DNA of 64,000 nucleotides. Source: Acidobacteriota bacterium. Its GTDB lineage: Bacteria; Acidobacteriota; Terriglobia; UBA7540. The stretch lies in NCBI GenBank assembly GCA_004298155.1, contig SCRD01000028.1:1-64000 (forward strand), written 5' to 3'. A program made the translations under genes and the position numbers. Of this stretch, positions 1 to 64,000 are shown one piece after another (position 1 is the stretch's first letter; every line of letters begins with the position of its first letter). Below the pieces are notes generated by a model that worked only from the letters and a program-made list of their open reading frames with translations, did not search any database and was not told the DNA's origin.

Positions 1-1
1 C

Positions 2-304
2 GAAAAAGATTTCACCGCGCATGCCGAGCTCAAAGCTATCCAGGAGGCCTGTCGCAATTTAGGGACGTCCGACCTCGATGGCTGCGAGTTGTATACCACT
101 GCGGAGCCCTGCTTCATGTGTTCGTTCGTGATTCGCAGCGCCCATCTTTCCAGGGTAGTCATGGGAAAGGCCGTGCCGCACGTTGGCGGCGTCAGCTCCA
201 AGCATCCCATTCTGATTGATGCTGGCATTCCCAACTGGCCGCAGCCTCCGGTAGTGGTGACAGGCGTGCTCGAAAAGGAATGTAATGAGTTGTACATTCA
301 TTAG
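2..304 (+). CDS. Nucleoside/cytidine deaminase family protein, 5' truncated by window edge
   Basis: The reading frame is open from the first bases and ends at TAG 302-304, so the N-terminus lies outside the window. The visible part carries both zinc-binding signatures of the cytidine/guanine/tRNA-adenosine deaminase fold: an HAE motif about 7 residues in and PCFMC about 30 residues later. The Glu of HAE is the expected catalytic proton shuttle. The family hydrolytically deaminates a nucleobase in free nucleosides, bases or tRNA. The order HAE then PCxxC fits a guanine-deaminase or TadA-like member, but the substrate cannot be fixed from this fragment. The next gene is on the opposite strand and converges on it. 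Confidence 0.85.
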   Translation, partial: EKDFTAHAELKAIQEACRNLGTSDLDGCELYTTAEPCFMCSFVIRSAHLSRVVMGKAVPHVGGVSSKHPILIDAGIPNWPQPPVVVTGVLEKECNELYIH

Positions 305-373
305 ACAGCCGCTGATTTCTACCCGTCACTCGGCCGACGCCGTACCGCGATGGGCGGCGATTAGCGCGATCCA

Positions 374-838
374 CTATTTTGCCGAGAGCGTGAACTGTTT
401 TCCCTTTTCCCCGACTTGAAAAATCAGGAGTTTTGCGGGCTTTGTGCTGCTCAGGTTGCGCAAAGAGCGGTGGATGTGCATCGGAGGCTCGTAAAAGAAC
501 TCGCCGGGTTTGTAGCTGCGGGGAGGGTCCGGGTCAACCTGGTTCTCGATCTCGCCGTCCAGCAGATAGGCAAAAACCGGCCCCGTATGCTTGTGCGGCT
601 GCGAGCTGCCACCGGGAGCGATGGTGAGTGTGAGCACCGTCACCTCCGAGTTGGGCATTTCAGCCAGAGGTTCCTCCATCAGCGTGTGGATTCCGATGGC
701 CCGCATGTGTTGCATGTGGCCCTGGGCGTCTTGTGAGATCTGTTGGGCCGCTGCGCGCAAGGGCGTGCCCGCGCGTTCCAAAAATAATCCGCCCAGTAAG
801 GCGGCAAGACTGCTGTTTACTTCGCGTCGAGCTATCAT
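374..838 (-). CDS. Cupin domain protein with N-terminal export-like segment
   Basis: A 154-residue protein. The chosen ATG (836-838) is preceded by AAAGGAG nine bases away; a longer frame upstream has no ribosome site. Residues 1-31 begin with MIARR and a hydrophobic Ala/Leu stretch that could be a signal or anchor. Residues about 65-140 form a single cupin barrel with HKH (His82, His84) in motif 1, GE at about 96, and HIH (His121, His123) in motif 2, enough to hold a mononuclear metal. No catalytic activity can be assigned. It lies about 100 bases downstream of the DUF3179 gene on the same strand and may be co-transcribed with it. Confidence 0.8.
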   Translation of the reverse strand: MIARREVNSSLAALLGGLFLERAGTPLRAAAQQISQDAQGHMQHMRAIGIHTLMEEPLAEMPNSEVTVLTLTIAPGGSSQPHKHTGPVFAYLLDGEIENQVDPDPPRSYKPGEFFYEPPMHIHRSLRNLSSTKPAKLLIFQVGEKGKQFTLSAK

Positions 839-937
839 GCTGCGATTCTCCTTTCGAAATGCCGCTGCAGTCCGCGTCGCTGGGCGCGTGCGCTTAAATA
901 GCAGCAATCGAGTCGCGCCTGGACCGCGGCCCAAAGG

Positions 938-2032
938 TTAACGTGCAGATCTTGAGCCGTACAGAAGGGTTTTTGGATGAAACTCCGACCAGGCGAACCA
1001 GAATTCCGGCTCCAGAATCAGCGGCTTTAACCGCGTCCCCTTCATGCGCCCGGCCAGGCATACGCCATAGGCATTCCACGTCGAATGGGTTTCCAGGTCG
1101 ATAAGTTTGTTGGCCTCAGAATCGACGGCGCGGAAATGCAGCCTGTTAGCGTCCGCTTCGGCCACGAACGCCGTGGTCGTGTCCGAAGCCGGCTGGTGCA
1201 CGACCAATACCGGCCTGCCTCCCACCGTGTCATTTACCACTCGAGTGCGCTGGAGCGCGGACATGGGGTACGCCTTCGCCTCTCCGCCCGCTTCAAGTCC
1301 CACGATCGTGTCTTTCGGATGAAGCCGGCGGTCGTGGCTGAAAGCGCCCTCCGGCGCGGCGCCGCGCATGCCTACTATTCCCTGGTTGAGGATCCTGTTC
1401 TCAACCGCCAACCGCTCCGCGTATCCAGGCAGTGGCTTCAGCGCGAGCGTATCGGGATACAGCTTGCGCCATTCGCTCCAGGTGGTGAGCAAAAAGGGAT
1501 ACAACGCCAGATGCGCGCCCTTGAGCGGCCCGGAGATGGCTTTGAGAGTTGACTGCTGCCAGCGGCTGCCTGTATCACGGTCTTTGAACACCTCGTTGCC
1601 GCCGATCAGACCTGCGGTATCGAAAACGAGAGCCCTACATCGCACGGCGGCCCTGAACACGAGGGCCGTGTTGCAGTACGATCACCATGTGACCGCGATG
1701 GGTCCATCCGCCATCCGGTCTTGAACAACGCCGTGCTGCGCCAGGATCGCCGCCGGATAAGCCTTGGCGGTTTTGCCGTCGGTCACTCCGATCAGCAGGT
1801 TGCTGGAAGAGAGAAAAATGGCTTGTGAAGCCGGGACGAATTGCGGGTGGTCGATGGTCACGTAGGGCAGATGCAGTTCTTTCGCCTGTGCCGTGATTCC
1901 CTGCGGCGCGAAAGTCATAACCATAGCCGCCAGCAGTACCGCCAGCCAACCGAGTTTGACACTCCTTATCGAGGACTCAACCTTGCCCAACACGCGATCT
2001 TCCGTTCCCGCCTTCTCTGGCGATTTGTGCAT
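938..2032 (-). CDS. DUF3179 family protein with an in-frame TGA, candidate selenoprotein
   Basis: Read through one TGA, this is a single 364-residue frame. Residues 1-48 have a basic N-terminus and a hydrophobic export or anchor segment (about 27-44). The rest is a DUF3179 domain on both sides of the TGA: residues ending IAVTW before it, then SYCNTALVF, GLIGGNEVF, DRDTGSRWQQ and TWSEWRKLYPDT. The TGA is codon 117 and gives W-TGA-S-Y-C-N, where family members normally read W-C-x-x-C-N. The stop therefore replaces the first cysteine of a CxxC pair. No other stop or frameshift is present and conservation resumes at once, which argues against decay. A strong hairpin follows the TGA. The biochemical role of DUF3179 is unknown to me. 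Alternatives are a recent nonsense mutation or a sequencing error. The start ATG at 2032 has no strong ribosome site. Confidence 0.75.
1643..1670 (-). promoter_or_regulatory. SECIS-like stem-loop directly after the in-frame TGA
   Basis: On the minus strand the RNA GGCCCU (1667-1662) pairs with AGGGCC (1654-1649) around a 7-base loop CGUGUUC. An outer CAC/GTG pair (1670-1668 with 1645-1643) extends it across a 3-base 3' bulge. The apical loop starts 20 bases after the TGA and has a G among its first two bases, both consistent with the general description of bacterial SECIS elements. The stem is GC-rich, and because the region is coding some pairing could be chance. Confidence 0.45.
1682..1684 (-). 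other. In-frame TGA at a conserved Cys position, possible selenocysteine codon
   Basis: TGA lies between IAVTW and SYCNT of the DUF3179 protein. The same frame is open for 116 codons before and 247 codons after. Recoding would create a U-x-x-C redox-type motif. TGA is an ordinary terminator elsewhere in the window (for example rhomboid, acyl-CoA dehydrogenase-neighbouring genes and cydA), so genome-wide reassignment is unlikely. Confidence 0.6.
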
Positions 2033-2377
2033 AAATCATATGCAAATGCCCCAAATCCGCCAGCTCTTGCAATGGAGCTCGCTCCCAGCGTTTCTTGTAG
2101 TATACACCCGACCACGAGGTGCGAGTTCAGATTCACTCAGCCTTGGCAGATATCCCGCGCAACATGCCCGGCCTGCCACAGAACCTGATACATCGTAATG
2201 TGATATATTGCCCATACCCCGTGCGCGATATAGCCATCCTCGGCGCTGAGCTGCTTCCGCGCCTTGTGGTGATCTGACCGCTGATTTTTAGCTGCTTGAT
2301 GTAAAATTCAAGAACCGTGGCCTTGCCAAGGTAGTAGGAACATGAACGGAAGCGACTCGAGACAGCGAGGAGGAAGC
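2033..2377. other. Intergenic region between DUF3179 gene and mutarotase gene
   Basis: 345 bases between two divergently transcribed genes, so it should hold both promoters. I see AT-rich patches (for example TAAAAT near 2301 and TGATATATTG near 2201) but no well-spaced -35/-10 pair, operator or terminator that I would call. Confidence 0.4.
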
Positions 2378-2701
2378 GTGAAACGATATGGGCAGGTGAT
2401 TCGGCTGCAGCCCGGAGCGAAGGAGGAGTACGTTCGCTATCATGCGAATGTGTGGCCCGAAGTGCTCCAGACAATCCGTGACTGTAACATCCGCAATTAT
2501 TCGATATTCTTAAAAGACGACACGTTATATGCCTACTTCGAATACATTGGCGACGATTACAACGCCGATATGGCCAGAATGGCCGCCGATCCCAAAACGC
2601 AGGAGTGGTGGGCCATTATGGAGCCTCTGCAACAACCGGCCGCGACACGAAAGAAGGGCGAGTGGTGGTCCAATATGGAAGAAGTATTCCACACTGACTG
2701 A
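2378..2701 (+). CDS. rhaM: L-rhamnose/L-fucose-type mutarotase
   Basis: A 107-residue protein matching the RhaM/RhaU mutarotase family (about 104 residues). Members interconvert the alpha and beta anomers of L-rhamnose, and relatives act on L-fucose. Family marks are the N-terminal KRYGQVIRL strand, YHANVWPEVL (His of the sugar-binding site), the YSIFL strand, and the C-terminal WWSNMEEVFHTD. GTG at 2378 was chosen because GAGGAGGA precedes it at a good distance and it gives the family length; an in-frame ATG at 2342 would add 12 atypical residues. The gene faces a lactonase-like amidohydrolase and an alpha-L-fucosidase, so L-fucose is as likely a substrate as L-rhamnose. Confidence 0.9.
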   Translation: MKRYGQVIRLQPGAKEEYVRYHANVWPEVLQTIRDCNIRNYSIFLKDDTLYAYFEYIGDDYNADMARMAADPKTQEWWAIMEPLQQPAATRKKGEWWSNMEEVFHTD

Positions 2702-2816
2702 CATCGGCTGAGGGGGCCTGCGAAAAAACTGCAGAGCAAACGGTGATGTGCCGGGCGGTTATATCCAATCATCCATAATGTTTCATAGGATTCTGGAACA
2801 TCAGCTGGTGTGAGGT

Positions 2817-3656
2817 TTATTCCAGACGATAAACACGTGCGGCATTTTCATAGAACAGCTTCCTCTGTTTTTCTTCCCCGGCCTGGTTCGTCAGCAGCTT
2901 GAGGGTTTCCACCCATTTTCGCAGCGAGGCAGCCAGAGTGCACACGGGCCAGTCACTCCCAAACATGACGCGGTCCCATCCGAAACATTCGATGACATGG
3001 TCAATGTAAGGGCGCAGATCTTCGGGCATCCATTTTTCCAAGTCGGCGTTGGCCAGTATCCCTGAAATCTTGCACACGACGTTGGGGAATTTTGACGCCT
3101 CCAGAATTTGCTCCCGCCAGGGTTCGAGCCTCTTGTCCTTCACTTGCGGGTTTCCGCAGTGGTCAAGGATAAAAGAAACCTTCGGGCAATTACTGATGAG
3201 ACTAACCGCGATGGGCAATTGGCGCTCCCGGATGCAGATGTCGAACGACAGCCCATAAGCCGCCAGCAGCCGGACGTTTTCGACGAAGAGGCGTGATTGC
3301 CCAACTTCGTCAGGCTGCGTGTGCAGCACTCTCCGGACGCCCTTTAGCCTTGGATGGCCGGCGATCTGGTCAAGATAGTCAGCAAAGCCCGCGTTTTCCG
3401 GCCTTCCGCAAGCGACCACGCCCTCCAGAGGATTGTCCTGCTCAGCCAGTGCCAGGATATGCCGAGTTTCGCCGAGCATGTAAGGTTCATCGACATCGGC
3501 TTCCATGTGGATCGACTTCTCGATACCCAGACCCTCGGCCGCCTTCAGATAATCCGTCATGCGGAAGCTTTTTCCCAGCGACGGAATCTCGCCAAGCCAG
3601 GAATAGGTGAACAGTTCCAGGTCCCAAAGGTGCTGATGAGTGTCAATGATCTTCAT
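2817..3656 (-). CDS. Amidohydrolase family 2 protein, probable L-fucono/L-rhamnono-lactonase
   Basis: A 279-residue TIM-barrel amidohydrolase of the family-2 type. The metal-site DTHQHLWD is at residues 5-12, a mid-protein LDHCGNP supplies a histidine, and FGSDWPV near residue 230 carries the catalytic Asp. Family members in sugar clusters hydrolyse sugar 1,5/1,4-lactones such as L-fuconolactone or L-rhamnono-lactone. The neighbouring GH29 fucosidase 51 bases upstream on the same strand and the mutarotase support the fuconolactone assignment by context. A 2-pyrone-4,6-dicarboxylate lactonase-like activity cannot be excluded. No signal peptide; cytoplasmic. Confidence 0.85.
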   Translation of the reverse strand: MKIIDTHQHLWDLELFTYSWLGEIPSLGKSFRMTDYLKAAEGLGIEKSIHMEADVDEPYMLGETRHILALAEQDNPLEGVVACGRPENAGFADYLDQIAGHPRLKGVRRVLHTQPDEVGQSRLFVENVRLLAAYGLSFDICIRERQLPIAVSLISNCPKVSFILDHCGNPQVKDKRLEPWREQILEASKFPNVVCKISGILANADLEKWMPEDLRPYIDHVIECFGWDRVMFGSDWPVCTLAASLRKWVETLKLLTNQAGEEKQRKLFYENAARVYRLE

Positions 3657-3707
3657 GGCTTCGTCTAAATCCTTCTGTTGGGATTTTCACTCCAGGCGTA
3701 AATACAA

Positions 3708-5156
3708 TCAGCGCGTTTCAATTTTCAGCACCGTGTCAATCGGGTCGGGAGCCTGCTCGGGAAGCTGAATGGTCACCCCGTTTCCACTTCGCTGGAAGCT
3801 GAGAATTTCTCCGCTTGCCAGGAAGCTCACTTTTGAGACGCGCTCGACTCCACTGAGGTTCAGGCTCCTTCCTGGCCAATCCAAAATGTGGAGGTAGGTG
3901 TTGCCTCCTTTGGTCGTCGTCTTTCCGTATGCCAGGCCCTGCAACGGCCCATACGTTGTTCCGTAAATGGACTCCCCGTTGCTCGCCAGCCATTTTCCTA
4001 TTTCCCGCAAGCGGTCCTGGAATTCCGGTTGAATGACTCCTTCGGGACTCGGCCCGACGTTGAGCAGGAGATTTCCGCCCTCGCTGGCTACGTTCACCAG
4101 CGTCTGGATCAGTTGTTTCGCTGGTTTATATTTGTGGTCATTCCTGTTATAAGCCCACGTGCCATTGATAGTCATGCAGGTTTCCCATGGCTGAAAGTCT
4201 TCAGGGCGCGGCAGACCTGAAGGCAGGCGGTTCTGGTCTGCTGGATTGGTTCCTGCAATCCGAACGCCTCTGATGGGGATCCGGTTCGGAACAAATTGTT
4301 CCGGTGTCTCATAGTCTCCCGGCGTTCCCAGCCGGTTGTTGAAAAGGCTGCTGGGCGAGAGTTCGCGAAGCATCCGCTGCACCTGGTACCCGTCGTACTT
4401 CTCCTGATTGTTCAACCCGTCGAACCAGAAAACCGCGGGTTCCCCGTATCGGGTGGCCAACTCTCGTAACTGCAGCTGGAAATAATTCAGGTAATTGGGC
4501 CACTGGGGGCGCGTTGGTTCGCCTTGCCAGTTTTCCGCTGACGGCTTTGATGTGTCCCGGAAGTCCTGATGGTGCATATCAGGCGGCGAATAATAATAGC
4601 CCAGAGGCATGTTATGCCTTCGGCACGCTTCCACGAGCATCATCAGAACATCGTTCTTGTAGGGTGTGTTTGTGATCTTGTAATCGGTGAACGATGAATC
4701 GAACATGCAGAAGCCGTCATGATGCTTTGTGGTAAATACGATGTACTTCTGCCCTGCCGCCCTCGCAAGTTCCACCCAGGCATCGGGATCGTACTTCACA
4801 GGATTGAATTTCTTGTAGAGATTTACGTATTCATTCTGCGAAATATTCCATTTCGGGCTCGGCCGCATAATCGGCCAGGAGATTTCGACGCTGGCTAGCG
4901 ACGAGGGGCCCCAATGAATGAACATCCCGAACCTGGCGTCCTGCCACCAATCCATGCGCTGCTGCCATAAGCTGCTGCGATGCCGGTCGGTTTCGTTCAC
5001 TTCGTTCCAGGCCTTCGAGATAGCCTGTCGGGCAGCCCCGTTCTGAGGTTCCTTCACGGCCGCGCTGAGTGTAGATGAGAAAGCGGCGGCTCCTCCCGCA
5101 CTCATGATCCGAAACATGTCGCGGCGTCCAATGCTTTCTTTCTTTCGGCCCTCCAT
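3708..5156 (-). CDS. Alpha-L-fucosidase, GH29
   Basis: A 482-residue GH29 enzyme that cleaves terminal alpha-L-fucose from glycans. The N-terminus has a twin-arginine motif (GRRDMFRIM, residues 10-18) followed by an Ala/Gly-rich hydrophobic stretch, indicating Tat export. The barrel shows RFGMFIHWGP (about 75-84), TTKHHDGFCMFDS (about 142-154) and AVFWFDGLNN (241-250), with Asp246 as the expected nucleophile. The acid/base residue is variable in GH29 and I do not assign it. A short C-terminal beta domain follows GNLLLNVGPSPEG. It is the likely first gene of a leftward unit with the lactonase, the product being taken up by the divergent MFS transporter. Confidence 0.93.
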   Translation of the reverse strand: MEGRKKESIGRRDMFRIMSAGGAAAFSSTLSAAVKEPQNGAARQAISKAWNEVNETDRHRSSLWQQRMDWWQDARFGMFIHWGPSSLASVEISWPIMRPSPKWNISQNEYVNLYKKFNPVKYDPDAWVELARAAGQKYIVFTTKHHDGFCMFDSSFTDYKITNTPYKNDVLMMLVEACRRHNMPLGYYYSPPDMHHQDFRDTSKPSAENWQGEPTRPQWPNYLNYFQLQLRELATRYGEPAVFWFDGLNNQEKYDGYQVQRMLRELSPSSLFNNRLGTPGDYETPEQFVPNRIPIRGVRIAGTNPADQNRLPSGLPRPEDFQPWETCMTINGTWAYNRNDHKYKPAKQLIQTLVNVASEGGNLLLNVGPSPEGVIQPEFQDRLREIGKWLASNGESIYGTTYGPLQGLAYGKTTTKGGNTYLHILDWPGRSLNLSGVERVSKVSFLASGEILSFQRSGNGVTIQLPEQAPDPIDTVLKIETR

Positions 5157-5452
5157 ACATTCCTTCCTTCGGCTTGAGCTTAGAACTCGTCTTTATACTT
5201 CCCCTTTGCCGCGTGTGATTTTACATCCGAACCTGCCGACTGCAAACATCTCTTGAGCCCCGGATCTGGCACAGCCGTTGACTTCTGTCGGTCGTGATTT
5301 CCCTAAAGGACCCGACCACGGTGGCAAGAACTTCTCGCTTCGCGATGCTGCAGACGCTACAATGCAGGCTTCGCAGCTACCTGCGGATTTGAAATTCCTT
5401 TGGTTAAACAGGCCTGAGCGATGGCTGCTGGCACACCGAACCAGGAGATAGC
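5157..5452. other. Divergent intergenic region upstream of fucosidase and transporter
   Basis: About 300 bases separating the leftward fucosidase from the rightward small ORF and transporter. It must hold promoters for both, but I see no clear hexamer pair or palindromic operator. Confidence 0.35.
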
Positions 5453-5575
5453 ATGGATTTGAAAAGAGCCATTGCTGCAGGCCTCAATCTTATAAAACGC
5501 CTTCGTGCCGTCCGTGATGGCCAGCCATTTCCTCCAGCGTCCGCAAGGCCAAAATCGAAAGGTAGCTTGACATGA
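5453..5575 (+). CDS. Small ORF translationally overlapping the MFS transporter
   Basis: A 40-codon frame starting at ATG 5453 behind AGGAGATAGC, a good ribosome site. It ends in TGA that overlaps the transporter start as ATGA (5572-5575). The product begins MDLKRAIAAGLNLIKRL, a possible amphipathic helix, and ends in a basic Pro/Lys-rich tail. I recognise no family. The layout suggests either a real small protein or a leader peptide whose translation feeds ribosomes to the transporter start, which itself has no strong ribosome site. It may also be chance. Confidence 0.4.
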   Translation: MDLKRAIAAGLNLIKRLRAVRDGQPFPPASARPKSKGSLT

Positions 5576-6828
5576 GGAACCGTCACCGCTGGCTTCTTCT
5601 CGCGCTCGTCTTTATTGCCATCATGATCAACTACGTTGATCGCGGCAATCTCAGCATTGCCGCGCCGGACATGATGAAGGACTTCCGGATCAATCCGGAA
5701 AGCATGGGTGTGCTGCTCTCAGCCTTTTTCTGGACCTACGCCGCGTTTCAGATCCCATCCGGGATGCTGGTGGACCGCTTCGGCATCCGCTGGTCTTACG
5801 CCCTGTCTTTTCTGGTCTGGTCGCTCTCATCTGCCGCCATTGCCCTCAGCCGCGGGCCCGGTGACGTAATCGGCATGCGCATGGCTCTGGGCCTGGCCGA
5901 ATCGGTTGCTCCTCTGGCCAGCATTGCTTTCATCCGCAGTAGTTTTTCCGGGGAAGAACAGGGGTTGCCGACTTCGATCTATATTGCTGGTCAAAGCATC
6001 GGGCCTGCGCTGGGCGTATTGGTCGGCACCATCCTGATCGCCCAGTTTGGCTGGCGGATGATGTTTGCCATCACCGGGTTGGGTGCTCTGGTCTGGGTGC
6101 CCTGCTGGCTGTTTGCCGCTCCGCCTGACGGCACCCGCGCCGAACGTAAGGCGGCAAGGGAAGCTGATAAGCCGGCGATCCCCCGGCCTTGGACGTGGAA
6201 CCATCTGTTGCGCAACGGGACTTTCTGGGCGATGGCGTTGGCCACCCTTCTGGCGTCTTACTACTGGTTTTTCGTGCTGACCTGGGTGCCAAGTTACCTG
6301 GTGATCTCGCGAGGGTTCTCAACGCTTGGAATGGGACGCGTGCTTTCGATGGCACTCCTGATCATGGCCCTGGTGAACATCGTGGCTGGCAAATTGGCGG
6401 ACAGGCTGGCAGCCGCTATGAGCGTATTTCGCGCGAGGTTGTGGTTTGTTGTGCTGGGGTATATCGGTACGGGGACCATTCTTCTTTTGCTGGTGACGGA
6501 CCGGTCATGGTCGCTTCCTGTGCTGGCATTTTCACTGTGCGCCACGGGCATTGGGAACTCCACCTACTGGGCCATTGTCCAGCATGCCTCGCCGAGGCAT
6601 TTGGTAGGACGTGCGATCGGTTTCCTCAACACGGTTTCCGTGACGGGTGGAGTCCTGGCGCCTGTGATCACCGGATGGCTCCTTGGGCCGCAAAAACATT
6701 TTGGCCCGGCGATTCTGGTTGCCGGCGTCTGCCCCGTCCTGGCTGCTGTCTGCCTGCTTGCGGTGGGATCCAGGGGATTGGCAGGCGTTAAGACATTGCT
6801 GGCAGGCAAAGTTTACACGGAAGCGTAG
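5572..6828 (+). CDS. MFS transporter, anion:cation symporter (hexuronate/sugar acid) type
   Basis: A 418-residue major facilitator with about 12 hydrophobic segments. It opens with a membrane segment containing INYVDRGNLSIAAP, the signature start of the ACS/ExuT-GudP branch that imports sugar acids and related organic anions with protons. Loop 2-3 has the MFS motif-A-like GMLVDRFGIRWSY. The central cytoplasmic loop (about 185-205) is charged. Neighbouring fucosidase, lactonase and mutarotase suggest uptake of a deoxy sugar or its acid; this is context inference. The start overlaps the stop of a 40-codon upstream frame. It may be co-transcribed with the following oxidoreductase (99-base gap). 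Confidence 0.9.
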   Translation: MRNRHRWLLLALVFIAIMINYVDRGNLSIAAPDMMKDFRINPESMGVLLSAFFWTYAAFQIPSGMLVDRFGIRWSYALSFLVWSLSSAAIALSRGPGDVIGMRMALGLAESVAPLASIAFIRSSFSGEEQGLPTSIYIAGQSIGPALGVLVGTILIAQFGWRMMFAITGLGALVWVPCWLFAAPPDGTRAERKAAREADKPAIPRPWTWNHLLRNGTFWAMALATLLASYYWFFVLTWVPSYLVISRGFSTLGMGRVLSMALLIMALVNIVAGKLADRLAAAMSVFRARLWFVVLGYIGTGTILLLLVTDRSWSLPVLAFSLCATGIGNSTYWAIVQHASPRHLVGRAIGFLNTVSVTGGVLAPVITGWLLGPQKHFGPAILVAGVCPVLAAVCLLAVGSRGLAGVKTLLAGKVYTEA

Positions 6829-6927
6829 TTGCGAATGGCAAACGCGTTGCAGTGGCTCTCTGTAAGTACAGGTTTTTCGGGAAGGGTCCCGGCGATCTCC
6901 CAGGACCAACACATGTGGGGCGCATGA

Positions 6928-7890
6928 ATGGGCCATTTTGACGCCGTGGTCGTGGGCATGGGAGGCATGGGCAGCGCGACCGCTTATCAGCTTGCGCGGC
7001 GTGGCCTCAAAGTGCTGGGCCTTGAAAAGCACAACCTTCTGCACGACATGGGCTCATCGCACGGCCTCACGCGCATCATTCGCCTGGCCTATTACGAACA
7101 TCCCTCTTACGTTCCGCTGCTGTTTCGCGCCTACGAATTGTGGCGCGAGCTTGAAAATCTTACGGGCGAACGCGTCCTGTTTGTGACAGGTGGTATCGAC
7201 GCCGGCTCTGAAAACGGCCGAATCGTCCAGGGATCGCTGGCGGCGTGCCGGGAGCACTCCCTCCACCACGAAGTTCTGGACGCCAGCCGGCTTCATGAAC
7301 GCTTTCCGGGGATCTGTCTGTCAAAGGACATGGTGGGCGTCTATTCGCCTGAAAGCGGGTTTGTCCTGTCCGAGCGCGCCATCGCACTCTACACGCGCCT
7401 GGCACTTGACCACGGAGCCGAGGTCCATGGCCGGGAACCCGTGACGGGCTGGGAAGTTCATCGGGACTCGGTCATCGTCAGCACAGGCACTTCCACGTAT
7501 TCCGCAGGCCGGCTGATTGTGTCTGCTGGCGCGTGGACATCGAAACTGATTCCCTCGCTCAGCAAAATTCTGCAGCCGGAACGGCAGGTGCTGATCTGGA
7601 CCCGCCCGCTCCGTTCGGAAATTTTCCAGTTGGGCGCATTCCCGATATTCAATCTGCAAAGCCCTGAAGGCCACTTCTATGGTTTCCCCGTGCACGACTT
7701 CCCGGGATTCAAGATGGGGCGGTATCATCACCGCAACGAAAAAGTGGACCCTGACGCGATGGACCGCGAGTGCCATCCCGAAGATGAAGCGGTGCTGCGG
7801 GAAGGCATCGCACGCTATTTCCCGGAAGCGAACGGTCCCACGCTCGCGCTGAAGACATGCCTGTTTACCAACACGCCCCTGACCGTGTAG
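6928..7890 (+). pseudogene. FAD-dependent oxidoreductase (sarcosine oxidase-like), C-terminally truncated
   Basis: A 320-residue member of the DAO/monomeric sarcosine oxidase family, which oxidises amines or amino acids with FAD. The N-terminus has the dinucleotide fold (AVVVGMGGMGSATAYQLA) and the MSOX-type GLEKHNLLHDMGSSHGLTRIIR. The expected near-C-terminal CLFTNTP is present, but the frame then ends after four more residues (LTV, stop 7888-7890). Relatives continue about 60 residues further with a Gly/His-rich segment closing the flavin site. I find no continuation in any frame before the next gene at 7972, so a deletion seems likely and activity is doubtful. Confidence 0.75.
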
Positions 7891-7971
7891 ATTCATAACG
7901 GGCATCGGGGCCGGGAAAACCGCAGGCCTCGCTGCTGAGTCTGTGATAATTTCTCCAGCGAGGAGAATGCA

Positions 7972-8730
7972 ATGAAAAATCATTCCTTGGATGGCCGTGT
8001 GGCTGTGGTTACAGGGGCAAGCAAAGGGTTAGGAAAGCAGATGGCGATGGCGTTGGCGGAAGCTGGAGCGACGGTTGCGCTGGTGGCCCGCAACGGGGAA
8101 TTGCTGGAGAAAGTGAAAGCGGAGATTGAAGGACGCGGCGGCAAAGCCCACGCGTTTGTTGCGGACCTGCGCGAAGAAGAAGACGTGGCCAGAATGGCTG
8201 GCCAGGTGCGTGCTGCGACCGGCGGCCCCGATGTCCTGATCAACAATGCCGGCATCAACCTGCGCAAGCCTCTGCACGAGTTTTCGCTGGAAGAGTGGCA
8301 TAGCGTGATGGAGACCAACCTGGACAGCGCCTTTCTCTGCAACCGCGCTTTTGTGCCGGGAATGATCGAGAAGAAATTTGGACGCATCATCAACATCGCT
8401 TCCACCATGGCACACGTCGCACTGGCGCATCGCACGGCTTATTGCACAAGCAAGTCTGGCCTGCTGGGAATGACCAAAGCCCTGGCACTGGAATTGGCGC
8501 CGCACGGCATCACGGTCAATTCCATCAGTCCCGGCCCCTTTGCGACGGAAATGAATACCGTTCTGACCCAGGACCCCGTGCGCAACGCCGAGTTCATTTC
8601 GAAGATTCCAGTGGGCCGATGGGGGAGGGTCGATGAGATTGGGCCGCTGGCTGTCTTCCTTTGCTCCGAAGCCGCGGGTTTTATCACGGGCGCCGACATT
8701 CTGATCGATGGCGGCTGGACCGCGCAGTGA
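7972..8730 (+). CDS. SDR family NAD(P)-dependent oxidoreductase
   Basis: A 252-residue classical short-chain dehydrogenase. The cofactor-binding TGASKGLGKQMA (residues about 15-26) is followed by NNAGINLRKPL, the catalytic Ser in IASTMAH, and the YCTSK catalytic Tyr/Lys pair. The C-terminus ends GADILIDGGWTAQ as in gluconate 5-dehydrogenase and 3-ketoacyl reductase relatives. ARN after the second strand gives no clear NAD/NADP choice. In this cluster it could be an L-fucose dehydrogenase or a later 2-keto-3-deoxyfuconate dehydrogenase, but sequence alone does not decide. AGGAGAATGC precedes the ATG. Confidence 0.9.
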   Translation: MKNHSLDGRVAVVTGASKGLGKQMAMALAEAGATVALVARNGELLEKVKAEIEGRGGKAHAFVADLREEEDVARMAGQVRAATGGPDVLINNAGINLRKPLHEFSLEEWHSVMETNLDSAFLCNRAFVPGMIEKKFGRIINIASTMAHVALAHRTAYCTSKSGLLGMTKALALELAPHGITVNSISPGPFATEMNTVLTQDPVRNAEFISKIPVGRWGRVDEIGPLAVFLCSEAAGFITGADILIDGGWTAQ

Positions 8731-8887
8731 TTCGAGCAAGGGAAATCATCCTTTTCACGCATCATCTCCACTCACGGCCTTTTGTGCGATCTAAACAATG
8801 TGATAGTTTCTATATTGGACTTGCGGAAGATGCTTGCGTGGGGAATACAGCCTCAGCATGTTGCTTCAGTAACAGGCGGTGACATCG

Positions 8888-9289
8888 ATGCTCTTTGATT
8901 CGGAAGCTCCCAAACCGAAAACCGGAATTCGGAAGTATTGGCCCCTTGTGGTGATTATTGTTGTCATAGGCGGAGTTATAGGATATTTCGCGCTCCATAA
9001 TCTGCCTGAGAAGCGCGCTGTGGCAAATTTCCTGACGCAACTCCAGGACGGGAATTACAAAGAAGCCTACAGGCTGTGGCAGCCAGCGGCCGACTACACT
9101 TATGACGATTTTCTGCACGACTGGGGACCGCAGGGTGATTACGGAAAAGTTCGCGAGTTTAAGATCGTCGGGGCTGAATCAAGAGGGAAGGCGGTGGTTA
9201 TCGTGATTGTCACCATCAACAATCGAACCCCGGCGCTGGCATTGCTCGTTGACCGGAATACCAAAGGACTTGCCTATTCTCCCTACTAA
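8888..9289 (+). CDS. Membrane-anchored hypothetical protein with NTF2-like C-terminal domain
   Basis: A 133-residue protein with one transmembrane segment (about 20-38, VVIIVVIGGVIGYFAL). A likely periplasmic domain follows whose pattern (NFLTQLQDGNYKEAYRLW, then YTYDDFLHDWG) resembles the cone-shaped DUF4878/NTF2-like domains. ATG 8888 is preferred because AGGCGGTG lies eight bases before it; an in-frame GTG at 8879 is the alternative. The stop overlaps the stop region of the convergent heptose kinase gene. No function is assigned. Confidence 0.75.
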   Translation: MLFDSEAPKPKTGIRKYWPLVVIIVVIGGVIGYFALHNLPEKRAVANFLTQLQDGNYKEAYRLWQPAADYTYDDFLHDWGPQGDYGKVREFKIVGAESRGKAVVIVIVTINNRTPALALLVDRNTKGLAYSPY

Positions 9290-10302
9290 CTGCCGCCTCG
9301 GTCTTCATCTTCGCCGTTGAGCGCCATCTGGAGCTCCCTGGGTTTGACTTCCGCCGTTCCAAACTTCAGGACCACCTGCCCGGCAGCGATGTTGGCAAGC
9401 CTGGCTGCGTCCACTATCTGCGCACCCGAACTGAAGGCCAGAGCAAGCACCGCGAGCACTGTGTCACCCGCACCAGTAACGTCATAGACTGGCCGCGCCT
9501 CGCTCTTGATGTCGCGGATTGCGCCGCCTTTTTCGAAGAGCGTCATGCCTTCCGCGCCACGAGTGATCAAGAGGTAGCCACAATCAAGCTCAGCCAGCAG
9601 GCGGAGGCCTCCCGCTTCCAGGCTGGCGGGGTCGCGCATGGAATGGCCGGCCATCAGTTCCGCTTCGTGCAGGTTTGGCGTGACGGCCGTGGCGTGGCGG
9701 CAAATTTCAGGGTGCTCGGGCTTTGGATCGACGAACACGGGGATTCGCCGCTGGCGTGCGATAGACAAAACCTGGCTGCACAACTCCGTGTCAACAGATC
9801 CTTTGCGATAGTCAGAGATGATGAGCGCGTTCAATTTTGGCGCCCATTTGACGAAGCTACGGCTCATGGCAGCAGAAGTATTGGGCGAAATGGGGGCGGG
9901 CCTTTCAAAATCCAGCCTCAGCAACTGGTGCTGATGCGCGACAATACGGAGCTTGCGTGGAGTGATGCGGCCCCGCTCCCGAACCAGCGTGCCGGGCGGC
10001 ACGCCGCGAGCCTTCAGTTCTTTGCAAAGCCGGTCGCCGCATTCGTCCATTCCAATAGCACCAAAAGGGACGGGCCGGCCGCCCAGGGCGCGAATGTTGA
10101 TGGCCACGTTGCCCGCACCGCCCGGAAAACGTTGCGGCTCTGGATGGCCGTCCATCAGAACGACAGGAACCGGCGCCTCCGGCGAAATACGCGTGGCCTC
10201 GCCACGAAGGAGTTCATCCAACATGAAATCGCCGAGCACGCCGACGGTTTGACTACTGAATTTGCTGAGGATCTTCCTTAATGGATTTTGATTTGGTTTC
10301 AT
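9286..10302 (-). CDS. rfaE1: D-glycero-beta-D-manno-heptose-7-phosphate kinase (RfaE1/HldE kinase domain)
   Basis: A 338-residue PfkB/ribokinase-fold protein. It has DFMLDELLRGEATRISPEAPVPV near the N-terminus, the diagnostic opening of the HldE kinase domain, then GGAGNVAINIRALGG and the C-terminal ATP/catalytic DVTGAGDTVLAVLALAF with its catalytic Asp. It phosphorylates heptose 7-phosphate at C1 in ADP-heptose synthesis for LPS inner core. The nucleotidyltransferase half of bifunctional HldE is absent, so a separate RfaE2 is expected elsewhere. A GT9 heptosyltransferase-like gene starts divergently about 180 bases away, which fits the role. Confidence 0.9.
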   Translation of the reverse strand: MKPNQNPLRKILSKFSSQTVGVLGDFMLDELLRGEATRISPEAPVPVVLMDGHPEPQRFPGGAGNVAINIRALGGRPVPFGAIGMDECGDRLCKELKARGVPPGTLVRERGRITPRKLRIVAHQHQLLRLDFERPAPISPNTSAAMSRSFVKWAPKLNALIISDYRKGSVDTELCSQVLSIARQRRIPVFVDPKPEHPEICRHATAVTPNLHEAELMAGHSMRDPASLEAGGLRLLAELDCGYLLITRGAEGMTLFEKGGAIRDIKSEARPVYDVTGAGDTVLAVLALAFSSGAQIVDAARLANIAAGQVVLKFGTAEVKPRELQMALNGEDEDRGGS

Positions 10303-10483
10303 AAGTTATGATGCCCGCTAGCTGCGTACTATCTCGCCCGGTGAGGGCTGAACGCGACATGCATCCTGCAATCATCAGTGTATTTTGACTATTGTTCAAT
10401 TTTGGCACAAGTTGACGCTCGGAAAACGCTATTCTACCCTGAACGAGGGAGTCGAATGTCGAAACTCCCACCGCGGAGAAGAC

Positions 10484-11599
10484 TTGGTCTTTTCAAATTC
10501 AGATCAGAATACGTCTACCGCCGGTGTTGGTCCGTTGGGAAGCCCGCGGATCCTGATCGTTCGTGCTGGCGCCATAGGTGACACCCTGATGGCCACGCCG
10601 CTGGTCCGCGCCGTGCGAAAGACATATCCCGAATGCCATCTGGTTTTTATCTGTTCCGCCACCGCGCTTGACGTGATCCGCTACAATCCTCACATCGACC
10701 AGGCTATCCCGGTTGCCTACCGGCATCTTCCGGGGTGGCTCAGCCGGGAGAAGTCGCGAATCCAACGCACTCTTCGGAAGCTTGATCTCGATTGGGCGCT
10801 GGTGCTGGAAAGCCACCCAAGTTTTCTCGACCTGGCAAGGAAGAGCGGGGCACGTCGGATCATAGCCTACACTGGCGAAGACCACGCGTGTGGATTTGAG
10901 CCGGCCCGATTCGATCCCCGGAAGCATTCTATTGAAAATCACCTTGAACTTGCCCGCCCGCTTCGTCTCCGGCAGGAGGGCCTTCATATGGAACTGAACA
11001 ACCAGCCGGAGACGATCAAAACCGTCACATGGCGGCTCGAAAACGCCGGCGTGGCGGCTGGTGATCACTTGGTCGGCATCCATGCCGGCTGGGGAGGACG
11101 GCCCGGAACTCCCAACCAGACGCGGTTAAGAAGCTGGCCGGCCAACAGGTTTGCTGAGATTGTCCGCTGGCTGGTTAATGAGCGCGGTGTGCGCGTCGTT
11201 CTGACGGGCTCCGCGGGAGATCGCCCGCTCACTCGCTTTATTGCTCATACGGCAGAGGTGCCCTGCCTGGACCTGGCTGGCGAACTCTCTCTTCTGGAGC
11301 TTGCTGCACTTATCCAGCGCATGAACGTCTATCTCACGGTTGACTCCGGGCCCGCTCACATGGCGGCAGCGTTGGGTACTTCACTTGTGACGCTGTGGGG
11401 ACCCGGAATATTCGAGCAGACGGCGCCGCTCTCCCCGATCAATCCGCCGCACATCATCTACCACCGCGTTCACTGTGCTCCCTGCTATGGAACGCCTGCC
11501 ATGAAGACCTGCATGGACAACATTTGCATGAAGAAAATTGAAGTTGAAGAAGTGAAAAAAGCGCTGGAAGAGTTTCTGAACCTGGAACACGCCCGCTGA
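10484..11599 (+). CDS. Glycosyltransferase family 9 (heptosyltransferase-like)
   Basis: About 371 residues of a GT-B enzyme of the ADP-heptose:LPS heptosyltransferase family. The N-terminal ILIVRAGAIGDTLMATPLVRA and the C-terminal donor-site DSGPAHMAAALGTSLVTLWGPG are classic for GT9. It adds heptose, or a related sugar, to the LPS core on the cytoplasmic face. TTG 10484 was chosen because GGAGA sits just before it; an upstream TTG at 10385 would add 33 residues unlike the family, and later starts are possible. CAPC and CMDNICM near the C-terminus resemble cysteines in some heptosyltransferase II relatives. It pairs with the divergent heptose kinase. Confidence 0.85.
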   Translation: MVFSNSDQNTSTAGVGPLGSPRILIVRAGAIGDTLMATPLVRAVRKTYPECHLVFICSATALDVIRYNPHIDQAIPVAYRHLPGWLSREKSRIQRTLRKLDLDWALVLESHPSFLDLARKSGARRIIAYTGEDHACGFEPARFDPRKHSIENHLELARPLRLRQEGLHMELNNQPETIKTVTWRLENAGVAAGDHLVGIHAGWGGRPGTPNQTRLRSWPANRFAEIVRWLVNERGVRVVLTGSAGDRPLTRFIAHTAEVPCLDLAGELSLLELAALIQRMNVYLTVDSGPAHMAAALGTSLVTLWGPGIFEQTAPLSPINPPHIIYHRVHCAPCYGTPAMKTCMDNICMKKIEVEEVKKALEEFLNLEHAR

Positions 11600-11608
11600 A
11601 ATCCGAGA

Positions 11609-11782
11609 TTATTCCGGATCGATCCTGGCCTCGTCCACAAGCATCACCGGTATGTCGTCCTGTATTGGGTAGACGCGCTTGCATTGGCCGCACTTCAACC
11701 CTTGCCCATCCGGAGTAAGCGTCACCGGGGTCTTACAAAGTGGACAGACCAAAATATCCAGCAATTCCTGGCTGACAGCCAT
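11609..11782 (-). CDS. Trm112 family zinc-ribbon protein
   Basis: A 57-residue protein matching bacterial YcaR/Trm112. It has ELLDILVCPLCKTPVTL near the N-terminus, a second CGQCKRVYPIQDDIPVML, and an acidic tail. Four cysteines form one zinc ribbon. Eukaryotic Trm112 activates methyltransferases; the bacterial role is unsettled, though the gene often lies near envelope genes as here. ATG 11782 (MAVSQELL) is preceded by GGAGTAATCAA. A six-residue longer form is possible. It converges on the GT9 gene with a 9-base gap. Confidence 0.9.
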   Translation of the reverse strand: MAVSQELLDILVCPLCKTPVTLTPDGQGLKCGQCKRVYPIQDDIPVMLVDEARIDPE

Positions 11783-11881
11783 TTGATTACTCCAAACCAA
11801 AGATATTTCTGAATTTATCAGACAGCCGGAAGGAATTCAAGCAGAGCGAGCGAACGCATGTGTGCCGAGCCTGCGCCCATC

Positions 11882-13996
11882 TTAGGTCTGGTTGATTTCG
11901 ACTCCCAGCCATCGGCTCGCAGGGCTTGGGGAAGCATTTATTTCCCACACCGCCATAATCGCGGAGCCTTGGTAAACCGGCTCAAAACCCGCTTCTGACT
12001 GAGAAATTGTTCGAATCGGAACGATCCACCAGCGGCATTCGGGCCGGGCTTCAAGAACCAGTCTGACGCCCTGCCATTCGTCCACGATTTCCAGCTTTGG
12101 GGCCCGGATTTCGCCCGAGAACTCCAGTGGATGCCGGTCGCCGGCAGCGGCAAAGTATCGGTCCGGCGCGTTCGATGCCAGGAGGTTAAACACCATTTCT
12201 AAACCAAGCAACAAAGGCTCCGCATGCAATTGGGCGCTTGAAATCAACGAGCGGCACTCAACGTGGAAACCGGCCTCTGTGCTTCTTGCAAACAGAACTT
12301 TGCGAGCTTCAATTTCCAGGCGGGCGCCATCACGCTCATAACATGATTGCTGTGAAAGCTCCACCGGGTTGGCCGATGGGTCTGTTGCTATCTGCCAGAC
12401 GCCAGCGGCCAGGCTGACGTCTTCGTGCAGATTGAGCTCCTGAAAATCTTTCCATTGTTTCCAACGTGAAAAAAGATAGGTCCGGAAACAATGGCGGGCA
12501 TAGAGGTCGTAACGCAGAAGCTCAATGAGGTCTGTCTTCCTGGCAGAAGGAGTTCTTTGAGGAGCGACGCCAGTTGATTGGAGCTTGTTGTGATAAACCT
12601 CGGGGCGCCTCATCAAGGAATTGATGAGTTCCGTTGCGGTGGGTTTGAAACGCAGACTTGAATTCGTACCGCCGTCTGACGGCCTCAAAACGATTTCGGC
12701 TCTGGAATGAGAGAGCAGGATCTCCTGCTCACCATCGGCATCGAAATCGGCCTGCGACACACGAACGCCATTCACCGCGGTTTCGCCATTCAGCCGGTCG
12801 AGCAGCGCTTCCGCCAGGATCAAATTTTCCAGCACTGCGCTGCGCAGGTGCGGGGAGTAGAGGCCGCCGAACAGACCATGCCAATACGCATCATTACATT
12901 GTGCCGCCAGCAAGTGGGTCTGCACTTGGTCAAGCACGCCGCGGCGCACATTTTCCGCAGAAAAATCCATTTCGGCCGCGTGATACCGGCGGCTGATCTC
13001 CAGCATCAGTTTGTGAATCTGATTCGATTCACTGTATTTGCCCAGAAATCCCTGCCATGTGCCGCCCAGCAGGAACTTGCGGAAACTTTCACCCGAGTCC
13101 ATGTGTTCTGTTTCTTCCAGGCACCGCATAAATTCCTCACATGCTCGCGGCGGCAGCGCCCATTCCATCATTTCAGGATAGGAAGCGGTGGGGAGATAAA
13201 CTCTGCCCAACGGCTTGTGGGCTGCCATGAAACTGGAAAGCGTTGTGGTCTCCAGCCAGCCGGCGGCATTCTCGATGGTCTGGAAAAAATGTTCCAGCCA
13301 GCCCTTCTCGTAGCAGAGGTCGTGCGTGCCAGGCCAGACCCCAAACTTTTCCGCATCATCTCCAGCGGCAAACAGAACGTTGGGTTGGGCGGTTCCCTGG
13401 CGGAGCAGATCGATGGACTCGCTCACATCCCGGAAAGGAATCGTGTACCGTAGCCTTTTCAAGCTTGGGACAAGGCGGAGTTGAACGCCAAGGTCCTCGG
13501 TGAGATACGTCCCATGCAGGTTGTTGGGTTCAACGCCGGCAGCGACAAAATGAGTGTCATCCAGCATGACGTAACGCGTGCCGGCTTCTGCCAGCGGGCG
13601 CACCAGGTCCTGCCGCCAAACCCGCTCAGTGAGCCACGTTCCCAGTGGCCGCGCACCAAAGTGTTTCTCAAGATAGTCGTTGAGCCTCGTGATCTGCGCA
13701 GACTTATCGGCGTCAGGAATGACGGAAAGTATCGGCTCGAAGTATCCGCCGCCCATCAGCTCCACTTGCCCACGCGCCGACAGGTCTTTGAGAATTTGAA
13801 AAAATTCAAAATGATGTTTTTCAATCCATTCCAGCAGGCATCCGGAATAGTGCAGGCCCATCTTAATGTGCGGGTGGCGAAGCAGAGTCCTGATAAATGG
13901 ATCGTAAGCTTTCTGGTATGCTTCTTCGATTACATGATCGAAGTTGCCGACAGGTTGATGCGAGTGAACGACCAGGGCCAATGATATCTTGGTCAA
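11882..13996 (-). CDS. GH57 4-alpha-glucanotransferase/alpha-amylase-type enzyme
   Basis: About 704 residues. The N-terminal GH57 barrel begins ISLALVVHSHQPVGNFDHV (HSHQP motif), and continues with LMGGGYFEPIL, WLTERVWRQD (expected catalytic nucleophile Glu) and AAGDDAEKFGVWPGT (expected acid Asp). The C-terminal half holds the beta-sandwich DUF1925/DUF1926-like domains of the glucanotransferase branch. These enzymes transfer alpha-1,4-glucan segments in glycogen or maltodextrin metabolism. TTG 13996 is preferred because GGAGAGG lies seven bases upstream and the product then begins directly before the HSHQP strand. No signal peptide, so cytoplasmic. It stands alone, about 100 bases from its neighbours. 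Confidence 0.9.
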   Translation of the reverse strand: MTKISLALVVHSHQPVGNFDHVIEEAYQKAYDPFIRTLLRHPHIKMGLHYSGCLLEWIEKHHFEFFQILKDLSARGQVELMGGGYFEPILSVIPDADKSAQITRLNDYLEKHFGARPLGTWLTERVWRQDLVRPLAEAGTRYVMLDDTHFVAAGVEPNNLHGTYLTEDLGVQLRLVPSLKRLRYTIPFRDVSESIDLLRQGTAQPNVLFAAGDDAEKFGVWPGTHDLCYEKGWLEHFFQTIENAAGWLETTTLSSFMAAHKPLGRVYLPTASYPEMMEWALPPRACEEFMRCLEETEHMDSGESFRKFLLGGTWQGFLGKYSESNQIHKLMLEISRRYHAAEMDFSAENVRRGVLDQVQTHLLAAQCNDAYWHGLFGGLYSPHLRSAVLENLILAEALLDRLNGETAVNGVRVSQADFDADGEQEILLSHSRAEIVLRPSDGGTNSSLRFKPTATELINSLMRRPEVYHNKLQSTGVAPQRTPSARKTDLIELLRYDLYARHCFRTYLFSRWKQWKDFQELNLHEDVSLAAGVWQIATDPSANPVELSQQSCYERDGARLEIEARKVLFARSTEAGFHVECRSLISSAQLHAEPLLLGLEMVFNLLASNAPDRYFAAAGDRHPLEFSGEIRAPKLEIVDEWQGVRLVLEARPECRWWIVPIRTISQSEAGFEPVYQGSAIMAVWEINASPSPASRWLGVEINQT

Positions 13997-14149
13997 CGGG
14001 GAACCTCTCCAGACTGTAAAGCCGCTCCTGGCGGCAACGTTCGCATGGACTGATACCGCTAGGATAGAATGAAACACCATTAACTGTCACGACCGGGAAG
14101 GCTCACCCATTCACGGGCTGCACCGCCACTCGCACTTGAGAGGACAGAA

Positions 14150-15334
14150 TTGGAATTTCGAAAGCTGCTCGCCTACTGCCAGCGCGATCTACCCAGTACG
14201 ATGAAACTTCTTCGTAAAGCTGTGGAGATCGAATCTCCCACCTATTCGCAACCTGATATAGACCGCATTGCCCGCTTTTTTGCGCGCGAGTTACGCCGCC
14301 AACATGCGAAGGCTTCACTGCTTGAGAACTCAACCACCGGCGCCGCTGTGATTGCGGAATTCTGGGGAGAGCCTCGCGCCGTCAGCCCCCGTCGTGGCGA
14401 GGGAAAACGCGCGACTCCAGCCGAGAAAAAGCCCATTCTTCTGATCGGGCACCACGATACCGTGTGGCCCAAAGGGACGCTTGCGCGCATGCCCTTCCGG
14501 ATTCGGGGAGGACGCGTCTACGGCCCTGGTGTTCTTGACATGAAGTCGGGGATCGTGCTGGCCGTTGCGGCTGTCCGCGCGCTCCAGGCGCTTGGTGCCG
14601 AGCCGGCAAGCCGCGTGCGGCTATTTCTGAACCCGGAGGAAGAGACTGGGAGCGGTGCGTTTCGTCGTGTGATCGAGCGTGAGTCAGAGCGGTCCCGTGC
14701 CGTACTGGTGCTGGAGCCGGCGGCGGCAGGCGGCGCGTTGAAGACGGCCCGTAAGGGCGTGGGCGAATTTCGTCTTACCGTCCAGGGGCGGTCGGCACAC
14801 GCCGGCATTAATCCCGCTGCGGGGATCAATGCCATTAATGAGATGGCGCGGCAGATTCTCAGGATTGAAAAACTCGCACAGCCGCGGAGTGGTCTCACTT
14901 TGAACGTGGGAGTCATCGAGGGTGGTACGCGTTCGAACGTCGTTCCCGAACTAGCTCGCGCCGCGGTGGACGTTCGTATCCCCCGCGCTGAAGATCAGAC
15001 CCGGATCGAAAAGAGAATGCTTGCGCTGAAGCCATTCCATCAGGGCGCGCTTTTGAAAATCGAGGGCGGAATCAACCGGCCGCCAATGGAGCGGGTGATG
15101 ACGGAGGGCCTTTTCGTAAAAGCAAAAACGCTTGCAGGGCGACTCGGATTCGAATTGAAGGGCGCGGCGACCGGAGGTGGTTCGGATGGTAATTTCTCAT
15201 CCGCCCTCGGCATCCCAACTCTGGACGGCTTGGGCGGGGTGGGCGACGGTGCACATGCCCTTCACGAACATATTCTTATTCGCGAGCTTCCACGTCGAGC
15301 AGCGCTGCTGGCTGCCTTACTGGCCACGCTCTAG
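14150..15334 (+). CDS. M20 family metallopeptidase, glutamate carboxypeptidase-like
   Basis: A 394-residue M20 peptidase similar to the CPG2/ArgE/DapE fold. LIGHHDTVWPKGT gives the first zinc His and Asp, DMKSG the bridging Asp, and NPEEETGS the catalytic Glu pair. GRSAHAGINPAAGINA marks the dimerisation lid domain (about 205-310), and GDGAHALHEH the last zinc His. No signal peptide is apparent. The family removes C-terminal glutamate or hydrolyses N-acyl amino acids; the actual substrate is unknown. A TTG at 14150 begins the frame after AGAGGACAG. Residues 85-100 are an unusually Arg/Pro-rich insertion. Confidence 0.88.
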   Translation: MEFRKLLAYCQRDLPSTMKLLRKAVEIESPTYSQPDIDRIARFFARELRRQHAKASLLENSTTGAAVIAEFWGEPRAVSPRRGEGKRATPAEKKPILLIGHHDTVWPKGTLARMPFRIRGGRVYGPGVLDMKSGIVLAVAAVRALQALGAEPASRVRLFLNPEEETGSGAFRRVIERESERSRAVLVLEPAAAGGALKTARKGVGEFRLTVQGRSAHAGINPAAGINAINEMARQILRIEKLAQPRSGLTLNVGVIEGGTRSNVVPELARAAVDVRIPRAEDQTRIEKRMLALKPFHQGALLKIEGGINRPPMERVMTEGLFVKAKTLAGRLGFELKGAATGGGSDGNFSSALGIPTLDGLGGVGDGAHALHEHILIRELPRRAALLAALLATL

Positions 15335-15354
15335 GCGAATGGATGCCGAAAGTG

Positions 15355-15699
15355 CTACCCAGGCGGCCAGTGAAAGACTCGTCCTCCCAGCATGTGGACG
15401 TGCAGATGGTCAACGGTTTGTCCGGCCCACGGCCCGTTGTTGATGACCGTCCGGTAACCTCTGGCTTCAAGCTGCCTCTCTCTGGCCAATTGGGCAGCTA
15501 CTGTGAAGAGGCGGCCCAGCATAGGGCCATCACTGTTGTCGGCTTCTTTAAGCGAGGGCAGGTGCTTTCGAGGCATCACCAGCAGATGTACCGGCGCCTG
15601 CGGATGAATATCTTCAATAGCGACCACCTGGTCGTCTTCATAAACAATCCTGGCGGGTTGCTGGCGCTCGATGATCTTGCAGAAGATACAATCGCTCAT
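15355..15699 (-). CDS. HIT family (histidine triad) nucleotide-binding protein
   Basis: A 114-residue HINT-type protein. It begins MSDCIFCKIIERQQPA with the CxxC seen in many bacterial HIT proteins, has DIHPQAPVHLLVMPRKH mid-protein, and ends with the triad HLHVHMLGGR, in which the middle histidine is the nucleophile. HINT proteins hydrolyse adenosine phosphoramidates and related nucleotides. It is 29 bases downstream of rlpA on the same strand, so co-transcription is likely. The length and start are typical of the family. Confidence 0.95.
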   Translation of the reverse strand: MSDCIFCKIIERQQPARIVYEDDQVVAIEDIHPQAPVHLLVMPRKHLPSLKEADNSDGPMLGRLFTVAAQLARERQLEARGYRTVINNGPWAGQTVDHLHVHMLGGRVFHWPPG

Positions 15700-15728
15700 T
15701 CTTCCTCCGCACGAAAGCTCCCTCAGGC

Positions 15729-16514
15729 TCAGTTGATTCTTATCACATAGGTTTCCGTTGCAAGTTTCTCACGGACCAGTTGGCTGGCCAGTTCCTGCGC
15801 CTGCGCGCTGGTGCTTTCCTGTCCAACAAGAACAAGATTAAACACGCCGTTGCCATGCTCTGCTGTCCTGATGATGACGGGATGGAATTTCTTCTCGGCG
15901 CGATGTTTCAATCTTTCAGCATTGCTGCGATCAAGAAACGCGCCGATCTGGACCGAATAAATGCCGCCGGAGGAATCCGGCCCGGCGTTTAAAACCTCCA
16001 ATCGCACGACAGCAGTTCCCGGCATGTGCATGGCCATTGCTGCCGCGTAGGAGAGATCGATGATGCGTCCCTCGACAAATGGTCCGCGATCATTGATCCG
16101 CACAACCACGCTTTGGCCGTTCTCCAGGTCGTGCACTCTTACTACGGTGCCAAAGGGCAGCGTGCGGTGAGCGGCGGTCATGGCATGCATGTTAAAAGTT
16201 TCTCCACTGGCTGTGGCTCTGCCGTCGAATGGGTGGCCATACCAGGATGCAATCCCTTCCTCTCCTTGGGTTATAGGGGCCGGGGCAGGAGGCTGTTTCT
16301 GCGTTGTTGAAGGCGGGCGACCGTTGGAGGGTGGAACCGGGGCGGGCGCGGGCGATGGGGGCGCAACGATTACACCCCGGTGATGACAGCCGGTCCAGAA
16401 AACCGCCAGACCCGCCAGGAACACAAGAAGGCCACATTTCCTGAATGTTTCGGAGCGGGTTTTAGTTTTGAACGTCTTGACCACGATTTCTGGTTTTGCC
16501 CGTTTCTTCGTCAA
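15729..16514 (-). CDS. rlpA: Septal ring lytic transglycosylase RlpA-family lipoprotein
   Basis: A 261-residue protein with a basic N-terminus, a hydrophobic segment and a lipobox FWTGC (Cys about 43), then a Pro-rich linker. A double-psi beta-barrel follows (EEGIASWYGHPFDGRATASGE, then VVRINDRGPFVEGRIIDLS), with His and Asp placed as in RlpA. The C-terminal SPOR domain (about 185-260, YSVQIGAFLDRSNAERL) binds denuded glycan at division sites. RlpA family members cleave naked peptidoglycan strands in some species. HIT lies immediately downstream. The ATG at 16514 gives a long charged start; a later Met was not seen before the hydrophobic segment. Confidence 0.92.
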   Translation of the reverse strand: MTKKRAKPEIVVKTFKTKTRSETFRKCGLLVFLAGLAVFWTGCHHRGVIVAPPSPAPAPVPPSNGRPPSTTQKQPPAPAPITQGEEGIASWYGHPFDGRATASGETFNMHAMTAAHRTLPFGTVVRVHDLENGQSVVVRINDRGPFVEGRIIDLSYAAAMAMHMPGTAVVRLEVLNAGPDSSGGIYSVQIGAFLDRSNAERLKHRAEKKFHPVIIRTAEHGNGVFNLVLVGQESTSAQAQELASQLVREKLATETYVIRIN

Positions 16515-16689
16515 GACTTCCGTATTCTGATTTTTCCGTTCGTCCTCGCGTTACCTTAGCCAGGCCGGTATAAAGTTACTGACCACAATCGGCCAAGCGC
16601 CTATTTTACCGCAGGTTTGCTTCCGCTGCGATGACGTCATGATTGAACGCGGCCGGGCACCTCGACCTGGGCTACCTGTAAAATTCGTG

Positions 16690-16717
16690 TTGAGCTCACG
16701 TGTGAGTGGAATATAAT
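16690..16717 (+). promoter_or_regulatory. Sigma-70-like promoter of the rhomboid gene
   Basis: TTGAGC at 16690-16695 and a perfect TATAAT at 16712-16717 are separated by 16 bases. The expected transcript would start near 16724, about 30 bases before the rhomboid ATG at 16756. Confidence 0.6.
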
Positions 16718-16755
16718 GTGCGTTTATCTCCTGCTTTCCATAACTCCCGGTTCAT

Positions 16756-17688
16756 ATGCAACTTTCTCGCGATATTTGGTTCAAACTCCAGAAGCTGAAA
16801 GCTTGGTGGGCATCAGCCCTCGGAACGACTGAGCCGAACTATGACACTTCCCACCGGATGTGCCCGGAGTGTCGCGCGCTGAATCCCCGGGGCACCAAAG
16901 TTTGCCCTCATTGCGGCGCGAAGATCGGCCCTCAACGGGCGCGCGGCGGCACGGGCGCTTCGAGCCGGATCATGGGCGTGATTCCGATGCCCACCAGTGC
17001 CACCTCCATGTTGGCCGCGGCGATTGTTCTCATGTTCGTGGTGGAATGGGTACTCACACAGAGGACCGGTGGGGCGGGCCAGTCAGGAGGGTTAACTGGA
17101 GGTATCCAGGGCATGGCGATGCTCCGGCTGGGAGCCAAATACGGGCCGTTGATCTACGCCGGCGAGTGGTGGAGGCTTGTCACGGCCATGTTCCTGCACG
17201 CAGGGCTGCTGCACATCGGCATGAATCTCTGGTGCTTGTTTGATCTGGGGCCCGAAGTGGAAGTGCTGTTCGGGATGTCAAAGTACATTGTGCTCTACCT
17301 TGTTACCGGCATCTTTGGATTTATCGTCAGCCTTTTTTGGAGCCCCATGGGTCTTTCGATCGGGGCGTCAGGCGCCATTATGGGCCTCATCGGGATTCTG
17401 ATCGGAGCCACTTTCCACCACGGACATCTGGGCAAAGAATACCGCAGTATGTTATGGCGATGGGTCCTTTATATTGTCATCTTCGGATTGTTCTTTCCGG
17501 TCGATAACGCCGCTCATTTTGGCGGGCTCATTGCAGGCATCGCTCTCGGATATCTTATCCCGGAAGGGGTTCCGGAGACGCGACCTGCTGAAAACCTGTG
17601 GAATGCGCTGGCCGTAATTTCCGTGGTCATCATTGCCGGTTCCTTTGCCCTCATGGCCCTTCAGATTAACAGTCCCATGTTTCAATGA
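16756..17688 (+). CDS. Rhomboid family intramembrane serine protease with N-terminal zinc ribbon
   Basis: A 310-residue protein. Residues 36-53 form a zinc-ribbon (CPEC ... CPHC). A six-helix rhomboid core follows from about residue 80. Landmarks are the GEWWR entry motif (137-141), HIGMNLW with the oxyanion Asn157, SIGASGAIMG with catalytic Ser205, and NAAHFGG with catalytic His254. Rhomboids cut transmembrane segments of membrane proteins inside the bilayer. A long loop between the first helix and GEWWR is Gly-rich. A clear promoter lies upstream and the gene appears monocistronic. Confidence 0.93.
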   Translation: MQLSRDIWFKLQKLKAWWASALGTTEPNYDTSHRMCPECRALNPRGTKVCPHCGAKIGPQRARGGTGASSRIMGVIPMPTSATSMLAAAIVLMFVVEWVLTQRTGGAGQSGGLTGGIQGMAMLRLGAKYGPLIYAGEWWRLVTAMFLHAGLLHIGMNLWCLFDLGPEVEVLFGMSKYIVLYLVTGIFGFIVSLFWSPMGLSIGASGAIMGLIGILIGATFHHGHLGKEYRSMLWRWVLYIVIFGLFFPVDNAAHFGGLIAGIALGYLIPEGVPETRPAENLWNALAVISVVIIAGSFALMALQINSPMFQ

Positions 17689-17780
17689 TCGCCTGGCAGT
17701 GGGCCATGTTCTTCACCTTCGGGCTCAAGTCAGTGGCGGGCTTTGTGCTGTGCACTTTCAGGTCCAGCAAGAAGACCTGC

Positions 17781-18428
17781 TTATTGGCCGGATGCTGTTT
17801 CGAGTGAGCCGTACTGGGTGGCGTTCGGCTGGCGCGCTTTCTCGAAGTCGGCGATCCGGTTTTCAAAGCGCATCGTCAGGCCGATATCATCCCAACCATT
17901 TAACAAGCATTCCCGACGGAAAGGATCGACCTCAAAAGAGAGCTTCAGTCCGCCGCCCGGAACTGGTGCTACTTCGGCGATCGTCTGGCTCTCCAGGTCC
18001 ACGGTAAGCTTATACCCCGGATTCTGTTCAGTCCGCCGGAAGAGCTCATCGACCTGGGCGTCGGGAAGAGTGATGGGCAGGATTCCGTTCTTGAAACAAT
18101 TGATATAGAAAATGTCGGCATAGCTGGGTGCGATGATGGCGCGGAAGCCATAATCGAGCACAGCCCACGGAGCATGCTCACGGCTGGAGCCGCAGCCAAA
18201 ATTGGTGCGCGCCAGCAGAATTGAAGCTCCCTGGTAGCGAGGTTGGTTCAGTACAAAGTCGGGATTTGGTTTTTCGCCCTCGATGTAGCGCCAGTCGTTG
18301 AACAGAAACCGGCCGAATCCTTCCCGTGTGATGGCCTTCAGAAACTGCTTGGGAATAATCTGGTCCGTGTCCACGTTCACGAGATCAAGCGGGGCTACGA
18401 TCCCGGTCAGCTTTGTAAAGGGTGTCAT
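17781..18428 (-). CDS. leuD: 3-isopropylmalate dehydratase small subunit
   Basis: A 215-residue LeuD that pairs with LeuC to isomerise 2- to 3-isopropylmalate in leucine synthesis. The N-terminus [31 protein letters not shown] is typical, as is [20 protein letters not shown] carrying the substrate-site loop. Length is normal for the bacterial small subunit. It lies 205 bases downstream of leuC on the same strand. The spacer contains a long inverted repeat, which could uncouple expression of the two subunits. Confidence 0.95.
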
Positions 18429-18453
18429 GCTAATAACTCCGAAAGATAGTTCC

Positions 18454-18564
18454 GGGTTCTGAATTATGAGTTTTGGGTTGCGGGCTTACGGCATGCCGAA
18501 TCTCGTTTCAGGCATGATTGCTCGATTGTTCTCGGTCAAACCCATAATTCATAACCCTGAACCC
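18454..18564. repeat. Imperfect inverted repeat between leuC and leuD
   Basis: Arms at 18454-18479 and 18539-18564 read GGGTTCTGAATTATGAG... and its approximate reverse complement, about 26 bases each with a few mismatches. The roughly 60-base spacer contains a smaller GGCATGCC palindrome. The arms are made of TTCTGAATT/GGGTT words, unlike the surrounding coding DNA. Confidence 0.6.
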
Positions 18565-18633
18565 AGAACTCTCAATTTGTAACTTGTCATTTGTAATTTC
18601 CAGCCGACCAACGGCAAGCCGGCAGCATGTGAA

Positions 18634-20055
18634 CTACTCCACGTGTCCAACGTCCCACTTGCGAATGTCCACAAAGTGGCCCTCGACCGCCGCCGCGGCT
18701 GCCATCAGCGGGCTTACCAGGTGCGTGCGCCCGCCCTTTCCCTGCCGGCCTTCAAAGTTGCGATTCGACGTGCTGGCGCAACGTTCGCCACTTGGCAAAA
18801 CATCCGGGTTCATGGCCAGGCACATGCTGCAACCGGCGTCGCGCCATTCAAAGCCCGCGGCGCGAAATATCTTATCAAGACCTTCGGCCTCCGCCTGCGC
18901 TTTGACGCGGCGGGAGCCGGGCACGGCCAGGGCCCCTTTGATGGTTGAGGCGATTTTCTTCCCGTCGAGGACTCGTGCGGCCAGGCGCAGGTCTTCAATT
19001 CGAGCGTTAGTGCAAGACCCGATGAAAACACGGTCGATTGGGATTTCGGCGATAAGTGTCCCCGGCTTCAGCGCCATGTATTCCAGCGCCCGCTCCGCGG
19101 ACTGTCGAGACACTGAATCGCTGAAAGAGCCGGGATCCGGCACGCTGCCCGTCACCTCAGTCACCATGCCCGGGTTCGTTCCCCAGGTTACCTGCGGAGC
19201 GACATTTGCCGCGTCGAGCTCAACGACTCTGTCATAGGCTGCTCCGGGATCAGATGTGAGGCCCGTCCACCGATCTACGGCGGATTTGAAATCCTCGCCG
19301 CGCGGAACGTATGGGCGCCCTTCGAGATAGGCGAAGGTCTTATCGTCAGGTGCAACCATGCCTGCGCGCGCCCCACCTTCGATCGACATATTGCATACGG
19401 TCATCCGGCCTTCCATGGAAAGCTCCTGGATGGCCTCGCCTGCATACTCGATCACATGACCCGCCCCGCCCGCGGTCCCGATTTTTCCGATGATGGCCAG
19501 TACAATATCTTTGGCTGTAACACCGCGCGGCCTGCGCCCGCTAACGCGCACCAGCATAGGCCTGGACTTGAATTGCGAGAGGCACTGGGTTGCAAGCACG
19601 TGTTCTACTTCGCTGGTCCCGATGCCGAAGGCCAGCGCGCCGAATGCTCCGTGGGTTGAGGTGTGGCTGTCGCCGCAGACAATCGTCTGCCCGGGATTCG
19701 TGAGGCCGAGTTCTGGGCCGATGATGTGCACGATGCCCTGATTGCGGTCCTGCATATCAAACAGCAGGATGTGGTTTTCCCTGCAATTGCGCTCCAGCGC
19801 CGCAAACTGCGCGAGAGCGGCCCGGTCCAGGATGGGAAGGCTGCGATCTGTGGTTGGAACCGAATGGTCCATAGTGGCAAAGGTCAGGTCCGGCCGGCGT
19901 ACCTTGCGCCCGTGGGCACGAAGACCAGCGAACGCCTGTGCCGAGGTCACTTCATGGACCAGATGGCGGTCAATATAAAGCAGCGTCGGCTGCCCGGGCT
20001 CCTCCCGCACCGCATGGGCATTCCAGATCTTTTCGTACATTGTCTGCGATGGCAT
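18634..20055 (-). CDS. leuC: 3-isopropylmalate dehydratase large subunit
   Basis: A 473-residue aconitase-family large subunit that carries the 4Fe-4S cluster. It begins [14 protein letters not shown], has [32 protein letters not shown], and the cluster cysteines in [13 protein letters not shown] and [32 protein letters not shown] appears near the C-terminus as [17 protein letters not shown], the substrate-binding segment. Length matches LeuC. A TetR-type palindrome lies about 100 bases upstream of the ATG, so local repression is possible. Confidence 0.96.
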
Positions 20056-20151
20056 AGTTCCTACTCTAACCTATTCTGAAAGCGTTCGGAAACCGGCCTG
20101 CAACGGACTATAATTATCTTGGTTCACGAGGTTTCATGTACGCCTCATAGA

Positions 20152-20167
20152 TACCGACCAGTCGGTA
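20152..20167. promoter_or_regulatory. TetR-family-type operator palindrome
   Basis: TACCGAC and GTCGGTA form perfect 7-base arms around a CA centre. ACCGACnnGTCGGT palindromes are the usual form of AcrR/TetR-type operators. It lies about 97 bases upstream of the leuC ATG and about 127 bases beyond the end of the DUF2165 gene; both genes run leftward, so leuC is the natural target. No TetR regulator is encoded in the window. Confidence 0.55.
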
Positions 20168-20293
20168 GGTACTGTAGCATGTCGGGTCTTCCCCTGTCAA
20201 TCATACCCTGCCTCGCGCCAGCTTTGCGCAAGAACGGCGTGCACGAAATGCGCCGAAGCGGCCCGCAGCCACACTGGCATAAGGTCTGCCTCA

Positions 20294-20791
20294 TCATGTC
20301 GAACTCCCGCTTTCCGGAATGATAACCACGAGCAATACGGTGCCCGTCACAATGAACATGCGAAGCGCTGCCTCCTGGCCGTTCCACGATTGGGATTGCC
20401 ACATCAAGAACCATTCCCCGCCCACGTCGAGAAAGACCACCAGCCACAGCAGCAGGCCGGCAGTCAGGCCCGCCACTGCTGTCCTGCCGGCTTTGTGGAA
20501 GGCGCCCACAGATCCTCGCAATTCTCGTAGCATCCCGATACTTCCCACCCAGCACAGGACCATTGCGACCGCTTCCCACACAATAATTCCGTCATAGAAC
20601 GCTTTCTGCCACCAGGCGCTTTGAATCACACGCCACATGACATGGTTTCCCGGGAACACTGTATCCATCAACATCACGTGGCGAACAAACTGATAATTCG
20701 TCTCGTAATCCGTGCAGTTGTTGAAGACAATCAACGTGTAGTAAAAAGCAACGGTAGCAACGAGCAGCACTCTGGAAATGCGCAGCGTCAT
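20294..20791 (-). CDS. DUF2165-like small integral membrane protein
   Basis: A 165-residue membrane protein with about four hydrophobic segments. The pattern fits DUF2165: an N-terminal helix, then FNNCTDYETNYQFVRHVMLMDTVFP, a loop with WRVIQSAWWQKAFYD, and helices beginning GIIVWEAVAMVLCW and LLLWLVVFLDVGGEWF. The function of this family is unknown. ATG 20791 has CGGAGACACG before it and gives the normal DUF2165 start; an upstream Met would add 19 residues without support. Confidence 0.85.
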   Translation of the reverse strand: MTLRISRVLLVATVAFYYTLIVFNNCTDYETNYQFVRHVMLMDTVFPGNHVMWRVIQSAWWQKAFYDGIIVWEAVAMVLCWVGSIGMLRELRGSVGAFHKAGRTAVAGLTAGLLLWLVVFLDVGGEWFLMWQSQSWNGQEAALRMFIVTGTVLLVVIIPESGSST

Positions 20792-20910
20792 CGTGTCTCC
20801 GACGAAGGACAAGCCCGAAATTGGCCATGATTTGCAGGCATTATACACCGCAACCGCAGGCGCTACGCGCGCTTTGATATATTCGCCCAGCAGGATGTTT
20901 AGGCGTAAAA

Positions 20911-22206
20911 TTGGGCCGTATGCCAGTGCTTTATTGCAATCACCTCTTCTCGATCAATCGCGAGAAGGCTCGTTCGTCACGGCGAACCTTTTTCAAGACG
21001 GCGACGCTCGTAGGTAGCGCATTTGCAAGTTTTTCGATTGGCCGCGCGGCAAAGACCGGAAAAAGTCGGTCTCGATGGCGCGCCCATGCCGTCGCGAGGC
21101 TTCCCGGCGGCTACCAGGTGGCCGCCGCAGAGGTCGATAACAGCAGCCGACCGGACATCTTCGCTCTCAGCTCGGAACAGAATATTGTTGACTGGTACCA
21201 GAACCCTTCGTGGCACGCCCGCTCCGTTACGACTGCAGCCGCGAGAAATATCAGCCTGGCGCCTTTGTTTCGTCCGGGATACCCAACGCGAGGCATGGCG
21301 CTCGCGAGCGGTTTTAACCTTGATCATGCTGAAGAGGGCGGCGATATCTGGTGGGCGCGGCCGGGGGCATCACTCGATGCCGAGTGGTCTCTCACACTGA
21401 TCGGGCGAATTCCAGGGTCGCATCGGCTCCACTGGGCGGACCTTGACGGCGACCGGCGGCAGGAATTGGTGGTGGTTCCAATCGTGGGTGCGGGATCGAG
21501 GCCTCCTGATTATTCCGTCCCGGCGCAGATCACCTGGTTCGAGATGCCCGAAGCGTTATTGACGGGGCACGCTGCGCCAGCCAGCCAGCAATCAAGCCAG
21601 TGGATTCCGCACCTGGTTGATGATTCACTGACCATTGTGCATGGCGTTCACGTGATTGATTGGAACGGCGACGGCCGCGATGAAGTTCTAACGGCAAGCA
21701 CGCAGGGTGTGAGCCTCTTCGAATCCACCGGCCAAGGTGTAGACCTCAAGTGGAAGCGGACACTTCTGACGCCGGGCGATCAAGATGAACGTTACCACGG
21801 CGCCAGCGAAATCGGCGTAGGCAAGGTCCATGGCCAGCGGTTTCTGGCCACCATCGAGCCCTGGCACGGCGACAAAGTGGTGGTCTATCCCGGCGGGAAT
21901 GATGAGTTCTCAAAGCGTGTGGTGATTGATTCGAGCTTCAATAACGGGCACGCTCTGGTCTGCGCGGATCTCGACGGCGACGGCAACGACGAAATCATTG
22001 CCGGGTATCGCGGCCCGGGAACTTCGCTCTATATTTACCATGCCACCGATGAAAGCGGCAGCGCCTGGGAGCGCGAAACGCTTGACACAGGGATGGCGGC
22101 CTCTTGCCTGGCGATTGCAGACATCAACGGCGATGGCCGTCCGGACATTGTTGCCGTCGGCTCATCCACCGCCAACGTCAAGTGGTATGAAAATCTTGCT
22201 TTCTGA
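20911..22206 (+). CDS. Tat-exported FG-GAP/VCBS repeat protein
   Basis: A 431-residue secreted protein. The N-terminus contains a twin-arginine motif SSRRTFFKTATLVGSAFA (about 22-39). The rest is a beta-propeller of FG-GAP/VCBS-type repeats recognised by Asp-rich calcium-binding loops: DLDGDRRQELVV, DWNGDGRDEVLT, DLDGDGNDEIIAG and DINGDGRPDIVAV. Such propellers bind ligands or proteins outside the cell. The precise role is unknown; similar proteins accompany sugar-degrading enzymes. The start at TTG 20911 is uncertain, but any start must lie before the RR motif. Confidence 0.8.
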   Translation: MGRMPVLYCNHLFSINREKARSSRRTFFKTATLVGSAFASFSIGRAAKTGKSRSRWRAHAVARLPGGYQVAAAEVDNSSRPDIFALSSEQNIVDWYQNPSWHARSVTTAAARNISLAPLFRPGYPTRGMALASGFNLDHAEEGGDIWWARPGASLDAEWSLTLIGRIPGSHRLHWADLDGDRRQELVVVPIVGAGSRPPDYSVPAQITWFEMPEALLTGHAAPASQQSSQWIPHLVDDSLTIVHGVHVIDWNGDGRDEVLTASTQGVSLFESTGQGVDLKWKRTLLTPGDQDERYHGASEIGVGKVHGQRFLATIEPWHGDKVVVYPGGNDEFSKRVVIDSSFNNGHALVCADLDGDGNDEIIAGYRGPGTSLYIYHATDESGSAWERETLDTGMAASCLAIADINGDGRPDIVAVGSSTANVKWYENLAF

Positions 22207-22273
22207 GCCTCGCCAGGCGATTTTCCACGCCAAAACACACGGCCCATTCACGAATATTTTCTATCGGGCTCAG

Positions 22274-23758
22274 TTACACAATCCGGTTGGGGTCGCTGGT
22301 ATCGGGCAATTGTCCGTGATAGCGAAAAACCAGCTTGAGCAGGCGCACCAACATTCGTGACTGCTTGCGGACGTACCACTGGTCAGCGGCGCGGCGGTTC
22401 CCGAGGGCGTAAGTGGGGTATGGGTGGATGGTATCGGCCATCTTGCGGAGCGACACCTTATTCCGCATGGCAAGTGCGAATTCGCCGATCATGTCGCCGG
22501 CGTGAGCACCCAGGATGCTGGCGCCATATATTCTTCCATCAAATTTTCGCGCGAGGACTTTCACCACACCGGCGGTCTCGCGGTCAGTGACGGCACGGTC
22601 GACCTTGCTGAAGGGAAAACGGTAGACGGCATACCGCTGCTTGCGGTTTTTCAATTCAATTTCAGATGCGCCCGCGTGCGCAAGCTCGGGGTCAGTAAAC
22701 GTGCACCAGGGAACGTTAACGGCGTCAACCGACGTTCGAACCCGGAGCAGTGCGTTGGTGACGGCCACTTTGGCCATGTGTTCCGACATGTGCGTGAACT
22801 GGAAGAGTCCTGTAACATCTCCGCAGGCAAAAATGTTTTCCGCCGAGGTTCGGCAATGGCGGTCTACGGTGACGCCGTTGCGGCTGACCCGGACGCCTGC
22901 AGCCTCCAGACCTAACTCATCGAAGTTGGGCCGGCGGCCCGCCGCCACCAGCAGGACATCTCCTTCCACGGTTTCCGGCGTCGGCGAAGAATTCCTGCGG
23001 AAAGCGGCGCGGATCTTTGTGCCGGCACACTCGGTTCCTTCTACAGTGCTTCCCAACAGAAACCGGATTCCCTCGGCGGCAAGATGTTCGCCCAGGAGTC
23101 CAGTAAGTTCTGCATCGTCGCGAGGCAAAATATGATCCTGCGTGTTAATAACAACAATCTCGCTGCCGAGTCTCCGGAAGGCCTGTGCCATTTCGATTCC
23201 AACCGGACCCGCGCCGAGGACAATCAACCTTGCCGGCAGCTTTGAGATCGTGAAGATCGTTTCGCTGGTAAGGTAAGGCGTTTCGGCAAGCCCCTCGATG
23301 GGCGGGATGCTCGGACGCCCGCCTGTAGCGATCACGAAATAGCGGGATGCCACCTGGCGCCTGCCTCCGCCGCGTCCCAGGACCTCAATCTGTCTTGGGC
23401 TGATGAATTGTGCCCTTCCTTCAATGACGGTGATGCCCATTTTCTGGTAGACAGGAGGAGCGTCAGCCTCTTCATAAACGGCGTTTTGAATTTCGTGAAC
23501 TTTGTCCATGACCGTGGAAAAGTCAAACTCTGGTTCTGACGCCTTCAGACCGTAACGATTGGCTGTGCGAATATTGTTGGCGATTCCGGCTGCCTTCAGC
23601 AGGGCCTTGCTCGGCACGCAGCCGGTCCAGGTGCAGTCACCGCCAAGCCTGCTCTCTTCCACTAGCGCCGTTTTTGCGCCCAGGGAGGCCGACATTCCCG
23701 CGGCGGTCAGTCCTGCGGCACCCCCGCCAATCACAACCATGTCAAAGTCCAGCGCCAT
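22274..23758 (-). CDS. Pyridine nucleotide-disulfide oxidoreductase, mercuric reductase-like
   Basis: A 494-residue class I flavoprotein disulfide reductase. It has an N-terminal FAD fold (MVVIGGGAAGLTAAG), the redox-active GGDCTWTGCVPSKALLK, an NAD(P) fold (LIVLGAGPVGIEMAQAF), and a GDVTGLFQFTHMSEHMA flavin segment. The C-terminal dimerisation domain ends with HPYPTYALGNRRAADQWY. It has no N-terminal heavy-metal domain and lacks the C-terminal vicinal Cys pair of true MerA. It resembles the widespread mercuric-reductase-like or dihydrolipoamide dehydrogenase-like group of uncertain substrate. No mer genes are nearby. Confidence 0.88.
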   Translation of the reverse strand: MALDFDMVVIGGGAAGLTAAGMSASLGAKTALVEESRLGGDCTWTGCVPSKALLKAAGIANNIRTANRYGLKASEPEFDFSTVMDKVHEIQNAVYEEADAPPVYQKMGITVIEGRAQFISPRQIEVLGRGGGRRQVASRYFVIATGGRPSIPPIEGLAETPYLTSETIFTISKLPARLIVLGAGPVGIEMAQAFRRLGSEIVVINTQDHILPRDDAELTGLLGEHLAAEGIRFLLGSTVEGTECAGTKIRAAFRRNSSPTPETVEGDVLLVAAGRRPNFDELGLEAAGVRVSRNGVTVDRHCRTSAENIFACGDVTGLFQFTHMSEHMAKVAVTNALLRVRTSVDAVNVPWCTFTDPELAHAGASEIELKNRKQRYAVYRFPFSKVDRAVTDRETAGVVKVLARKFDGRIYGASILGAHAGDMIGEFALAMRNKVSLRKMADTIHPYPTYALGNRRAADQWYVRKQSRMLVRLLKLVFRYHGQLPDTSDPNRIV

Positions 23759-24056
23759 TTGGGCCCTTGCTGTCCAGAGGCCTCGTCATCTTAGCGACCC
23801 CTGCAGATCTCAAATTTCCCAATTCAAAGATTTATACCATTTCTCACCCTTCGATGCGCATGGATCGATTGGGTCAGAGCGTTGCCCTCGTCGGGTAGGA
23901 GATTTTGCGGCATGGTATCCGCCTGTACACAATTACAATGGCCCATTGGGTGATACAACGGCACTGTATGTCGAAAAGAACAGGGCCACGTTCTCCATTT
24001 TCTCCACGCGCCGGAACCGCCACGAGGATTTTGACCGACTCATCGGGGAAGGCCCC

Positions 24057-24329
24057 TCAGAAGGGCTCGCCACTGAGGCAGCGTCCGATGACTTTCTGGA
24101 GGGCCTGCCACGGGACGTACATTCGGGATCCCATGCGAAGCGAGTAAACCTTGCCCGAATCCAGCCAGCGATAAAAAGTAGAGCGGGAAATGTGACCGCC
24201 GGTTCTGCTGCGGAGGATCCGCCAGGCGGCAGTCGGAGGCAGTAACTGGGAGTGTGAATGGATTTCTCCCAAATTGAGTGCTCCAGTCGGAACCGTCGAT
24301 CGATTGAATGATTCTGTCCTAATTGCCAT
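24057..24329 (-). CDS. Excisionase/MerR-like helix-turn-helix protein
   Basis: A 90-residue basic protein whose C-terminal half reads HISRSTFYRWLDSGKVYSLRMGSRMYVPWQALQKVI. This is the winged-helix excisionase pattern: helix-turn-helix, wing, then a helix. Residues 1-45 are less typical. GAGGTGTCAACGC precedes the ATG. Such proteins act in phage or element excision or as small transcription factors. No integrase or attachment site was found beside it, so a chromosomal regulator or an element remnant are both open. Confidence 0.65.
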   Translation of the reverse strand: MAIRTESFNRSTVPTGALNLGEIHSHSQLLPPTAAWRILRSRTGGHISRSTFYRWLDSGKVYSLRMGSRMYVPWQALQKVIGRCLSGEPF

Positions 24330-24521
24330 GCGTTGACACCTCGATGGAAGTGGCGCCGCTTTTGCTCATGCGGTCCATTGTGGAGCAGATTCCGGATTAC
24401 AACTCAATCCTGCTATTTCCGTCAATCGAGACATGCCAGGATATACCCCTGCATTAGATGGCGGAATAAACCCAGTCTGGGGGTCGAAGTTTCCTTCCGG
24501 CTTCGGCATCAAGTTAATCGG

Positions 24522-24926
24522 CTAAGAAGTTCCATCGTCTTGAAATTGTTCCCAATTGGCGGCCATGCGGCGGCGGTCGCGTTTACGGCTTCCTTCGTAC
24601 TCTTTTTCTGTCGGCAGGATCCTCGCAGGGTCAAGAAGCATGCCCGTGGGTTGGTGGGAACGAAAAAGTGCCGGTTCTTCCTGTTGGTGTATATGGTAGA
24701 CACACATTCCGTAACCGAACGAAGATGCCGGAAATACGCATCCTTTTTCTGCGCAGCGTACAGTTAAAAAAGAGGTGTTCTCAGGTTTCGCGACTGAATT
24801 TGTAGTGAAGCCGAGCTGCTGAGGCCCAGCAAGCTTGCCGGCAGTCCCGGAATCTCTTCTTCCTTCAAGGTCAACGGCCGAATGAGCAACGGACTGAAAA
24901 CAAATATTCCGGTTCGAATCTTTCAT
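24522..24926 (-). CDS. Small Cys/His-rich, putative zinc-binding conserved protein
   Basis: A 134-residue protein. The ATG at 24926 follows AAGGAGGAGTACG, one of the best ribosome sites in the window. The frame is open much further upstream, but that extension looks like translated spacer. The core is VRCAEKGCVFPASSFGYGMCVYH split as CAEKGC, GYGMC and YH: three Cys and a His suited to one zinc site. Then LFRSHQPTGMLLDPAR and a basic C-terminus with SRKRDRRRMAANWEQF. I have an unverified recollection of similar sequences in acidobacterial genomes. The basic tail suggests nucleic acid or ribosome contact, which is inference. Confidence 0.6.
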   Translation of the reverse strand: MKDSNRNICFQSVAHSAVDLEGRRDSGTAGKLAGPQQLGFTTNSVAKPENTSFLTVRCAEKGCVFPASSFGYGMCVYHIHQQEEPALFRSHQPTGMLLDPARILPTEKEYEGSRKRDRRRMAANWEQFQDDGTS

Positions 24927-25476
24927 CGTACTCCTCCTTGTGTTCTGTTTCGAGGTATCGATCGGGCAAGGAATCATGAGGTAAGGCTGGTTGCAACCAG
25001 GTTTGGATATGTGAGGTGGAGCAGTGCTTCGGCCAGTCCTCGGCGATATCGACAGGTCCATGTTGATTCCTGTACCCACCGAAAAAGGTAAACGGGAGGG
25101 ACAAAAAGGCAACGAGTCTGAAAAGGCTCCTTTAGGAGTTGTTACGAGATAATCAAAACAAAGCAGTTGAGAAACGAGTCCGAGTTCAGGATTGCTGCCC
25201 GTACCCTTGATGCCACGTGTAGAATCAGTAAACATGTTCCCCACAAACGTTTGCTTGCTCGTTGACCTAAGCATGTGATACAACTCAGAACTCGCGTGGA
25301 TTGGTGCTGCCCGTAGAGCCCTTTGAATTGTAGCGGGGGAAGCTTTGACGCAGACAGTACGACCCAAGCCCCGGTCGCCTGCACCGTCCCCCCCTTTCAA
25401 CGGTTGCATGCAGTCGCGGCTCAGGCGCAACAAGAACGTCCGGAAGCAACAAAAAGCTTCCGAATTCACAAACCTG
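24927..25476. other. Sparse spacer upstream of two divergent small genes
   Basis: About 550 bases with no supported gene. An open minus-strand frame runs through most of it into the small zinc protein, but its translation has no protein-like pattern. No repeat, operator or RNA gene was recognised. Confidence 0.4.
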
Positions 25477-25485
25477 TGGTATACT
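25477..25485 (+). promoter_or_regulatory. Extended -10 promoter of the HTH/coiled-coil gene
   Basis: TGGTATACT matches TGn plus a -10 hexamer TATACT at 25480-25485, 53 bases before ATG 25538. No good -35 lies 16-18 bases upstream, as expected for an extended -10 promoter. AT-rich TATATTTATAG follows directly. Confidence 0.45.
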
Positions 25486-25537
25486 AGCCTATATTTATAG
25501 TCATGTCAAGTGAAAACTAACCAGGAGAAGGTCCTCG

Positions 25538-26056
25538 ATGGCTGATCTCGATGTATCAAAAGTAATTCGCAGAGTTCGACAGAAGCTTCAGGTGAGCCAG
25601 GAGGGATTGTCACGCCTTCTGAATGCCACGAAGGGAGCTGTCCAGCACTGGGAACGCGGGAGGAACCGGCCAGACCTCGCACGCCTGATGGCCTTGCGCC
25701 AGCTCTGCCCTCCTTCTCAGGAGCGCAAGGACCTGGATGCTCTTATCCGGGACTCACAAGTTCAGGTTTCACCCTACTCTTCGATCAAAACCGGATTGCG
25801 GACCCAGGCTGCAAAGGGAAAGGACCTTGATGAATTGTTTCCACCGCAGGGACTCGATGTTCTGCGGCGCGAAAATCAGCGGCTCCAGCGCCAGATTGCC
25901 AAGCTCCAATCAACCCTGGACCGGAAGACCCAGCAGGTCCATATTCTTGAGGAACTTGCTAAAGATCTCCAAAGTCAGATTGCAAGCCTCCAGTCCGGGA
26001 CGACAGGAACACCGGCGGTCTCCGCTGAGCCAACGGCCAAGTCGGCGGACCAATAG
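25538..26056 (+). CDS. HTH transcriptional regulator with C-terminal coiled coil
   Basis: A 172-residue protein. Residues 8-62 form an XRE/Cro-type helix-turn-helix (VIRRVRQKLQVSQEGLSRLL, then GAVQHWERGRNRPD), the DNA-binding half. Residues about 108-153 form a heptad-rich coiled coil (LRRENQRLQRQIAKLQSTL, then VHILEELAKDLQSQI). The rest is low complexity Thr/Ala. This gives a two-part regulator dimerised by a zipper-like helix with no ligand domain. AGGAGAAGG precedes the ATG and an extended -10 promoter lies upstream. Targets are unknown. Confidence 0.8.
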   Translation: MADLDVSKVIRRVRQKLQVSQEGLSRLLNATKGAVQHWERGRNRPDLARLMALRQLCPPSQERKDLDALIRDSQVQVSPYSSIKTGLRTQAAKGKDLDELFPPQGLDVLRRENQRLQRQIAKLQSTLDRKTQQVHILEELAKDLQSQIASLQSGTTGTPAVSAEPTAKSADQ

Positions 26057-26724
26057 GCACCTTTTTGGCGTTGGAGGCTGTGGCCTGCGAATGATGCCGG
26101 TATTTTCTCAGGCTAAGTCTCGAACGGCTGTAATCGACTGTGCCGTGGAGTACAGGGTCGAAGACGTTCCATCCGGCGGTCGAAGATCCTTTCGAGGAAA
26201 ATCGTTCCAGTCCCATTGGCCAGATATACACCGGTTCTCAAGGAGCCTGCTCAGCCATGGCTTCTACGATCACTACACCATGCAGGGCCGCCCTCGCGCA
26301 GAAAAGCCCCTCCGCCGAAAGGGCCAGGTTCTTGTGCTTCCACAAGTCCCGCAAATGATGGTCGAGCAAACATAAACCGATACCTCTTTGAGAGCGTCGC
26401 CCAGGCTGAGCAGCAGATAGGCTTCGGCGTTGCTGGCCGAGTCGTTGCTCCTCACTTCCGTATCGCTATTAGTATCGACCCTTCGTTAAGTGCACTCAGA
26501 ACGTCCCCAGGCTTATTAGAGGCGCGAGCATGGAAAATGAGCCGCGTTCGTCGTCATCCATGCCTTTGGGATTTAAAGGTGTGTTTTTCCAAATTCAAGA
26601 GTTGAAGTGTGGGGTGGTCAAGCCTATAATCAGCGACAGAATAGTGGCAGTCCGGACTCGCTCGTCACATCAACCCAATTTCCGGCCCACGCCGCTATTA
26701 ACATTCCTGCGGAGGGGTCTGACC
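26057..26724. other. Sparse spacer before a lipoprotein gene
   Basis: About 670 bases without a supported gene. Frames crossing it overlap the regulator's 3' end or extend the lipoprotein upstream, and their translations show no family pattern. No repeats or RNA genes were recognised. Confidence 0.4.
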
Positions 26725-27612
26725 ATGAACAGAGATGATCCTTGTGATTCCGGTTCGGCATATCTTCGGATTCTAACCATTTTGCTGACCTTGTTTTTCG
26801 CGGCTTGTTCTTCCTCCGTCTCGCCTCCCAGGGGCTCCGGGGTGGACTATCAGCAGGCCAAGGTTATGTTCAAGCAGGGCAATTTGGACCGTGCGCTCAG
26901 CTTGACGGACGCCATAGCCGAAGCGAACTCGAACAGCCCCGATGCACTAAACGCCAGGGTTCTCAGGGCTGTTATTTACAGCGGCCGAATTGACGCCTAC
27001 CGGGAACTGGCTGATACATACAAGAAGGGCAGCGATATCGCCACGAAATCCCAAGCCGTGGCTTCATACAACCGTCGTCGTAGCAATGCGTTGCAGTATG
27101 GCGGAGGAGCCGCGCTTGATCTGGGCGAAGTCGTCATGCAAATGACTTCCAAGCCGGACTTTCCCAAAGAGCTCACGCTGGACGCCCCGTGGCCTGACGT
27201 GGAGGGCCCACAGGTTATTGATGCGCTAACGCGAATCCGGCGAGGAGCGTGGGTCCCGGAAGAAGCGCAGGACAGCGCAGGACTCGACGCTCAGCACAAA
27301 GGCATCGACGACGTTCTGGCAGAGCTTGTCGGCGGCAACCGCAGCAAAGTCCGCACTGCGATGCAGGCCGGCCCAGTCAAATTGAATGGCCTGGACTTTG
27401 CCCTTTTCCTTGAGAAGCAGATGGTGGAGGGGTTGGAGTTGTTCGGCCCGAAGTATCTTGCCAACCCAGGTCAGGTGAAAACCCTTTGTGACGTTGCGAA
27501 CCGCCTTGCTTCACCCATCGAGACGACGCTCAAAGAGAATCCCGACAAGGCGAGAGAAGCGGCGTTCAAGAAATTTCAGAAACAGATCAAGGACGCCGAA
27601 AAGTTTACTTGA
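26725..27612 (+). CDS. Hypothetical lipoprotein with TPR-like N-terminal repeat
   Basis: A 295-residue protein starting at ATG 26725 behind GGAGGGG. Residues about 12-30 are hydrophobic and end in a lipobox LFFAAC, giving a lipid-modified Cys near residue 29. Residues about 40-110 (YQQAKVMFKQGNLDRALSL, ALNARVLRAVIY) look like one or two tetratricopeptide-type helix pairs. The rest is helical and charged, with FKKFQKQIKDAEKF at the end. No family is recognised. It is likely an envelope-anchored scaffold protein and stands alone. Confidence 0.7.
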   Translation: MNRDDPCDSGSAYLRILTILLTLFFAACSSSVSPPRGSGVDYQQAKVMFKQGNLDRALSLTDAIAEANSNSPDALNARVLRAVIYSGRIDAYRELADTYKKGSDIATKSQAVASYNRRRSNALQYGGGAALDLGEVVMQMTSKPDFPKELTLDAPWPDVEGPQVIDALTRIRRGAWVPEEAQDSAGLDAQHKGIDDVLAELVGGNRSKVRTAMQAGPVKLNGLDFALFLEKQMVEGLELFGPKYLANPGQVKTLCDVANRLASPIETTLKENPDKAREAAFKKFQKQIKDAEKFT

Positions 27613-27872
27613 TCGGCGGATTGTCGGCGGAGGCGGACCACGTGACGGCAACGGGGGACAGCTTCAAGGTCGATTTGAATCTGGGCTCACCGGGCTGCGT
27701 CCGTGCCTGCAAGCGAGCGGATCACGCAGTTTCCCAGGCGCGCAAACGCTTTGGCAACCTCTGTGATAAATTCCGAAATTGGGCAGCCGCGATGGAATGG
27801 GCCATTCTGTAAACCTCGCGAGCCGAGCAGCTTTGCGCTTCCATCTGGATTATCCCCGGCGGGAGATTTAAC

Positions 27873-29042
27873 ATGTTTCCGTTTCACGGCGTTGACTTCA
27901 TGGAGATTGACGCTTTTCTGAGCGACGAAGAGAAGCTTGTCCGGCAGACGGTTCGCGCATTTGTCGAGAAGGAAGTCATTCCGTACATCGAGGGTTGGTT
28001 CCGCCAGGGTGAATTCCCCATGCGCCTGGTGGCGGTGCTTGGCGAGATGGGCTTTCTTGGGGCCAGCCTCAGCGGGTACGGCTGCGCAGAGATGTCAAAT
28101 GTACAGTACGGGCTCGTGATGCAGGAACTCGAGCGCGCCGACAGTGGGCTCCGCAGCTTTGTTTCGGTTCAGAGCGCGCTGGTGATGTTTCCCATCCATA
28201 ACTTCGGCTCTGAAGATCAGAAGCAGCGATGGCTGCCGGCGCTCCAACAGGGAAAAGCTATCGGGTGCTTCGCCCTCACGGAACCGGATTTCGGATCAAA
28301 CCCCGGCGCGATGCGCACTCGCGCTGTGAAAGACGGCAATGATTTTGTCCTGAATGGTGAGAAGACCTGGATTACAAACGGCTCAATTGCCGATGTTGCC
28401 GTGGTCTGGGCGCGGACGCCCGAGGGCATTCGAGGTTTTCTGGTGGAAAAAGGTATGCCTGGTTACACCGCGAAGGATATTAAAGGAAAGATGTCGCTGC
28501 GCGCTTCCGTAACTTCGTCACTCTCGTTCGCGGATGTTCGGGTTCCGACGGCGGCTATGTTCCCCGCCGGCATTGGGTTGAAAGCAGCACTCGATTGTCT
28601 GACCCAGGCGCGCTACGGGATCGGATGGGGAGCTGTGGGCGCCGCCATGGCCTGCTACAACGAAGCCTTGGAATACGCCAGGGTCCGCAAGCAGTTCGGC
28701 GATAAACCCATCGCCGCGCACCAGTTGGTGCAGGCGCAGATTGCCGAAATGATCACGGAAATTACCAAGGCGCAATTGCTGGCGCTCCACGTAGGCCGCT
28801 TGAAGGACCGTGGCCGGGCCGATTTCGCCCACATCTCCATGCTGAAGCGCAACAACGTCAAAATCGCACTCGACATTGCCCGCAGCGCCCGCGACATATT
28901 GGGAGCTAACGGCGTGGCCGACGAATACCCCGTCTTCCGCCACATGTGCAATCTGGAATCAGTTTTCACTTACGAAGGCACGCACAACATTCACACGTTG
29001 ATCATTGGCGAGCACGCCACCGGCATCGCGGCTTATCAATAA
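27873..29042 (+). CDS. gcdH: Acyl-CoA dehydrogenase, glutaryl-CoA dehydrogenase-like
   Basis: A 389-residue FAD acyl-CoA dehydrogenase. Landmarks are CFALTEPDFGSNPGAMRTRA (flavin and CoA contact), LNGEKTWITNG, the RYGIGWGAVGAA helix, and C-terminal TYEGTHNIHTLIIG with catalytic Glu368. TEPDFGSNP and YEGTHNIHTLI are the patterns of glutaryl-CoA dehydrogenase, which oxidises and decarboxylates glutaryl-CoA to crotonyl-CoA in lysine and aromatic breakdown. No lysine-degradation genes lie next to it, so a related short-chain substrate is possible. The start is uncertain between ATG 27873 and ATG 27900. Confidence 0.88.
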   Translation: MFPFHGVDFMEIDAFLSDEEKLVRQTVRAFVEKEVIPYIEGWFRQGEFPMRLVAVLGEMGFLGASLSGYGCAEMSNVQYGLVMQELERADSGLRSFVSVQSALVMFPIHNFGSEDQKQRWLPALQQGKAIGCFALTEPDFGSNPGAMRTRAVKDGNDFVLNGEKTWITNGSIADVAVVWARTPEGIRGFLVEKGMPGYTAKDIKGKMSLRASVTSSLSFADVRVPTAAMFPAGIGLKAALDCLTQARYGIGWGAVGAAMACYNEALEYARVRKQFGDKPIAAHQLVQAQIAEMITEITKAQLLALHVGRLKDRGRADFAHISMLKRNNVKIALDIARSARDILGANGVADEYPVFRHMCNLESVFTYEGTHNIHTLIIGEHATGIAAYQ

Positions 29043-29063
29043 GAGCGATGCTTGATTGCCGCC

Positions 29064-30050
29064 TCACCTGTTGACGACCTTCATCCCGCCCTCAGGATAG
29101 CGGTCGCCGGCAGCGACACCTTTGGGAGCAACCTCGTCGATCCGGCTGAGTTCTTCTGCGGTGAGGCTGATTTCGAGGGCCGCCAGATTTTCCTCGAGAT
29201 GGGCCCGGTGGCTGCTTCCAGGGATAGGGACCATGTCTTCTCCCTGAGCCAGAACCCAGGCCAGGGCTAGCTGTGCAGGCTTGCAGCCTTTTTCACCCGC
29301 CATCTCTTCAATGCGCCGCACCAGGTCGAGATTGCGCTGGAAGTTTTCTCCCTGGAAGCGCGGATTGTTTTGCCGCCAGTCGCCAGGCTCAAGATCTTGG
29401 GGACTCTTGAACCTTCCGGTGAGGAAGCCGCGGCCAAGTGGACTGTAGGGCACAAAGGTAATTCCCAGTTCGCGGCAGAGGGGGATGAGCTCATCTTCCG
29501 GGTCGCGGCTCCACAATGAATATTCGGTTTGGAGCGCGCTGATAGGCCATGTCTTGTGCGCGCGGCGGATGGTTCCGGGCGCGGCCTCTGATAGCCCCAG
29601 GCATCGCACTTTTCCTTCCTCCACCAGCCGCGACAAGGCGCCCACCGTCTCTTCGATGGGCACATTGATGTCGACCCGATGCTGATAATAGAGATCGATT
29701 GTATCGGTCTCGAGGCGCCGGAGGCTCGCCTCGCACGCCTGCTTTACGTAATCCGGCCGTCCGCTGATTCCGACAAAGTTTCCTGCAGCATCTCGGATGT
29801 TACCGAACTTGGTTGCCAGGACGACACGGTTCCGGCGGCCGCGAAGGGCCTTGCCCACCAGTTCTTCATTGCTGCCTTTGCCGTATGCGTCGGCCGTATC
29901 AAGAAAATTAACGTCCAGGTCCAGTGCTCGCTGGATTACACCGATGGATTCCTGATCGTCCCGAGTTCCGTAAAATTCCGACATGCCCATGCAACCCAGC
30001 CCGAGGGCTGACAATGAAAACAAGCTGTGACCCAGTTTCCGAAATTGCAT
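29064..30050 (-). CDS. Aldo/keto reductase
   Basis: A 328-residue NADPH-dependent TIM-barrel reductase. The catalytic tetrad is visible: Asp and Tyr in [18 protein letters not shown], Lys in VVLATKFG, and His in LYYQHRVD. The C-terminal cofactor segment [19 protein letters not shown] is typical of the YajO/Tas-like AKR group. It reduces small aldehydes or ketones; the substrate is unknown. ATG 30050 follows AGGCGGAAGAGA; an upstream start would add 54 unlikely residues. Its 3' end lies 22 bases from the convergent acyl-CoA dehydrogenase. Confidence 0.9.
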
Positions 30051-30408
30051 TCTCTTCCGCCTCCGCTGCTGGTTTGTATATGAATGTTCAGCATAACACC
30101 GGGGTTGCGGCGCCTCAAGGTTCGTGAAGGCGCTTTCCGCACTGAGTTCGATATTCAATTCTTGGCTCTTATTTTCCCCCTTCTTTTGCTCAAAGGTTCG
30201 GGCACTGTGCACATCGATATTTCCACCATCCCCGTGTCGATCGGCTCTGACTCACATGGGGTGCGGAGATAACTTGTGATGCAGCATGGCATGATTATCC
30301 TGCGGAACCGGCTTCTGCCAACAAACGTATGAACAGGTAGGCTGCGGGAGCTTCCTCCCGGTTAGCCGGGCCTGTGCGGTAGAATGTTACCTAAGAAAGG
30401 AGAACAAC
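30051..30408. other. Divergent spacer with a small GC hairpin
   Basis: About 360 bases between the aldo/keto reductase and the next gene. A perfect CCCGG-TTAG-CCGGG hairpin sits at 30357-30370, and TAGAAT at 30380-30385 could be a -10 for the downstream gene, without a clear -35. Nothing else was recognised. Confidence 0.4.
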
Positions 30409-30993
30409 TTGGCTACATCTCCCCAGCCTGCTGGACTTCCCCGCAAACCGCTGGATAAACACGTAGTCTGGGCCATCCTGCTTGTTATAGGTTTTATCAT
30501 CGCCTCCGGCCTCTTCATGGTCTGGTTCGGCCTGCGTATCCTTTCCCATAGTGTTCAGGTCAAAGTCAGCGAAACAGGTCCGGACAGCAAAGTGGTTACG
30601 GTCAGGACGCCTGTTGGCAATCTCAGGATTGCCAAAGACCAGAACCTCCGCGATCCCGACATCGGGCTTCCGGTCTATCCAGGATCCACGAGGGCTGCGG
30701 ATTCTAATGGTGATAACTCCGTTTCGCTTAACTTCGACCTGCCGAGCGATACAGACCTTCGCATCGTGGCGGCAAAATTCAACACGCCTGACCCTGTAAA
30801 CAAGGTCCAGGATTTTTACAAGGTTCAACTGGGTGGCGAAGCCACGAGCTTTAGCCGGACTGACCGTGAGGGGAAAATCGTTTTTGAGATGAAGGGCGGC
30901 GAGCAGGATAAAGTTGTGTCCCTCAGGCCGTACGATGGAGGAACGCAGATCCACCTGGTTCGAATCTTCCACGGCCACGCCGAGCCCAACTGA
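30409..30993 (+). CDS. Membrane-anchored hypothetical protein
   Basis: A 194-residue protein starting at TTG 30409 after AAAGGAG. One transmembrane helix (about 22-45, WAILLVIGFIIASGLFMVW) is followed by an exported domain of about 145 residues. It begins with beta-rich KVSETGPDSKVVTVRTPVGNL and contains LPVYPGSTR and VNKVQDFYKVQLGG. The last part resembles small periplasmic domains found after a single anchor in acidobacterial proteins, but I recognise no named family. No function is assigned. Confidence 0.7.
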   Translation: MATSPQPAGLPRKPLDKHVVWAILLVIGFIIASGLFMVWFGLRILSHSVQVKVSETGPDSKVVTVRTPVGNLRIAKDQNLRDPDIGLPVYPGSTRAADSNGDNSVSLNFDLPSDTDLRIVAAKFNTPDPVNKVQDFYKVQLGGEATSFSRTDREGKIVFEMKGGEQDKVVSLRPYDGGTQIHLVRIFHGHAEPN

Positions 30994-31203
30994 ATCCGCT
31001 TAAGGTCATTATCCTGCGCCAAGGCTCCGTCACGCTTTCTGCTGTGAAAGCTCCTGGTTCCTCGAGGATCGGCCTGCTCGCACGAGTCTCACAGCCGGGC
31101 CGGGGCATGCCCTCCAGATCTATTCGAGGCGCAAATTCTTGATTTCTCCTCCGATTCCGGCGATTCAGGTGTGTGTCAATTCTCCGCAATTCAAAGTTGC
31201 CGA

Positions 31204-31209
31204 TATAAT
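31204..31209 (+). promoter_or_regulatory. Perfect -10 hexamer upstream of pruA
   Basis: TATAAT lies 38 bases before the aldehyde dehydrogenase ATG at 31247. The -35 region at 16-18 base spacing is weak (TTCTCC). The distance suits a short leader with GGGGAG as ribosome site. Confidence 0.4.
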
Positions 31210-31246
31210 AGAGGGCTTGGGGGAGTACAAACAAGGGGAGAGGCGA

Positions 31247-32806
31247 ATGCAGCTAGCATCGTTCAAGAATGAGCCTTTGTGTGACTTCAAGGGCAATCAT
31301 GAGCATTTCCGCCAAATGCATGAAGCTCTTGAGGACGTAAAGAGGGAGCTCGGAGCGAAATATCCCGCCGTGATTGGATCTGAGCGCACCGACACGAAAG
31401 AAACTTTCCATTCTTACAATCCGTCGGTAAAGGGCCAGGTGGTGGGGACGTTTCCCAAGGGCGATCCCAGCCTGGCCGCCCTCGCCATCGAGAAAGCCGA
31501 AAGGGCCTTTGAGAGCTGGAGCCGCACACCTGTAGAGACGCGGGTAGGGCTGCTGACTTTGGCGGCCAAGATTGTCCGTGACCGAAAGTTTCATTTTGCG
31601 GCATGGATGGTCTATGAGGTGGGCAAGTCGTGGGCAGAAGCCGATGCAGACGTGGCGGAGGCTATCGATTTTTGCGAGTTTTATGCACGGGAAATGCTGC
31701 GTCTGGCTGGCCGCCAGCCTATTACTCCCGTACCGGGGGAACGGAACCGCCTGGAGTACATCCCTCTGGGTGTCGGTGTCGTTATTCCTCCATGGAATTT
31801 CCCGCTGGCGATTCTGGCCGGAATGACGGCGGCCTCGATTGTAGCGGGCAACACCGTGGTGTTGAAGCCCTCGAGCGACTCGCCCACAATCGGTTACAAG
31901 TTTTTTGAAGCGTTGGAAGAAGCTGGCATGCCCGCCGGCGTGGTGAATTTCCTTCCGGGCCCCGGCTCCACGGTTGGCGATGCCCTCGTGGCGCACCCTC
32001 GCACGCGGTACATCGCCTTCACCGGATCGAAGGAGGTGGGCCTGCATATCAATGAGCTCGCGGCAAAGCCGCAGCGTGGGCAGATATGGATCAAGCGCGT
32101 CATTGCCGAAATGGGCGGCAAGGATTCCATTATTGTAGACAGTGAGACAGACCTTGAATCGGCCGTCGCGGGGGTGACTGCTTCAGCTTTTGGTTATCAG
32201 GGGCAGAAGTGCTCGGCCTGCTCGCGCGCTATCGTAGTGGAGACAGTTTATGAGCCTTTTCTTGAAAAACTGACGGAGCGAGTTGGGGCCATCAAAGTGG
32301 GCAATCCTTCGGACCCTGAAACGGACATGGGGCCGGTGATCAACGGTCGCGCCAAAGAATCCATCCTGCAGTACATCAAGCTTGGAAGGAACGAAGGCCG
32401 GGTAATCGCCGGAGGAAGGGAAGCGGCAGGCCAGGGCCATTTCCTTGCTCCTACCGTTATTGCCGATGTTCCTCCCGATGCGCGTCTCTCACAGGAGGAG
32501 ATTTTCGGACCGGTGTTGGCTGTGCTGAAAGCAGCGGATTTTGATGAAGCCCTACGGATCGCCAACAACACGGAATACGGCCTGACCGGCTCTGTATACA
32601 CCAAGAACCGGGCGAAGATTGAGAAAGCTACAGAGCGCTTCCACGTGGGCAATCTTTACTTTAACCGCAAATGCACTGGAGCTCTGGTAGGTGCCCATCC
32701 CTTCGGCGGATTCAATATGTCCGGCACGGATTCCAAGGCCGGCGGACATGATTATCTATTGCTGTTTACACAGGCCAAGTCCATCTCCGAGAAACAGAGC
32801 GCATAG
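31247..32806 (+). CDS. pruA: L-glutamate gamma-semialdehyde (1-pyrroline-5-carboxylate) dehydrogenase
   Basis: A 519-residue aldehyde dehydrogenase of the stand-alone P5CDH (RocA/PruA) type. It converts glutamate semialdehyde to glutamate with NAD in proline and arginine catabolism. Landmarks are the N-terminal NEPLCDFKGNHEH, GVGVVIPPWNFPLAILAGM, AEMGGKDSIIVD with the general-base Glu, and GYQGQKCSACSRAIV with the catalytic Cys. ATG 31247 follows GGGGAGAGGCGA. Proline dehydrogenase is not adjacent. The C-terminal GALVGAHPFGGFNMSGTDSK and LFTQAKSISE match the group. Confidence 0.94.
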   Translation: MQLASFKNEPLCDFKGNHEHFRQMHEALEDVKRELGAKYPAVIGSERTDTKETFHSYNPSVKGQVVGTFPKGDPSLAALAIEKAERAFESWSRTPVETRVGLLTLAAKIVRDRKFHFAAWMVYEVGKSWAEADADVAEAIDFCEFYAREMLRLAGRQPITPVPGERNRLEYIPLGVGVVIPPWNFPLAILAGMTAASIVAGNTVVLKPSSDSPTIGYKFFEALEEAGMPAGVVNFLPGPGSTVGDALVAHPRTRYIAFTGSKEVGLHINELAAKPQRGQIWIKRVIAEMGGKDSIIVDSETDLESAVAGVTASAFGYQGQKCSACSRAIVVETVYEPFLEKLTERVGAIKVGNPSDPETDMGPVINGRAKESILQYIKLGRNEGRVIAGGREAAGQGHFLAPTVIADVPPDARLSQEEIFGPVLAVLKAADFDEALRIANNTEYGLTGSVYTKNRAKIEKATERFHVGNLYFNRKCTGALVGAHPFGGFNMSGTDSKAGGHDYLLLFTQAKSISEKQSA

Positions 32807-32914
32807 AAGCCGGCCCCGATGGTTGTGGCCGTGCAGATTGTGGCTGGGCTTTTTCCTCAGATGCCCGCTACGGGAGCAGCTTGTCATCGAGACGCCAGTG
32901 GGGCATCTCGACGA

Positions 32915-33760
32915 TCACTTGGCAACGTTCTGGCTCGATCCCGGCAGATCAATTCCGAAGTCCCACACGGCAATGTTCAGTTTATCCTCCAGCATTTCTC
33001 CAAGTGCATACTCCCCCGAATTGAGAGGCTGTGTTGGCTTCAATTCAAAGACGCCGGCCGCCAGTTGCTTGCGATCGAGTGGGATGTCCGCTCTGTTTTC
33101 CCCGGACTTCCCCAGCCCGATCCCGGACTGAATTTTTTCAACAACCCGGGAGTCTTTCTTCTGCGCCAGAGGTAGCAGTTGCGCCCGCATGGGCCAGTTG
33201 TCCGTATCCTGGATGTAGAAGACCGGATCGGCATTGGTAATCCTTACGGCGGCTTTAGGGCCCGTCAGCACTACGATAGCCTGTTTTTTCAAAAGGGGCC
33301 CAGGCATTACCATGATCAGGGCGATGCGCTTCTTGTCGGTCACAACTTTTGCCGGTGTCTGAATCAGACGAATCGCCCTCGTGCCGTCATAAGCATATAC
33401 GCCTGCGTCGCCGGGCAGACGGACGTCCGGCTTGATCTGGTATCCGTTGTTGGCAGGAACTTCAAACCGCTGATTTTGCAGCTCTTCCGCGGCTTTCAGT
33501 TGTTTGGTCTGCTTCGCCTTCTCTTCAGCTTCTGCGCGCTGGGTCGCTTCAAAATCCACCATCGTTTTGGGCATCTCTTCCCAGTCTGAGCTTTCCAGGT
33601 CGTAGTAGCGGACACGGTCGCCCTTTACCTCATAGCTCTTCACCATGACGTAACTCCCGTCTTTCAAGAACAGCTTGACGGCGGCTCGAATTGGCAGCGG
33701 GCCCAGCAATAGTCCCGTGAGCACCATCACTGCCACCGATAGAAAAGCTCCCACACGCAT
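32915..33760 (-). CDS. Secreted hypothetical protein, conserved N-terminal SYVMVKSYEV domain
   Basis: A 281-residue exported protein. ATG 33760 (MRVGAFLSV) follows ATGAGGTACGAG and opens a signal peptide ending near PIRAA. The mature N-terminus, VKLFLKDGSYVMVKSYEV then GDRVRYYDLESSDWEEMPKTM, is a short beta domain that I believe recurs in acidobacterial secreted proteins. A Lys/Glu-rich helix (about 80-105) and a second beta domain starting GVYAYDGTRAIRL follow. No enzymatic motif is visible. A longer start would overlap the divergent DUF2264 gene. Confidence 0.75.
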   Translation of the reverse strand: MRVGAFLSVAVMVLTGLLLGPLPIRAAVKLFLKDGSYVMVKSYEVKGDRVRYYDLESSDWEEMPKTMVDFEATQRAEAEEKAKQTKQLKAAEELQNQRFEVPANNGYQIKPDVRLPGDAGVYAYDGTRAIRLIQTPAKVVTDKKRIALIMVMPGPLLKKQAIVVLTGPKAAVRITNADPVFYIQDTDNWPMRAQLLPLAQKKDSRVVEKIQSGIGLGKSGENRADIPLDRKQLAAGVFELKPTQPLNSGEYALGEMLEDKLNIAVWDFGIDLPGSSQNVAK

Positions 33761-33916
33761 CTCGTACCTCATCCGTTTAGATGTTAGCGCGCCCTGCCGC
33801 GCCGTATCAAACCTGCTTTTGCTGGCGTACAATTTTTCGATCAAGAGACGACGCGAGGCCCGAAATTCTTGCATCTTCTCTTGCCAAATGGTCACCGGGC
33901 TGTTAAAAAGGCGGCT

Positions 33917-35227
33917 ATGCCAAAGCACAGATCGACGCCCGGCGGGGGTGGTCCCGCGCGACGGACCTTCCTGAAGAGCGTTGCTGCCATGGGAGCGCTG
34001 GCCTCAATGGAACCGATGCCCGCGCTGCCATCGCCATCGCAAGGACAATCGGCTGAAGCCGATCGCCGCTACTGGGTCGAAGTCCTGGCTCGCGTGGCAG
34101 ACCCGGTCCTGCGGGCGCTCAGCCAACAGAGGTTGAAGGCCAAAATGCCGGTTGAAGCGCCGTATGGGAACGTGGCAGACCGCCGCCGGTTTACCTACCT
34201 TGAAGCGGCTGGTCGTCTCCTTTGTGGCATTGCGCCGTGGCTGGAATCGAAGCCGATAGAGGCCTCTGAAGAGAAATTAAGGGGGCAACATGCCGAATGG
34301 GCCCGCGCGGCCATTGACGCGGCGATAAATCCCGAGTCCTCCGACTTCATGAATTTCAGCAAAGGCGCTCAGCCTGTTGTGGATGCCGCATTCCTCGCCC
34401 AGGCTGTGCTGCGCGCACCTATTGAGCTGTGGGAGAAACTGGCCCCAAAGGCGCAGCGGAACCTGGTGAAAGCGTTGCAGTCCACGCGTGTCATCCGCCC
34501 GGGCTTCAACAACTGGCTTTTGTTCAGCGCGATCGTCGAAGCTGGGCTGTGCTTTATGAGCGAAGGGTGGGACAAAATGCGAGTCGATTATGCTTTGCGC
34601 GAGCACCAGAGCTGGTATCTGGGCGACGGCGTATACGGCGACGGGCCGCAGTTCCACTGGGACTATTACAACAGCTTTGTGATCCAGCCCATGCTCCTCG
34701 ACGTGTTGGACACTGTCTCAAAGCACGCTGACGACTGGAATTCGATGCGGCCGGCCGTGCTGGCGCGGGCACGGCGTTACGCTGCTATCCAGGAGCGCCT
34801 GATCAGCCCTGAGGGAACGTACCCAGCCATTGGCAGATCGCTCGCTTATCGCTTTGGAGCTTTTCATCTTCTGGCCTCGATCGCTTTAAGAAAACAGCTT
34901 CCGGAAGGCGTTTCACCGGAACAGGTCCGCTGCGCGCTGACGGCAGTGATGCGGCGCATGATTGAAGCTCCGGGCACATTCGACGAAGATGGATGGCTGA
35001 CGGTGGGCTTCTGTGGCCACCAACCAGCCATCGCGGAAGGGTATATTTCAACTGGGAGTTGTTATCTTTGTTCGGCCGCCTGGCTTCCGCTTGGGCTCCC
35101 GCCGGACGATCCGTTCTGGAAAGGGCCTCCCCAGCCCTGGACCCAGCAAAAGGTATGGAGCGGAAAAAATGTTCCGGCCGACCACGCTCTGGGCGAAACT
35201 GGTGGCATTCCAGGCTGCCGCAAATAG
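33917..35227 (+). CDS. Tat-exported DUF2264 domain protein
   Basis: A 436-residue secreted protein. The twin-arginine signal PARRTFLKSVAAMGALAS is at about 13-30; ATG 33917 follows AAGGCGG. The remainder is an alpha-helical toroid of the DUF2264 family, shown by YLEAAGRLLCGIAPWLE, QSWYLGDGVYGDGPQFHWDYYN and SEGTYPAIGRSLAYRFGAF as SPEGTYPAIGRSLAYRFGAF. Conserved Asp/His/Trp residues in GDGVYGDGPQFHWD suggest a glycan-active site. DUF2264 proteins occur in carbohydrate utilisation loci. It precedes a polysaccharide deacetylase on the same strand. Confidence 0.88.
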   Translation: MPKHRSTPGGGGPARRTFLKSVAAMGALASMEPMPALPSPSQGQSAEADRRYWVEVLARVADPVLRALSQQRLKAKMPVEAPYGNVADRRRFTYLEAAGRLLCGIAPWLESKPIEASEEKLRGQHAEWARAAIDAAINPESSDFMNFSKGAQPVVDAAFLAQAVLRAPIELWEKLAPKAQRNLVKALQSTRVIRPGFNNWLLFSAIVEAGLCFMSEGWDKMRVDYALREHQSWYLGDGVYGDGPQFHWDYYNSFVIQPMLLDVLDTVSKHADDWNSMRPAVLARARRYAAIQERLISPEGTYPAIGRSLAYRFGAFHLLASIALRKQLPEGVSPEQVRCALTAVMRRMIEAPGTFDEDGWLTVGFCGHQPAIAEGYISTGSCYLCSAAWLPLGLPPDDPFWKGPPQPWTQQKVWSGKNVPADHALGETGGIPGCRK

Positions 35228-35369
35228 CCGGTAATACGCCGCAGCCGGTGTAATCGTAAGGTGGGTTTTGTTCGCCTCTTACGGCGGGGCAGAAACGGCA
35301 ACAATCACACGCTGCAGCAGGAAGATTGCGTTACCCAATAAAACAGGCAAGGAAAAGGAGGAAATACGA

Positions 35370-36452
35370 ATGACAGGTTCAATCAGCCGCCGTCAATTTC
35401 TGGAGGCAGCGACAGCCGCAGCGGTCATGCCGCCGGTTGGCTCCTCTGCATCAGCCACGCAGGTTCCGGCTCCTACGATGTGGCCAGGAGACCGAGCTGC
35501 CGCCATCAGCCTTACTTTTGACGACGGAATGCAGACGCACCTTGACAATGCGGGTCCGATCCTGAAGAAGCACGGCCTGAAAGGCACCTTTTTTGTGGTT
35601 ACCGGCAACCTGAACTCATGGCGCAAGCGGCCGGATGATTGGGCGCGCCTGGCAGCAGAAGGCAATGAGATCGCGAGCCACACCGTGAACCATCCCTGCA
35701 TGTTGAAAGCGATTGAGACCCATTCACAGAAGTACACGCCGGAAATGATGCTCAGGGAAATTCGCGACAGTTCCGAGTCCATTATCTCGCGGCTGGGGGT
35801 CCGCCGGGGGCTGACCTTTGCCTATCCGTGCGGTGACATGACTTTTGGCGATGAAGCCGATCTGGCCAGGAATCAGGCACGTTACATGGACTTCGTGGCG
35901 CAATATTATTTTGCCGCGCGTGGATACAACAGCTGGGCGCCTGTTGTGGCTGAAGACATCAACCCGCTTACTGTGCCCGTCCTCGGCTGGACGGTTGGAA
36001 AAGACTTCCCCGGCCTGATGGCTCAACTTGAGCCTGTGCGACAAGGCCACAATTGGGGCGTCTTCGTTTTCCATGGCGTCGGAGGCCAATGGCTCTCAGT
36101 TACGAACCAGGCGCTGGACGAGCTGGCCGGCTTTCTGGCTCAACACAGCGAGATCTGGACCGCCACGTTTGGCGATGTCGTCCGGTATATTCAGGAATCA
36201 AAGGTGCTCAAGGTAGAGGCGGGTGAGTCCACCGGTCAACAGCGCAGTTTTGCCCTCTCCTGGCCGCTGGATGCCAGAATTTACGATGTACCGCTCACGC
36301 TGAAGTGGCAACTGCCGTCCGAGTGGAGTGCATGCACCGCAACGGCGGATGGCAAGCCGTTGAATTGTTCCGTTACGTCCAGCTCAGGAGTGAAGACCGC
36401 GCTCGTCGATTCCCCTGCGCAGACCAAGACTCTCCAGTTTATGAAGAGGTGA
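35370..36452 (+). CDS. Polysaccharide deacetylase (CE4), Tat-exported
   Basis: A 360-residue enzyme. GSISRRQFLEAATAAA is a Tat signal; ATG 35370 follows AGGAGGAAATACGA. The NodB domain (about 45-240) shows AISLTFDDGMQTHLDNAGPI (catalytic base and metal Asp), GTFFVVTGN, IASHTVNHPCML (metal HxxxH) and LTFAYPCGD. It should remove acetyl groups from a glycan such as peptidoglycan or xylan. The C-terminal 80 residues form a beta domain that could bind carbohydrate. It lies in the same orientation as the DUF2264 gene upstream, with a 142-base gap. Confidence 0.9.
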   Translation: MTGSISRRQFLEAATAAAVMPPVGSSASATQVPAPTMWPGDRAAAISLTFDDGMQTHLDNAGPILKKHGLKGTFFVVTGNLNSWRKRPDDWARLAAEGNEIASHTVNHPCMLKAIETHSQKYTPEMMLREIRDSSESIISRLGVRRGLTFAYPCGDMTFGDEADLARNQARYMDFVAQYYFAARGYNSWAPVVAEDINPLTVPVLGWTVGKDFPGLMAQLEPVRQGHNWGVFVFHGVGGQWLSVTNQALDELAGFLAQHSEIWTATFGDVVRYIQESKVLKVEAGESTGQQRSFALSWPLDARIYDVPLTLKWQLPSEWSACTATADGKPLNCSVTSSSGVKTALVDSPAQTKTLQFMKR

Positions 36453-36581
36453 TCACGGCGATCGGCGCGGGGCCCGGCGACGGGCTGCTTCATTTGAGAT
36501 CGGACAACTGAGCGTTGGACCTAAGGTCCGGGCGCTCTGCGTTGGAACTGTGGAGTTTGGGAGCGATCCGCACGGCGTGTT

Positions 36582-37631
36582 TCATCGGCCTTTGTCCGCA
36601 ACGTGAATGATGGCCTTGATGACGCCGTCGCGATAGCCGGAAACCATGTCAAAGGCTGCGCCGGTATCTTGCAACGGGAAAAGGTGAGTCATCAGCGGGT
36701 CCAGGTTGATCCTGCCGCTTGAGACCAGCTCGATGGCCGGCGCCATGCAATGGTTCTGCCGCCGGACGTTCTTGATGGTCAGTTCTTTTCGCCGCAGAGT
36801 GTGAACGGGGAAGCTGACCTCATCCACTTCGGGAATGCCAGCAATCACCAGCGTCCCGCCGGGCTTCAGCAGTTCGACGGCCTGATTCAGGGTCTGCTGC
36901 TCCCCGGCACATTCAAACACAAAATCCACGCCTGCGGGTTCAGCTTCGCCGATGGCCTTCACGACGTCGTTCTGGTTCGGGTTGCCGGTCCAGAGAGCGC
37001 CCATTTGCGAAGCCATTTTCAACCGTTCTTCAATTAAGTCCGTCATGTACGCCATGCAATCGGCTGCCGCGCAACAGGCGAGCAGAACGCTAAGACCGAT
37101 GGGTCCCGAGCCCAGGATGGCGATTGTCGAGCCGGCTTCCACCTGCGAGAGCCGTTGCGCATGGACGCCGATCGAGAGCGGCTCGATCATGGCGGCCTGC
37201 CCAGCTGTCATGGATTCCGGAACGGGATAGCAGCAATCCTCCGGGAGCACGACGTATTCCGCCAGCGCCCCCGACAGTTCTCCCGGCTGGCCCAGGAAGC
37301 GCTGATTGCGGCAGGTGTTTGGCCGCCCGGCATGGCACTGGTCGCAGCGTCCGCAGGCCACCAGCGGATCAATGGCCACGCGCTGGCCAGGCCTGAGCCT
37401 GTGTACGTCCGCGCCCGTTTGCTCGACCGTTCCCGCACACTCGTGGCCCATTACAAATGGATACTTCACCACGGCCGCGCCAATACGTCCGGTTTTGTAA
37501 TAGTGCACGTCGGAGCCGCACACGCCCACTGCTTCAATCCGCAGCAGAACGTCGCGTGGGCCGGTCAGTTGGGGCTCAGGGGCGTCGCAGACTTCGATCT
37601 CCCGAAGCCGGGTGAGAAACGCGGCCTTCAT
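36582..37631 (-). CDS. Zinc-dependent alcohol dehydrogenase, polyol (sorbitol/xylitol) type
   Basis: A 349-residue medium-chain dehydrogenase. The catalytic zinc site is shown by GVCGSDVHYYKTG and GHECAGTV, the structural zinc by CGRCDQCHAGRPNTC, and the NAD fold by IAILGSGPIGLSVLLACCA. GSDVHYYKTGRIG is the signature of sorbitol, xylitol and L-arabinitol dehydrogenases. It likely oxidises a sugar alcohol to a ketose. It begins 22 bases downstream of the GH27 alpha-galactosidase on the same strand, so both could serve a galactoside pathway. ATG 37631 is preferred over GTG 37646. Confidence 0.9.
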   Translation of the reverse strand: MKAAFLTRLREIEVCDAPEPQLTGPRDVLLRIEAVGVCGSDVHYYKTGRIGAAVVKYPFVMGHECAGTVEQTGADVHRLRPGQRVAIDPLVACGRCDQCHAGRPNTCRNQRFLGQPGELSGALAEYVVLPEDCCYPVPESMTAGQAAMIEPLSIGVHAQRLSQVEAGSTIAILGSGPIGLSVLLACCAAADCMAYMTDLIEERLKMASQMGALWTGNPNQNDVVKAIGEAEPAGVDFVFECAGEQQTLNQAVELLKPGGTLVIAGIPEVDEVSFPVHTLRRKELTIKNVRRQNHCMAPAIELVSSGRINLDPLMTHLFPLQDTGAAFDMVSGYRDGVIKAIIHVADKGR

Positions 37632-37652
37632 AATTGCTTTACACACTCCTCA

Positions 37653-39473
37653 TCAGTTCGGCAGCGACCAGATTTGGGTTGCCAGGTTGTGGCCGCAGAC
37701 CTGCATCTCGAGGCTTTGCGGTTCGCTTTCGGGCCCGGTAGCGGTGAGACATTGGAGATCGCCGTTGTTGACGAGGTTACCCTGCAGAGTGTAACGCCAC
37801 TGCTGCGCGCTCTCGGGACTGCATGCCTGCATCACCGGTCTGCCATTCACCACTGCCAGGCACTCGCCACCGGAAGATTGCAACGCACCGTCCGGGGTCA
37901 CCGTCCATTTCTCGGCGTCGGTGCCTGCGCAGGCTGCAACGCTGCTGCCCATTTTGGCGATGGCGCGTCTAATCCAGTTCTGCCCGGGTTGAGGCCTTAC
38001 AGCCATTTCGTTGGTGTGGAGTCCCACTCCCGGCGAGGCCAGGCAGCGGGCATAATCCTCAAAATCGCGGTTGCGCCGGCCGGACGCAATCATCGTGATC
38101 GTACCTGTTCGCGAGGGCTTGCCACAATCCTCGGAAGGATGGATGCGCCAGATGGCCGCGTCATGAGACGCCACCTCGGCGTCGAGTGAAGTTACAGCGG
38201 ATAGATCCGTGCCGTTCCAGAGGTTTTTGGCATCCAGTTTACAACCGGAATTCGCTGCAAAACCCAGATCGGTTGGATGCACTTCAACCTTCACGGCCGC
38301 TTCGCTGTGGTTCACCACTGCAACAGCGCCGTCATCTGAGGAAAGCTGCTTGAACAGAACGTCCATCTGCGGAGTGCGCCGCGCCAGCGTTGCCATCCTG
38401 CCCAGCGGGTTCTGGTCAATGGCAATCAGGTCCTTGTTACCAACAATGGCAATCGCTTCAGGACTGAGCTTCCCTACATCTGAGCTTAAAATCAGCGGGG
38501 CGGACATCATTGACCACAGCGCCATCTGGGTGCGGCTTTCCGGCACGCTCATGCCGATGTCACCGGCGATGATGAAGTCTGGATCATTCCAGTTGCCGGG
38601 CTTCTGGAAGCGGCCCAGTGGAAGATTGTAAGAATAATTCCACAGCATGCTCTGGTAGCGGGTGCGCTGCGGGAACCTGCGGCGAAACTGCGGTGGGACC
38701 GGCTGCGCGTGATAAGTGGCGATGTCGGAGCCCTCGCGCCACAACTCGCCGTACTTTCCCACCCAACTGAGAACGTCGTACCACTCGGGAGTGCCCTGAA
38801 AATATGCGGGGGCCGATTCGGAGAAAACGATGCTGCGGCCCACTTTGCGGAGCGCTTCGTGCTGGGCCGCATAGGCCATATGGTAGGCATCTTCCTGCGT
38901 CTCGCCCGGCGCTACATAGACGTTGCAGCCGTCCAATTTGAGATAGTCCACGCCCCAGGAAGCGAAGAGCCTGGCATCTTCTAGAAAATGGGCTTGCCCG
39001 CCGCCCTCCGGCCGGCCACTGCCAGCATAGCGACCGCAGGTTTCAGAGCCGGAGTCTTCATAGATTCCAAATTTCAGACCCATTTTATGGACGGCATCGG
39101 CCACCGGCTTCATGCCGTTCGGGAAGCGCTTCGGGTCCACCTGCAGATTGCCGTTCGCGTCGCGGGCGGGCAGCATCCAGCAGTCGTCGATGGTCACTGT
39201 GTTATAGCCGAGCGTGGCAAGGCCGGTCGAGACCAGCGCGCGGGCGTTATCGAGAATCGTATCGGCCGTGAATCCGCACTGGTAATGGGCCCAGTCGTTC
39301 CAGCCCATGGGCGGAGTGGCAGCCAGAGGTCCTTCGTCAGCAGCAGCTCCCACCCCGGGAACAGCCGCGCCACTTGTGGAAACCAGAAATAAGAAGACCA
39401 CGATGGCCGGCTGAAAACGGGCCCGGCCCTTCCGGCTGGGATGACGGGTGTTGAGAATCCTCGATGGCAACAT
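37653..39473 (-). CDS. Alpha-galactosidase GH27 with C-terminal ricin-type lectin domain
   Basis: A 606-residue secreted enzyme. A signal peptide (about 20-45) precedes the GH27 barrel: TPPMGWNDWAHYQCG (53-67), NTVTIDDCWM (91-100), KFGIYEDSGSETCG, and YLKLDGCN with nucleophile Asp181. The later NWNDPDFI segment supplies the expected acid/base region. A beta-sandwich follows. From about 470 a ricin B/CBM13-like domain shows SSGGECLAVVNGRPVMQAC, QQWRYTLQGNLVNN and LQCLTATG, likely binding galactose-type sugars. It removes alpha-galactose from oligosaccharides or galactomannan. The polyol dehydrogenase lies downstream. Confidence 0.93.
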   Translation of the reverse strand: MLPSRILNTRHPSRKGRARFQPAIVVFLFLVSTSGAAVPGVGAAADEGPLAATPPMGWNDWAHYQCGFTADTILDNARALVSTGLATLGYNTVTIDDCWMLPARDANGNLQVDPKRFPNGMKPVADAVHKMGLKFGIYEDSGSETCGRYAGSGRPEGGGQAHFLEDARLFASWGVDYLKLDGCNVYVAPGETQEDAYHMAYAAQHEALRKVGRSIVFSESAPAYFQGTPEWYDVLSWVGKYGELWREGSDIATYHAQPVPPQFRRRFPQRTRYQSMLWNYSYNLPLGRFQKPGNWNDPDFIIAGDIGMSVPESRTQMALWSMMSAPLILSSDVGKLSPEAIAIVGNKDLIAIDQNPLGRMATLARRTPQMDVLFKQLSSDDGAVAVVNHSEAAVKVEVHPTDLGFAANSGCKLDAKNLWNGTDLSAVTSLDAEVASHDAAIWRIHPSEDCGKPSRTGTITMIASGRRNRDFEDYARCLASPGVGLHTNEMAVRPQPGQNWIRRAIAKMGSSVAACAGTDAEKWTVTPDGALQSSGGECLAVVNGRPVMQACSPESAQQWRYTLQGNLVNNGDLQCLTATGPESEPQSLEMQVCGHNLATQIWSLPN

Positions 39474-39603
39474 GAGCGCACCTCCCGCGCAAAAGCATCA
39501 AATGCGAACCAAAAGAGTACATCCGCGCAGCAGGCGATTGTCAAGCATTCCCAGCCGCGCACGTTTAGAGCGGATTTTTTTGTAATGACTTCGGCCGGAA
39601 GTG

Positions 39604-40617
39604 CTACTGCTTTGCCGGGCCCGTCTGGAGCCCCCTCAGTCGCTTATAAGCGACGGGGTAACGGTTCGGCAGGCCATACACGGGATTCCAGTCAGCACGA
39701 GTTTTTCTCAGCGCGGTGAGGTCAAGGTCGCCAACCAGGACTCCCGGCTGGTCGCCAAGCTGGCGCACGGTGTTCCCTTCATAGTCGATGATGGAACTGG
39801 TGCCCGTGTTGCGAGGCTCGCCGTAATTAGCGCGCACGATGTAGAGCCTGTTCTCGAGCGCGGTCGTCTCAAACAAGTGAATCAGCAGCGGCCGCGAGAA
39901 ATCTTCCGTGCAATAAGGGATAAAAACCACTTCCGCGCCGCCCAGAGCGAGTTCCAGGGTCGATTCGGGATGCTGCACGTCATAGCAGATCTCGATGCCG
40001 ATTTTCACCTGGACGCCGTTGACGTCAATATCCCACACCGGGAAGTCATCGCCGTGCTGGACGCCGGAAGCCACCATCCAGTTCTGCAGATGGACTTTAC
40101 TATAGGTGCCGGCAATCTGCCCTTCAGGATTCATCAGCACGGCGGTGTTGAATAATTTTCCGCCCCGGTTCTCATCCATGCCAAAAATAACCCAGATGCC
40201 GAGTTCCCGGGCCAGCGCCGAAAATCGCCGGGTGGCGGGACCCGGAATCGGCTCCGCCGCCGCCAGAATTCTCTTTCGCCCCGCGACAAGCCGCGGATCA
40301 TCGTCGGATTCTCCCGGCTCCAGCGCTACCCTCGCATATCCCTGGACAGCAGCTTCCGGTGTCAGGACAATCTTCGCACCCTCGGCCGCGGCCTGGCGAA
40401 TCCATTCTTCCGCCTGCGCCAGATTGTAGTCTTCGTCAAGAACGCGCGCGTTCATCTGAACGATGCCCACCCGGATGGTCTGGGGGTTTTCGGGGACGGC
40501 CGCAGGCGCTTCAGATTCCTGCGCGCCTTTCATTTGCCGATTGACAGCGCCCCAAATCAGGGTTGCTGCCGCGAGCACGGCGAGCGAAAAGGTAATGGGC
40601 TTCTTTATGGCTTTCAT
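39604..40617 (-). CDS. Carbon-nitrogen hydrolase (nitrilase superfamily), membrane-anchored or exported
   Basis: A 337-residue protein with an N-terminal hydrophobic segment (10-26) that should anchor or export it, unusual for this mostly cytoplasmic superfamily. The catalytic triad is visible: Glu88 in LTPEAAVQGY, Lys174 in YSKVHLQNW, and Cys211 in IGIEICYDVQHPE. A second Glu near KVHLQ is typical. The members hydrolyse amides or nitriles, for example N-carbamoyl amines. Substrate unknown. A Pro/Ala-rich linker (31-45) separates anchor and catalytic domain. Confidence 0.88.
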   Translation of the reverse strand: MKAIKKPITFSLAVLAAATLIWGAVNRQMKGAQESEAPAAVPENPQTIRVGIVQMNARVLDEDYNLAQAEEWIRQAAAEGAKIVLTPEAAVQGYARVALEPGESDDDPRLVAGRKRILAAAEPIPGPATRRFSALARELGIWVIFGMDENRGGKLFNTAVLMNPEGQIAGTYSKVHLQNWMVASGVQHGDDFPVWDIDVNGVQVKIGIEICYDVQHPESTLELALGGAEVVFIPYCTEDFSRPLLIHLFETTALENRLYIVRANYGEPRNTGTSSIIDYEGNTVRQLGDQPGVLVGDLDLTALRKTRADWNPVYGLPNRYPVAYKRLRGLQTGPAKQ

Positions 40618-40699
40618 GGTTCCAACCCCGGCGCTCTAACCGCCGCGCCTTCAGCGCCATTCCCTGTTATCACGCGCAGGCCACAATGCCTGTTCCCGA

Positions 40700-41167
40700 T
40701 CATGCTCCGAACTGCCTCAGGTGATGGTCTGCATGCAGATAACCCATGCGCATCCAATCGGCCTGCGACATACGGCCAAAGAAGGGGTGGGTCGGCCGCT
40801 CCAAACCTCTGGGCGGTTTGCTGAAGCGGTCTATCAACTTCTTCAGTTCCTTCTTGTCATCCTCAAATTCCTTTGGCCTGGTGCCACCGGCCTTGGGGTC
40901 CCATTCCGGCGGCCCCTGCACGCCGCGCGGCCACGGCATGGGGAGCCAGAGCGCCGCCCATCGGAAGGGAGTCCGCGGAATCCAGCGGCTGGCCGGGCGC
41001 ACCTGGCGCTCTCCCAGGCATGACCGGAACGCGTCGCTCAGGTGGCAGATCATCTGGTGCGGCGTCATTTCTCCCCACTGCCGCCGGCTGGTGGCTCGAA
41101 CGGCCCTCAGCCTGTTCAGGATTTCAATCCTGTCGTTTGGATTCGCAAGTGTTTTCATTTCCCCCAT
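40700..41167 (-). CDS. DUF1569 (DinB-like) protein
   Basis: A 155-residue four-helix protein. MTPHQMICHLSDAFRSCLGE and FGRMSQADWMRMGYLHADHHLRQFG contribute the three histidines that place a metal in DinB/DUF1569 proteins. A Pro/Trp-rich loop (WIPRTPFRWAALWLPMPWPRG) lies between them, as in the group. No activity is established; some relatives act as thiol transferases. The start could be ATG 41158 three codons later. Confidence 0.85.
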   Translation of the reverse strand: MGEMKTLANPNDRIEILNRLRAVRATSRRQWGEMTPHQMICHLSDAFRSCLGERQVRPASRWIPRTPFRWAALWLPMPWPRGVQGPPEWDPKAGGTRPKEFEDDKKELKKLIDRFSKPPRGLERPTHPFFGRMSQADWMRMGYLHADHHLRQFGA

Positions 41168-41188
41168 TTTAACCCGCTACGACCTGCT

Positions 41189-41950
41189 TCAGGGAACCAT
41201 TGGCAGCGATCCCCGCCTGTCCTGTGAGTGGCGCACAAAAGCCTCAGCGTATTGCACGCCAAGTTCAGCGCCCCGGAACCGGTTCATCAACTCATGCACA
41301 CTGTAAAACTCATCCGGATTCTGGCTGGCGTGGGCATAGCAGGCGGCGCGCTTGCGCGATTCCGTTTTGGTGATGTCCACCAGCCGCGTGGGATGGAATG
41401 ATTGTGTCTGCATGCCCGACATAACTTCCGTGTAGTAGAGCTCAAACCGCTGCCGCATCTCGATCCACGCATCGTAAACCAGCAGCGAGGTCGCGCGATG
41501 GTCGCGGTGCGTATCCACCGGCCAGGGAGCAAACACCAGATCGGGCTTTTCGGCGGCCAGCAATTTTCCAAACTGGAGGTAGGCCTCCCCGTTCACTTCG
41601 CTTGCACCATCAATCTGGCCGGCAAACACCGGACGGGCATTGAGGATGGCGCACGCTTTTTCTGCTTCGGCCGTGCGGATGCGCGCCGCCTCCGCGTGGC
41701 TCTTGCCACTGATGCCTGCTTCGCCACGCGTCAGATAGAGCGCCACGACTTCATGGCCCTGATCGGCATAGAGGGCCATGGTTCCTCCGGCGGAGGATTC
41801 AGGATCGTCCGGGTGCGCCCCGGCCACGACGATCTTGAGTTTTGGGGATGCTGCCTCGCCTGCGCCCTCCGATAGCAGCGGCAGGCCCAGCGCGGCCGCT
41901 GCGGCCCGGCCCGTATGCGCCATCAGTGTTCTGCGCGAAATGGGTCCCAT
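41189..41950 (-). CDS. PIG-L family deacetylase with Tat-like signal
   Basis: A 253-residue LmbE/PIG-L zinc deacetylase. The N-terminus GPISRRTLMAHTGRAAAAALG is a twin-arginine-type signal. VVAGAHPDDPE (45-49 AHPDD) gives the zinc His/Asp and the base, and PWPVDTHRDHRATS gives the third zinc His. It should remove an N-acetyl group from a small amino sugar conjugate. It lies 21 bases upstream of the DUF1569 gene on the same strand. The export signal suggests periplasmic glycan or glycoconjugate substrates. Confidence 0.9.
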   Translation of the reverse strand: MGPISRRTLMAHTGRAAAAALGLPLLSEGAGEAASPKLKIVVAGAHPDDPESSAGGTMALYADQGHEVVALYLTRGEAGISGKSHAEAARIRTAEAEKACAILNARPVFAGQIDGASEVNGEAYLQFGKLLAAEKPDLVFAPWPVDTHRDHRATSLLVYDAWIEMRQRFELYYTEVMSGMQTQSFHPTRLVDITKTESRKRAACYAHASQNPDEFYSVHELMNRFRGAELGVQYAEAFVRHSQDRRGSLPMVP

Positions 41951-42042
41951 CGCTTTCCGCTCCTCTCACGGGCCTCCAGTCGGGCGATTGAGCATCGTTG
42001 TGCGCTCGCGTGCATAACGATCCGGCCGAGGCGGCTCTCCGC

Positions 42043-42342
42043 CTACGCCGGCGGCTTGAGTTCCCTTGCTATCACGATGTACCCGCCCTCGGTCGAATCC
42101 AGGCGGATCTGCTTCACCGGGCCGTACGACGGATCGTTGTACCAGTTGCGGGCCGCCTCCTCTGAAGGGAACCTTAGCACCACGTGCACCTTCCGTGCCT
42201 TGCCCTCGAGTGGCTCACTCTCATAATCGGCCACCAGAATCTCCGCCCCGTGTTTCTGAAGCAGCGGAACGACGCCGGGCCCGTAGTCCTCAAAGCGTTT
42301 GGGGTCAGTAATGTCATAGCCAGCGATCACGTAAACAGCCAT
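42043..42342 (-). CDS. DUF1330 family protein
   Basis: A 99-residue ferredoxin-like-fold protein of the dimeric alpha-beta barrel type. MAVYVIAGYDITDPKRFEDY opens the family and RFPSEEAARNWYNDPSYGPVKQIR follows mid-protein. ATG 42342 follows GGAGAGCTCAAC. The family's activity is not known. No obvious operon partner; the PIG-L gene follows 92 bases downstream. Confidence 0.9.
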   Translation of the reverse strand: MAVYVIAGYDITDPKRFEDYGPGVVPLLQKHGAEILVADYESEPLEGKARKVHVVLRFPSEEAARNWYNDPSYGPVKQIRLDSTEGGYIVIARELKPPA

Positions 42343-42716
42343 TGTTGAGCTCTCCAATCACGAAGTCGATGCAGCTTGAGGCAGAGTGGGCACTTCCCCG
42401 CTGCCGGGGCGTGCCTCCGCCGCTCATTTCAGAAAAAGGAAATCGATTGTAAACACGTCCCGCACCACAAATGCAAGGGGGGAAAAATGAATGATGAATT
42501 GTGAGGGTCGAAGTGGGCCAATGCTGGAGACTTCTTCCAGGCACTGGGCAGAGCGCAGAGAGCGGTTGGCGGTAAGCAGAAAGCACTGCCGGTACGTTTT
42601 CCTCTTGCTGCGAAGGCGTGCCATAATGGCATCTGCAACGGTGAGCGATCGAGTGGCGCATCTCTTGCGGCCTTTGCAATGTGTCTGTTCAGGCAGGTAA
42701 GGATCTCGATTGCAGG
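42343..42716. other. Spacer upstream of bioB
   Basis: About 370 bases between the leftward DUF1330 gene and the REP-like hairpins before bioB. Short frames exist on both strands but show no family pattern. TTGTAAAC at 42447-42454 resembles half of a BirA site without the other half. No clear promoter was assigned. Confidence 0.35.
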
Positions 42717-42720
42717 AGAG

Positions 42721-42774
42721 CGTGGCTTCAGCCGCGCCAACGGTCAACCAGCGGCCAGACGCGGCTTTAGCCGC
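42721..42774. repeat. Two REP-like hairpins before bioB
   Basis: CGTGGCT-TC-AGCCGCG (42721-42736, one wobble) and a perfect GCGGCT-TT-AGCCGC (42761-42774) lie 25 bases apart. The same core, GCGGCTTTnnGCCGC, recurs downstream of bioB. An in-frame TTG upstream would translate these hairpins into bioB's N-terminus, which argues against that start. Confidence 0.6.
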
Positions 42775-42799
42775 TGAAGTTCAGGGAAAGGGAAGTCTT

Positions 42800-43786
42800 T
42801 TGAAATCCGCTTCAACAATATCAGCACCCAACCAGGCCATACGGCACGGCTGGACCAGGGACGAAATCCGGTCCGTCTACCATCAGCCGCTTTTAGAGCT
42901 GGTGTTCCATGCGCAGCAGGTACACCGGCAACACCACAATTCGCAGGAAGTACAATTCTGCCGGCTGCTTTCCATCAAGACCGGCGGCTGCCCGGAAGAC
43001 TGCGGCTACTGTCCGCAGAGCGCGCATTACCAAACCGGCGTGGAGCGCGCCGCCTTGATGGATGTGGACGATGTTCTGGCCAGGGCCCGCGACGCCAAAG
43101 GCGAGGGCTCCACGCGGTTCTGCATGGGGGCTGCGTGGCGCGAGGTGCGCGACGGCAAGGATTTTGACGCAGTGCTTGAAATGGTGCGCGGCGTTGCGGC
43201 GCTTGGCATGGAAGTCTGCTGCACGCTCGGCATGCTGACCGATGAGCAGGCCCGGCGCCTTGCTGAGGCCGGCCTTACGGCCTACAACCACAACCTGGAC
43301 ACTTCGCCCGAGTTTTACGGCAATATCATCACCACGCGCAGCTACGATGATCGCCTGCGTACGCTCGAACACGTCCGCAAGGCGGGCATTACCGTCTGCT
43401 GCGGAGGCATCATCGGCATGGGCGAGAGCGACGATGACCGCGTCAGCCTGCTGCACCAACTCGCCTCGCTCGACCCGCACCCGGAAAGCGTGCCCATCAA
43501 CATGCTGGTGGCCGTGGAAGGCACGCCGCTTTCCAACGCACAGCCCGCCGATCCGCTGGCGCTGGTGCGGTGCATCGCCACAGCGCGCGTACTGATGCCC
43601 GCCTCGATGGTTCGCCTGAGCGCCGGCCGAAGGTCGCTCTCGCGCGAGGCCGCCGCGATGTGCTTCCTGGCCGGGGCCAATTCCATCTTTACCGGTGATA
43701 GATTGCTGACCACTCCCAATCCCGAGGTTGATGAGGACCAGCAGTTGTTCCGCGATCTCGGATTGCGGCCCATGGCTTTTGAGTAG
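42800..43786 (+). CDS. bioB: Biotin synthase
   Basis: A 328-residue radical SAM enzyme that inserts sulfur into dethiobiotin. [16 protein letters not shown] contains the 4Fe-4S CxxxCxxC (Cys64, Cys68, Cys71). Residues ICCGG-type [27 protein letters not shown] (2Fe-2S Cys and substrate residues) and the C-terminal [19 protein letters not shown] are typical. TTG 42800 is chosen because GGGAAAGGGAAG precedes it and the protein then has the family length; a TTG at 42710 adds 30 residues encoded by REP-like hairpins. bioF follows 118 bases later. Confidence 0.95.
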
Positions 43787-43873
43787 CGGCGGCTTTGCGC
43801 CGCCAGTTGGCGGGATAAACTCGCCGCTACGGATTCCGAACTGTAGCGCGCGAAGCGGCGGCTTTACGCCGCC
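43784..43873. repeat. REP-like palindromic element between bioB and bioF
   Basis: Directly at the bioB stop, TAGCGGCG (43784-43791) pairs with CGCCGCTA (43822-43829). Inside are GGCGGC/GCCGCC (43788-43804) and CCGCC-AGTT-GGCGG. A second copy, GGCGGCTTTACGCCGCC, lies at 43857-43873. The composition and nesting are those of REP/BIME-like elements. There is no U-tract, so it is not a standard terminator. Confidence 0.75.
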
Positions 43874-43904
43874 ACGCATCGAGGCCAACTGAGGCTGTTT
43901 GCAT

Positions 43905-45059
43905 ATGAACAAGCCCGACACAGATTCCACCATCGATAGCCTGCGGATGGAACTGGACTCGCTCGACGCGCAGCACCGGCTTCGGCGGCTGGGGCAAATT
44001 GAGGGCGCCAACCTCTCGTCCAATGACTATCTGGGCCTTTCTACCGATCCCAGGCTCGCCCGGGCAGTCGCTGCCGCGCTTGAATCCGGCAGCCCCGTTG
44101 CCTCCACCGGCTCACGCCTGCTCAGCGGCAACGCAGCGGTGTGGGAGGAATTGGAATCAGTCTTTGCGCGCTTTATTGGAACGGAAGCCGCGCTCTTTTT
44201 CAGCTCCGGTTACGCGGCCAATGTGGGACTTTTGAGCGCCATCCTGCGCCCGGATGACACGGTCTTTTCCGACGAATCTAACCACGCCAGCCTCATCGAC
44301 GGCATGCGCCTTTCGCGCGCCCGCAAGGTGATCTTTCCTCATCTCGATCTCGATTTTCTGGAAGACGCGCTCGGGCGCAGCGATTCCGCGGGCCGCAAAT
44401 TCATTGTGGTCGAAAGCCTCTTCAGCATGGAGGGTGACCGCGCGCCTGTGCCGGAATTGCTCTCGCTGGCCGATCGCTTTGGCGCGGACCTGGTGGTGGA
44501 TGAAGCGCACGCGACGGGAGTCTTTGGCCCGCGCGGGCGCGGGCTTGTGGCTGCCGCCGGAGCCAACGCGCGCGTGCTGGCATCGGTCCACCCCTGCGGC
44601 AAGGCTCTGGCTTCTGCCGGAGCGTTTGTGTGCGGCTCCGAGACGTTGAAACAATTTCTTGTGAACCGGGCGCGGACCTTTATCTATAGCACCGCACTGC
44701 CGCCCTACTTCGCCGCCCAGATTTCCAAAGCAGTCGGAATCGCCGCCGAGGCCGCTGCCGGGCGCGAGCGGCTTCTTAAACTGGCTGGCTATTTGCGCGA
44801 GCGATTGCAGCAGGCCGGATTCAACATCGGCCAGAGCGATTCGCAGATTGTTCCCGTGATGCTCGGGAGCAATGACGCCGTCACCCATTACGCCCGCGAG
44901 CTCAACCAGCACGGCTTTGCCGTCCGCCCCATCCGCCCACCCACCGTCCCCGAAGGCACATCGCGCCTGCGGCTCTCGGTGACTACAAACCTTTCACAAG
45001 AAATTCTGGAACGGCTGGCGCAAGCAATGGTCGCCGCGCGGGATTCCCTGCACTCATAG
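43905..45059 (+). CDS. bioF: 8-amino-7-oxononanoate synthase
   Basis: A 384-residue PLP enzyme joining pimeloyl thioester and L-alanine in biotin synthesis. Landmarks are LSSNDYLGLSTDPR, STGSRLLSGNAAVWEELE, FFSSGYAANVG, FSDESNHASLIDG, DLVVDEAHATGVFGP and the PLP lysine in HPCGKALASAGAF (Lys233). Length is typical. ATG 43905 is preferred; an in-frame TTG lies two codons upstream. No bioC/bioH or bioI is nearby, so the pimeloyl source is elsewhere. Confidence 0.95.
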   Translation: MNKPDTDSTIDSLRMELDSLDAQHRLRRLGQIEGANLSSNDYLGLSTDPRLARAVAAALESGSPVASTGSRLLSGNAAVWEELESVFARFIGTEAALFFSSGYAANVGLLSAILRPDDTVFSDESNHASLIDGMRLSRARKVIFPHLDLDFLEDALGRSDSAGRKFIVVESLFSMEGDRAPVPELLSLADRFGADLVVDEAHATGVFGPRGRGLVAAAGANARVLASVHPCGKALASAGAFVCGSETLKQFLVNRARTFIYSTALPPYFAAQISKAVGIAAEAAAGRERLLKLAGYLRERLQQAGFNIGQSDSQIVPVMLGSNDAVTHYARELNQHGFAVRPIRPPTVPEGTSRLRLSVTTNLSQEILERLAQAMVAARDSLHS

Positions 45060-45137
45060 AGCTGCGCGTTCATGCGCCCTCGGGCGGGGATGTCGCGTTG
45101 ACAATGCGGAGAGCGCGCTATAGAATCGCCTCCAAAA

Positions 45138-45596
45138 ATGGCCACAGAACTATCGCACGAAGAAATGGAGATTTTTGAGTTAGGAAAAGAGGTGGAGCTC
45201 CCTCCTTCCGTTAGGGGAGACGGTTTCTGCTTCCACATTTGCGTATGGTTTATCACAAGGAACATTCCAGTTTTGCCGGAATGGTCTACCTATAACGACC
45301 ACATCAGGAGGTACTTGGAAGCTAATCGTGGGGTGTTGCGCTGGGACACTCCACTCTTTGAGGCCACCCAAGCAACGGATGTACGTCCGTTGGAATGTGT
45401 GCGTGGCCACGGAGAGGCCACGTACTTGATTCACCTGCTCGACAGGAAGGGCGGTACGGGACACTGGGCCGTCCTAACCGGAACCGGGATTTTCGACCCT
45501 GGAGCGGGCAGAAAAGACATTCCGGTTGACGATTGGATTCGGATATTCAGAGACCGTTACGGAGTTCGGCGCCTTTTCCCTATCGCGTTGAACTAA
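45138..45596 (+). CDS. Small protein with papain-like Cys/His pattern, function unknown
   Basis: A 152-residue protein, not recognised as a named family. GDGFCFHICVWF (Cys31, Cys35) lies in the first third, and GTGHWAVLTGTGIFDPG (His109, Asp120) in the last third. A Cys early in a helix and a later His followed by an Asp in a beta hairpin is the order of papain-like peptidases and transglutaminases. GHWAVLTG resembles the His strand of cysteine peptidase toxins and bacteriocin-processing C39 domains. No signal peptide. Base composition is lower in GC than in bioF. It starts the accessory stretch that splits the biotin genes. Confidence 0.55.
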   Translation: MATELSHEEMEIFELGKEVELPPSVRGDGFCFHICVWFITRNIPVLPEWSTYNDHIRRYLEANRGVLRWDTPLFEATQATDVRPLECVRGHGEATYLIHLLDRKGGTGHWAVLTGTGIFDPGAGRKDIPVDDWIRIFRDRYGVRRLFPIALN

Positions 45597-45736
45597 AACC
45601 TGACTCGCCGTGGTATTTGCCAGAGGCTATGAGATTTTCTACCGGTAGTGATGGGCTTAGAGGCGAACCATGAGCTTTCCGGAGGTCCAATTCCCGAAGA
45701 ATTTTTACTCAAAGAGAAAATCTCTCTGGCGGCCGC

Positions 45737-45922
45737 GTCAAGCTGCGCGAGTTAGTCCGCCACCTTGAAGCCCACGGTTGCCATCTGCTCCGGGAAGGCA
45801 GCAGGCACACTCAGTATGTGAATCCCGCCAACTGAAAGCACTCTTAAGTTCCACGGCATAACGAGATCAACGAATTTCTGGTTCGTAAGATTTGCCGCGG
45901 TCCTGGCATCCCTGAACCTTAA
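45737..45922 (+). pseudogene. hicA: Decayed HicA-family mRNA interferase toxin
   Basis: In one frame the DNA reads VKLRELVRHLEAHGCHLLREGSRH, here given as LRELVRHLEAHG and LLREGSRHTQYVNPAN. A TGA, then KHS, then a TAA, and VPRHNEINEFLVRKICRGPGIPEP follow. Intact HicA proteins have this order, including the catalytic His in GSRH. Two in-frame stops with no frameshift indicate recent decay. There is no obvious start codon. No HicB antitoxin gene was found beside it. Confidence 0.75.
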
Positions 45923-46129
45923 GCCTCCACGGGCCTTCCGGGGCGAATTTGCTTGACTTTTGTGGGCTAGTATAGTAGTCTTCAGGATGCCGGCTGAAGG
46001 TTTGCCCGGATAATATGGCGGTAGAATTAAACAGTCTGAATAGACGCTTAATTCAACTGTAAGTTGCTGAAAACGTTTGGAAATCATTTTGGAACTGAAA
46101 TTGTGTGGGACAAAAAACATTAAATTTCA

Positions 46130-46299
46130 AAAACGAACCGGAGAAGTTATTGAAAACACAGCATCGCGTCCCAAAAACGAACCGGAACGAAGCTAAAAAC
46201 GAAGCGGAGAAGTTGTTGAAAACACTAGAGGGCTGAAAAAACGAACCGGAAACGGACCGAAAACGAAGCCGGCCATGTTGTTGAAAATAAAGAATGCCA
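46130..46299 (+). repeat. Degenerate tandem repeat, AACGAACCGGAGAAGTTRTTGAAAACA-type unit
   Basis: Three imperfect units share the words AACGAACCGG, GAAGTTRTTGAAAA and spacer segments, at about 46132, 46194-46222 and 46240-46290. In one plus-strand frame (46105-46236, GTG start) the first two units read NEPEKLLKT and NEAEKLLKT within a 44-codon Lys/Glu-rich peptide. The minus strand reads FNNFSGSF repeats. I have an unverified recollection of NEPEKLLKT-like peptides in acidobacterial annotations. Whether any strand is translated is unknown. Confidence 0.55.
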
Positions 46300-46532
46300 A
46301 AAATCAGACCTGAGCCAGATTTCGAGACCCCAACTGCGAATTTGCCGCCTGTGACCCGCCCCACCCGGAGCCACCGGCCAAGTCGCTTCGGTTCCCAGAT
46401 GTAGCCTATGATCCGCCGTCCTCACACAACTCATTTTCTGTGCCATTTCAAAAGCTGATGAACAATGGCGGCCGCAAATTCCAGGCGGGGAATTGGGAGT
46501 GGCGCCTCTATCGCACTCATCGAGAAATGCGA

Positions 46533-46556
46533 GGCGGGAGGGACCTCCGTCCCGCC
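46533..46556. repeat. REP-like hairpin after the M14 gene
   Basis: GGCGGGA (46533-46539) pairs with TCCCGCC (46550-46556); the 10-base centre GGGACCTCCG pairs further in part. It lies 20 bases beyond the end of the leftward carboxypeptidase gene and could stop or protect its transcript. Confidence 0.6.
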
Positions 46557-46575
46557 AGTTCCTGATTGATGGGAG

Positions 46576-47868
46576 CTATGCCAGGGCAGCCCAGACAGCC
46601 TTGACCAGGCTCTTGCCGAATTCCATACGGTCAGCGATGGTCGGGCAGCGGCCCAGCTTGCCGACGTAAGCTATCCGCTGCTCCATTAAAAATGCGGGGA
46701 GGGAATGCTGGTAATAGAGGGCTTCGGCCACATCCATTCGGCCGGGCTCGGGCAGTTTGGCCTGCGTGGCGTCCTCTTCGTAACCACGGCTCGGGTCAAA
46801 GGTGGTTGTTCGGGTGAGTTCTTCAAACACTTTTTGTCCCAGTGGCCGGAACTTCGGGGAAGGCGGGCCGCTAAGATATTCGTTGGTTTCATCATTATGG
46901 AGCGAAAGAAAGAAGTCGATTCGACCGCCGTGGTCCGCCCAGTTCAGGATTGCGTTGCGCGCCGCCGCAATCTCCGGCATTTTGGCGGGATCGTTGGCGT
47001 CCCAGTTGCGATTGAGGTCATAGCCGTAGGCATTAAAACGCACACCGCCGCGGAATAGCCCGTCAGGGTCCTGCAGCGGGAGCACTTTGAAGATGGCCTT
47101 CTTGCGAATTCGAGCCGCGATGGGGTCGGAGGACAGCAGAAACCGGATGCTCCCCTCGCCCACCCAGGATGATCCCGCTTCCCAGGCGTGCTGCCGGAAC
47201 ATCAGCCATACGACCTTTTTCTCTTTCGACTCATTGCCGCGGTCGGTGATGGTCAGCATCGGGATGTCCCGGTCCTGGACGGACTTGCCGATCACCTGGT
47301 ATTCGAGCCCAGGCGCGCCCTTGATTTCTTGCAGCAGTTGCGCAAGGCGGCGGTTGGTGTAGGGTGCGACGTGGGCAATCCACAGGCGGCTATGCGCAGG
47401 CTTTATCCGGAGCCGCATGCTGCCCTCGAAGGCGTGCCAGTCTTCCTTTGCCACGTGCATCCAGCGCTGGCCGTCGTAACTGTAAACGGGTGGCGTTTCG
47501 GGAGTGATGGCGTGATTTCCGGGGCGGAAGTTGTATTCGCCGGCGAGGTCGGTGAAATCGATGGTCAACTCTGAATCCGGGGCGCCGTCAATCCGGAAGT
47601 AATACCAGCTAACCTGCCGGTTCCGGCCAAGCTGGTCGACTTCTCCGAGCAGGATGCAGCGAGTGTAGGTGTCCGTGACTCTGACAACTTTGCCTAAACT
47701 CCCGCCTTCGAAGTCGGTCGTAAAAGTCATCCGAGCGCGCCTGGCTTCGGCAGACGTCTCGTCCGTGACTGCGGACACCGCCATATCGGCGCGGGAGGGT
47801 ATCCCTGCAGCGACCATACCTCCAAGGCCTGCCGCTGCTGTGTTGCGCAGGAAATTCCGTCTGTGCAT
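46576..47868 (-). CDS. Tat-exported M14 family zinc carboxypeptidase
   Basis: A 430-residue exported enzyme. MHRRNFLRNTAAAGLGGMVAAG is a twin-arginine signal (given here as HRRNFLRNT). Residues about 45-170 form the N-terminal beta domain of cytosolic-type M14 carboxypeptidases. The catalytic domain shows FRQHAWEAGSSW with zinc His227 and Glu230, YDLNRNWDANDP, FLSLHNDETNEYL with the third zinc His, and LPAFLMEQRIAYVG with the expected catalytic Glu. It trims C-terminal residues from peptides or murein stems outside the cytoplasm. The SelA-like gene lies 49 bases upstream on the same strand. Confidence 0.88.
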   Translation of the reverse strand: MHRRNFLRNTAAAGLGGMVAAGIPSRADMAVSAVTDETSAEARRARMTFTTDFEGGSLGKVVRVTDTYTRCILLGEVDQLGRNRQVSWYYFRIDGAPDSELTIDFTDLAGEYNFRPGNHAITPETPPVYSYDGQRWMHVAKEDWHAFEGSMRLRIKPAHSRLWIAHVAPYTNRRLAQLLQEIKGAPGLEYQVIGKSVQDRDIPMLTITDRGNESKEKKVVWLMFRQHAWEAGSSWVGEGSIRFLLSSDPIAARIRKKAIFKVLPLQDPDGLFRGGVRFNAYGYDLNRNWDANDPAKMPEIAAARNAILNWADHGGRIDFFLSLHNDETNEYLSGPPSPKFRPLGQKVFEELTRTTTFDPSRGYEEDATQAKLPEPGRMDVAEALYYQHSLPAFLMEQRIAYVGKLGRCPTIADRMEFGKSLVKAVWAALA

Positions 47869-47917
47869 GGCTGTCCTCTTCTGTCGATATGTGGCCGGGC
47901 TAGTATCGATCCGGTAT

Positions 47918-49165
47918 TCACGCCTTGTGGGCTTTGAACATTTCCTTCATGCGCGAGGCGATAAGGCGTTCCTCGCCCGGCTTCAGCATGAAGGAAGTCA
48001 TGGAGAGCGAGTGGCCGCCCGCTTCGCCCTGGACCATCACAGCGGGGTCGCCGCTCTGGAGGAACTCGACGGCCTGGGCCGTGGTCAGCGCCACCTTTTG
48101 CGCGTCCCACTCGATGCGCATGGTGGGCACGTGGTTGGCAATCGGCGGAACGTAGTCGCTGGTGGTCACTCCCTTGACGCTCCGAACTTGTTTCGAAACG
48201 TAATGCAGCCTGTCCCACCATTCCTGGGTCAGCTTTTCCTGGTCGTTGCTGAGGTAAACTTCCAGCGCCTTCCACATTCCCACAATCTCTTCCTTTCCCA
48301 CCTTCATCCCGCGTCCGATGGTGGGGGCGAAGGGGGCGGAATTAAAGCGTGCCGCACGGACCAGGTCTTTGCGGCCAAGCAGAAGTCCCGCGCACTGTGG
48401 GCCCCGCAACCCCTTGCCGCCGCTGAATGCGACCAGGTCGTATCCCATATTGTTGTAGTCCGTCAGGTGGGAGACGGGTGGCGTATCGGCTGCGCAGTCG
48501 TTAAAGGTTGGGACGTTGTACTGCCTGCCGAGTTTCGCCCAATCGGCCACCCTGATCTCGCTGGTTTCGTCCAGATAATTCACAAAGAACATGAGCGCCG
48601 TCTTCTCGGTCACTGCCTGCCGAACGTCGTCAGGGCTTTCCACCTCGACGATCTTCACGCCGCTCGCCAGAATCTGCGGATTGTATCCGTAGTGCTGGTG
48701 CTGGCTTTTCAGCATGAGGACTTCGCTCTTCATGCCGGTCAGGTCAGGCAACTGGCGGATCAAATCCTTGTTCTCCCCTGTCAGCGTTCCCGCTACTCCG
48801 CACATGATGGCCCCGGCCGCTCCGGAGGTGATGGTGGCGGAGTGGCCCGAAGGCAGATCCTTCAGCATTTTGCCAACCCGGTCGCCGGTGGCTTCAAGAA
48901 GATCGGGGATGCTGACGTAATGCTCGGCTGCCGCACTCATCGCGGCGACGGCTTCAGGCGGGATAAGCGATCCGCCAATAACGGTGATGGTTCCCCACGC
49001 GTTGATCATGGTCTTCACGCCGAGTTCCTTATAGATGTTGCCGGAAGCGGAGGCCGCAGCGGCAGCCTTCCTGCTGCGGGCCAGCGCGCTGCCGGGCCAC
49101 GCCGCCGCCACGACTCCAAGACTCGACAAAAAGTTGCGCCGGTTCCAAACCCCTGCTGTTCTCAT
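47918..49165 (-). CDS. Tat-exported SelA-like PLP-dependent protein
   Basis: A 415-residue fold-type I PLP enzyme related to selenocysteine synthase SelA and D-glucosaminate-6-phosphate ammonia-lyase. It has NAWGTITVIGGSLIPPEAVAAM, SGAAGAIMCGVAGTLTG, FNDCAADTPP and the expected PLP lysine Lys251 in FSGGKGLRGPQCAG. WNRRNFLSSLGVVAAAWPGSALA, split as WNRRNFLSSLG and SALA, is a Tat signal, so a folded PLP enzyme appears to be exported. Real SelA acts on tRNA in the cytoplasm, so this is not evidence of selenocysteine synthesis. ATG 49165 follows GGGAGGGAACAAAC. The M14 gene follows. Confidence 0.82.
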   Translation of the reverse strand: MRTAGVWNRRNFLSSLGVVAAAWPGSALARSRKAAAAASASGNIYKELGVKTMINAWGTITVIGGSLIPPEAVAAMSAAAEHYVSIPDLLEATGDRVGKMLKDLPSGHSATITSGAAGAIMCGVAGTLTGENKDLIRQLPDLTGMKSEVLMLKSQHQHYGYNPQILASGVKIVEVESPDDVRQAVTEKTALMFFVNYLDETSEIRVADWAKLGRQYNVPTFNDCAADTPPVSHLTDYNNMGYDLVAFSGGKGLRGPQCAGLLLGRKDLVRAARFNSAPFAPTIGRGMKVGKEEIVGMWKALEVYLSNDQEKLTQEWWDRLHYVSKQVRSVKGVTTSDYVPPIANHVPTMRIEWDAQKVALTTAQAVEFLQSGDPAVMVQGEAGGHSLSMTSFMLKPGEERLIASRMKEMFKAHKA

Positions 49166-49525
49166 GTTTGTTCCCTCCCTTTTGTGCACCAGGTCGCGCA
49201 GAGTTTTGGGCTGGGGACGGTATCGCATCATGTCCGATCTTGAACCAGAAACAAAAATGGCTGATCTTGCCCAAAGCTGCGCTGCCTTCTCCTTAATAGA
49301 CATCTGCCGTGTTTTTGGCAGCGGTAATGGCGTTTCATTTATACGCCTAAAGTGGCTGCAAATCAAAAAAACCGGAATGGTAAAACAGCCTGTTGCAGCC
49401 ATGCTGGCGCAGGGCGGACGCCTGTCGAGAAGGCCATACAGGCTTGGAGATGTGGGAAAAAGAAAGGCCGACGGCACAAAACGGGGTGCCGTGTTCCTGC
49501 TATCGCGCTATAGTAGGCAAACGCC
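49166..49525. other. Divergent spacer between SelA-like gene and bioD
   Basis: About 360 bases holding promoters for both directions. A TATAGT close to bioD (about 49510) could be a -10 with a poor -35. No palindromic operator or BirA-type site was found. Confidence 0.35.
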
Positions 49526-50158
49526 ATGGCCGCAGACCTTTTTATTACCGGAACAGACACGGGAGTTGGCAAGACGCTGGTTTCGGCGCTGTTGTGCGCC
49601 GCGCTTGACGGCGTTTACTGGAAGCCGATCCAGACTGGCGCAACCGAAGATAGCGACCGGCGCACGGTGATGAAGCTGGCTGAAATCGGTGAGGAGCGCA
49701 CACTTCCGGAATGCTATGTTTTCGACCCACCGGTCTCTCCGCATCTGGCCGCCGAGTGGGCGGGGGCAACGATTGACCTCGGCACGATTCGCCGTCCGGA
49801 AGGCAGGCTGCCGGGGCGGCTGGTTGTTGAAGGCGCGGGCGGCGTGATGGTGCCGGTGAATGAAAATGAATTTATGCTGGACCTGATGCGCCAGCTGGGC
49901 TTTCCCATCGTTGTGGTGGCCCGCAGCGCGCTGGGGACCATTAACCACTCGTTGATGACACTCGGCATCCTCCAGCGGGCGGGGCTCATGGTCAAAGGAG
50001 TTGTAGTGGTGGGAGCGCCGAACCGCGACAATGAGCGCGCCATTGAGCGCTATGGCTGCGCTTCCATTCTCGGCCGCGTGCCGCTGCTCGAAGTTATCAA
50101 CCGGACGGCACTGGTGGAAGTTTTCAATCGGGAATTCGACAGGGGGAAGTTCGACTGA
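49526..50158 (+). CDS. bioD: Dethiobiotin synthetase
   Basis: A 210-residue P-loop enzyme that closes the ureido ring of biotin with CO2 and ATP. FITGTDTGVGKTLVSALL carries the P-loop and KPIQTGA the substrate Lys, with VEGAGGVMVPVNE as the third motif. ATG 49526 gives the normal start. The stop TGA (50156-50158) directly abuts the ATG of bioA at 50159, so the two are translationally coupled. Confidence 0.96.
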   Translation: MAADLFITGTDTGVGKTLVSALLCAALDGVYWKPIQTGATEDSDRRTVMKLAEIGEERTLPECYVFDPPVSPHLAAEWAGATIDLGTIRRPEGRLPGRLVVEGAGGVMVPVNENEFMLDLMRQLGFPIVVVARSALGTINHSLMTLGILQRAGLMVKGVVVVGAPNRDNERAIERYGCASILGRVPLLEVINRTALVEVFNREFDRGKFD

Positions 50159-51499
50159 ATGTCACAGAAGCCGCTTTCCATCTGGCATCCGTTCACCCAG
50201 GATGCCCTTGATCCTGCTCCTCTCTTCATTGAACGGGCCGAAGGGGTTTACCTCTATACCCATGACGGCCGCCGCCTGCTGGACGGAATCTCTTCCTGGT
50301 GGGTGACGCTTCACGGGCACGCCCATCCAATGATCGCTGAGGCTATCGCAGAACAGGCCCGAAAGCTTGAGCAGGTGATCTTCGCCGGTTTTACACACGG
50401 CCCTGCCGAAGAACTCGCGGCCCGGCTGCGGAAGGTCCTGCCGCCATCGCTCGAACACATCTTCTTTTCCGATGACGGATCGACGGCCGTGGAAGTTGCC
50501 CTGAAGATGGCAGCGCAATTCTGGTGGAACCAGGGCAACCACAATAAGCGGAAGTTTGTGGCCCTGGAGCACGCCTATCACGGCGATACGGCGGGCGCGA
50601 TGTCCGTAGGAGAGGATTCGTCATTTGTTGCAGCATTCGGAAGCCTTCGCTTTCCCGTTTATCGCGTTCCCTCCGCCTATTGCTACCGGTGCCCTGTGGG
50701 GAAAACGCGGGCCACGTGTGACATCGATTGTGTCGGACCGCTGGAGCGGTTGCTGAAAGAAAAACATGAGGAGATTGCGGCAGTGATTGTTGAACCCCTG
50801 CTGCAGGCGGCCGGCGGAATGATTGTCCATCCGGTGGAGTTTCTCGAGCGCCTTCGGCGGCTAACGGCCCGGCACAATGTGCTGCTGATCGCTGATGAAG
50901 TGCTGACGGGATTTGGGCGCACCGGTCGTATGTTTGCCTGCGAGCACGCCAAGGTTGTCCCCGACATTATGTGCCTTTCCAAGGGCATTACGGGTGGATT
51001 TCTTCCACTCGGCGCCACTGTGTGTACCAGTCCCATTCGAGAGGTTTTCCGCTCCCGTGACCGCGCGCGGACTCTCTTCCACGGTCATTCTTACACCGGA
51101 AGCCCACTGGCCTGCGCGGCGGGAATCGCCAGCCTGAGGATTTTTGAATCGGAACCCGTTTTTGAGCGTATTGCCGCCATTGAGCGGGTCCACGCGGAGC
51201 GCCTGCCTGACCTCAGGAAACATCCCGCCGTTGGAGATGCGCGCTCCATCGGCACGATTGCAGCCATCGAAATCAAGGCAGAGGACACGGGATATCTTTC
51301 GGAGCTGGGGCCGTTCCTCTATGAGTTCTTTCTGGAAAAGGGTGTGCTGCTGCGCCCGCTGGGGAATGTGGTTTATGTCCTTCCGCCTTATGTCATAAAG
51401 GAGAACGAGCTCCACTTTGTTTACGATGTCATGGCCAAAGCCCTGGACAGGCTGGCAGGAGGGCAAGACGGCCCATGCAAGCCTCTCGAAAGCGGTTGA
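50159..51499 (+). CDS. bioA: Adenosylmethionine-8-amino-7-oxononanoate aminotransferase
   Basis: A 446-residue class III aminotransferase making 7,8-diaminopelargonate. WHPFTQDALDPAPL opens the BioA signature, followed by LLDGISSWWVTLHGHAHP, FFSDDGSTAVEVALKMA, ADEVLTGFGRTGRMFACEHA and the PLP lysine Lys275 in MCLSKGITGGFLPL. A cysteine cluster, YCYRCPVGKTRATCDIDC (175-191), lies in the position seen in BioA/BioK of several phyla and could bind metal. It directly follows bioD. Confidence 0.95.
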   Translation: MSQKPLSIWHPFTQDALDPAPLFIERAEGVYLYTHDGRRLLDGISSWWVTLHGHAHPMIAEAIAEQARKLEQVIFAGFTHGPAEELAARLRKVLPPSLEHIFFSDDGSTAVEVALKMAAQFWWNQGNHNKRKFVALEHAYHGDTAGAMSVGEDSSFVAAFGSLRFPVYRVPSAYCYRCPVGKTRATCDIDCVGPLERLLKEKHEEIAAVIVEPLLQAAGGMIVHPVEFLERLRRLTARHNVLLIADEVLTGFGRTGRMFACEHAKVVPDIMCLSKGITGGFLPLGATVCTSPIREVFRSRDRARTLFHGHSYTGSPLACAAGIASLRIFESEPVFERIAAIERVHAERLPDLRKHPAVGDARSIGTIAAIEIKAEDTGYLSELGPFLYEFFLEKGVLLRPLGNVVYVLPPYVIKENELHFVYDVMAKALDRLAGGQDGPCKPLESG

Positions 51500-51660
51500 G
51501 TTTGACCGATGGCGGCCAGAGCTGTGCTGGCCTTGATAAAGGCAAGCTAACGGTCCGGATTTTTCCGTTTGAAAAAGAGGCGCTTCATGGAGACACAGCG
51601 AATCAGGCAAGAACTCGGAGTGGGTGGCAAAAGAAGATACCTCGCATGCAAAGGGCGTGG

Positions 51661-51930
51661 CTAACGATTGATCTCCTGGTTGTTTCCCTTGGGGATCGAG
51701 TATGGGTTGGCAGGAGTCTCACTTGTGTAGCTCATAGCTCCGCCCACCAAAGCCGGATTACGGACGGCCGTCATATGTATGGAAGCGCTTAAACAGATAT
51801 TGTTGACTCTCTTTGCCACTCCGTTCATGGCCGAAACCACGGTTAAAGAGACCAAAAACAAGAGCAAGGCGTATTCAGGCATGCCCTCCGCCTTCTCTTC
51901 CTTCCAAAGTGTCTTCAGGGATTTTTTCAT
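51661..51930 (-). CDS. Flp-family type IVb pilin
   Basis: An 89-residue prepilin. LWKEEKAEGMPEYALLLFLV carries the G-x-x-E-Y cleavage context of Flp pilins, followed by a hydrophobic helix (about 20-38) and a short variable tail. ATG 51930 follows GGAGGGTGCAGG. Flp subunits form Tad pili. No tad/cpa assembly genes are in the window, so it is a lone subunit gene or its machinery is elsewhere. The C-terminal 40 residues are longer than in small Flp pilins. Confidence 0.8.
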   Translation of the reverse strand: MKKSLKTLWKEEKAEGMPEYALLLFLVSLTVVSAMNGVAKRVNNICLSASIHMTAVRNPALVGGAMSYTSETPANPYSIPKGNNQEINR

Positions 51931-52632
51931 CCTGCACCCTCCCTCAACGAGGTTAGCTCAGCACGTTTTTGCAGGAGCCGGAAGAACCGGGAGTAGCAAT
52001 CAGAGATGAGCGAACGTTCCTGCCGCGTAGACTCTCTGGATCCCACTGTTGCTATCGCCAGTTCTCTTCTTCAAGAAAAATCCCAGGAAGTGCTGTCACT
52101 GGAGGTTCCCAGGAACTTTCCTTGAGACGCCTTAAGCATAAGGCGGATGCCATGTCTGCAACAATTCGGCGAATCCAGCAATCCGAATGGCCAAAATCCT
52201 GCTTAAAGAGGAAGGAAATACCTGAATGGAAGATCATCATTATCCGTAAAGTAAAGGCTTTGCTTGAGGTCCTGCCGGCCTGAGGGCGAGTGACGGAAAC
52301 CAGGCTGGGAGCGGGGGGCACAAAGCTGAGGGTTGCAGAATCGCCCATCGGTAATGTGGCAGAAATTGGAAACTGGCAATCGCCATTACGGCCGGGTCCG
52401 GAAGTTGAAAGATTACGGCTGCCGATGAAAGGGGGAGTTAGTTTGTCTCTTTTTCATTGCTTCCACTGGAGCACTGCCGGCGTGAGGCTGAGGAGCGGCA
52501 TAAAGCAATCATCACATTTCAGGGTGACCAGCATCACAGATTGAACGCGAAAATAGCCCTAGCCTTCGGTGTCAGAAGGACTCTACGGAGCGCAGAGATC
52601 TTGGAGAGAGTGCTTCGCAGGGGGGAACTGTC
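51931..52632. other. Sparse spacer between pilin and small Cys/His protein
   Basis: About 700 bases. Several frames of 70-104 codons exist but their translations show no family pattern and lack good ribosome sites. No repeats, RNA genes or operators were recognised. Confidence 0.4.
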
Positions 52633-53001
52633 ATGCCAAAAAGCCAAAAAGAAATTCTGGACATCCTGAGGTCTGAGTTGAAGTTTATTGAAAAAGGTGG
52701 ATATCGAGTCCGGGACAAACAAGACGAGAGAGCGGCTTCGACAATGTTTGCAGACTCTCTCACCTGTCTCAATTATGGGTACCCCTATCGAGTGCACCCT
52801 TGCGGCGAATGTCCTCTGATGGAATTTGTTCCGGAAGAAAATCGAGTATCGCCGATGCCCTGTCACCATATACCACTGGACTCATCCGGAAGAACCGTCG
52901 AAGCAATGGAAGAAAAGGATACTGCGACCGAAATGCATGAAGCTGTGATGCGATGGTTACGAGAGACCGTCAGCCGGTTAGAGTCAAAGCGGTCAGCTTG
53001 A
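52633..53001 (+). CDS. Small Cys/His-rich hypothetical protein
   Basis: A 122-residue protein starting at ATG 52633 after AGGGGGGAACTGTC. The N-terminal helix KEILDILRSELKFIEKGGYR is followed by LTCLNYGYPYRVHPCGECPL and MPCHHIPL. HPCGECP with PCHH gives four to five Cys/His ligands, suiting a zinc or iron-sulfur site. A C-terminal helix (MHEAVMRWLRETVSRLES) ends it. I recognise no family. It lies in an otherwise sparse region. Confidence 0.6.
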   Translation: MPKSQKEILDILRSELKFIEKGGYRVRDKQDERAASTMFADSLTCLNYGYPYRVHPCGECPLMEFVPEENRVSPMPCHHIPLDSSGRTVEAMEEKDTATEMHEAVMRWLRETVSRLESKRSA

Positions 53002-54019
53002 TCCGGAAACGGCCCACCGACGCGGGATGAACCTATGATAGGCGCTGGGCAGGCCTGAGTGATTCATGAATACGATCTGATCACTTTGATTCCCGTTTGA
53101 ATTACTGCAATCCGAGACTAGCCGGTCATTATTAGTCGATACAAACAGGAACGATCTCCAAATGCATCCCAGCCTGTTGCCGCTCAGGGCATTACGCGGA
53201 GTTGCCGGCCCTTTTTCAGCCCTGCTCGCATTGATCCTGGAATTAAGCCTATGCAACACCTTTCCGGTCGCGAGCATGTCCTCATGCAGATCCACGCACC
53301 AGTGTCCCCAAGGACCTCATGGGGCTCTTGCTCTTTTCGTTGATATTTATGCCCGGCTGGCCGGGTTGAGTTTTTGGGGTATACCGACTCATTAAACGAA
53401 ATTGTCTGGAATTCTGTGACCTGCACGCCATACGTATTGGGGAACTGCTTGAAAATAAGACCGGAAGCGGCCAAAAGCTCTGGAATGTGATTACGGTCAC
53501 AAAAGAGTGTGCGCAAGCTCACTGCTGTGTGATTGGGCGGCTGATAGAAATAGTTACCTGAAACTGTGGCCGGTCCCGCAAGAAAGCGGATGATGCATCG
53601 GGGAACCAGCCGGGAATGGGCCGTATGGAGTCCATCATGACGATGGAAGATGATTGCAGTTCCAGCCCGGGAAGCGCCTTTTCGAACTGTGATAAGCCAA
53701 CATTACGCAGGGGAATGGCTGCCCAAACCGCTATTTCAAACCCCGTTGACTCTGCGTTAAGCGCCATCCTATCATGTGACATAGATCACATTTTAAGTTT
53801 ATCTTCCGGCACGGTGGGTGACTTTAGCTCATGCTTGCCGCAAACGCTTCGAGAACAATCAATTATCGAACTGATTACCGGCCATCGGGCATGCGTCGGT
53901 GCCGCAGGTGTCCTTTCGCTGAGCCGGCTGCCTCGCAAAAAATTTATTTGTTGTTGAAATCCTGACCTTTTTCAAAGAGGAATCCCATGGTTAACGAAGG
54001 CGGAAGAGGAGAGAGCGAC
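53002..54019. other. Long leader region of the cytochrome operon
   Basis: About 1 kb with no convincing gene. It contains the CRP-type palindrome at 53775-53790. Small frames on both strands lack ribosome sites or family patterns. A promoter could not be assigned with confidence. Confidence 0.45.
53775..53790. promoter_or_regulatory. CRP/FNR-family binding site
   Basis: TGTGA-CATAGA-TCACA matches the CRP consensus half-sites exactly, with flanking A/T (an A before and a T after extend the symmetry). It lies about 245 bases upstream of the 11-haem cytochrome ATG at 54020, with no gene between. It most simply controls the cytochrome operon through a CRP/FNR-type regulator sensing cAMP, redox or a gas. 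No such regulator is encoded in the window. Confidence 0.65.
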
Positions 54020-55441
54020 ATGAAGCGACGGTTGAATTTTCTAAAGTACGCTGCGTTGCTGGTGTGCCTGGCCGGGATTTCGCCAACGGCATATCTCTAC
54101 GCCCAGCGGCATCCGGCTCCGTTCAATGGGCCGTCGGTTGCCTGGAAAGCGCCCGCGGAAACCAACCCCAGCGATTATGTTGGTCCACAGGTTTGCTCAG
54201 GGTGCCACCGTGCGGAGGCCCGTCAGTTTTTCAAATCGCCTCACGGTGAGCATGATCAGGGTGAGTCTGTCCAACCCACGCCTGCCGCAGCCGGAGGAGT
54301 GGAATCTCCTTCCGTCGCCTTCGGCAGGAAGCTTTATGGCGACATGATGTGTGCGGGCTGTCACCAGATTGGTGGCAAGGGTGGGGCGGTTGGGCCAGCT
54401 CTGGATGACGTGGGCGTTCGCCGGACCCGCGAAGACCTGATGGACCGAATGCTCAAACGGCGCGCCGGGACCATTATGCCCACGCTTCCTCCGGATACTC
54501 CGACCAAGAACATCGAAGCTGTTGTTGATTACATGATGACCTTGAAGGGACAGGGGCAGAACCAACCCCAGCCAGCCCTTCCGCCATCCGGGCCAAAGCT
54601 TGTTACCGGTTGCGAGATCTGCCATGGACCGGGCGCAGCCCATGCGAAGGCCGAACAGAATGCCGCAGGGGACCCTGCGAAGATGGAAGCAGGTAGGAAG
54701 CTCATCTTCAAGTTCGACGCCAATCCGAAGGAGAATTCTGAGCGGTGCATGCAATGCCATTCGACTGGGGCGCCGCAGGATGCCTTCCCTCATTCGATCC
54801 ATTCCTCTGCAGGTGTCAGTTGCATTGACTGCCATTCCATCCATCCGGTGGAAGTAGCGGACGCCGGCAAGCCTGGACTCGAGCCCGCTCAGTCTCACTT
54901 CTTCTCCGTTCCAAGGCTGAAAGAAGAGAATACCTGGCTTACGGACGGCTTGTTGAAGAAACCACAGCCCGAGCTTTGCTTCGGCTGCCACCAGACCGTC
55001 CAGGCACAATTCGCGTTGCCGGAACACCATCGCGTCCCCGAGGGCTTCATGAAGTGTACGGATTGCCACAATCCCCACGGCACGATGAACCATTTCCAGT
55101 TAGCCAAAGCCAATTGGGAATCCTGTGTGAAGTGCCACGTGGAAAAGAGGGGGCCGTTCCTCTACGAACATGCAGTCGTTCGGGTGGAGGGTTGTGCGTC
55201 TTGCCACACTCCCCACGGAAGCGTGAACAATTTCCTGTTGAAACGCCGCGAGCCTCGCTTGCTCTGCCTCCAGTGCCACAGCGTTTTTCACGTCATTAGT
55301 AGCAACCCGGCAGACACAGAAGGATTTCACGGTCAAGCCAACGTGCCACACGGCCGGCGTGGATACCAGACTTCAGGAGATTGCACACGCTGCCATGTGG
55401 CGGTCCATGGATCCAACTTTGATGAGTTCCTACTGCGATAG
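54020..55441 (+). CDS. 11-haem c-type cytochrome, MtrA/DmsE-like with inserted class I domain
   Basis: A 473-residue exported cytochrome. A signal peptide (about 1-29) precedes eleven CXXCH motifs: CSGCH, CAGCH, CEICH, CMQCH, CIDCH, CFGCH, CTDCH, CVKCH, CASCH, CLQCH and CTRCH. Ten are spaced as in decahaem MtrA/DmsE/PioA proteins that sit inside an outer-membrane porin. The second (about residue 111) begins a class I monohaem domain (CHQIGGKGGAVGPALDDV, then IMPTLPP as Met ligand) inserted between MtrA haem 1 and haem 2. A longer start at ATG 53987 is possible. The porin gene follows after 10 bases, the usual mtrA-mtrB order. Confidence 0.9.
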   Translation: MKRRLNFLKYAALLVCLAGISPTAYLYAQRHPAPFNGPSVAWKAPAETNPSDYVGPQVCSGCHRAEARQFFKSPHGEHDQGESVQPTPAAAGGVESPSVAFGRKLYGDMMCAGCHQIGGKGGAVGPALDDVGVRRTREDLMDRMLKRRAGTIMPTLPPDTPTKNIEAVVDYMMTLKGQGQNQPQPALPPSGPKLVTGCEICHGPGAAHAKAEQNAAGDPAKMEAGRKLIFKFDANPKENSERCMQCHSTGAPQDAFPHSIHSSAGVSCIDCHSIHPVEVADAGKPGLEPAQSHFFSVPRLKEENTWLTDGLLKKPQPELCFGCHQTVQAQFALPEHHRVPEGFMKCTDCHNPHGTMNHFQLAKANWESCVKCHVEKRGPFLYEHAVVRVEGCASCHTPHGSVNNFLLKRREPRLLCLQCHSVFHVISSNPADTEGFHGQANVPHGRRGYQTSGDCTRCHVAVHGSNFDEFLLR

Positions 55442-55451
55442 GAGGTGTCGC

Positions 55452-57527
55452 TTGAGAATCATACGTAGCCCATTCTTCTTGATGTTAGCTTTCCTGGTGA
55501 GTTTACCTGTGCTCAAGGCGCAGGACCAGAGCGAACCTTCACTCCAGTGGGGAGGTTTCGGGGTCCAGGGGTCGGCCAGCATGGGTTACCGTTTTACCAA
55601 CGTCAAAGGCTATGAGCCCATGTACGAGGAGCTTCTTAACCTCAAGAGCGGTCCGCGCCTCATGGACTTCAGTATGTTTGGCCATAATGACGGAACGAAT
55701 CCCTTTGCGAGCGATTTTTCCCTGAATCTGAGTGGCATGGGCGGGGACCCTTATCCCAGCGCGCAGTTCACACTTTCAAAGCGCAAGCTGTATGACCTTC
55801 GAGCAAACTGGCGTCAGTCTTATTTCTACTGGAACCAGAATGACAATGTAATTCTGCCGACGCGAACACCCCCGACCGCAGGGCTCACCGACAACCACGT
55901 CTGGACCAATGTCCGGAAAGTCGGTTCCATTGACTTTACGTTGCACGCTACGAATAATCTGCGTTTCCACTTCCAGTATTACCGGACATCCTTCAACGGG
56001 TCTACATTCACCACTTTCTCCCCGGATTTCCTTGACTCCCCCAGTTACTTCGGAACATACGCCCGAGCGAACTCCTACTACATGTATGCTCCCGTATTCG
56101 ACAATACGAACCGCATCACGGGGGGCTTGGACTACACCTGGCACCAGTGGAACTTCCATTACAACATTGGCTATCAGACGTTTAATGACAATATGACGTT
56201 GAACAACGTCACTTCGCCCCAGTTCGCCATTGACACCAGTACTGCGACTAACCTGCTCCAGCCTCTTGCGAGTGCCTCCTGGACTGATTTCCGAGAGTTG
56301 AAGACTCCGGTCAGCGAGTTTTCTTATACCGGCAAGCCCTACGAGTGGTTGGAAACGCGGGGAAGCTACATGTTTTACCGATACCGCGGACCTGCTACTC
56401 TTGACCAATCCTATAGCGGGATTATTCAAACTGCCAGCGCATCTCCCGCTGGGCCGGCGGTGTACTCTCCCTACACGGTCTCTCAGACTGGCCGTGTAGC
56501 CGTCACTGAGCCCAATAATGTTGCTGAACAGGGATTCACCTTTTATGTGAAGCCCTGGTGGGATATCGACCTGGATTATCGCTACACGAGGTTCACCACA
56601 CATGCGGAGGGTTCGCTGACCAGCCTGCTCGGTGTTATGGATCCTGCAACCGGCGTGGCAACGGTTGCGAGTAATGCGGAGAATCCAGTCAATGAGTGGA
56701 AGGACGGTATGCATCAATTGGAATTCAGCATGACGTTCACGCCGATTTCCAATCTGGTCATTCGGCCGGGTGTGCAACTGTTCAAATCCGACGTAGAAGC
56801 CTTGGCAGATGGGGAAGCCGATTCGGCTCGTACGCTGCGAACCAAGAGTGTGTCGCCCATCGTAAGTGCTTTCTACCGTCCCTCGAAGTGGTTCGATCTC
56901 CGGGGTGAAATTCACACCTATAATAGAGGCTCTTCCTACACTGCGCTCACCCCGCACACGGATACTACCGGCCGCGTGGTTGGGAACTTTCATTTGACCA
57001 ACAAGTTTACCCTAAGCGATGAGCTGTATATGGACAGCCAAAGACTGCTGGCAACGCAATATCAGGCAAAGGTCCATGCGAACTCCGCGATGCTGACCTA
57101 TACGATAAACCCGAAGTATTCTCTGTTCGGTGGTTTTACCTATGACAACCGGCTCGCCACGGGAATAATCGCTTACCAGCGTGGAGTGCCCGCCTCCCTG
57201 GTTGGGTTCCAATACCCTCTGCGCGATCAGGCCCTCAACCGGGTGTGGCAGGCAGGACTTGCCGTCGAGCCCGTGAAGTACTTCGGCATCCGCTTTACTG
57301 GGAACTTCGTTCGCACTACTGGCCTGGGCAAGGAAGGTGTGACCAATCCGGTTTACGGACCTTTGACCTGGCCGCTCGGGACCGGTACGGTTTATTTCAA
57401 CATACCCAGAACAGGTACGCTTTCCGTGGACCTGCAGCGCACTTATTACACCCAGGACCTCTACCCTATCAGTGCCAACAATTTCAGCGCCAACCTCCTG
57501 ACCATTCGCTTTACGCGTGATTTCTAG
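55452..57527 (+). CDS. MtrB/PioB-family outer-membrane beta-barrel porin
   Basis: About 691 residues. TTG 55452 follows GGAGGTG and opens a signal peptide (LRIIRSPFFLMLAFLVSLPV, ending near LKAQ). The mature protein is a run of alternating amphipathic strands rich in Tyr, Phe and Asn (for example DYTWHQWNFHYNIGYQTF), ending in LTIRFTRDF with a terminal Phe typical of outer-membrane barrels. The size and place after the MtrA-like gene match MtrB/PioB, the sheath that holds the decahaem rod across the outer membrane. An N-terminal CXXC, present in some MtrB proteins, is absent. Confidence 0.85.
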   Translation: MRIIRSPFFLMLAFLVSLPVLKAQDQSEPSLQWGGFGVQGSASMGYRFTNVKGYEPMYEELLNLKSGPRLMDFSMFGHNDGTNPFASDFSLNLSGMGGDPYPSAQFTLSKRKLYDLRANWRQSYFYWNQNDNVILPTRTPPTAGLTDNHVWTNVRKVGSIDFTLHATNNLRFHFQYYRTSFNGSTFTTFSPDFLDSPSYFGTYARANSYYMYAPVFDNTNRITGGLDYTWHQWNFHYNIGYQTFNDNMTLNNVTSPQFAIDTSTATNLLQPLASASWTDFRELKTPVSEFSYTGKPYEWLETRGSYMFYRYRGPATLDQSYSGIIQTASASPAGPAVYSPYTVSQTGRVAVTEPNNVAEQGFTFYVKPWWDIDLDYRYTRFTTHAEGSLTSLLGVMDPATGVATVASNAENPVNEWKDGMHQLEFSMTFTPISNLVIRPGVQLFKSDVEALADGEADSARTLRTKSVSPIVSAFYRPSKWFDLRGEIHTYNRGSSYTALTPHTDTTGRVVGNFHLTNKFTLSDELYMDSQRLLATQYQAKVHANSAMLTYTINPKYSLFGGFTYDNRLATGIIAYQRGVPASLVGFQYPLRDQALNRVWQAGLAVEPVKYFGIRFTGNFVRTTGLGKEGVTNPVYGPLTWPLGTGTVYFNIPRTGTLSVDLQRTYYTQDLYPISANNFSANLLTIRFTRDF

Positions 57528-57626
57528 CTAAATAGGGATGAATGTTGAAATCTGAAGAGAGACAAGAGATCATTCTTGAAGATAGAACCCGCATCCACGA
57601 GGTTACGCAACGAGGAGGAAACCACT

Positions 57627-57980
57627 ATGAACAAGATCATTAACACCGCAGCGCTTGTAATCTTCTTGACACTATTGGCAGGAGCCTGGCTTCTGATGAC
57701 GGCTTCCAGTTTGCGAGCGAAGACTTCAGCCGCATCCACTTTTGATGCAAAGTGCGCTGCGTGCCATTCGAAGGACGGAAGCGGGAGCAGTCCGATGGGG
57801 AAGAGCATGAAGATACCGGATCTGCGTTCGAAAGCGGTACAGTCGAAGTCAGATGCCGAGCTTGACAGCTTCATCACGAAAGGTAAGGGAATGATGCCGG
57901 CTTACGCCAGTCAACTCAGCAGGGAAGAGATTAACGACCTTGTCGCGTACATCCGCCACCTTGGCGGCAAAAAGAAATAG
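57627..57980 (+). CDS. Monohaem class I c-type cytochrome
   Basis: A 117-residue exported cytochrome. ATG 57627 follows GAGGAGGAAACC. The signal or anchor segment spans about 7-25. CAACHSKDG holds the haem, and MMPAYASQLSREEINDLVAYIRHL supplies the Met ligand and the C-terminal helix, as in cytochrome c551/c5-like carriers. It probably shuttles electrons in the periplasm between the inner-membrane and outer-membrane components encoded around it. Confidence 0.92.
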   Translation: MNKIINTAALVIFLTLLAGAWLLMTASSLRAKTSAASTFDAKCAACHSKDGSGSSPMGKSMKIPDLRSKAVQSKSDAELDSFITKGKGMMPAYASQLSREEINDLVAYIRHLGGKKK

Positions 57981-58035
57981 GGTTTACTCAAGAAAGATAT
58001 CATCGCCCGACTGAAGAGTCTGGAGGCGCTAACTT

Positions 58036-58266
58036 ATGAGCAAGGTTAAACAAGCAGTAGTATTCGGCGTTGCCCTGGGTGCGGCCATCTTGCTGTCTTC
58101 TCTTTCTTCCTTAGGCAACATGCAGATTGCCAAGAAGGAGAAAGTGGCCTGTACCACGTGCCACGTGAAAATGGGTCAGAAAGACTTGAACGATGTTGGC
58201 AAGTGCTACGCCAAGAAGAAGAGCTTGAAGGCTTGCGAATCCGGGAGCAAGGAAGGAAAGAAGTAG
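58036..58266 (+). CDS. Very small monohaem cytochrome-like protein
   Basis: A 76-residue protein. A hydrophobic N-terminus (7-27) is followed by one CTTCH (39-43) and a Lys-rich tail with two more cysteines (KCYAKK, KACES). There is no room for a class I fold and no obvious Met ligand after the haem site. GGAGGC precedes the ATG. It may be a membrane-tethered electron relay or haem chaperone-like peptide of this operon; no family is recognised. Confidence 0.65.
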   Translation: MSKVKQAVVFGVALGAAILLSSLSSLGNMQIAKKEKVACTTCHVKMGQKDLNDVGKCYAKKKSLKACESGSKEGKK

Positions 58267-58320
58267 CTCCACGATACTCTCCAGGTATGGAGATCGAAGG
58301 AATAGAGATCGGAGGTTGCT

Positions 58321-58602
58321 ATGAACCTCACATTCTATCTTGCAACATGGGTGCTCTTTGCGGTGGTGGTTGGTGTGCTGGCCATTTATCGCAATATGAT
58401 GGCCAGCCACGAGGACGAGTCAATCCATGTGTTGGACGGCGATGCGCCACAAGTCGCCGCGCAGGCTAAACTCAGCCATAAGCTTGAAGTCATCGAACGG
58501 TGGGGAAAGCTCCTGACCATCATTGTCGTGGTTTATGGCCTGATTATCGGAGCCATGTACATGTATTACGTGTGGCAACAAGGCGCCAAATTGCCGGGAT
58601 GA
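58321..58602 (+). CDS. Small two-helix membrane protein of the cytochrome operon
   Basis: A 93-residue protein with two hydrophobic helices (about 3-23 and 64-86) and a charged loop (MMASHEDESIHVLDG). GGAGGTTGCT precedes the ATG. No haem or metal motif. Its position between cytochrome genes suggests a small subunit stabilising a membrane complex. No family is recognised. Confidence 0.7.
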   Translation: MNLTFYLATWVLFAVVVGVLAIYRNMMASHEDESIHVLDGDAPQVAAQAKLSHKLEVIERWGKLLTIIVVVYGLIIGAMYMYYVWQQGAKLPG

Positions 58603-58632
58603 GCTTCGGGTCCCTGGAAACGACGGGTCAAG

Positions 58633-59847
58633 ATGAAGGCTTGGCTGCGTTGCGTTGGAATGTCTATCGCAATCCTGATGCTCTCAGGCGCAAGCCGGGC
58701 GCTGATTGCTGGCACGCTCCAAAGCAGCGATTGCCTGGCCTGTCATGGGCAACCCGGTTTTGCGGATGAGAGGGGCCACAATCTCCGCATAAATCAAAAG
58801 GAATTCGCATCCTCGGTCCACAGCGGTCTCGGTTGCCTGGCGTGCCATTCCGACATTACAGATTTCCCTCACAAGTTGCCGGTTAAGAAGGTTCTCTGCT
58901 CCACCTGTCACTCCTCGGAGGGCGCAGACGTTGGTGACAGTGTCCATCATGCGGTGATGGAGAATCCTTCTTCTCCTGCCTGCCTCAAGTGCCATGGGGA
59001 CCCGCACACCATCGTATCCGTGCACGATTCCCGCTCTCCCGTTTATGCGCTGAATCTCCCGCGGACCTGCGGGACCTGCCATGGAAATCCCGAACTGGCA
59101 AAGAAGTACGGATTGCCGAACGTTTACTCGCTATACATCGATTCCATTCATGGCTTCGCTCTTACCCGTGACGGGTTGCTGGTTGCAGCCACCTGCACGA
59201 GCTGCCACGGGGCGCACAAAATTCTTAGTCCGCAAAACCCTCAGAGCCGGGTATACCGGAAGAACGTTCCCGCGACCTGTGGCGCCTGCCACGCCGGGAT
59301 TGAGCGGAGGTATTTGCAGGGCGCTCATGGCAAGGCCCTCGCGGCAGGCGCTTCTGAAGCCCCAGTTTGCAGCAGTTGCCATACGGCACATTCCATCGAA
59401 AGCGTGCGCACCGAAGCTTGGCAGCTGAAAACGACGGCCAAATGCGGAAGCTGCCATGCGAGCCGGGCGGAAACCTATCACGACACGTTCCACGGCCAGG
59501 TAACGGCGCTGGGTTTCGTGGATACGGCCCGTTGCTGGAGTTGCCACGATGCCCATGAGATCCTTCCAGCGTCTGACCCTCGTTCTTCAATAGCCCCGGC
59601 AAACCTGCAGAAAACCTGCGGAACATGTCATGGGGCAGTTACCAGGAGTTTCACCACTTACGATCCCCATGCCAACTCTCGCGATCGGGAACATTATCCG
59701 GTGCTCTATTACGTGGCGCGCTTTATGAATCTCCTGATGCTCGCGGTGTTTAGCTTTTTCGGATTGCACACGGTCCTCTGGTTTGTCCGGTCCATGATAG
59801 AACGGCATAAGAGCGGCGATAAGGGTGAGGAGGCCGCGTCCGGTTAG
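58633..59847 (+). CDS. Membrane-anchored 11-haem c-type cytochrome
   Basis: A 404-residue exported cytochrome with a signal segment (about 8-25). It has eleven CXXCH motifs: CLACH twice, CSTCH, CLKCH, CGTCH, CTSCH, CGACH, CSSCH, CGSCH, CWSCH and CGTCH. Many are followed at a distance by SxHG-type His ligands (for example SIHGFAL, AHGKAL, TFHGQV). A C-terminal helix (about 366-390, LLMLAVFSFFGLHTVLWFV) anchors it in the inner membrane with the haems in the periplasm. The cytochrome b gene follows after 15 bases, suggesting a quinol:cytochrome module. Confidence 0.9.
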   Translation: MKAWLRCVGMSIAILMLSGASRALIAGTLQSSDCLACHGQPGFADERGHNLRINQKEFASSVHSGLGCLACHSDITDFPHKLPVKKVLCSTCHSSEGADVGDSVHHAVMENPSSPACLKCHGDPHTIVSVHDSRSPVYALNLPRTCGTCHGNPELAKKYGLPNVYSLYIDSIHGFALTRDGLLVAATCTSCHGAHKILSPQNPQSRVYRKNVPATCGACHAGIERRYLQGAHGKALAAGASEAPVCSSCHTAHSIESVRTEAWQLKTTAKCGSCHASRAETYHDTFHGQVTALGFVDTARCWSCHDAHEILPASDPRSSIAPANLQKTCGTCHGAVTRSFTTYDPHANSRDREHYPVLYYVARFMNLLMLAVFSFFGLHTVLWFVRSMIERHKSGDKGEEAASG

Positions 59848-59862
59848 TCCCGCAGAGGCGAA

Positions 59863-60693
59863 ATGGCTTATCAAGAGGAAAAACCTCGTTATTACTACCG
59901 GTTTTCACCGGGCAAGCGTTTGCTCCATGGCATTCTGTTTTCCACGTTTCTTGGCCTGGCGTTGACCGGCCTGACTCTTCGATTCAGTTATGCCGCATGG
60001 GCCTCCGCCTTTGCGCATGCGGTGGGCGGCCTTAGCACGATCCTTTTCTTCCACAAAGCCTTCGGCATTCTGTTGACGGCCGCATTCCTGGTTCATGTTG
60101 GGAACGCTTTACGACTGATTTTCATTGACAGGCAACTGGGAATTCTTTGGGGACCCGAATCCCTCGTGCCGCAGCCCAGGGACTTCGTTGACTTGGCGGC
60201 ACATGTAAGATGGTTTCTTGGGCTTGGGCCTAAACCAAAATTTGACCGCTACGTTTATTGGGAGAAGTTTGATTATTGGGCCGTTTTCTGGGGCATGGCT
60301 GTTATTGGGATTTCCGGTTATAGCATGTGGTTTGCGCCCACAGTTGCCAAATTCGTACCGGGTTCCTGGTTTAACATTGCGCTGCTTCTACATGGTGATG
60401 AGGCGCTGCTCGCGGTGTGGTTCATTTTCACGATCCACTTTTTTAATACGCACTTGCGACCCGGCAGCTTCCCGATGGATAAAGTGATTTTCACGGGCCG
60501 TCAGACCGAAAAAGAGCTTGCTGAAAAACACCCCGCGGAGTATGAGCGGCTGATGATGCGGGGAGAATTGGAGGATATCCGGGCAGAGGAGCCCCAGAAA
60601 TGGTTCGTGACGTTCGGAATGGTAGTCGGTTTCGCCGCCATTGCTACAGGCTTTGTCCTGCTCCTGCTTACGCTTTTTTCCTTCCGCCAGTGA
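59863..60693 (+). CDS. Di-haem cytochrome b (b561/FdnI-like) membrane protein
   Basis: A 276-residue membrane protein with about five helices. It opens YYYRFSPGKRLLHGILFSTF, and histidines in helices (LLHGILF, HAVGGLST, FFHKAFGIL, LVHVGNAL, and later LLHGDEALL, FTIHFFNTH) could hold two b haems. This is the pattern of formate dehydrogenase gamma, thiosulfate reductase and CbcL-type subunits that exchange electrons with the quinone pool. It directly follows the anchored 11-haem gene, which would be its periplasmic partner. Confidence 0.85.
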   Translation: MAYQEEKPRYYYRFSPGKRLLHGILFSTFLGLALTGLTLRFSYAAWASAFAHAVGGLSTILFFHKAFGILLTAAFLVHVGNALRLIFIDRQLGILWGPESLVPQPRDFVDLAAHVRWFLGLGPKPKFDRYVYWEKFDYWAVFWGMAVIGISGYSMWFAPTVAKFVPGSWFNIALLLHGDEALLAVWFIFTIHFFNTHLRPGSFPMDKVIFTGRQTEKELAEKHPAEYERLMMRGELEDIRAEEPQKWFVTFGMVVGFAAIATGFVLLLLTLFSFRQ

Positions 60694-60982
60694 GCGTGGC
60701 ACGGTCTTGACCGTCGCACCTGAGGCGGTTTCTTTGGCCGTTTTCCGGAGAAGTAGTGGTCCGGGCAGTTTCTAAAATTGAAGCCCCACGCGGGTGTCCT
60801 ACCAGATTTGTTCCATGTGTTGATAGGATAGGCTGATGGGATTGGGCTTAGGTCTCAGCAAAGGGCACTCGTAAGAATGACCCATGCCCGAAGACACGGT
60901 TTGAGAAAGAAGAAAAACCAAGTGGGACCGGGATAGGAATGGGCCTGCAATTCAAAAAAGATGTAGGAGGATGAAGGAGCGG

Positions 60983-62443
60983 ATGGCTAATCAAAGCAAC
61001 GCAATTAAGATTTGGCTTTCTCCTTACGTCTACCTTTCAGCAAACTGGATAAGCCGGCTTGGAGTCGTGCTCGTTACCACCGGAACAGTCCTCTGGCTTT
61101 TGTTGTTGCCCGTGGTCTTGCGCGGTTTCACTGATAACCCTTACGCAGGGATCCTGACCTTTATGGGATTGCCAGCGATCTTCTTCGGCGGGCTCGTTCT
61201 CATCCCAGTGGGCATTGTTCTTCGCGCTCGCCGGGAGCGGCAACGCGGCATTTATCCCTCCAATTTTCCTCCACTGGACTTCGAGAATGCCGAGCTGCGC
61301 AAGCTCCTTTTTTTTGTGGGAGTAACAACAGTTGTCAACCTGATCATCGGGGGGCAGCTTGTCTATGCAGGCGTTAATTACATGGATAGCGTAACCTTTT
61401 GCGGTAAAACGTGTCATGCCGTCATGCAACCGCAATACGTCGCCTATGAACACTCTCCACACGCTCGCGTACCCTGCGTCCAGTGCCACATCGGTCCCGG
61501 AGCTTCCTGGTTCGTGCGCAGCAAGTTGTCGGGCAGCTATCAGGTTTTTGCAACCATCTTCAGCATTTATCCCCGCCCCATTCCGGTCCCGGTCAGCAAC
61601 CTTAGGCCGGCGCGGCAGACCTGCGAACAGTGCCACTGGCCTGCAAGGTTTGAAGGGAACCGCCTGGTAGTCATTCCGCACTACGCCGACGATGAGACAA
61701 ACACGCTGAGCAAGAATGTATTGTTGATGCACATCGGGGGAGGTAACAGCCGGGGCGGAATCCATGGCGCACACCTGGGGCCAGGAATAACCATTCGGTA
61801 CGGATCGGACCAGAGCCGGCAAAAAATGAACTGGGTGGAATACGCGGATGCCCAGACCGGAAAGAAAACGCTCTTCGTCAGTGAAAAAACAGACCGCGGA
61901 CACTTGAATCCTGAACGTGGCCGCGTGATGGATTGCATCGATTGCCACAACCAACCCACCCACATTTTCCATCTGGCCGGTGATGCGATGGATAATGCCA
62001 TGGCAAATGGGGCCATTCCTCCTTCCCTTCCATTTGTGAAGAAGGAAGGGCTTGACCTTCTACAGGCAAAATACAGCAGCCAGTCCGAGGCCGCGCAAAA
62101 GATCTCTTCCGGCCTGGTCAATTACTACGCGCAGAACTATCCACAGATCTTTTCGAAGCATCGCACGGATGTTTCCATGGCAGTGAGGGGTCTGGTGGCC
62201 ATCTATCAAGAGAACGTTTTCCCGCAGATGAAGGTTGACTGGGGAACCTACCCCGACAACCTCGGCCACATGAATTTCCCTGGGTGCTTTCGATGCCATG
62301 GAACCCTGCACGAGGCTTCTGATACCCGGAAGATGATTCCGCAGGATTGTAGTTCCTGCCACAACCTGCTTTCCATGGGCGAAGCCAATCCGAAGATTCT
62401 GACGGATCTTGGTCTGGGTGGAGGGGCGGAAGCGACTCACTGA
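60983..62443 (+). CDS. NapC/NirT-ImcH-like inner-membrane multihaem cytochrome c
   Basis: A 486-residue protein. Three N-terminal hydrophobic helices (about 24-46, 56-80, 106-128) are followed by haem motifs. The first, FCGKTCHAVM, is CX3CH rather than CXXCH. Then CVQCH, CEQCH, CIDCH, CFRCH and CSSCH give six haem sites in all. YVAYEHSPHARVPCVQCH, read as YVAYEHSPHARV, is the NapC/NirT-type segment. The layout resembles ImcH, an inner-membrane quinol oxidase of metal-reducing bacteria, though the family's haem number differs. ATG 60983 is chosen (GGAG upstream); ATG 60971 is the alternative. Confidence 0.87.
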   Translation: MANQSNAIKIWLSPYVYLSANWISRLGVVLVTTGTVLWLLLLPVVLRGFTDNPYAGILTFMGLPAIFFGGLVLIPVGIVLRARRERQRGIYPSNFPPLDFENAELRKLLFFVGVTTVVNLIIGGQLVYAGVNYMDSVTFCGKTCHAVMQPQYVAYEHSPHARVPCVQCHIGPGASWFVRSKLSGSYQVFATIFSIYPRPIPVPVSNLRPARQTCEQCHWPARFEGNRLVVIPHYADDETNTLSKNVLLMHIGGGNSRGGIHGAHLGPGITIRYGSDQSRQKMNWVEYADAQTGKKTLFVSEKTDRGHLNPERGRVMDCIDCHNQPTHIFHLAGDAMDNAMANGAIPPSLPFVKKEGLDLLQAKYSSQSEAAQKISSGLVNYYAQNYPQIFSKHRTDVSMAVRGLVAIYQENVFPQMKVDWGTYPDNLGHMNFPGCFRCHGTLHEASDTRKMIPQDCSSCHNLLSMGEANPKILTDLGLGGGAEATH

Positions 62444-62639
62444 ATTGCGGTTCCGCATTGACGGGCTGCGCGGCAGATTGCTCATGGCGGCCGCTGGTGG
62501 TATTCTGCTGGCAAGCTGGCAAAATTACTGAACCGTGGGTCCCGCCTGCCGGCAGGGTTCCGCTCGTTCCCGGAAGCAAGGTGTTTTTCCTGCACCGGCG
62601 TGCGATGGAAAAGCGGTCCGCATCCGCTCGAGGGGGTCT

Positions 62640-63974
62640 ATGAACGAAGCTGTTTTTGCCCACCGCATTCAGTTTGCATTCACGGTGATGTTCCACTACC
62701 TTTTTCCGATTCTCACTATGGGGCTCGGGTTTTTTATCGCTCTTTTTTCAACCCTGAGCCTCATTACAAAGAACAAACGGTATGCCGAAGCGGCCAGCTT
62801 CTGGGCCAGGATTTTCGCCGTCAATTTCGCCCTGGGAGTTGTAACTGGAATTCCGCTGGAATTTGAGTTCGGCACCAACTGGAGCCGGTTCTCAAGTTTC
62901 GGTGGTGGCGTTTTTGGGCAGACGCTTCCGCTCGAGGGCGTCTACGCTTTCTTTCTAGAGTCAGGTTTTCTGGGAATGTTTCTGGCGGGCGAGAAGCGTG
63001 TTGGCCGGACGTTGCACTGGATATCAGGCCTTGGCGTTGCCGGCGGCTCTCTGCTTTCGGGATATTTCATTGTCGCTACCAACGCCTGGATGCAACATCC
63101 CGTTGGCTATGTGATGGACCCTATGGGCCGTGTTCAATTGAAGTCCTTCTGGGCTGTCCTGTTGAATCCCTACGCGATCTGGCAATACGCTCACACCATC
63201 AACGGGGCGCTGCTGACAGCGGCGTTCGTCATTGGCGGTATCGGCGCTTTCTATCTTCTTTCGGATCGCCACAGGGAATTCGGGATGCTGTCGGTGAAGA
63301 CGGCGGTCGTGGCCGGCGTGATTCTCTCAATCACGCAATTGTTCCCCACAGGAGACTTGAACGGCGCCAGCGTCGTCCGGTATCAACCAACAAAACTTGC
63401 AGCGATGGAGGGCCTTTTTGATACGGTACAGGGCGCCCCGCTGGCGATCATTGGCATGCCGGACACGCAAACCGGCAAACTGATTGACCCCATCTACGTC
63501 CCGCAATTTCTCAGCTTTCTGGCGTACGGTAATTTCCAGGCCACTGTTGATGGACTGAACAGCTATGCGCGAGAGCTCTGGCCGCCTGTCGAGCTAACAT
63601 ATTATTGCTATCACATCATGGTGGGACTGGGAACCATCTTCATCGCCCAGATGCTGATCGGCCTCTTTCTGCTTTGGAGGCGTAAGCTTTACTCAAGCCG
63701 ATGGTTCCTGTGGATGCTGATGCTCACCATCCCATTTCCGTTCATCGCCAATGAGGCAGGGTGGACGGTCGCTGAAGTGGGCCGCCAGCCCTGGCTTGTG
63801 TATGGACTGATGAAGACGGCGGCAGGAACCTCTGCCAACGTCGCCGCCGGTGAAACCATCTTTACCACAATGGGCTTTGCCGGCATTTATGCCACCCTGA
63901 GCATTCTTTTTCTATTTTTGGTGGCCCGAATCATTCATCGCGGACCACAGGAAGGCGCCCCTGTGCATGCCTGA
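62640..63974 (+). CDS. cydA: Cytochrome bd ubiquinol oxidase subunit I
   Basis: A 444-residue membrane protein. ATG 62640 follows GAGGGGG. It has HRIQFAFTVMFHYLFPILTMG with a haem His, FGTNWSRFSSFGGGVFGQTLPLEG, SNAWMQHPVGY in the form TNAWMQHPVGYVMDP, the Met region for haem b558, and GRQPWLVYGLMKTA. The Q-loop is short, as in the cyanide-insensitive CioA type. It reduces oxygen with quinol at high affinity. cydB should follow beyond the window; GGAAGGGT at the edge could be its ribosome site. It lies 196 bases after the NapC-like gene. Confidence 0.95.
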   Translation: MNEAVFAHRIQFAFTVMFHYLFPILTMGLGFFIALFSTLSLITKNKRYAEAASFWARIFAVNFALGVVTGIPLEFEFGTNWSRFSSFGGGVFGQTLPLEGVYAFFLESGFLGMFLAGEKRVGRTLHWISGLGVAGGSLLSGYFIVATNAWMQHPVGYVMDPMGRVQLKSFWAVLLNPYAIWQYAHTINGALLTAAFVIGGIGAFYLLSDRHREFGMLSVKTAVVAGVILSITQLFPTGDLNGASVVRYQPTKLAAMEGLFDTVQGAPLAIIGMPDTQTGKLIDPIYVPQFLSFLAYGNFQATVDGLNSYARELWPPVELTYYCYHIMVGLGTIFIAQMLIGLFLLWRRKLYSSRWFLWMLMLTIPFPFIANEAGWTVAEVGRQPWLVYGLMKTAAGTSANVAAGETIFTTMGFAGIYATLSILFLFLVARIIHRGPQEGAPVHA

Positions 63975-64000
63975 TGTCCTGGCAGACTGACCGGAAGGGT

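What the first reader, a model, noticed from the sequence alone, without database searches (positions are those of the whole stretch)
938..2032. DUF3179 gene with in-frame TGA at the CxxC cysteine: candidate selenoprotein
One 364-codon frame is interrupted only by TGA, exactly where the family has the first Cys of W-C-x-x-C-N. Conservation is intact on both sides, and the resulting U-S-Y-C is the classic Sec redox pattern. I have an unverified recollection that some DUF3179 proteins are annotated as possible selenoproteins. Nothing in this window encodes the Sec machinery.
Basis: partly seen in the sequence, partly recalled or inferred. Interest (0 to 1): 0.85.

Follow-up and report, generated by a model that had tools for sequence, protein, structure and literature searches.

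The report
Selenocysteine-containing DUF3179 protein of an acidobacterium
A soil acidobacterium reads an apparent stop codon in this probably exported redox protein as the rare amino acid selenocysteine, and many of its relatives do the same, which makes this a well-supported new member of a barely studied but already listed selenoprotein family.

Summary
On the minus strand (2032 to 938) a 364-codon DUF3179 frame (Pfam E=2e-63) is broken only by a TGA at 1684-1682, where homologues have the first Cys of CxxC. The selenocysteine reading is strongly supported. The genome has tRNA-Sec, selA, selB and a selD that itself carries an in-frame TGA. Of 104 non-redundant homologues, 60 have TGA at this same column and 44 have Cys. 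A hairpin whose apical loop starts 20 nt after the UGA meets the published bacterial SECIS rules. Its codons show the strongest synonymous constraint in the gene, and the same peak recurs in two other Sec clades. The hairpin has two compensated base pairs and is disrupted in the Cys sister clade. Among near relatives all 28 TGA-bearing genomes have selA, and the 8 scored as lacking it carry only Cys copies. DUF3179 is already listed as a selenoprotein family, so this is a new member of a known kind. Added here: occurrence across much of Acidobacteriota, repeated Sec/Cys exchange, an internal duplication in which only the first domain keeps the redox pair, and a tentative cluster-less Rieske-like fold. 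Most likely it is an extracytoplasmic thiol/selenol oxidoreductase; its substrate is unknown.

The parts
938..2032 (-). DUF3179 (PF11376) selenoprotein gene, 364 codons with one in-frame TGA (start codon upstream of the signal-like segment not fixed)
   Evidence: Translation with TGA=U; Pfam E=2e-63, residues 60-355
1682..1684 (-). In-frame TGA, residue 117, proposed Sec; column of the first Cys of CxxC
1673..1675 (-). TGC, residue 120, proposed resolving Cys (U-S-Y-C)
   Evidence: Nearly invariant in A1; replaced by A, T or V in 8 of 67 TGA rows
1648..1668 (-). SECIS hairpin CGGCCCU-CGUGUUC-AGGGCCG; stem begins 13 nt and the apical loop 20 nt after the UGA
   Evidence: synonymous freeze; compensated pairs
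1424..1864 (-). Domain 1 (residues 57-203), carries U117/C120; AlphaFold2 pLDDT 96; Rieske-like topology suggested
968..1360 (-). Domain 2 (about residues 225-355), homologous to domain 1 but without the redox pair
   Evidence: hhalign domain 1 vs 2: 99.7%, E=6e-27
1886..1954 (-). Hydrophobic N-terminal segment, signal-peptide-like (KLGWLAVLLAAMVMTFAPQGITAQA)
   Evidence: Sequence and helix 22-41 in the model; similar segments in homologues. No signal-peptide program was run.
374..838 (-). Downstream cupin-domain gene, same strand, next to DUF3179 also in many relatives of this clade
   Evidence: Pfam Cupin_2 E=1.7e-12; neighbour cluster

Best explanation
The gene encodes a DUF3179 selenoprotein. 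The ribosome reads UGA at 1684-1682 as selenocysteine, directed by SelB, tRNA-Sec and the hairpin just downstream. The product is most likely exported or membrane-anchored, and acts as a thiol/selenol oxidoreductase: Sec117 is the nucleophile, and Cys120, where present, resolves the selenenyl-sulfide. Shown by sequence: the TGA/Cys column, the machinery genes, the hairpin and its constraint. Inferred: Sec insertion itself, the redox role, the location. The substrate and electron donor are unknown.
For: Single TGA at the Cys column in 60 of 104 non-redundant homologues. selC, selA, selB, selD in the genome; selD has an in-frame TGA in the usual GUAAK context. Hairpin meets bSECIS rules (rules from PMC13188914): 32/34 TGA genes pass against 8/24 Cys genes. 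Codon identity beyond codon usage peaks exactly over the hairpin: 0.42 against a gene median of 0.06 and 95% quantile 0.17; CTC, GTG and AGG invariant in 27/27; the peak recurs in two further Sec clades and is absent in the Cys branch of one. Two compensated pairs, 99.4% of pair cells kept. Near relatives: 28/28 TGA genomes have selA, 8 genomes scored without selA have only Cys (Fisher P=1e-4). TGA is an ordinary stop in 14 of 31 long window ORFs, so the code is not reassigned. Sec position always Sec or Cys while the second Cys varies, as expected of a nucleophile.
Against: No protein-level or 75Se evidence. Synonymous-randomised controls pass the bSECIS rules often (61%), so passing the rules alone is weak evidence. 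A Cys-only clade (CTLCG) also shows a lesser codon-constraint peak here (0.29), unexplained. In the phylum survey 3 of 47 TGA genomes lacked a selA hit; two of them have selB (one full, one partial), one (G440, draft) has neither. The redox role rests on the motif and Sec, not on an assay.
Confidence: 0.94

Rival explanations
1. The TGA is a nonsense mutation or sequencing error in a decaying Cys gene.
For: The assembly is a draft of 29 contigs, and reads were not available.
Against: Independent genomes, including another species of the same genus (L053), carry TGA at the same codon. No other stop or frameshift; dN/dS well under 1 on both sides. Only TGA, never TAA or TAG, in strong full-length matches. 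Synonymous freeze over the hairpin.
Confidence: 0.02
2. The TGA is a true stop: two separate proteins (116 and 240 aa) are made, or TGA is read as a standard amino acid by code change or leaky read-through.
For: Both ORFs have possible start codons.
Against: The split would fall inside domain 1, in the middle of the family's most conserved motif. TGA is used as a stop by 14 of 31 long ORFs in the window. Homologues have Cys, never Trp or Gly, at this column.
Confidence: 0.03
3. It is a Sec protein, but the U-x-x-C site binds a metal or cofactor (for example as a remnant of a Rieske cluster site) instead of doing thiol chemistry.
For: Foldseek places the domain nearest Rieske ferredoxins and NirD. 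Conserved His100, Asp105, Asp151 and Trp158 in A1. Some family members lie beside cytochrome c genes.
Against: The Rieske motif CxH...CxxH is absent; the second Cys is replaced by A, T or V in some TGA rows; Sec is rarely a structural metal ligand (general knowledge).
Confidence: 0.15

Closest known systems
DUF3179 domain-containing selenoprotein (PF11376, UxxC/T), listed from the Olavius algarvensis symbiont survey (cited in PMC9312934 as ref. 63) and again in PMC13188914
   Same: Same Pfam family, Sec at the first position of UxxC/T; UxxT forms were also seen here
   Different: Different phylum from the deltaproteobacterial symbiont named in that source's title. Here a phylum-wide survey, SECIS constraint and a domain duplication are shown; UxxA and UxxV forms also seen
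Cys-containing DUF3179 proteins (including paralogue L038 in the same genome, and Thaumarchaeota L113/L114)
   Same: Same fold and motif with Cys in place of Sec
   Different: TGC instead of TGA. In the own-genome pair L059 (Sec) and L038 (Cys), the Cys copy still keeps the hairpin, which suggests a recent Sec to Cys change
Rieske ferredoxins and NirD (for example 5cxm, 4aiv, 3c0d)
   Same: Best fold matches for domain 1: probability 0.99-1.0, TM 0.40-0.45 by query, 0.50-0.62 by target
   Different: E-values 0.04-0.2, no sequence support (hhalign 1-5%), no cluster ligands; U-x-x-C instead

Membership tests
DUF3179 (PF11376) | Profile match over the curated cut-off along the domain | tested here: met
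   215 bits against cut-off 27, profile 7-292 of 292
Bacterial selenoprotein | In-frame UGA at a column that is Cys in homologues | tested here: met
Bacterial selenoprotein | Genome encodes SelA, SelB, SelD and tRNA-Sec | tested here: met
Bacterial selenoprotein | SECIS hairpin: 3-9 nt loop, 4-16 bp stem, G in the first two loop positions, 16-37 nt spacing, at most -7.5 kcal/mol | tested here: met
   7-nt loop CGUGUUC (a 4-nt loop in the MFE form), 7 bp, spacing 20, -12.1 kcal/mol; rules from PMC13188914
Bacterial selenoprotein | Selenium shown in the protein | not testable with these tools
   Needs 75Se labelling or mass spectrometry
Rieske / NirD fold | Significant fold match | tested here: inconclusive
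   High Foldseek probability but E 0.04 or more and TM under 0.5 by query length
Rieske [2Fe-2S] protein | CxH...CxxH cluster ligands | tested here: not met
   Motif absent; profile comparison gives no match

The most novel reading that the evidence does not exclude
DUF3179 is a tandem pair of Rieske-like domains that lack the iron-sulfur cluster, and in which a U-x-x-C selenol/thiol pair sits where the first cluster-ligand loop would be: a redox scaffold converted from metal to selenium chemistry, outside the cytoplasm, and widespread in Acidobacteriota.
Probability: 0.3. Interest if true: 0.65.

Novelty: new member of a known kind. Interest (0 to 1): 0.42.

Why it matters
DUF3179 appears in lists of selenoprotein families, but the held library contains no functional study of it. 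The result shows it to be common in one of the most abundant soil phyla, with repeated Sec/Cys exchange, so automatic annotation probably truncates or misses many of these genes. The own-genome Sec/Cys paralogue pair and the Sec and Cys sister clades offer natural comparisons for asking what Sec buys this protein. If the Rieske-like fold holds, it would link a metal redox fold to selenium chemistry.

Tried and rejected
Rfam scan of the window at gathering thresholds: no hits, so no SECIS family match. Profile comparison of each DUF3179 domain with Rieske alignments: no significant match. PDB sequence search with the A1 profile: nothing meaningful. NCBIfam: no family. A direct electron-transfer partnership with the Pyr_redox_2 gene beside L038 and L059 was considered but not adopted: that enzyme shows no obvious signal sequence while the DUF3179 proteins do. 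Plain shuffles gave only modest hairpin z-scores that depended on the stretch folded (-2.2 to -0.3), so the case rests on synonymous constraint and comparison instead. The 2007 Olavius paper is not in the library.

Full report
1. Observation. The gene runs on the minus strand from 2032 to 938. With TGA read through it encodes 364 residues with a single TGA, residue 117, at 1684-1682; otherwise it is two ORFs of 116 and 240 aa. Pfam finds only DUF3179, E=2e-63, across the TGA. The motif is TW-U-SYC-N. Selection is purifying on both sides: dN/dS 0.18-0.27 before and 0.14-0.24 after the TGA against three relatives.

2. Machinery. The window's genome (5.2 Mb, 97.6% complete) has a tRNA-Sec of 68.4 bits with anticodon TCA, SelB at 368 bits, SelA at 585 bits and SelD at 377 bits. 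The selD frame has a TGA in AAG-U-AAK, the usual Sec site of SelD. TGA also ends 14 of 31 long ORFs of the window, so it is not reassigned.

3. Homologues. A PF11376 search of 150 related genomes found 47 with the domain. In the aligned set every in-domain TGA falls on the column of the first Cys of CxxC. With 31 loci from named genomes (Acidobacteriota, Terriglobia, Acidiferrales, Bryobacterales, plus two Thaumarchaeota with Cys) and a phylum survey of 396 genomes, the set reached 67 TGA and 50 Cys rows, or 60 and 44 after removing near-copies. One short divergent row, L080, has Tyr at the column. The second motif residue is Cys in 59 of 67 TGA rows and A, T or V in the others. The tree needs 9 Sec/Cys changes, at least 7 by well-supported branches (quick method).

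4. Co-occurrence. Among near relatives 28 of 28 genomes with a TGA copy have selA, and 8 scored as lacking it have only Cys copies, Fisher P=1e-4. In the phylum survey it is 44 of 47 (P=0.025). Two of the three exceptions have selB, one full and one partial; the third, G440, a draft, remains unexplained. Genomes share ancestry, so these P values are not from independent samples.

5. SECIS. CGGCCCU-CGUGUUC-AGGGCCG, at 1668-1648, has its loop 20 nt after the UGA. By the published rules (PMC13188914), 32 of 34 TGA genes and 8 of 24 Cys genes have a qualifying hairpin; synonymous-randomised versions pass in 61% and 39%, so the rules alone are lax. The better test is codon choice. In 27 TGA genes of this clade, codon identity beyond codon usage peaks over the hairpin (0.42; gene median 0.06, 95% quantile 0.17), with Leu CTC, Val GTG and Arg AGG invariant. 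Two other Sec clades, with different hairpin sequences, peak at the same place; the Cys branch of one does not. Two pairs of the stem have compensated changes and 99.4% of pair cells are kept, against 57% or less when slid. In the Cys sister clade (L045, L049, L109) the sequence is altered. One distant Cys clade also peaks, less strongly (0.29), without a good hairpin; this is not explained.

6. Protein. The AlphaFold2 model (pLDDT 88) shows two repeats, and profile comparison shows they are homologous (99.7%, E=6e-27). The second domain has lost the pair (VVHQPASD). Domain 1 alone models at pLDDT 96, and its best PDB matches are Rieske ferredoxins and NirD, probability near 1 but E 0.04 or more and TM 0.40-0.45 by query. 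Sequence profiles do not support kinship with Rieske, so the fold is a lead only. An N-terminal hydrophobic segment and similar ones in relatives suggest an extracytoplasmic protein; another survey lists a DUF3179 protein as predicted membrane-located (PMC9230427).

7. Context. A cupin gene lies directly downstream, and the pairing recurs in this clade; part of that neighbour cluster consists of opposite-strand shadow ORFs, so the count of 28 loci is an upper bound. Another clade, including the own-genome pair L059 (Sec) and L038 (Cys), is followed by a Pyr_redox_2 reductase in that pair, and other members lie near cytochrome c. L038 and L059 are sisters on the tree, and L038 still has the hairpin, pointing to a recent Sec to Cys change.

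8. Known status. DUF3179 is listed as a selenoprotein family, UxxC/T, in PMC9312934 and PMC13188914. Only three held papers mention DUF3179 and none describes a function. So this is a new member of a known kind. What is shown is the genomic case for Sec; Sec insertion, redox role and location are inferred.

Noticed in passing
L022 (G000:C17:121050-121973): The genome's selD has an in-frame TGA in the Sec-type active-site context (AAGUAAK), so SelD is probably itself a selenoprotein.
   Followed up: partly
L019 (G000:C17:390132-390575): A SelA-like PLP-fold gene has an in-frame TGA in SHL-U-EYTQMGFDLVQFSGGKG. Trp is the likely residue there (from memory), so it may be a nonsense change and not Sec.
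   Followed up: no
L038 and L059 (G000:C24 and C8): Two sister DUF3179 paralogues in one genome, one Cys and one Sec, both followed by a pyridine nucleotide-disulfide reductase gene; the Cys copy keeps the SECIS-like hairpin.
   Followed up: partly
L028-L037, L064, L081, L082, L131, L138, L143, L144: A Cys-only DUF3179 clade shows raised synonymous constraint at the place where Sec clades have the SECIS (0.29, top of its gene) without a good hairpin.
   Followed up: no
L124, L126, L135, L137, L141, L145: TGA-type DUF3179 proteins in which the second Cys is Thr, Val or Ala (UxxT, UxxV, UxxA), i.e. single-Sec forms.
   Followed up: no
window 48227-48667: A weak SelA-like match (38.8 bits, under the cut-off) in a 529-aa open frame, probably another PLP-fold enzyme.
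   Followed up: no
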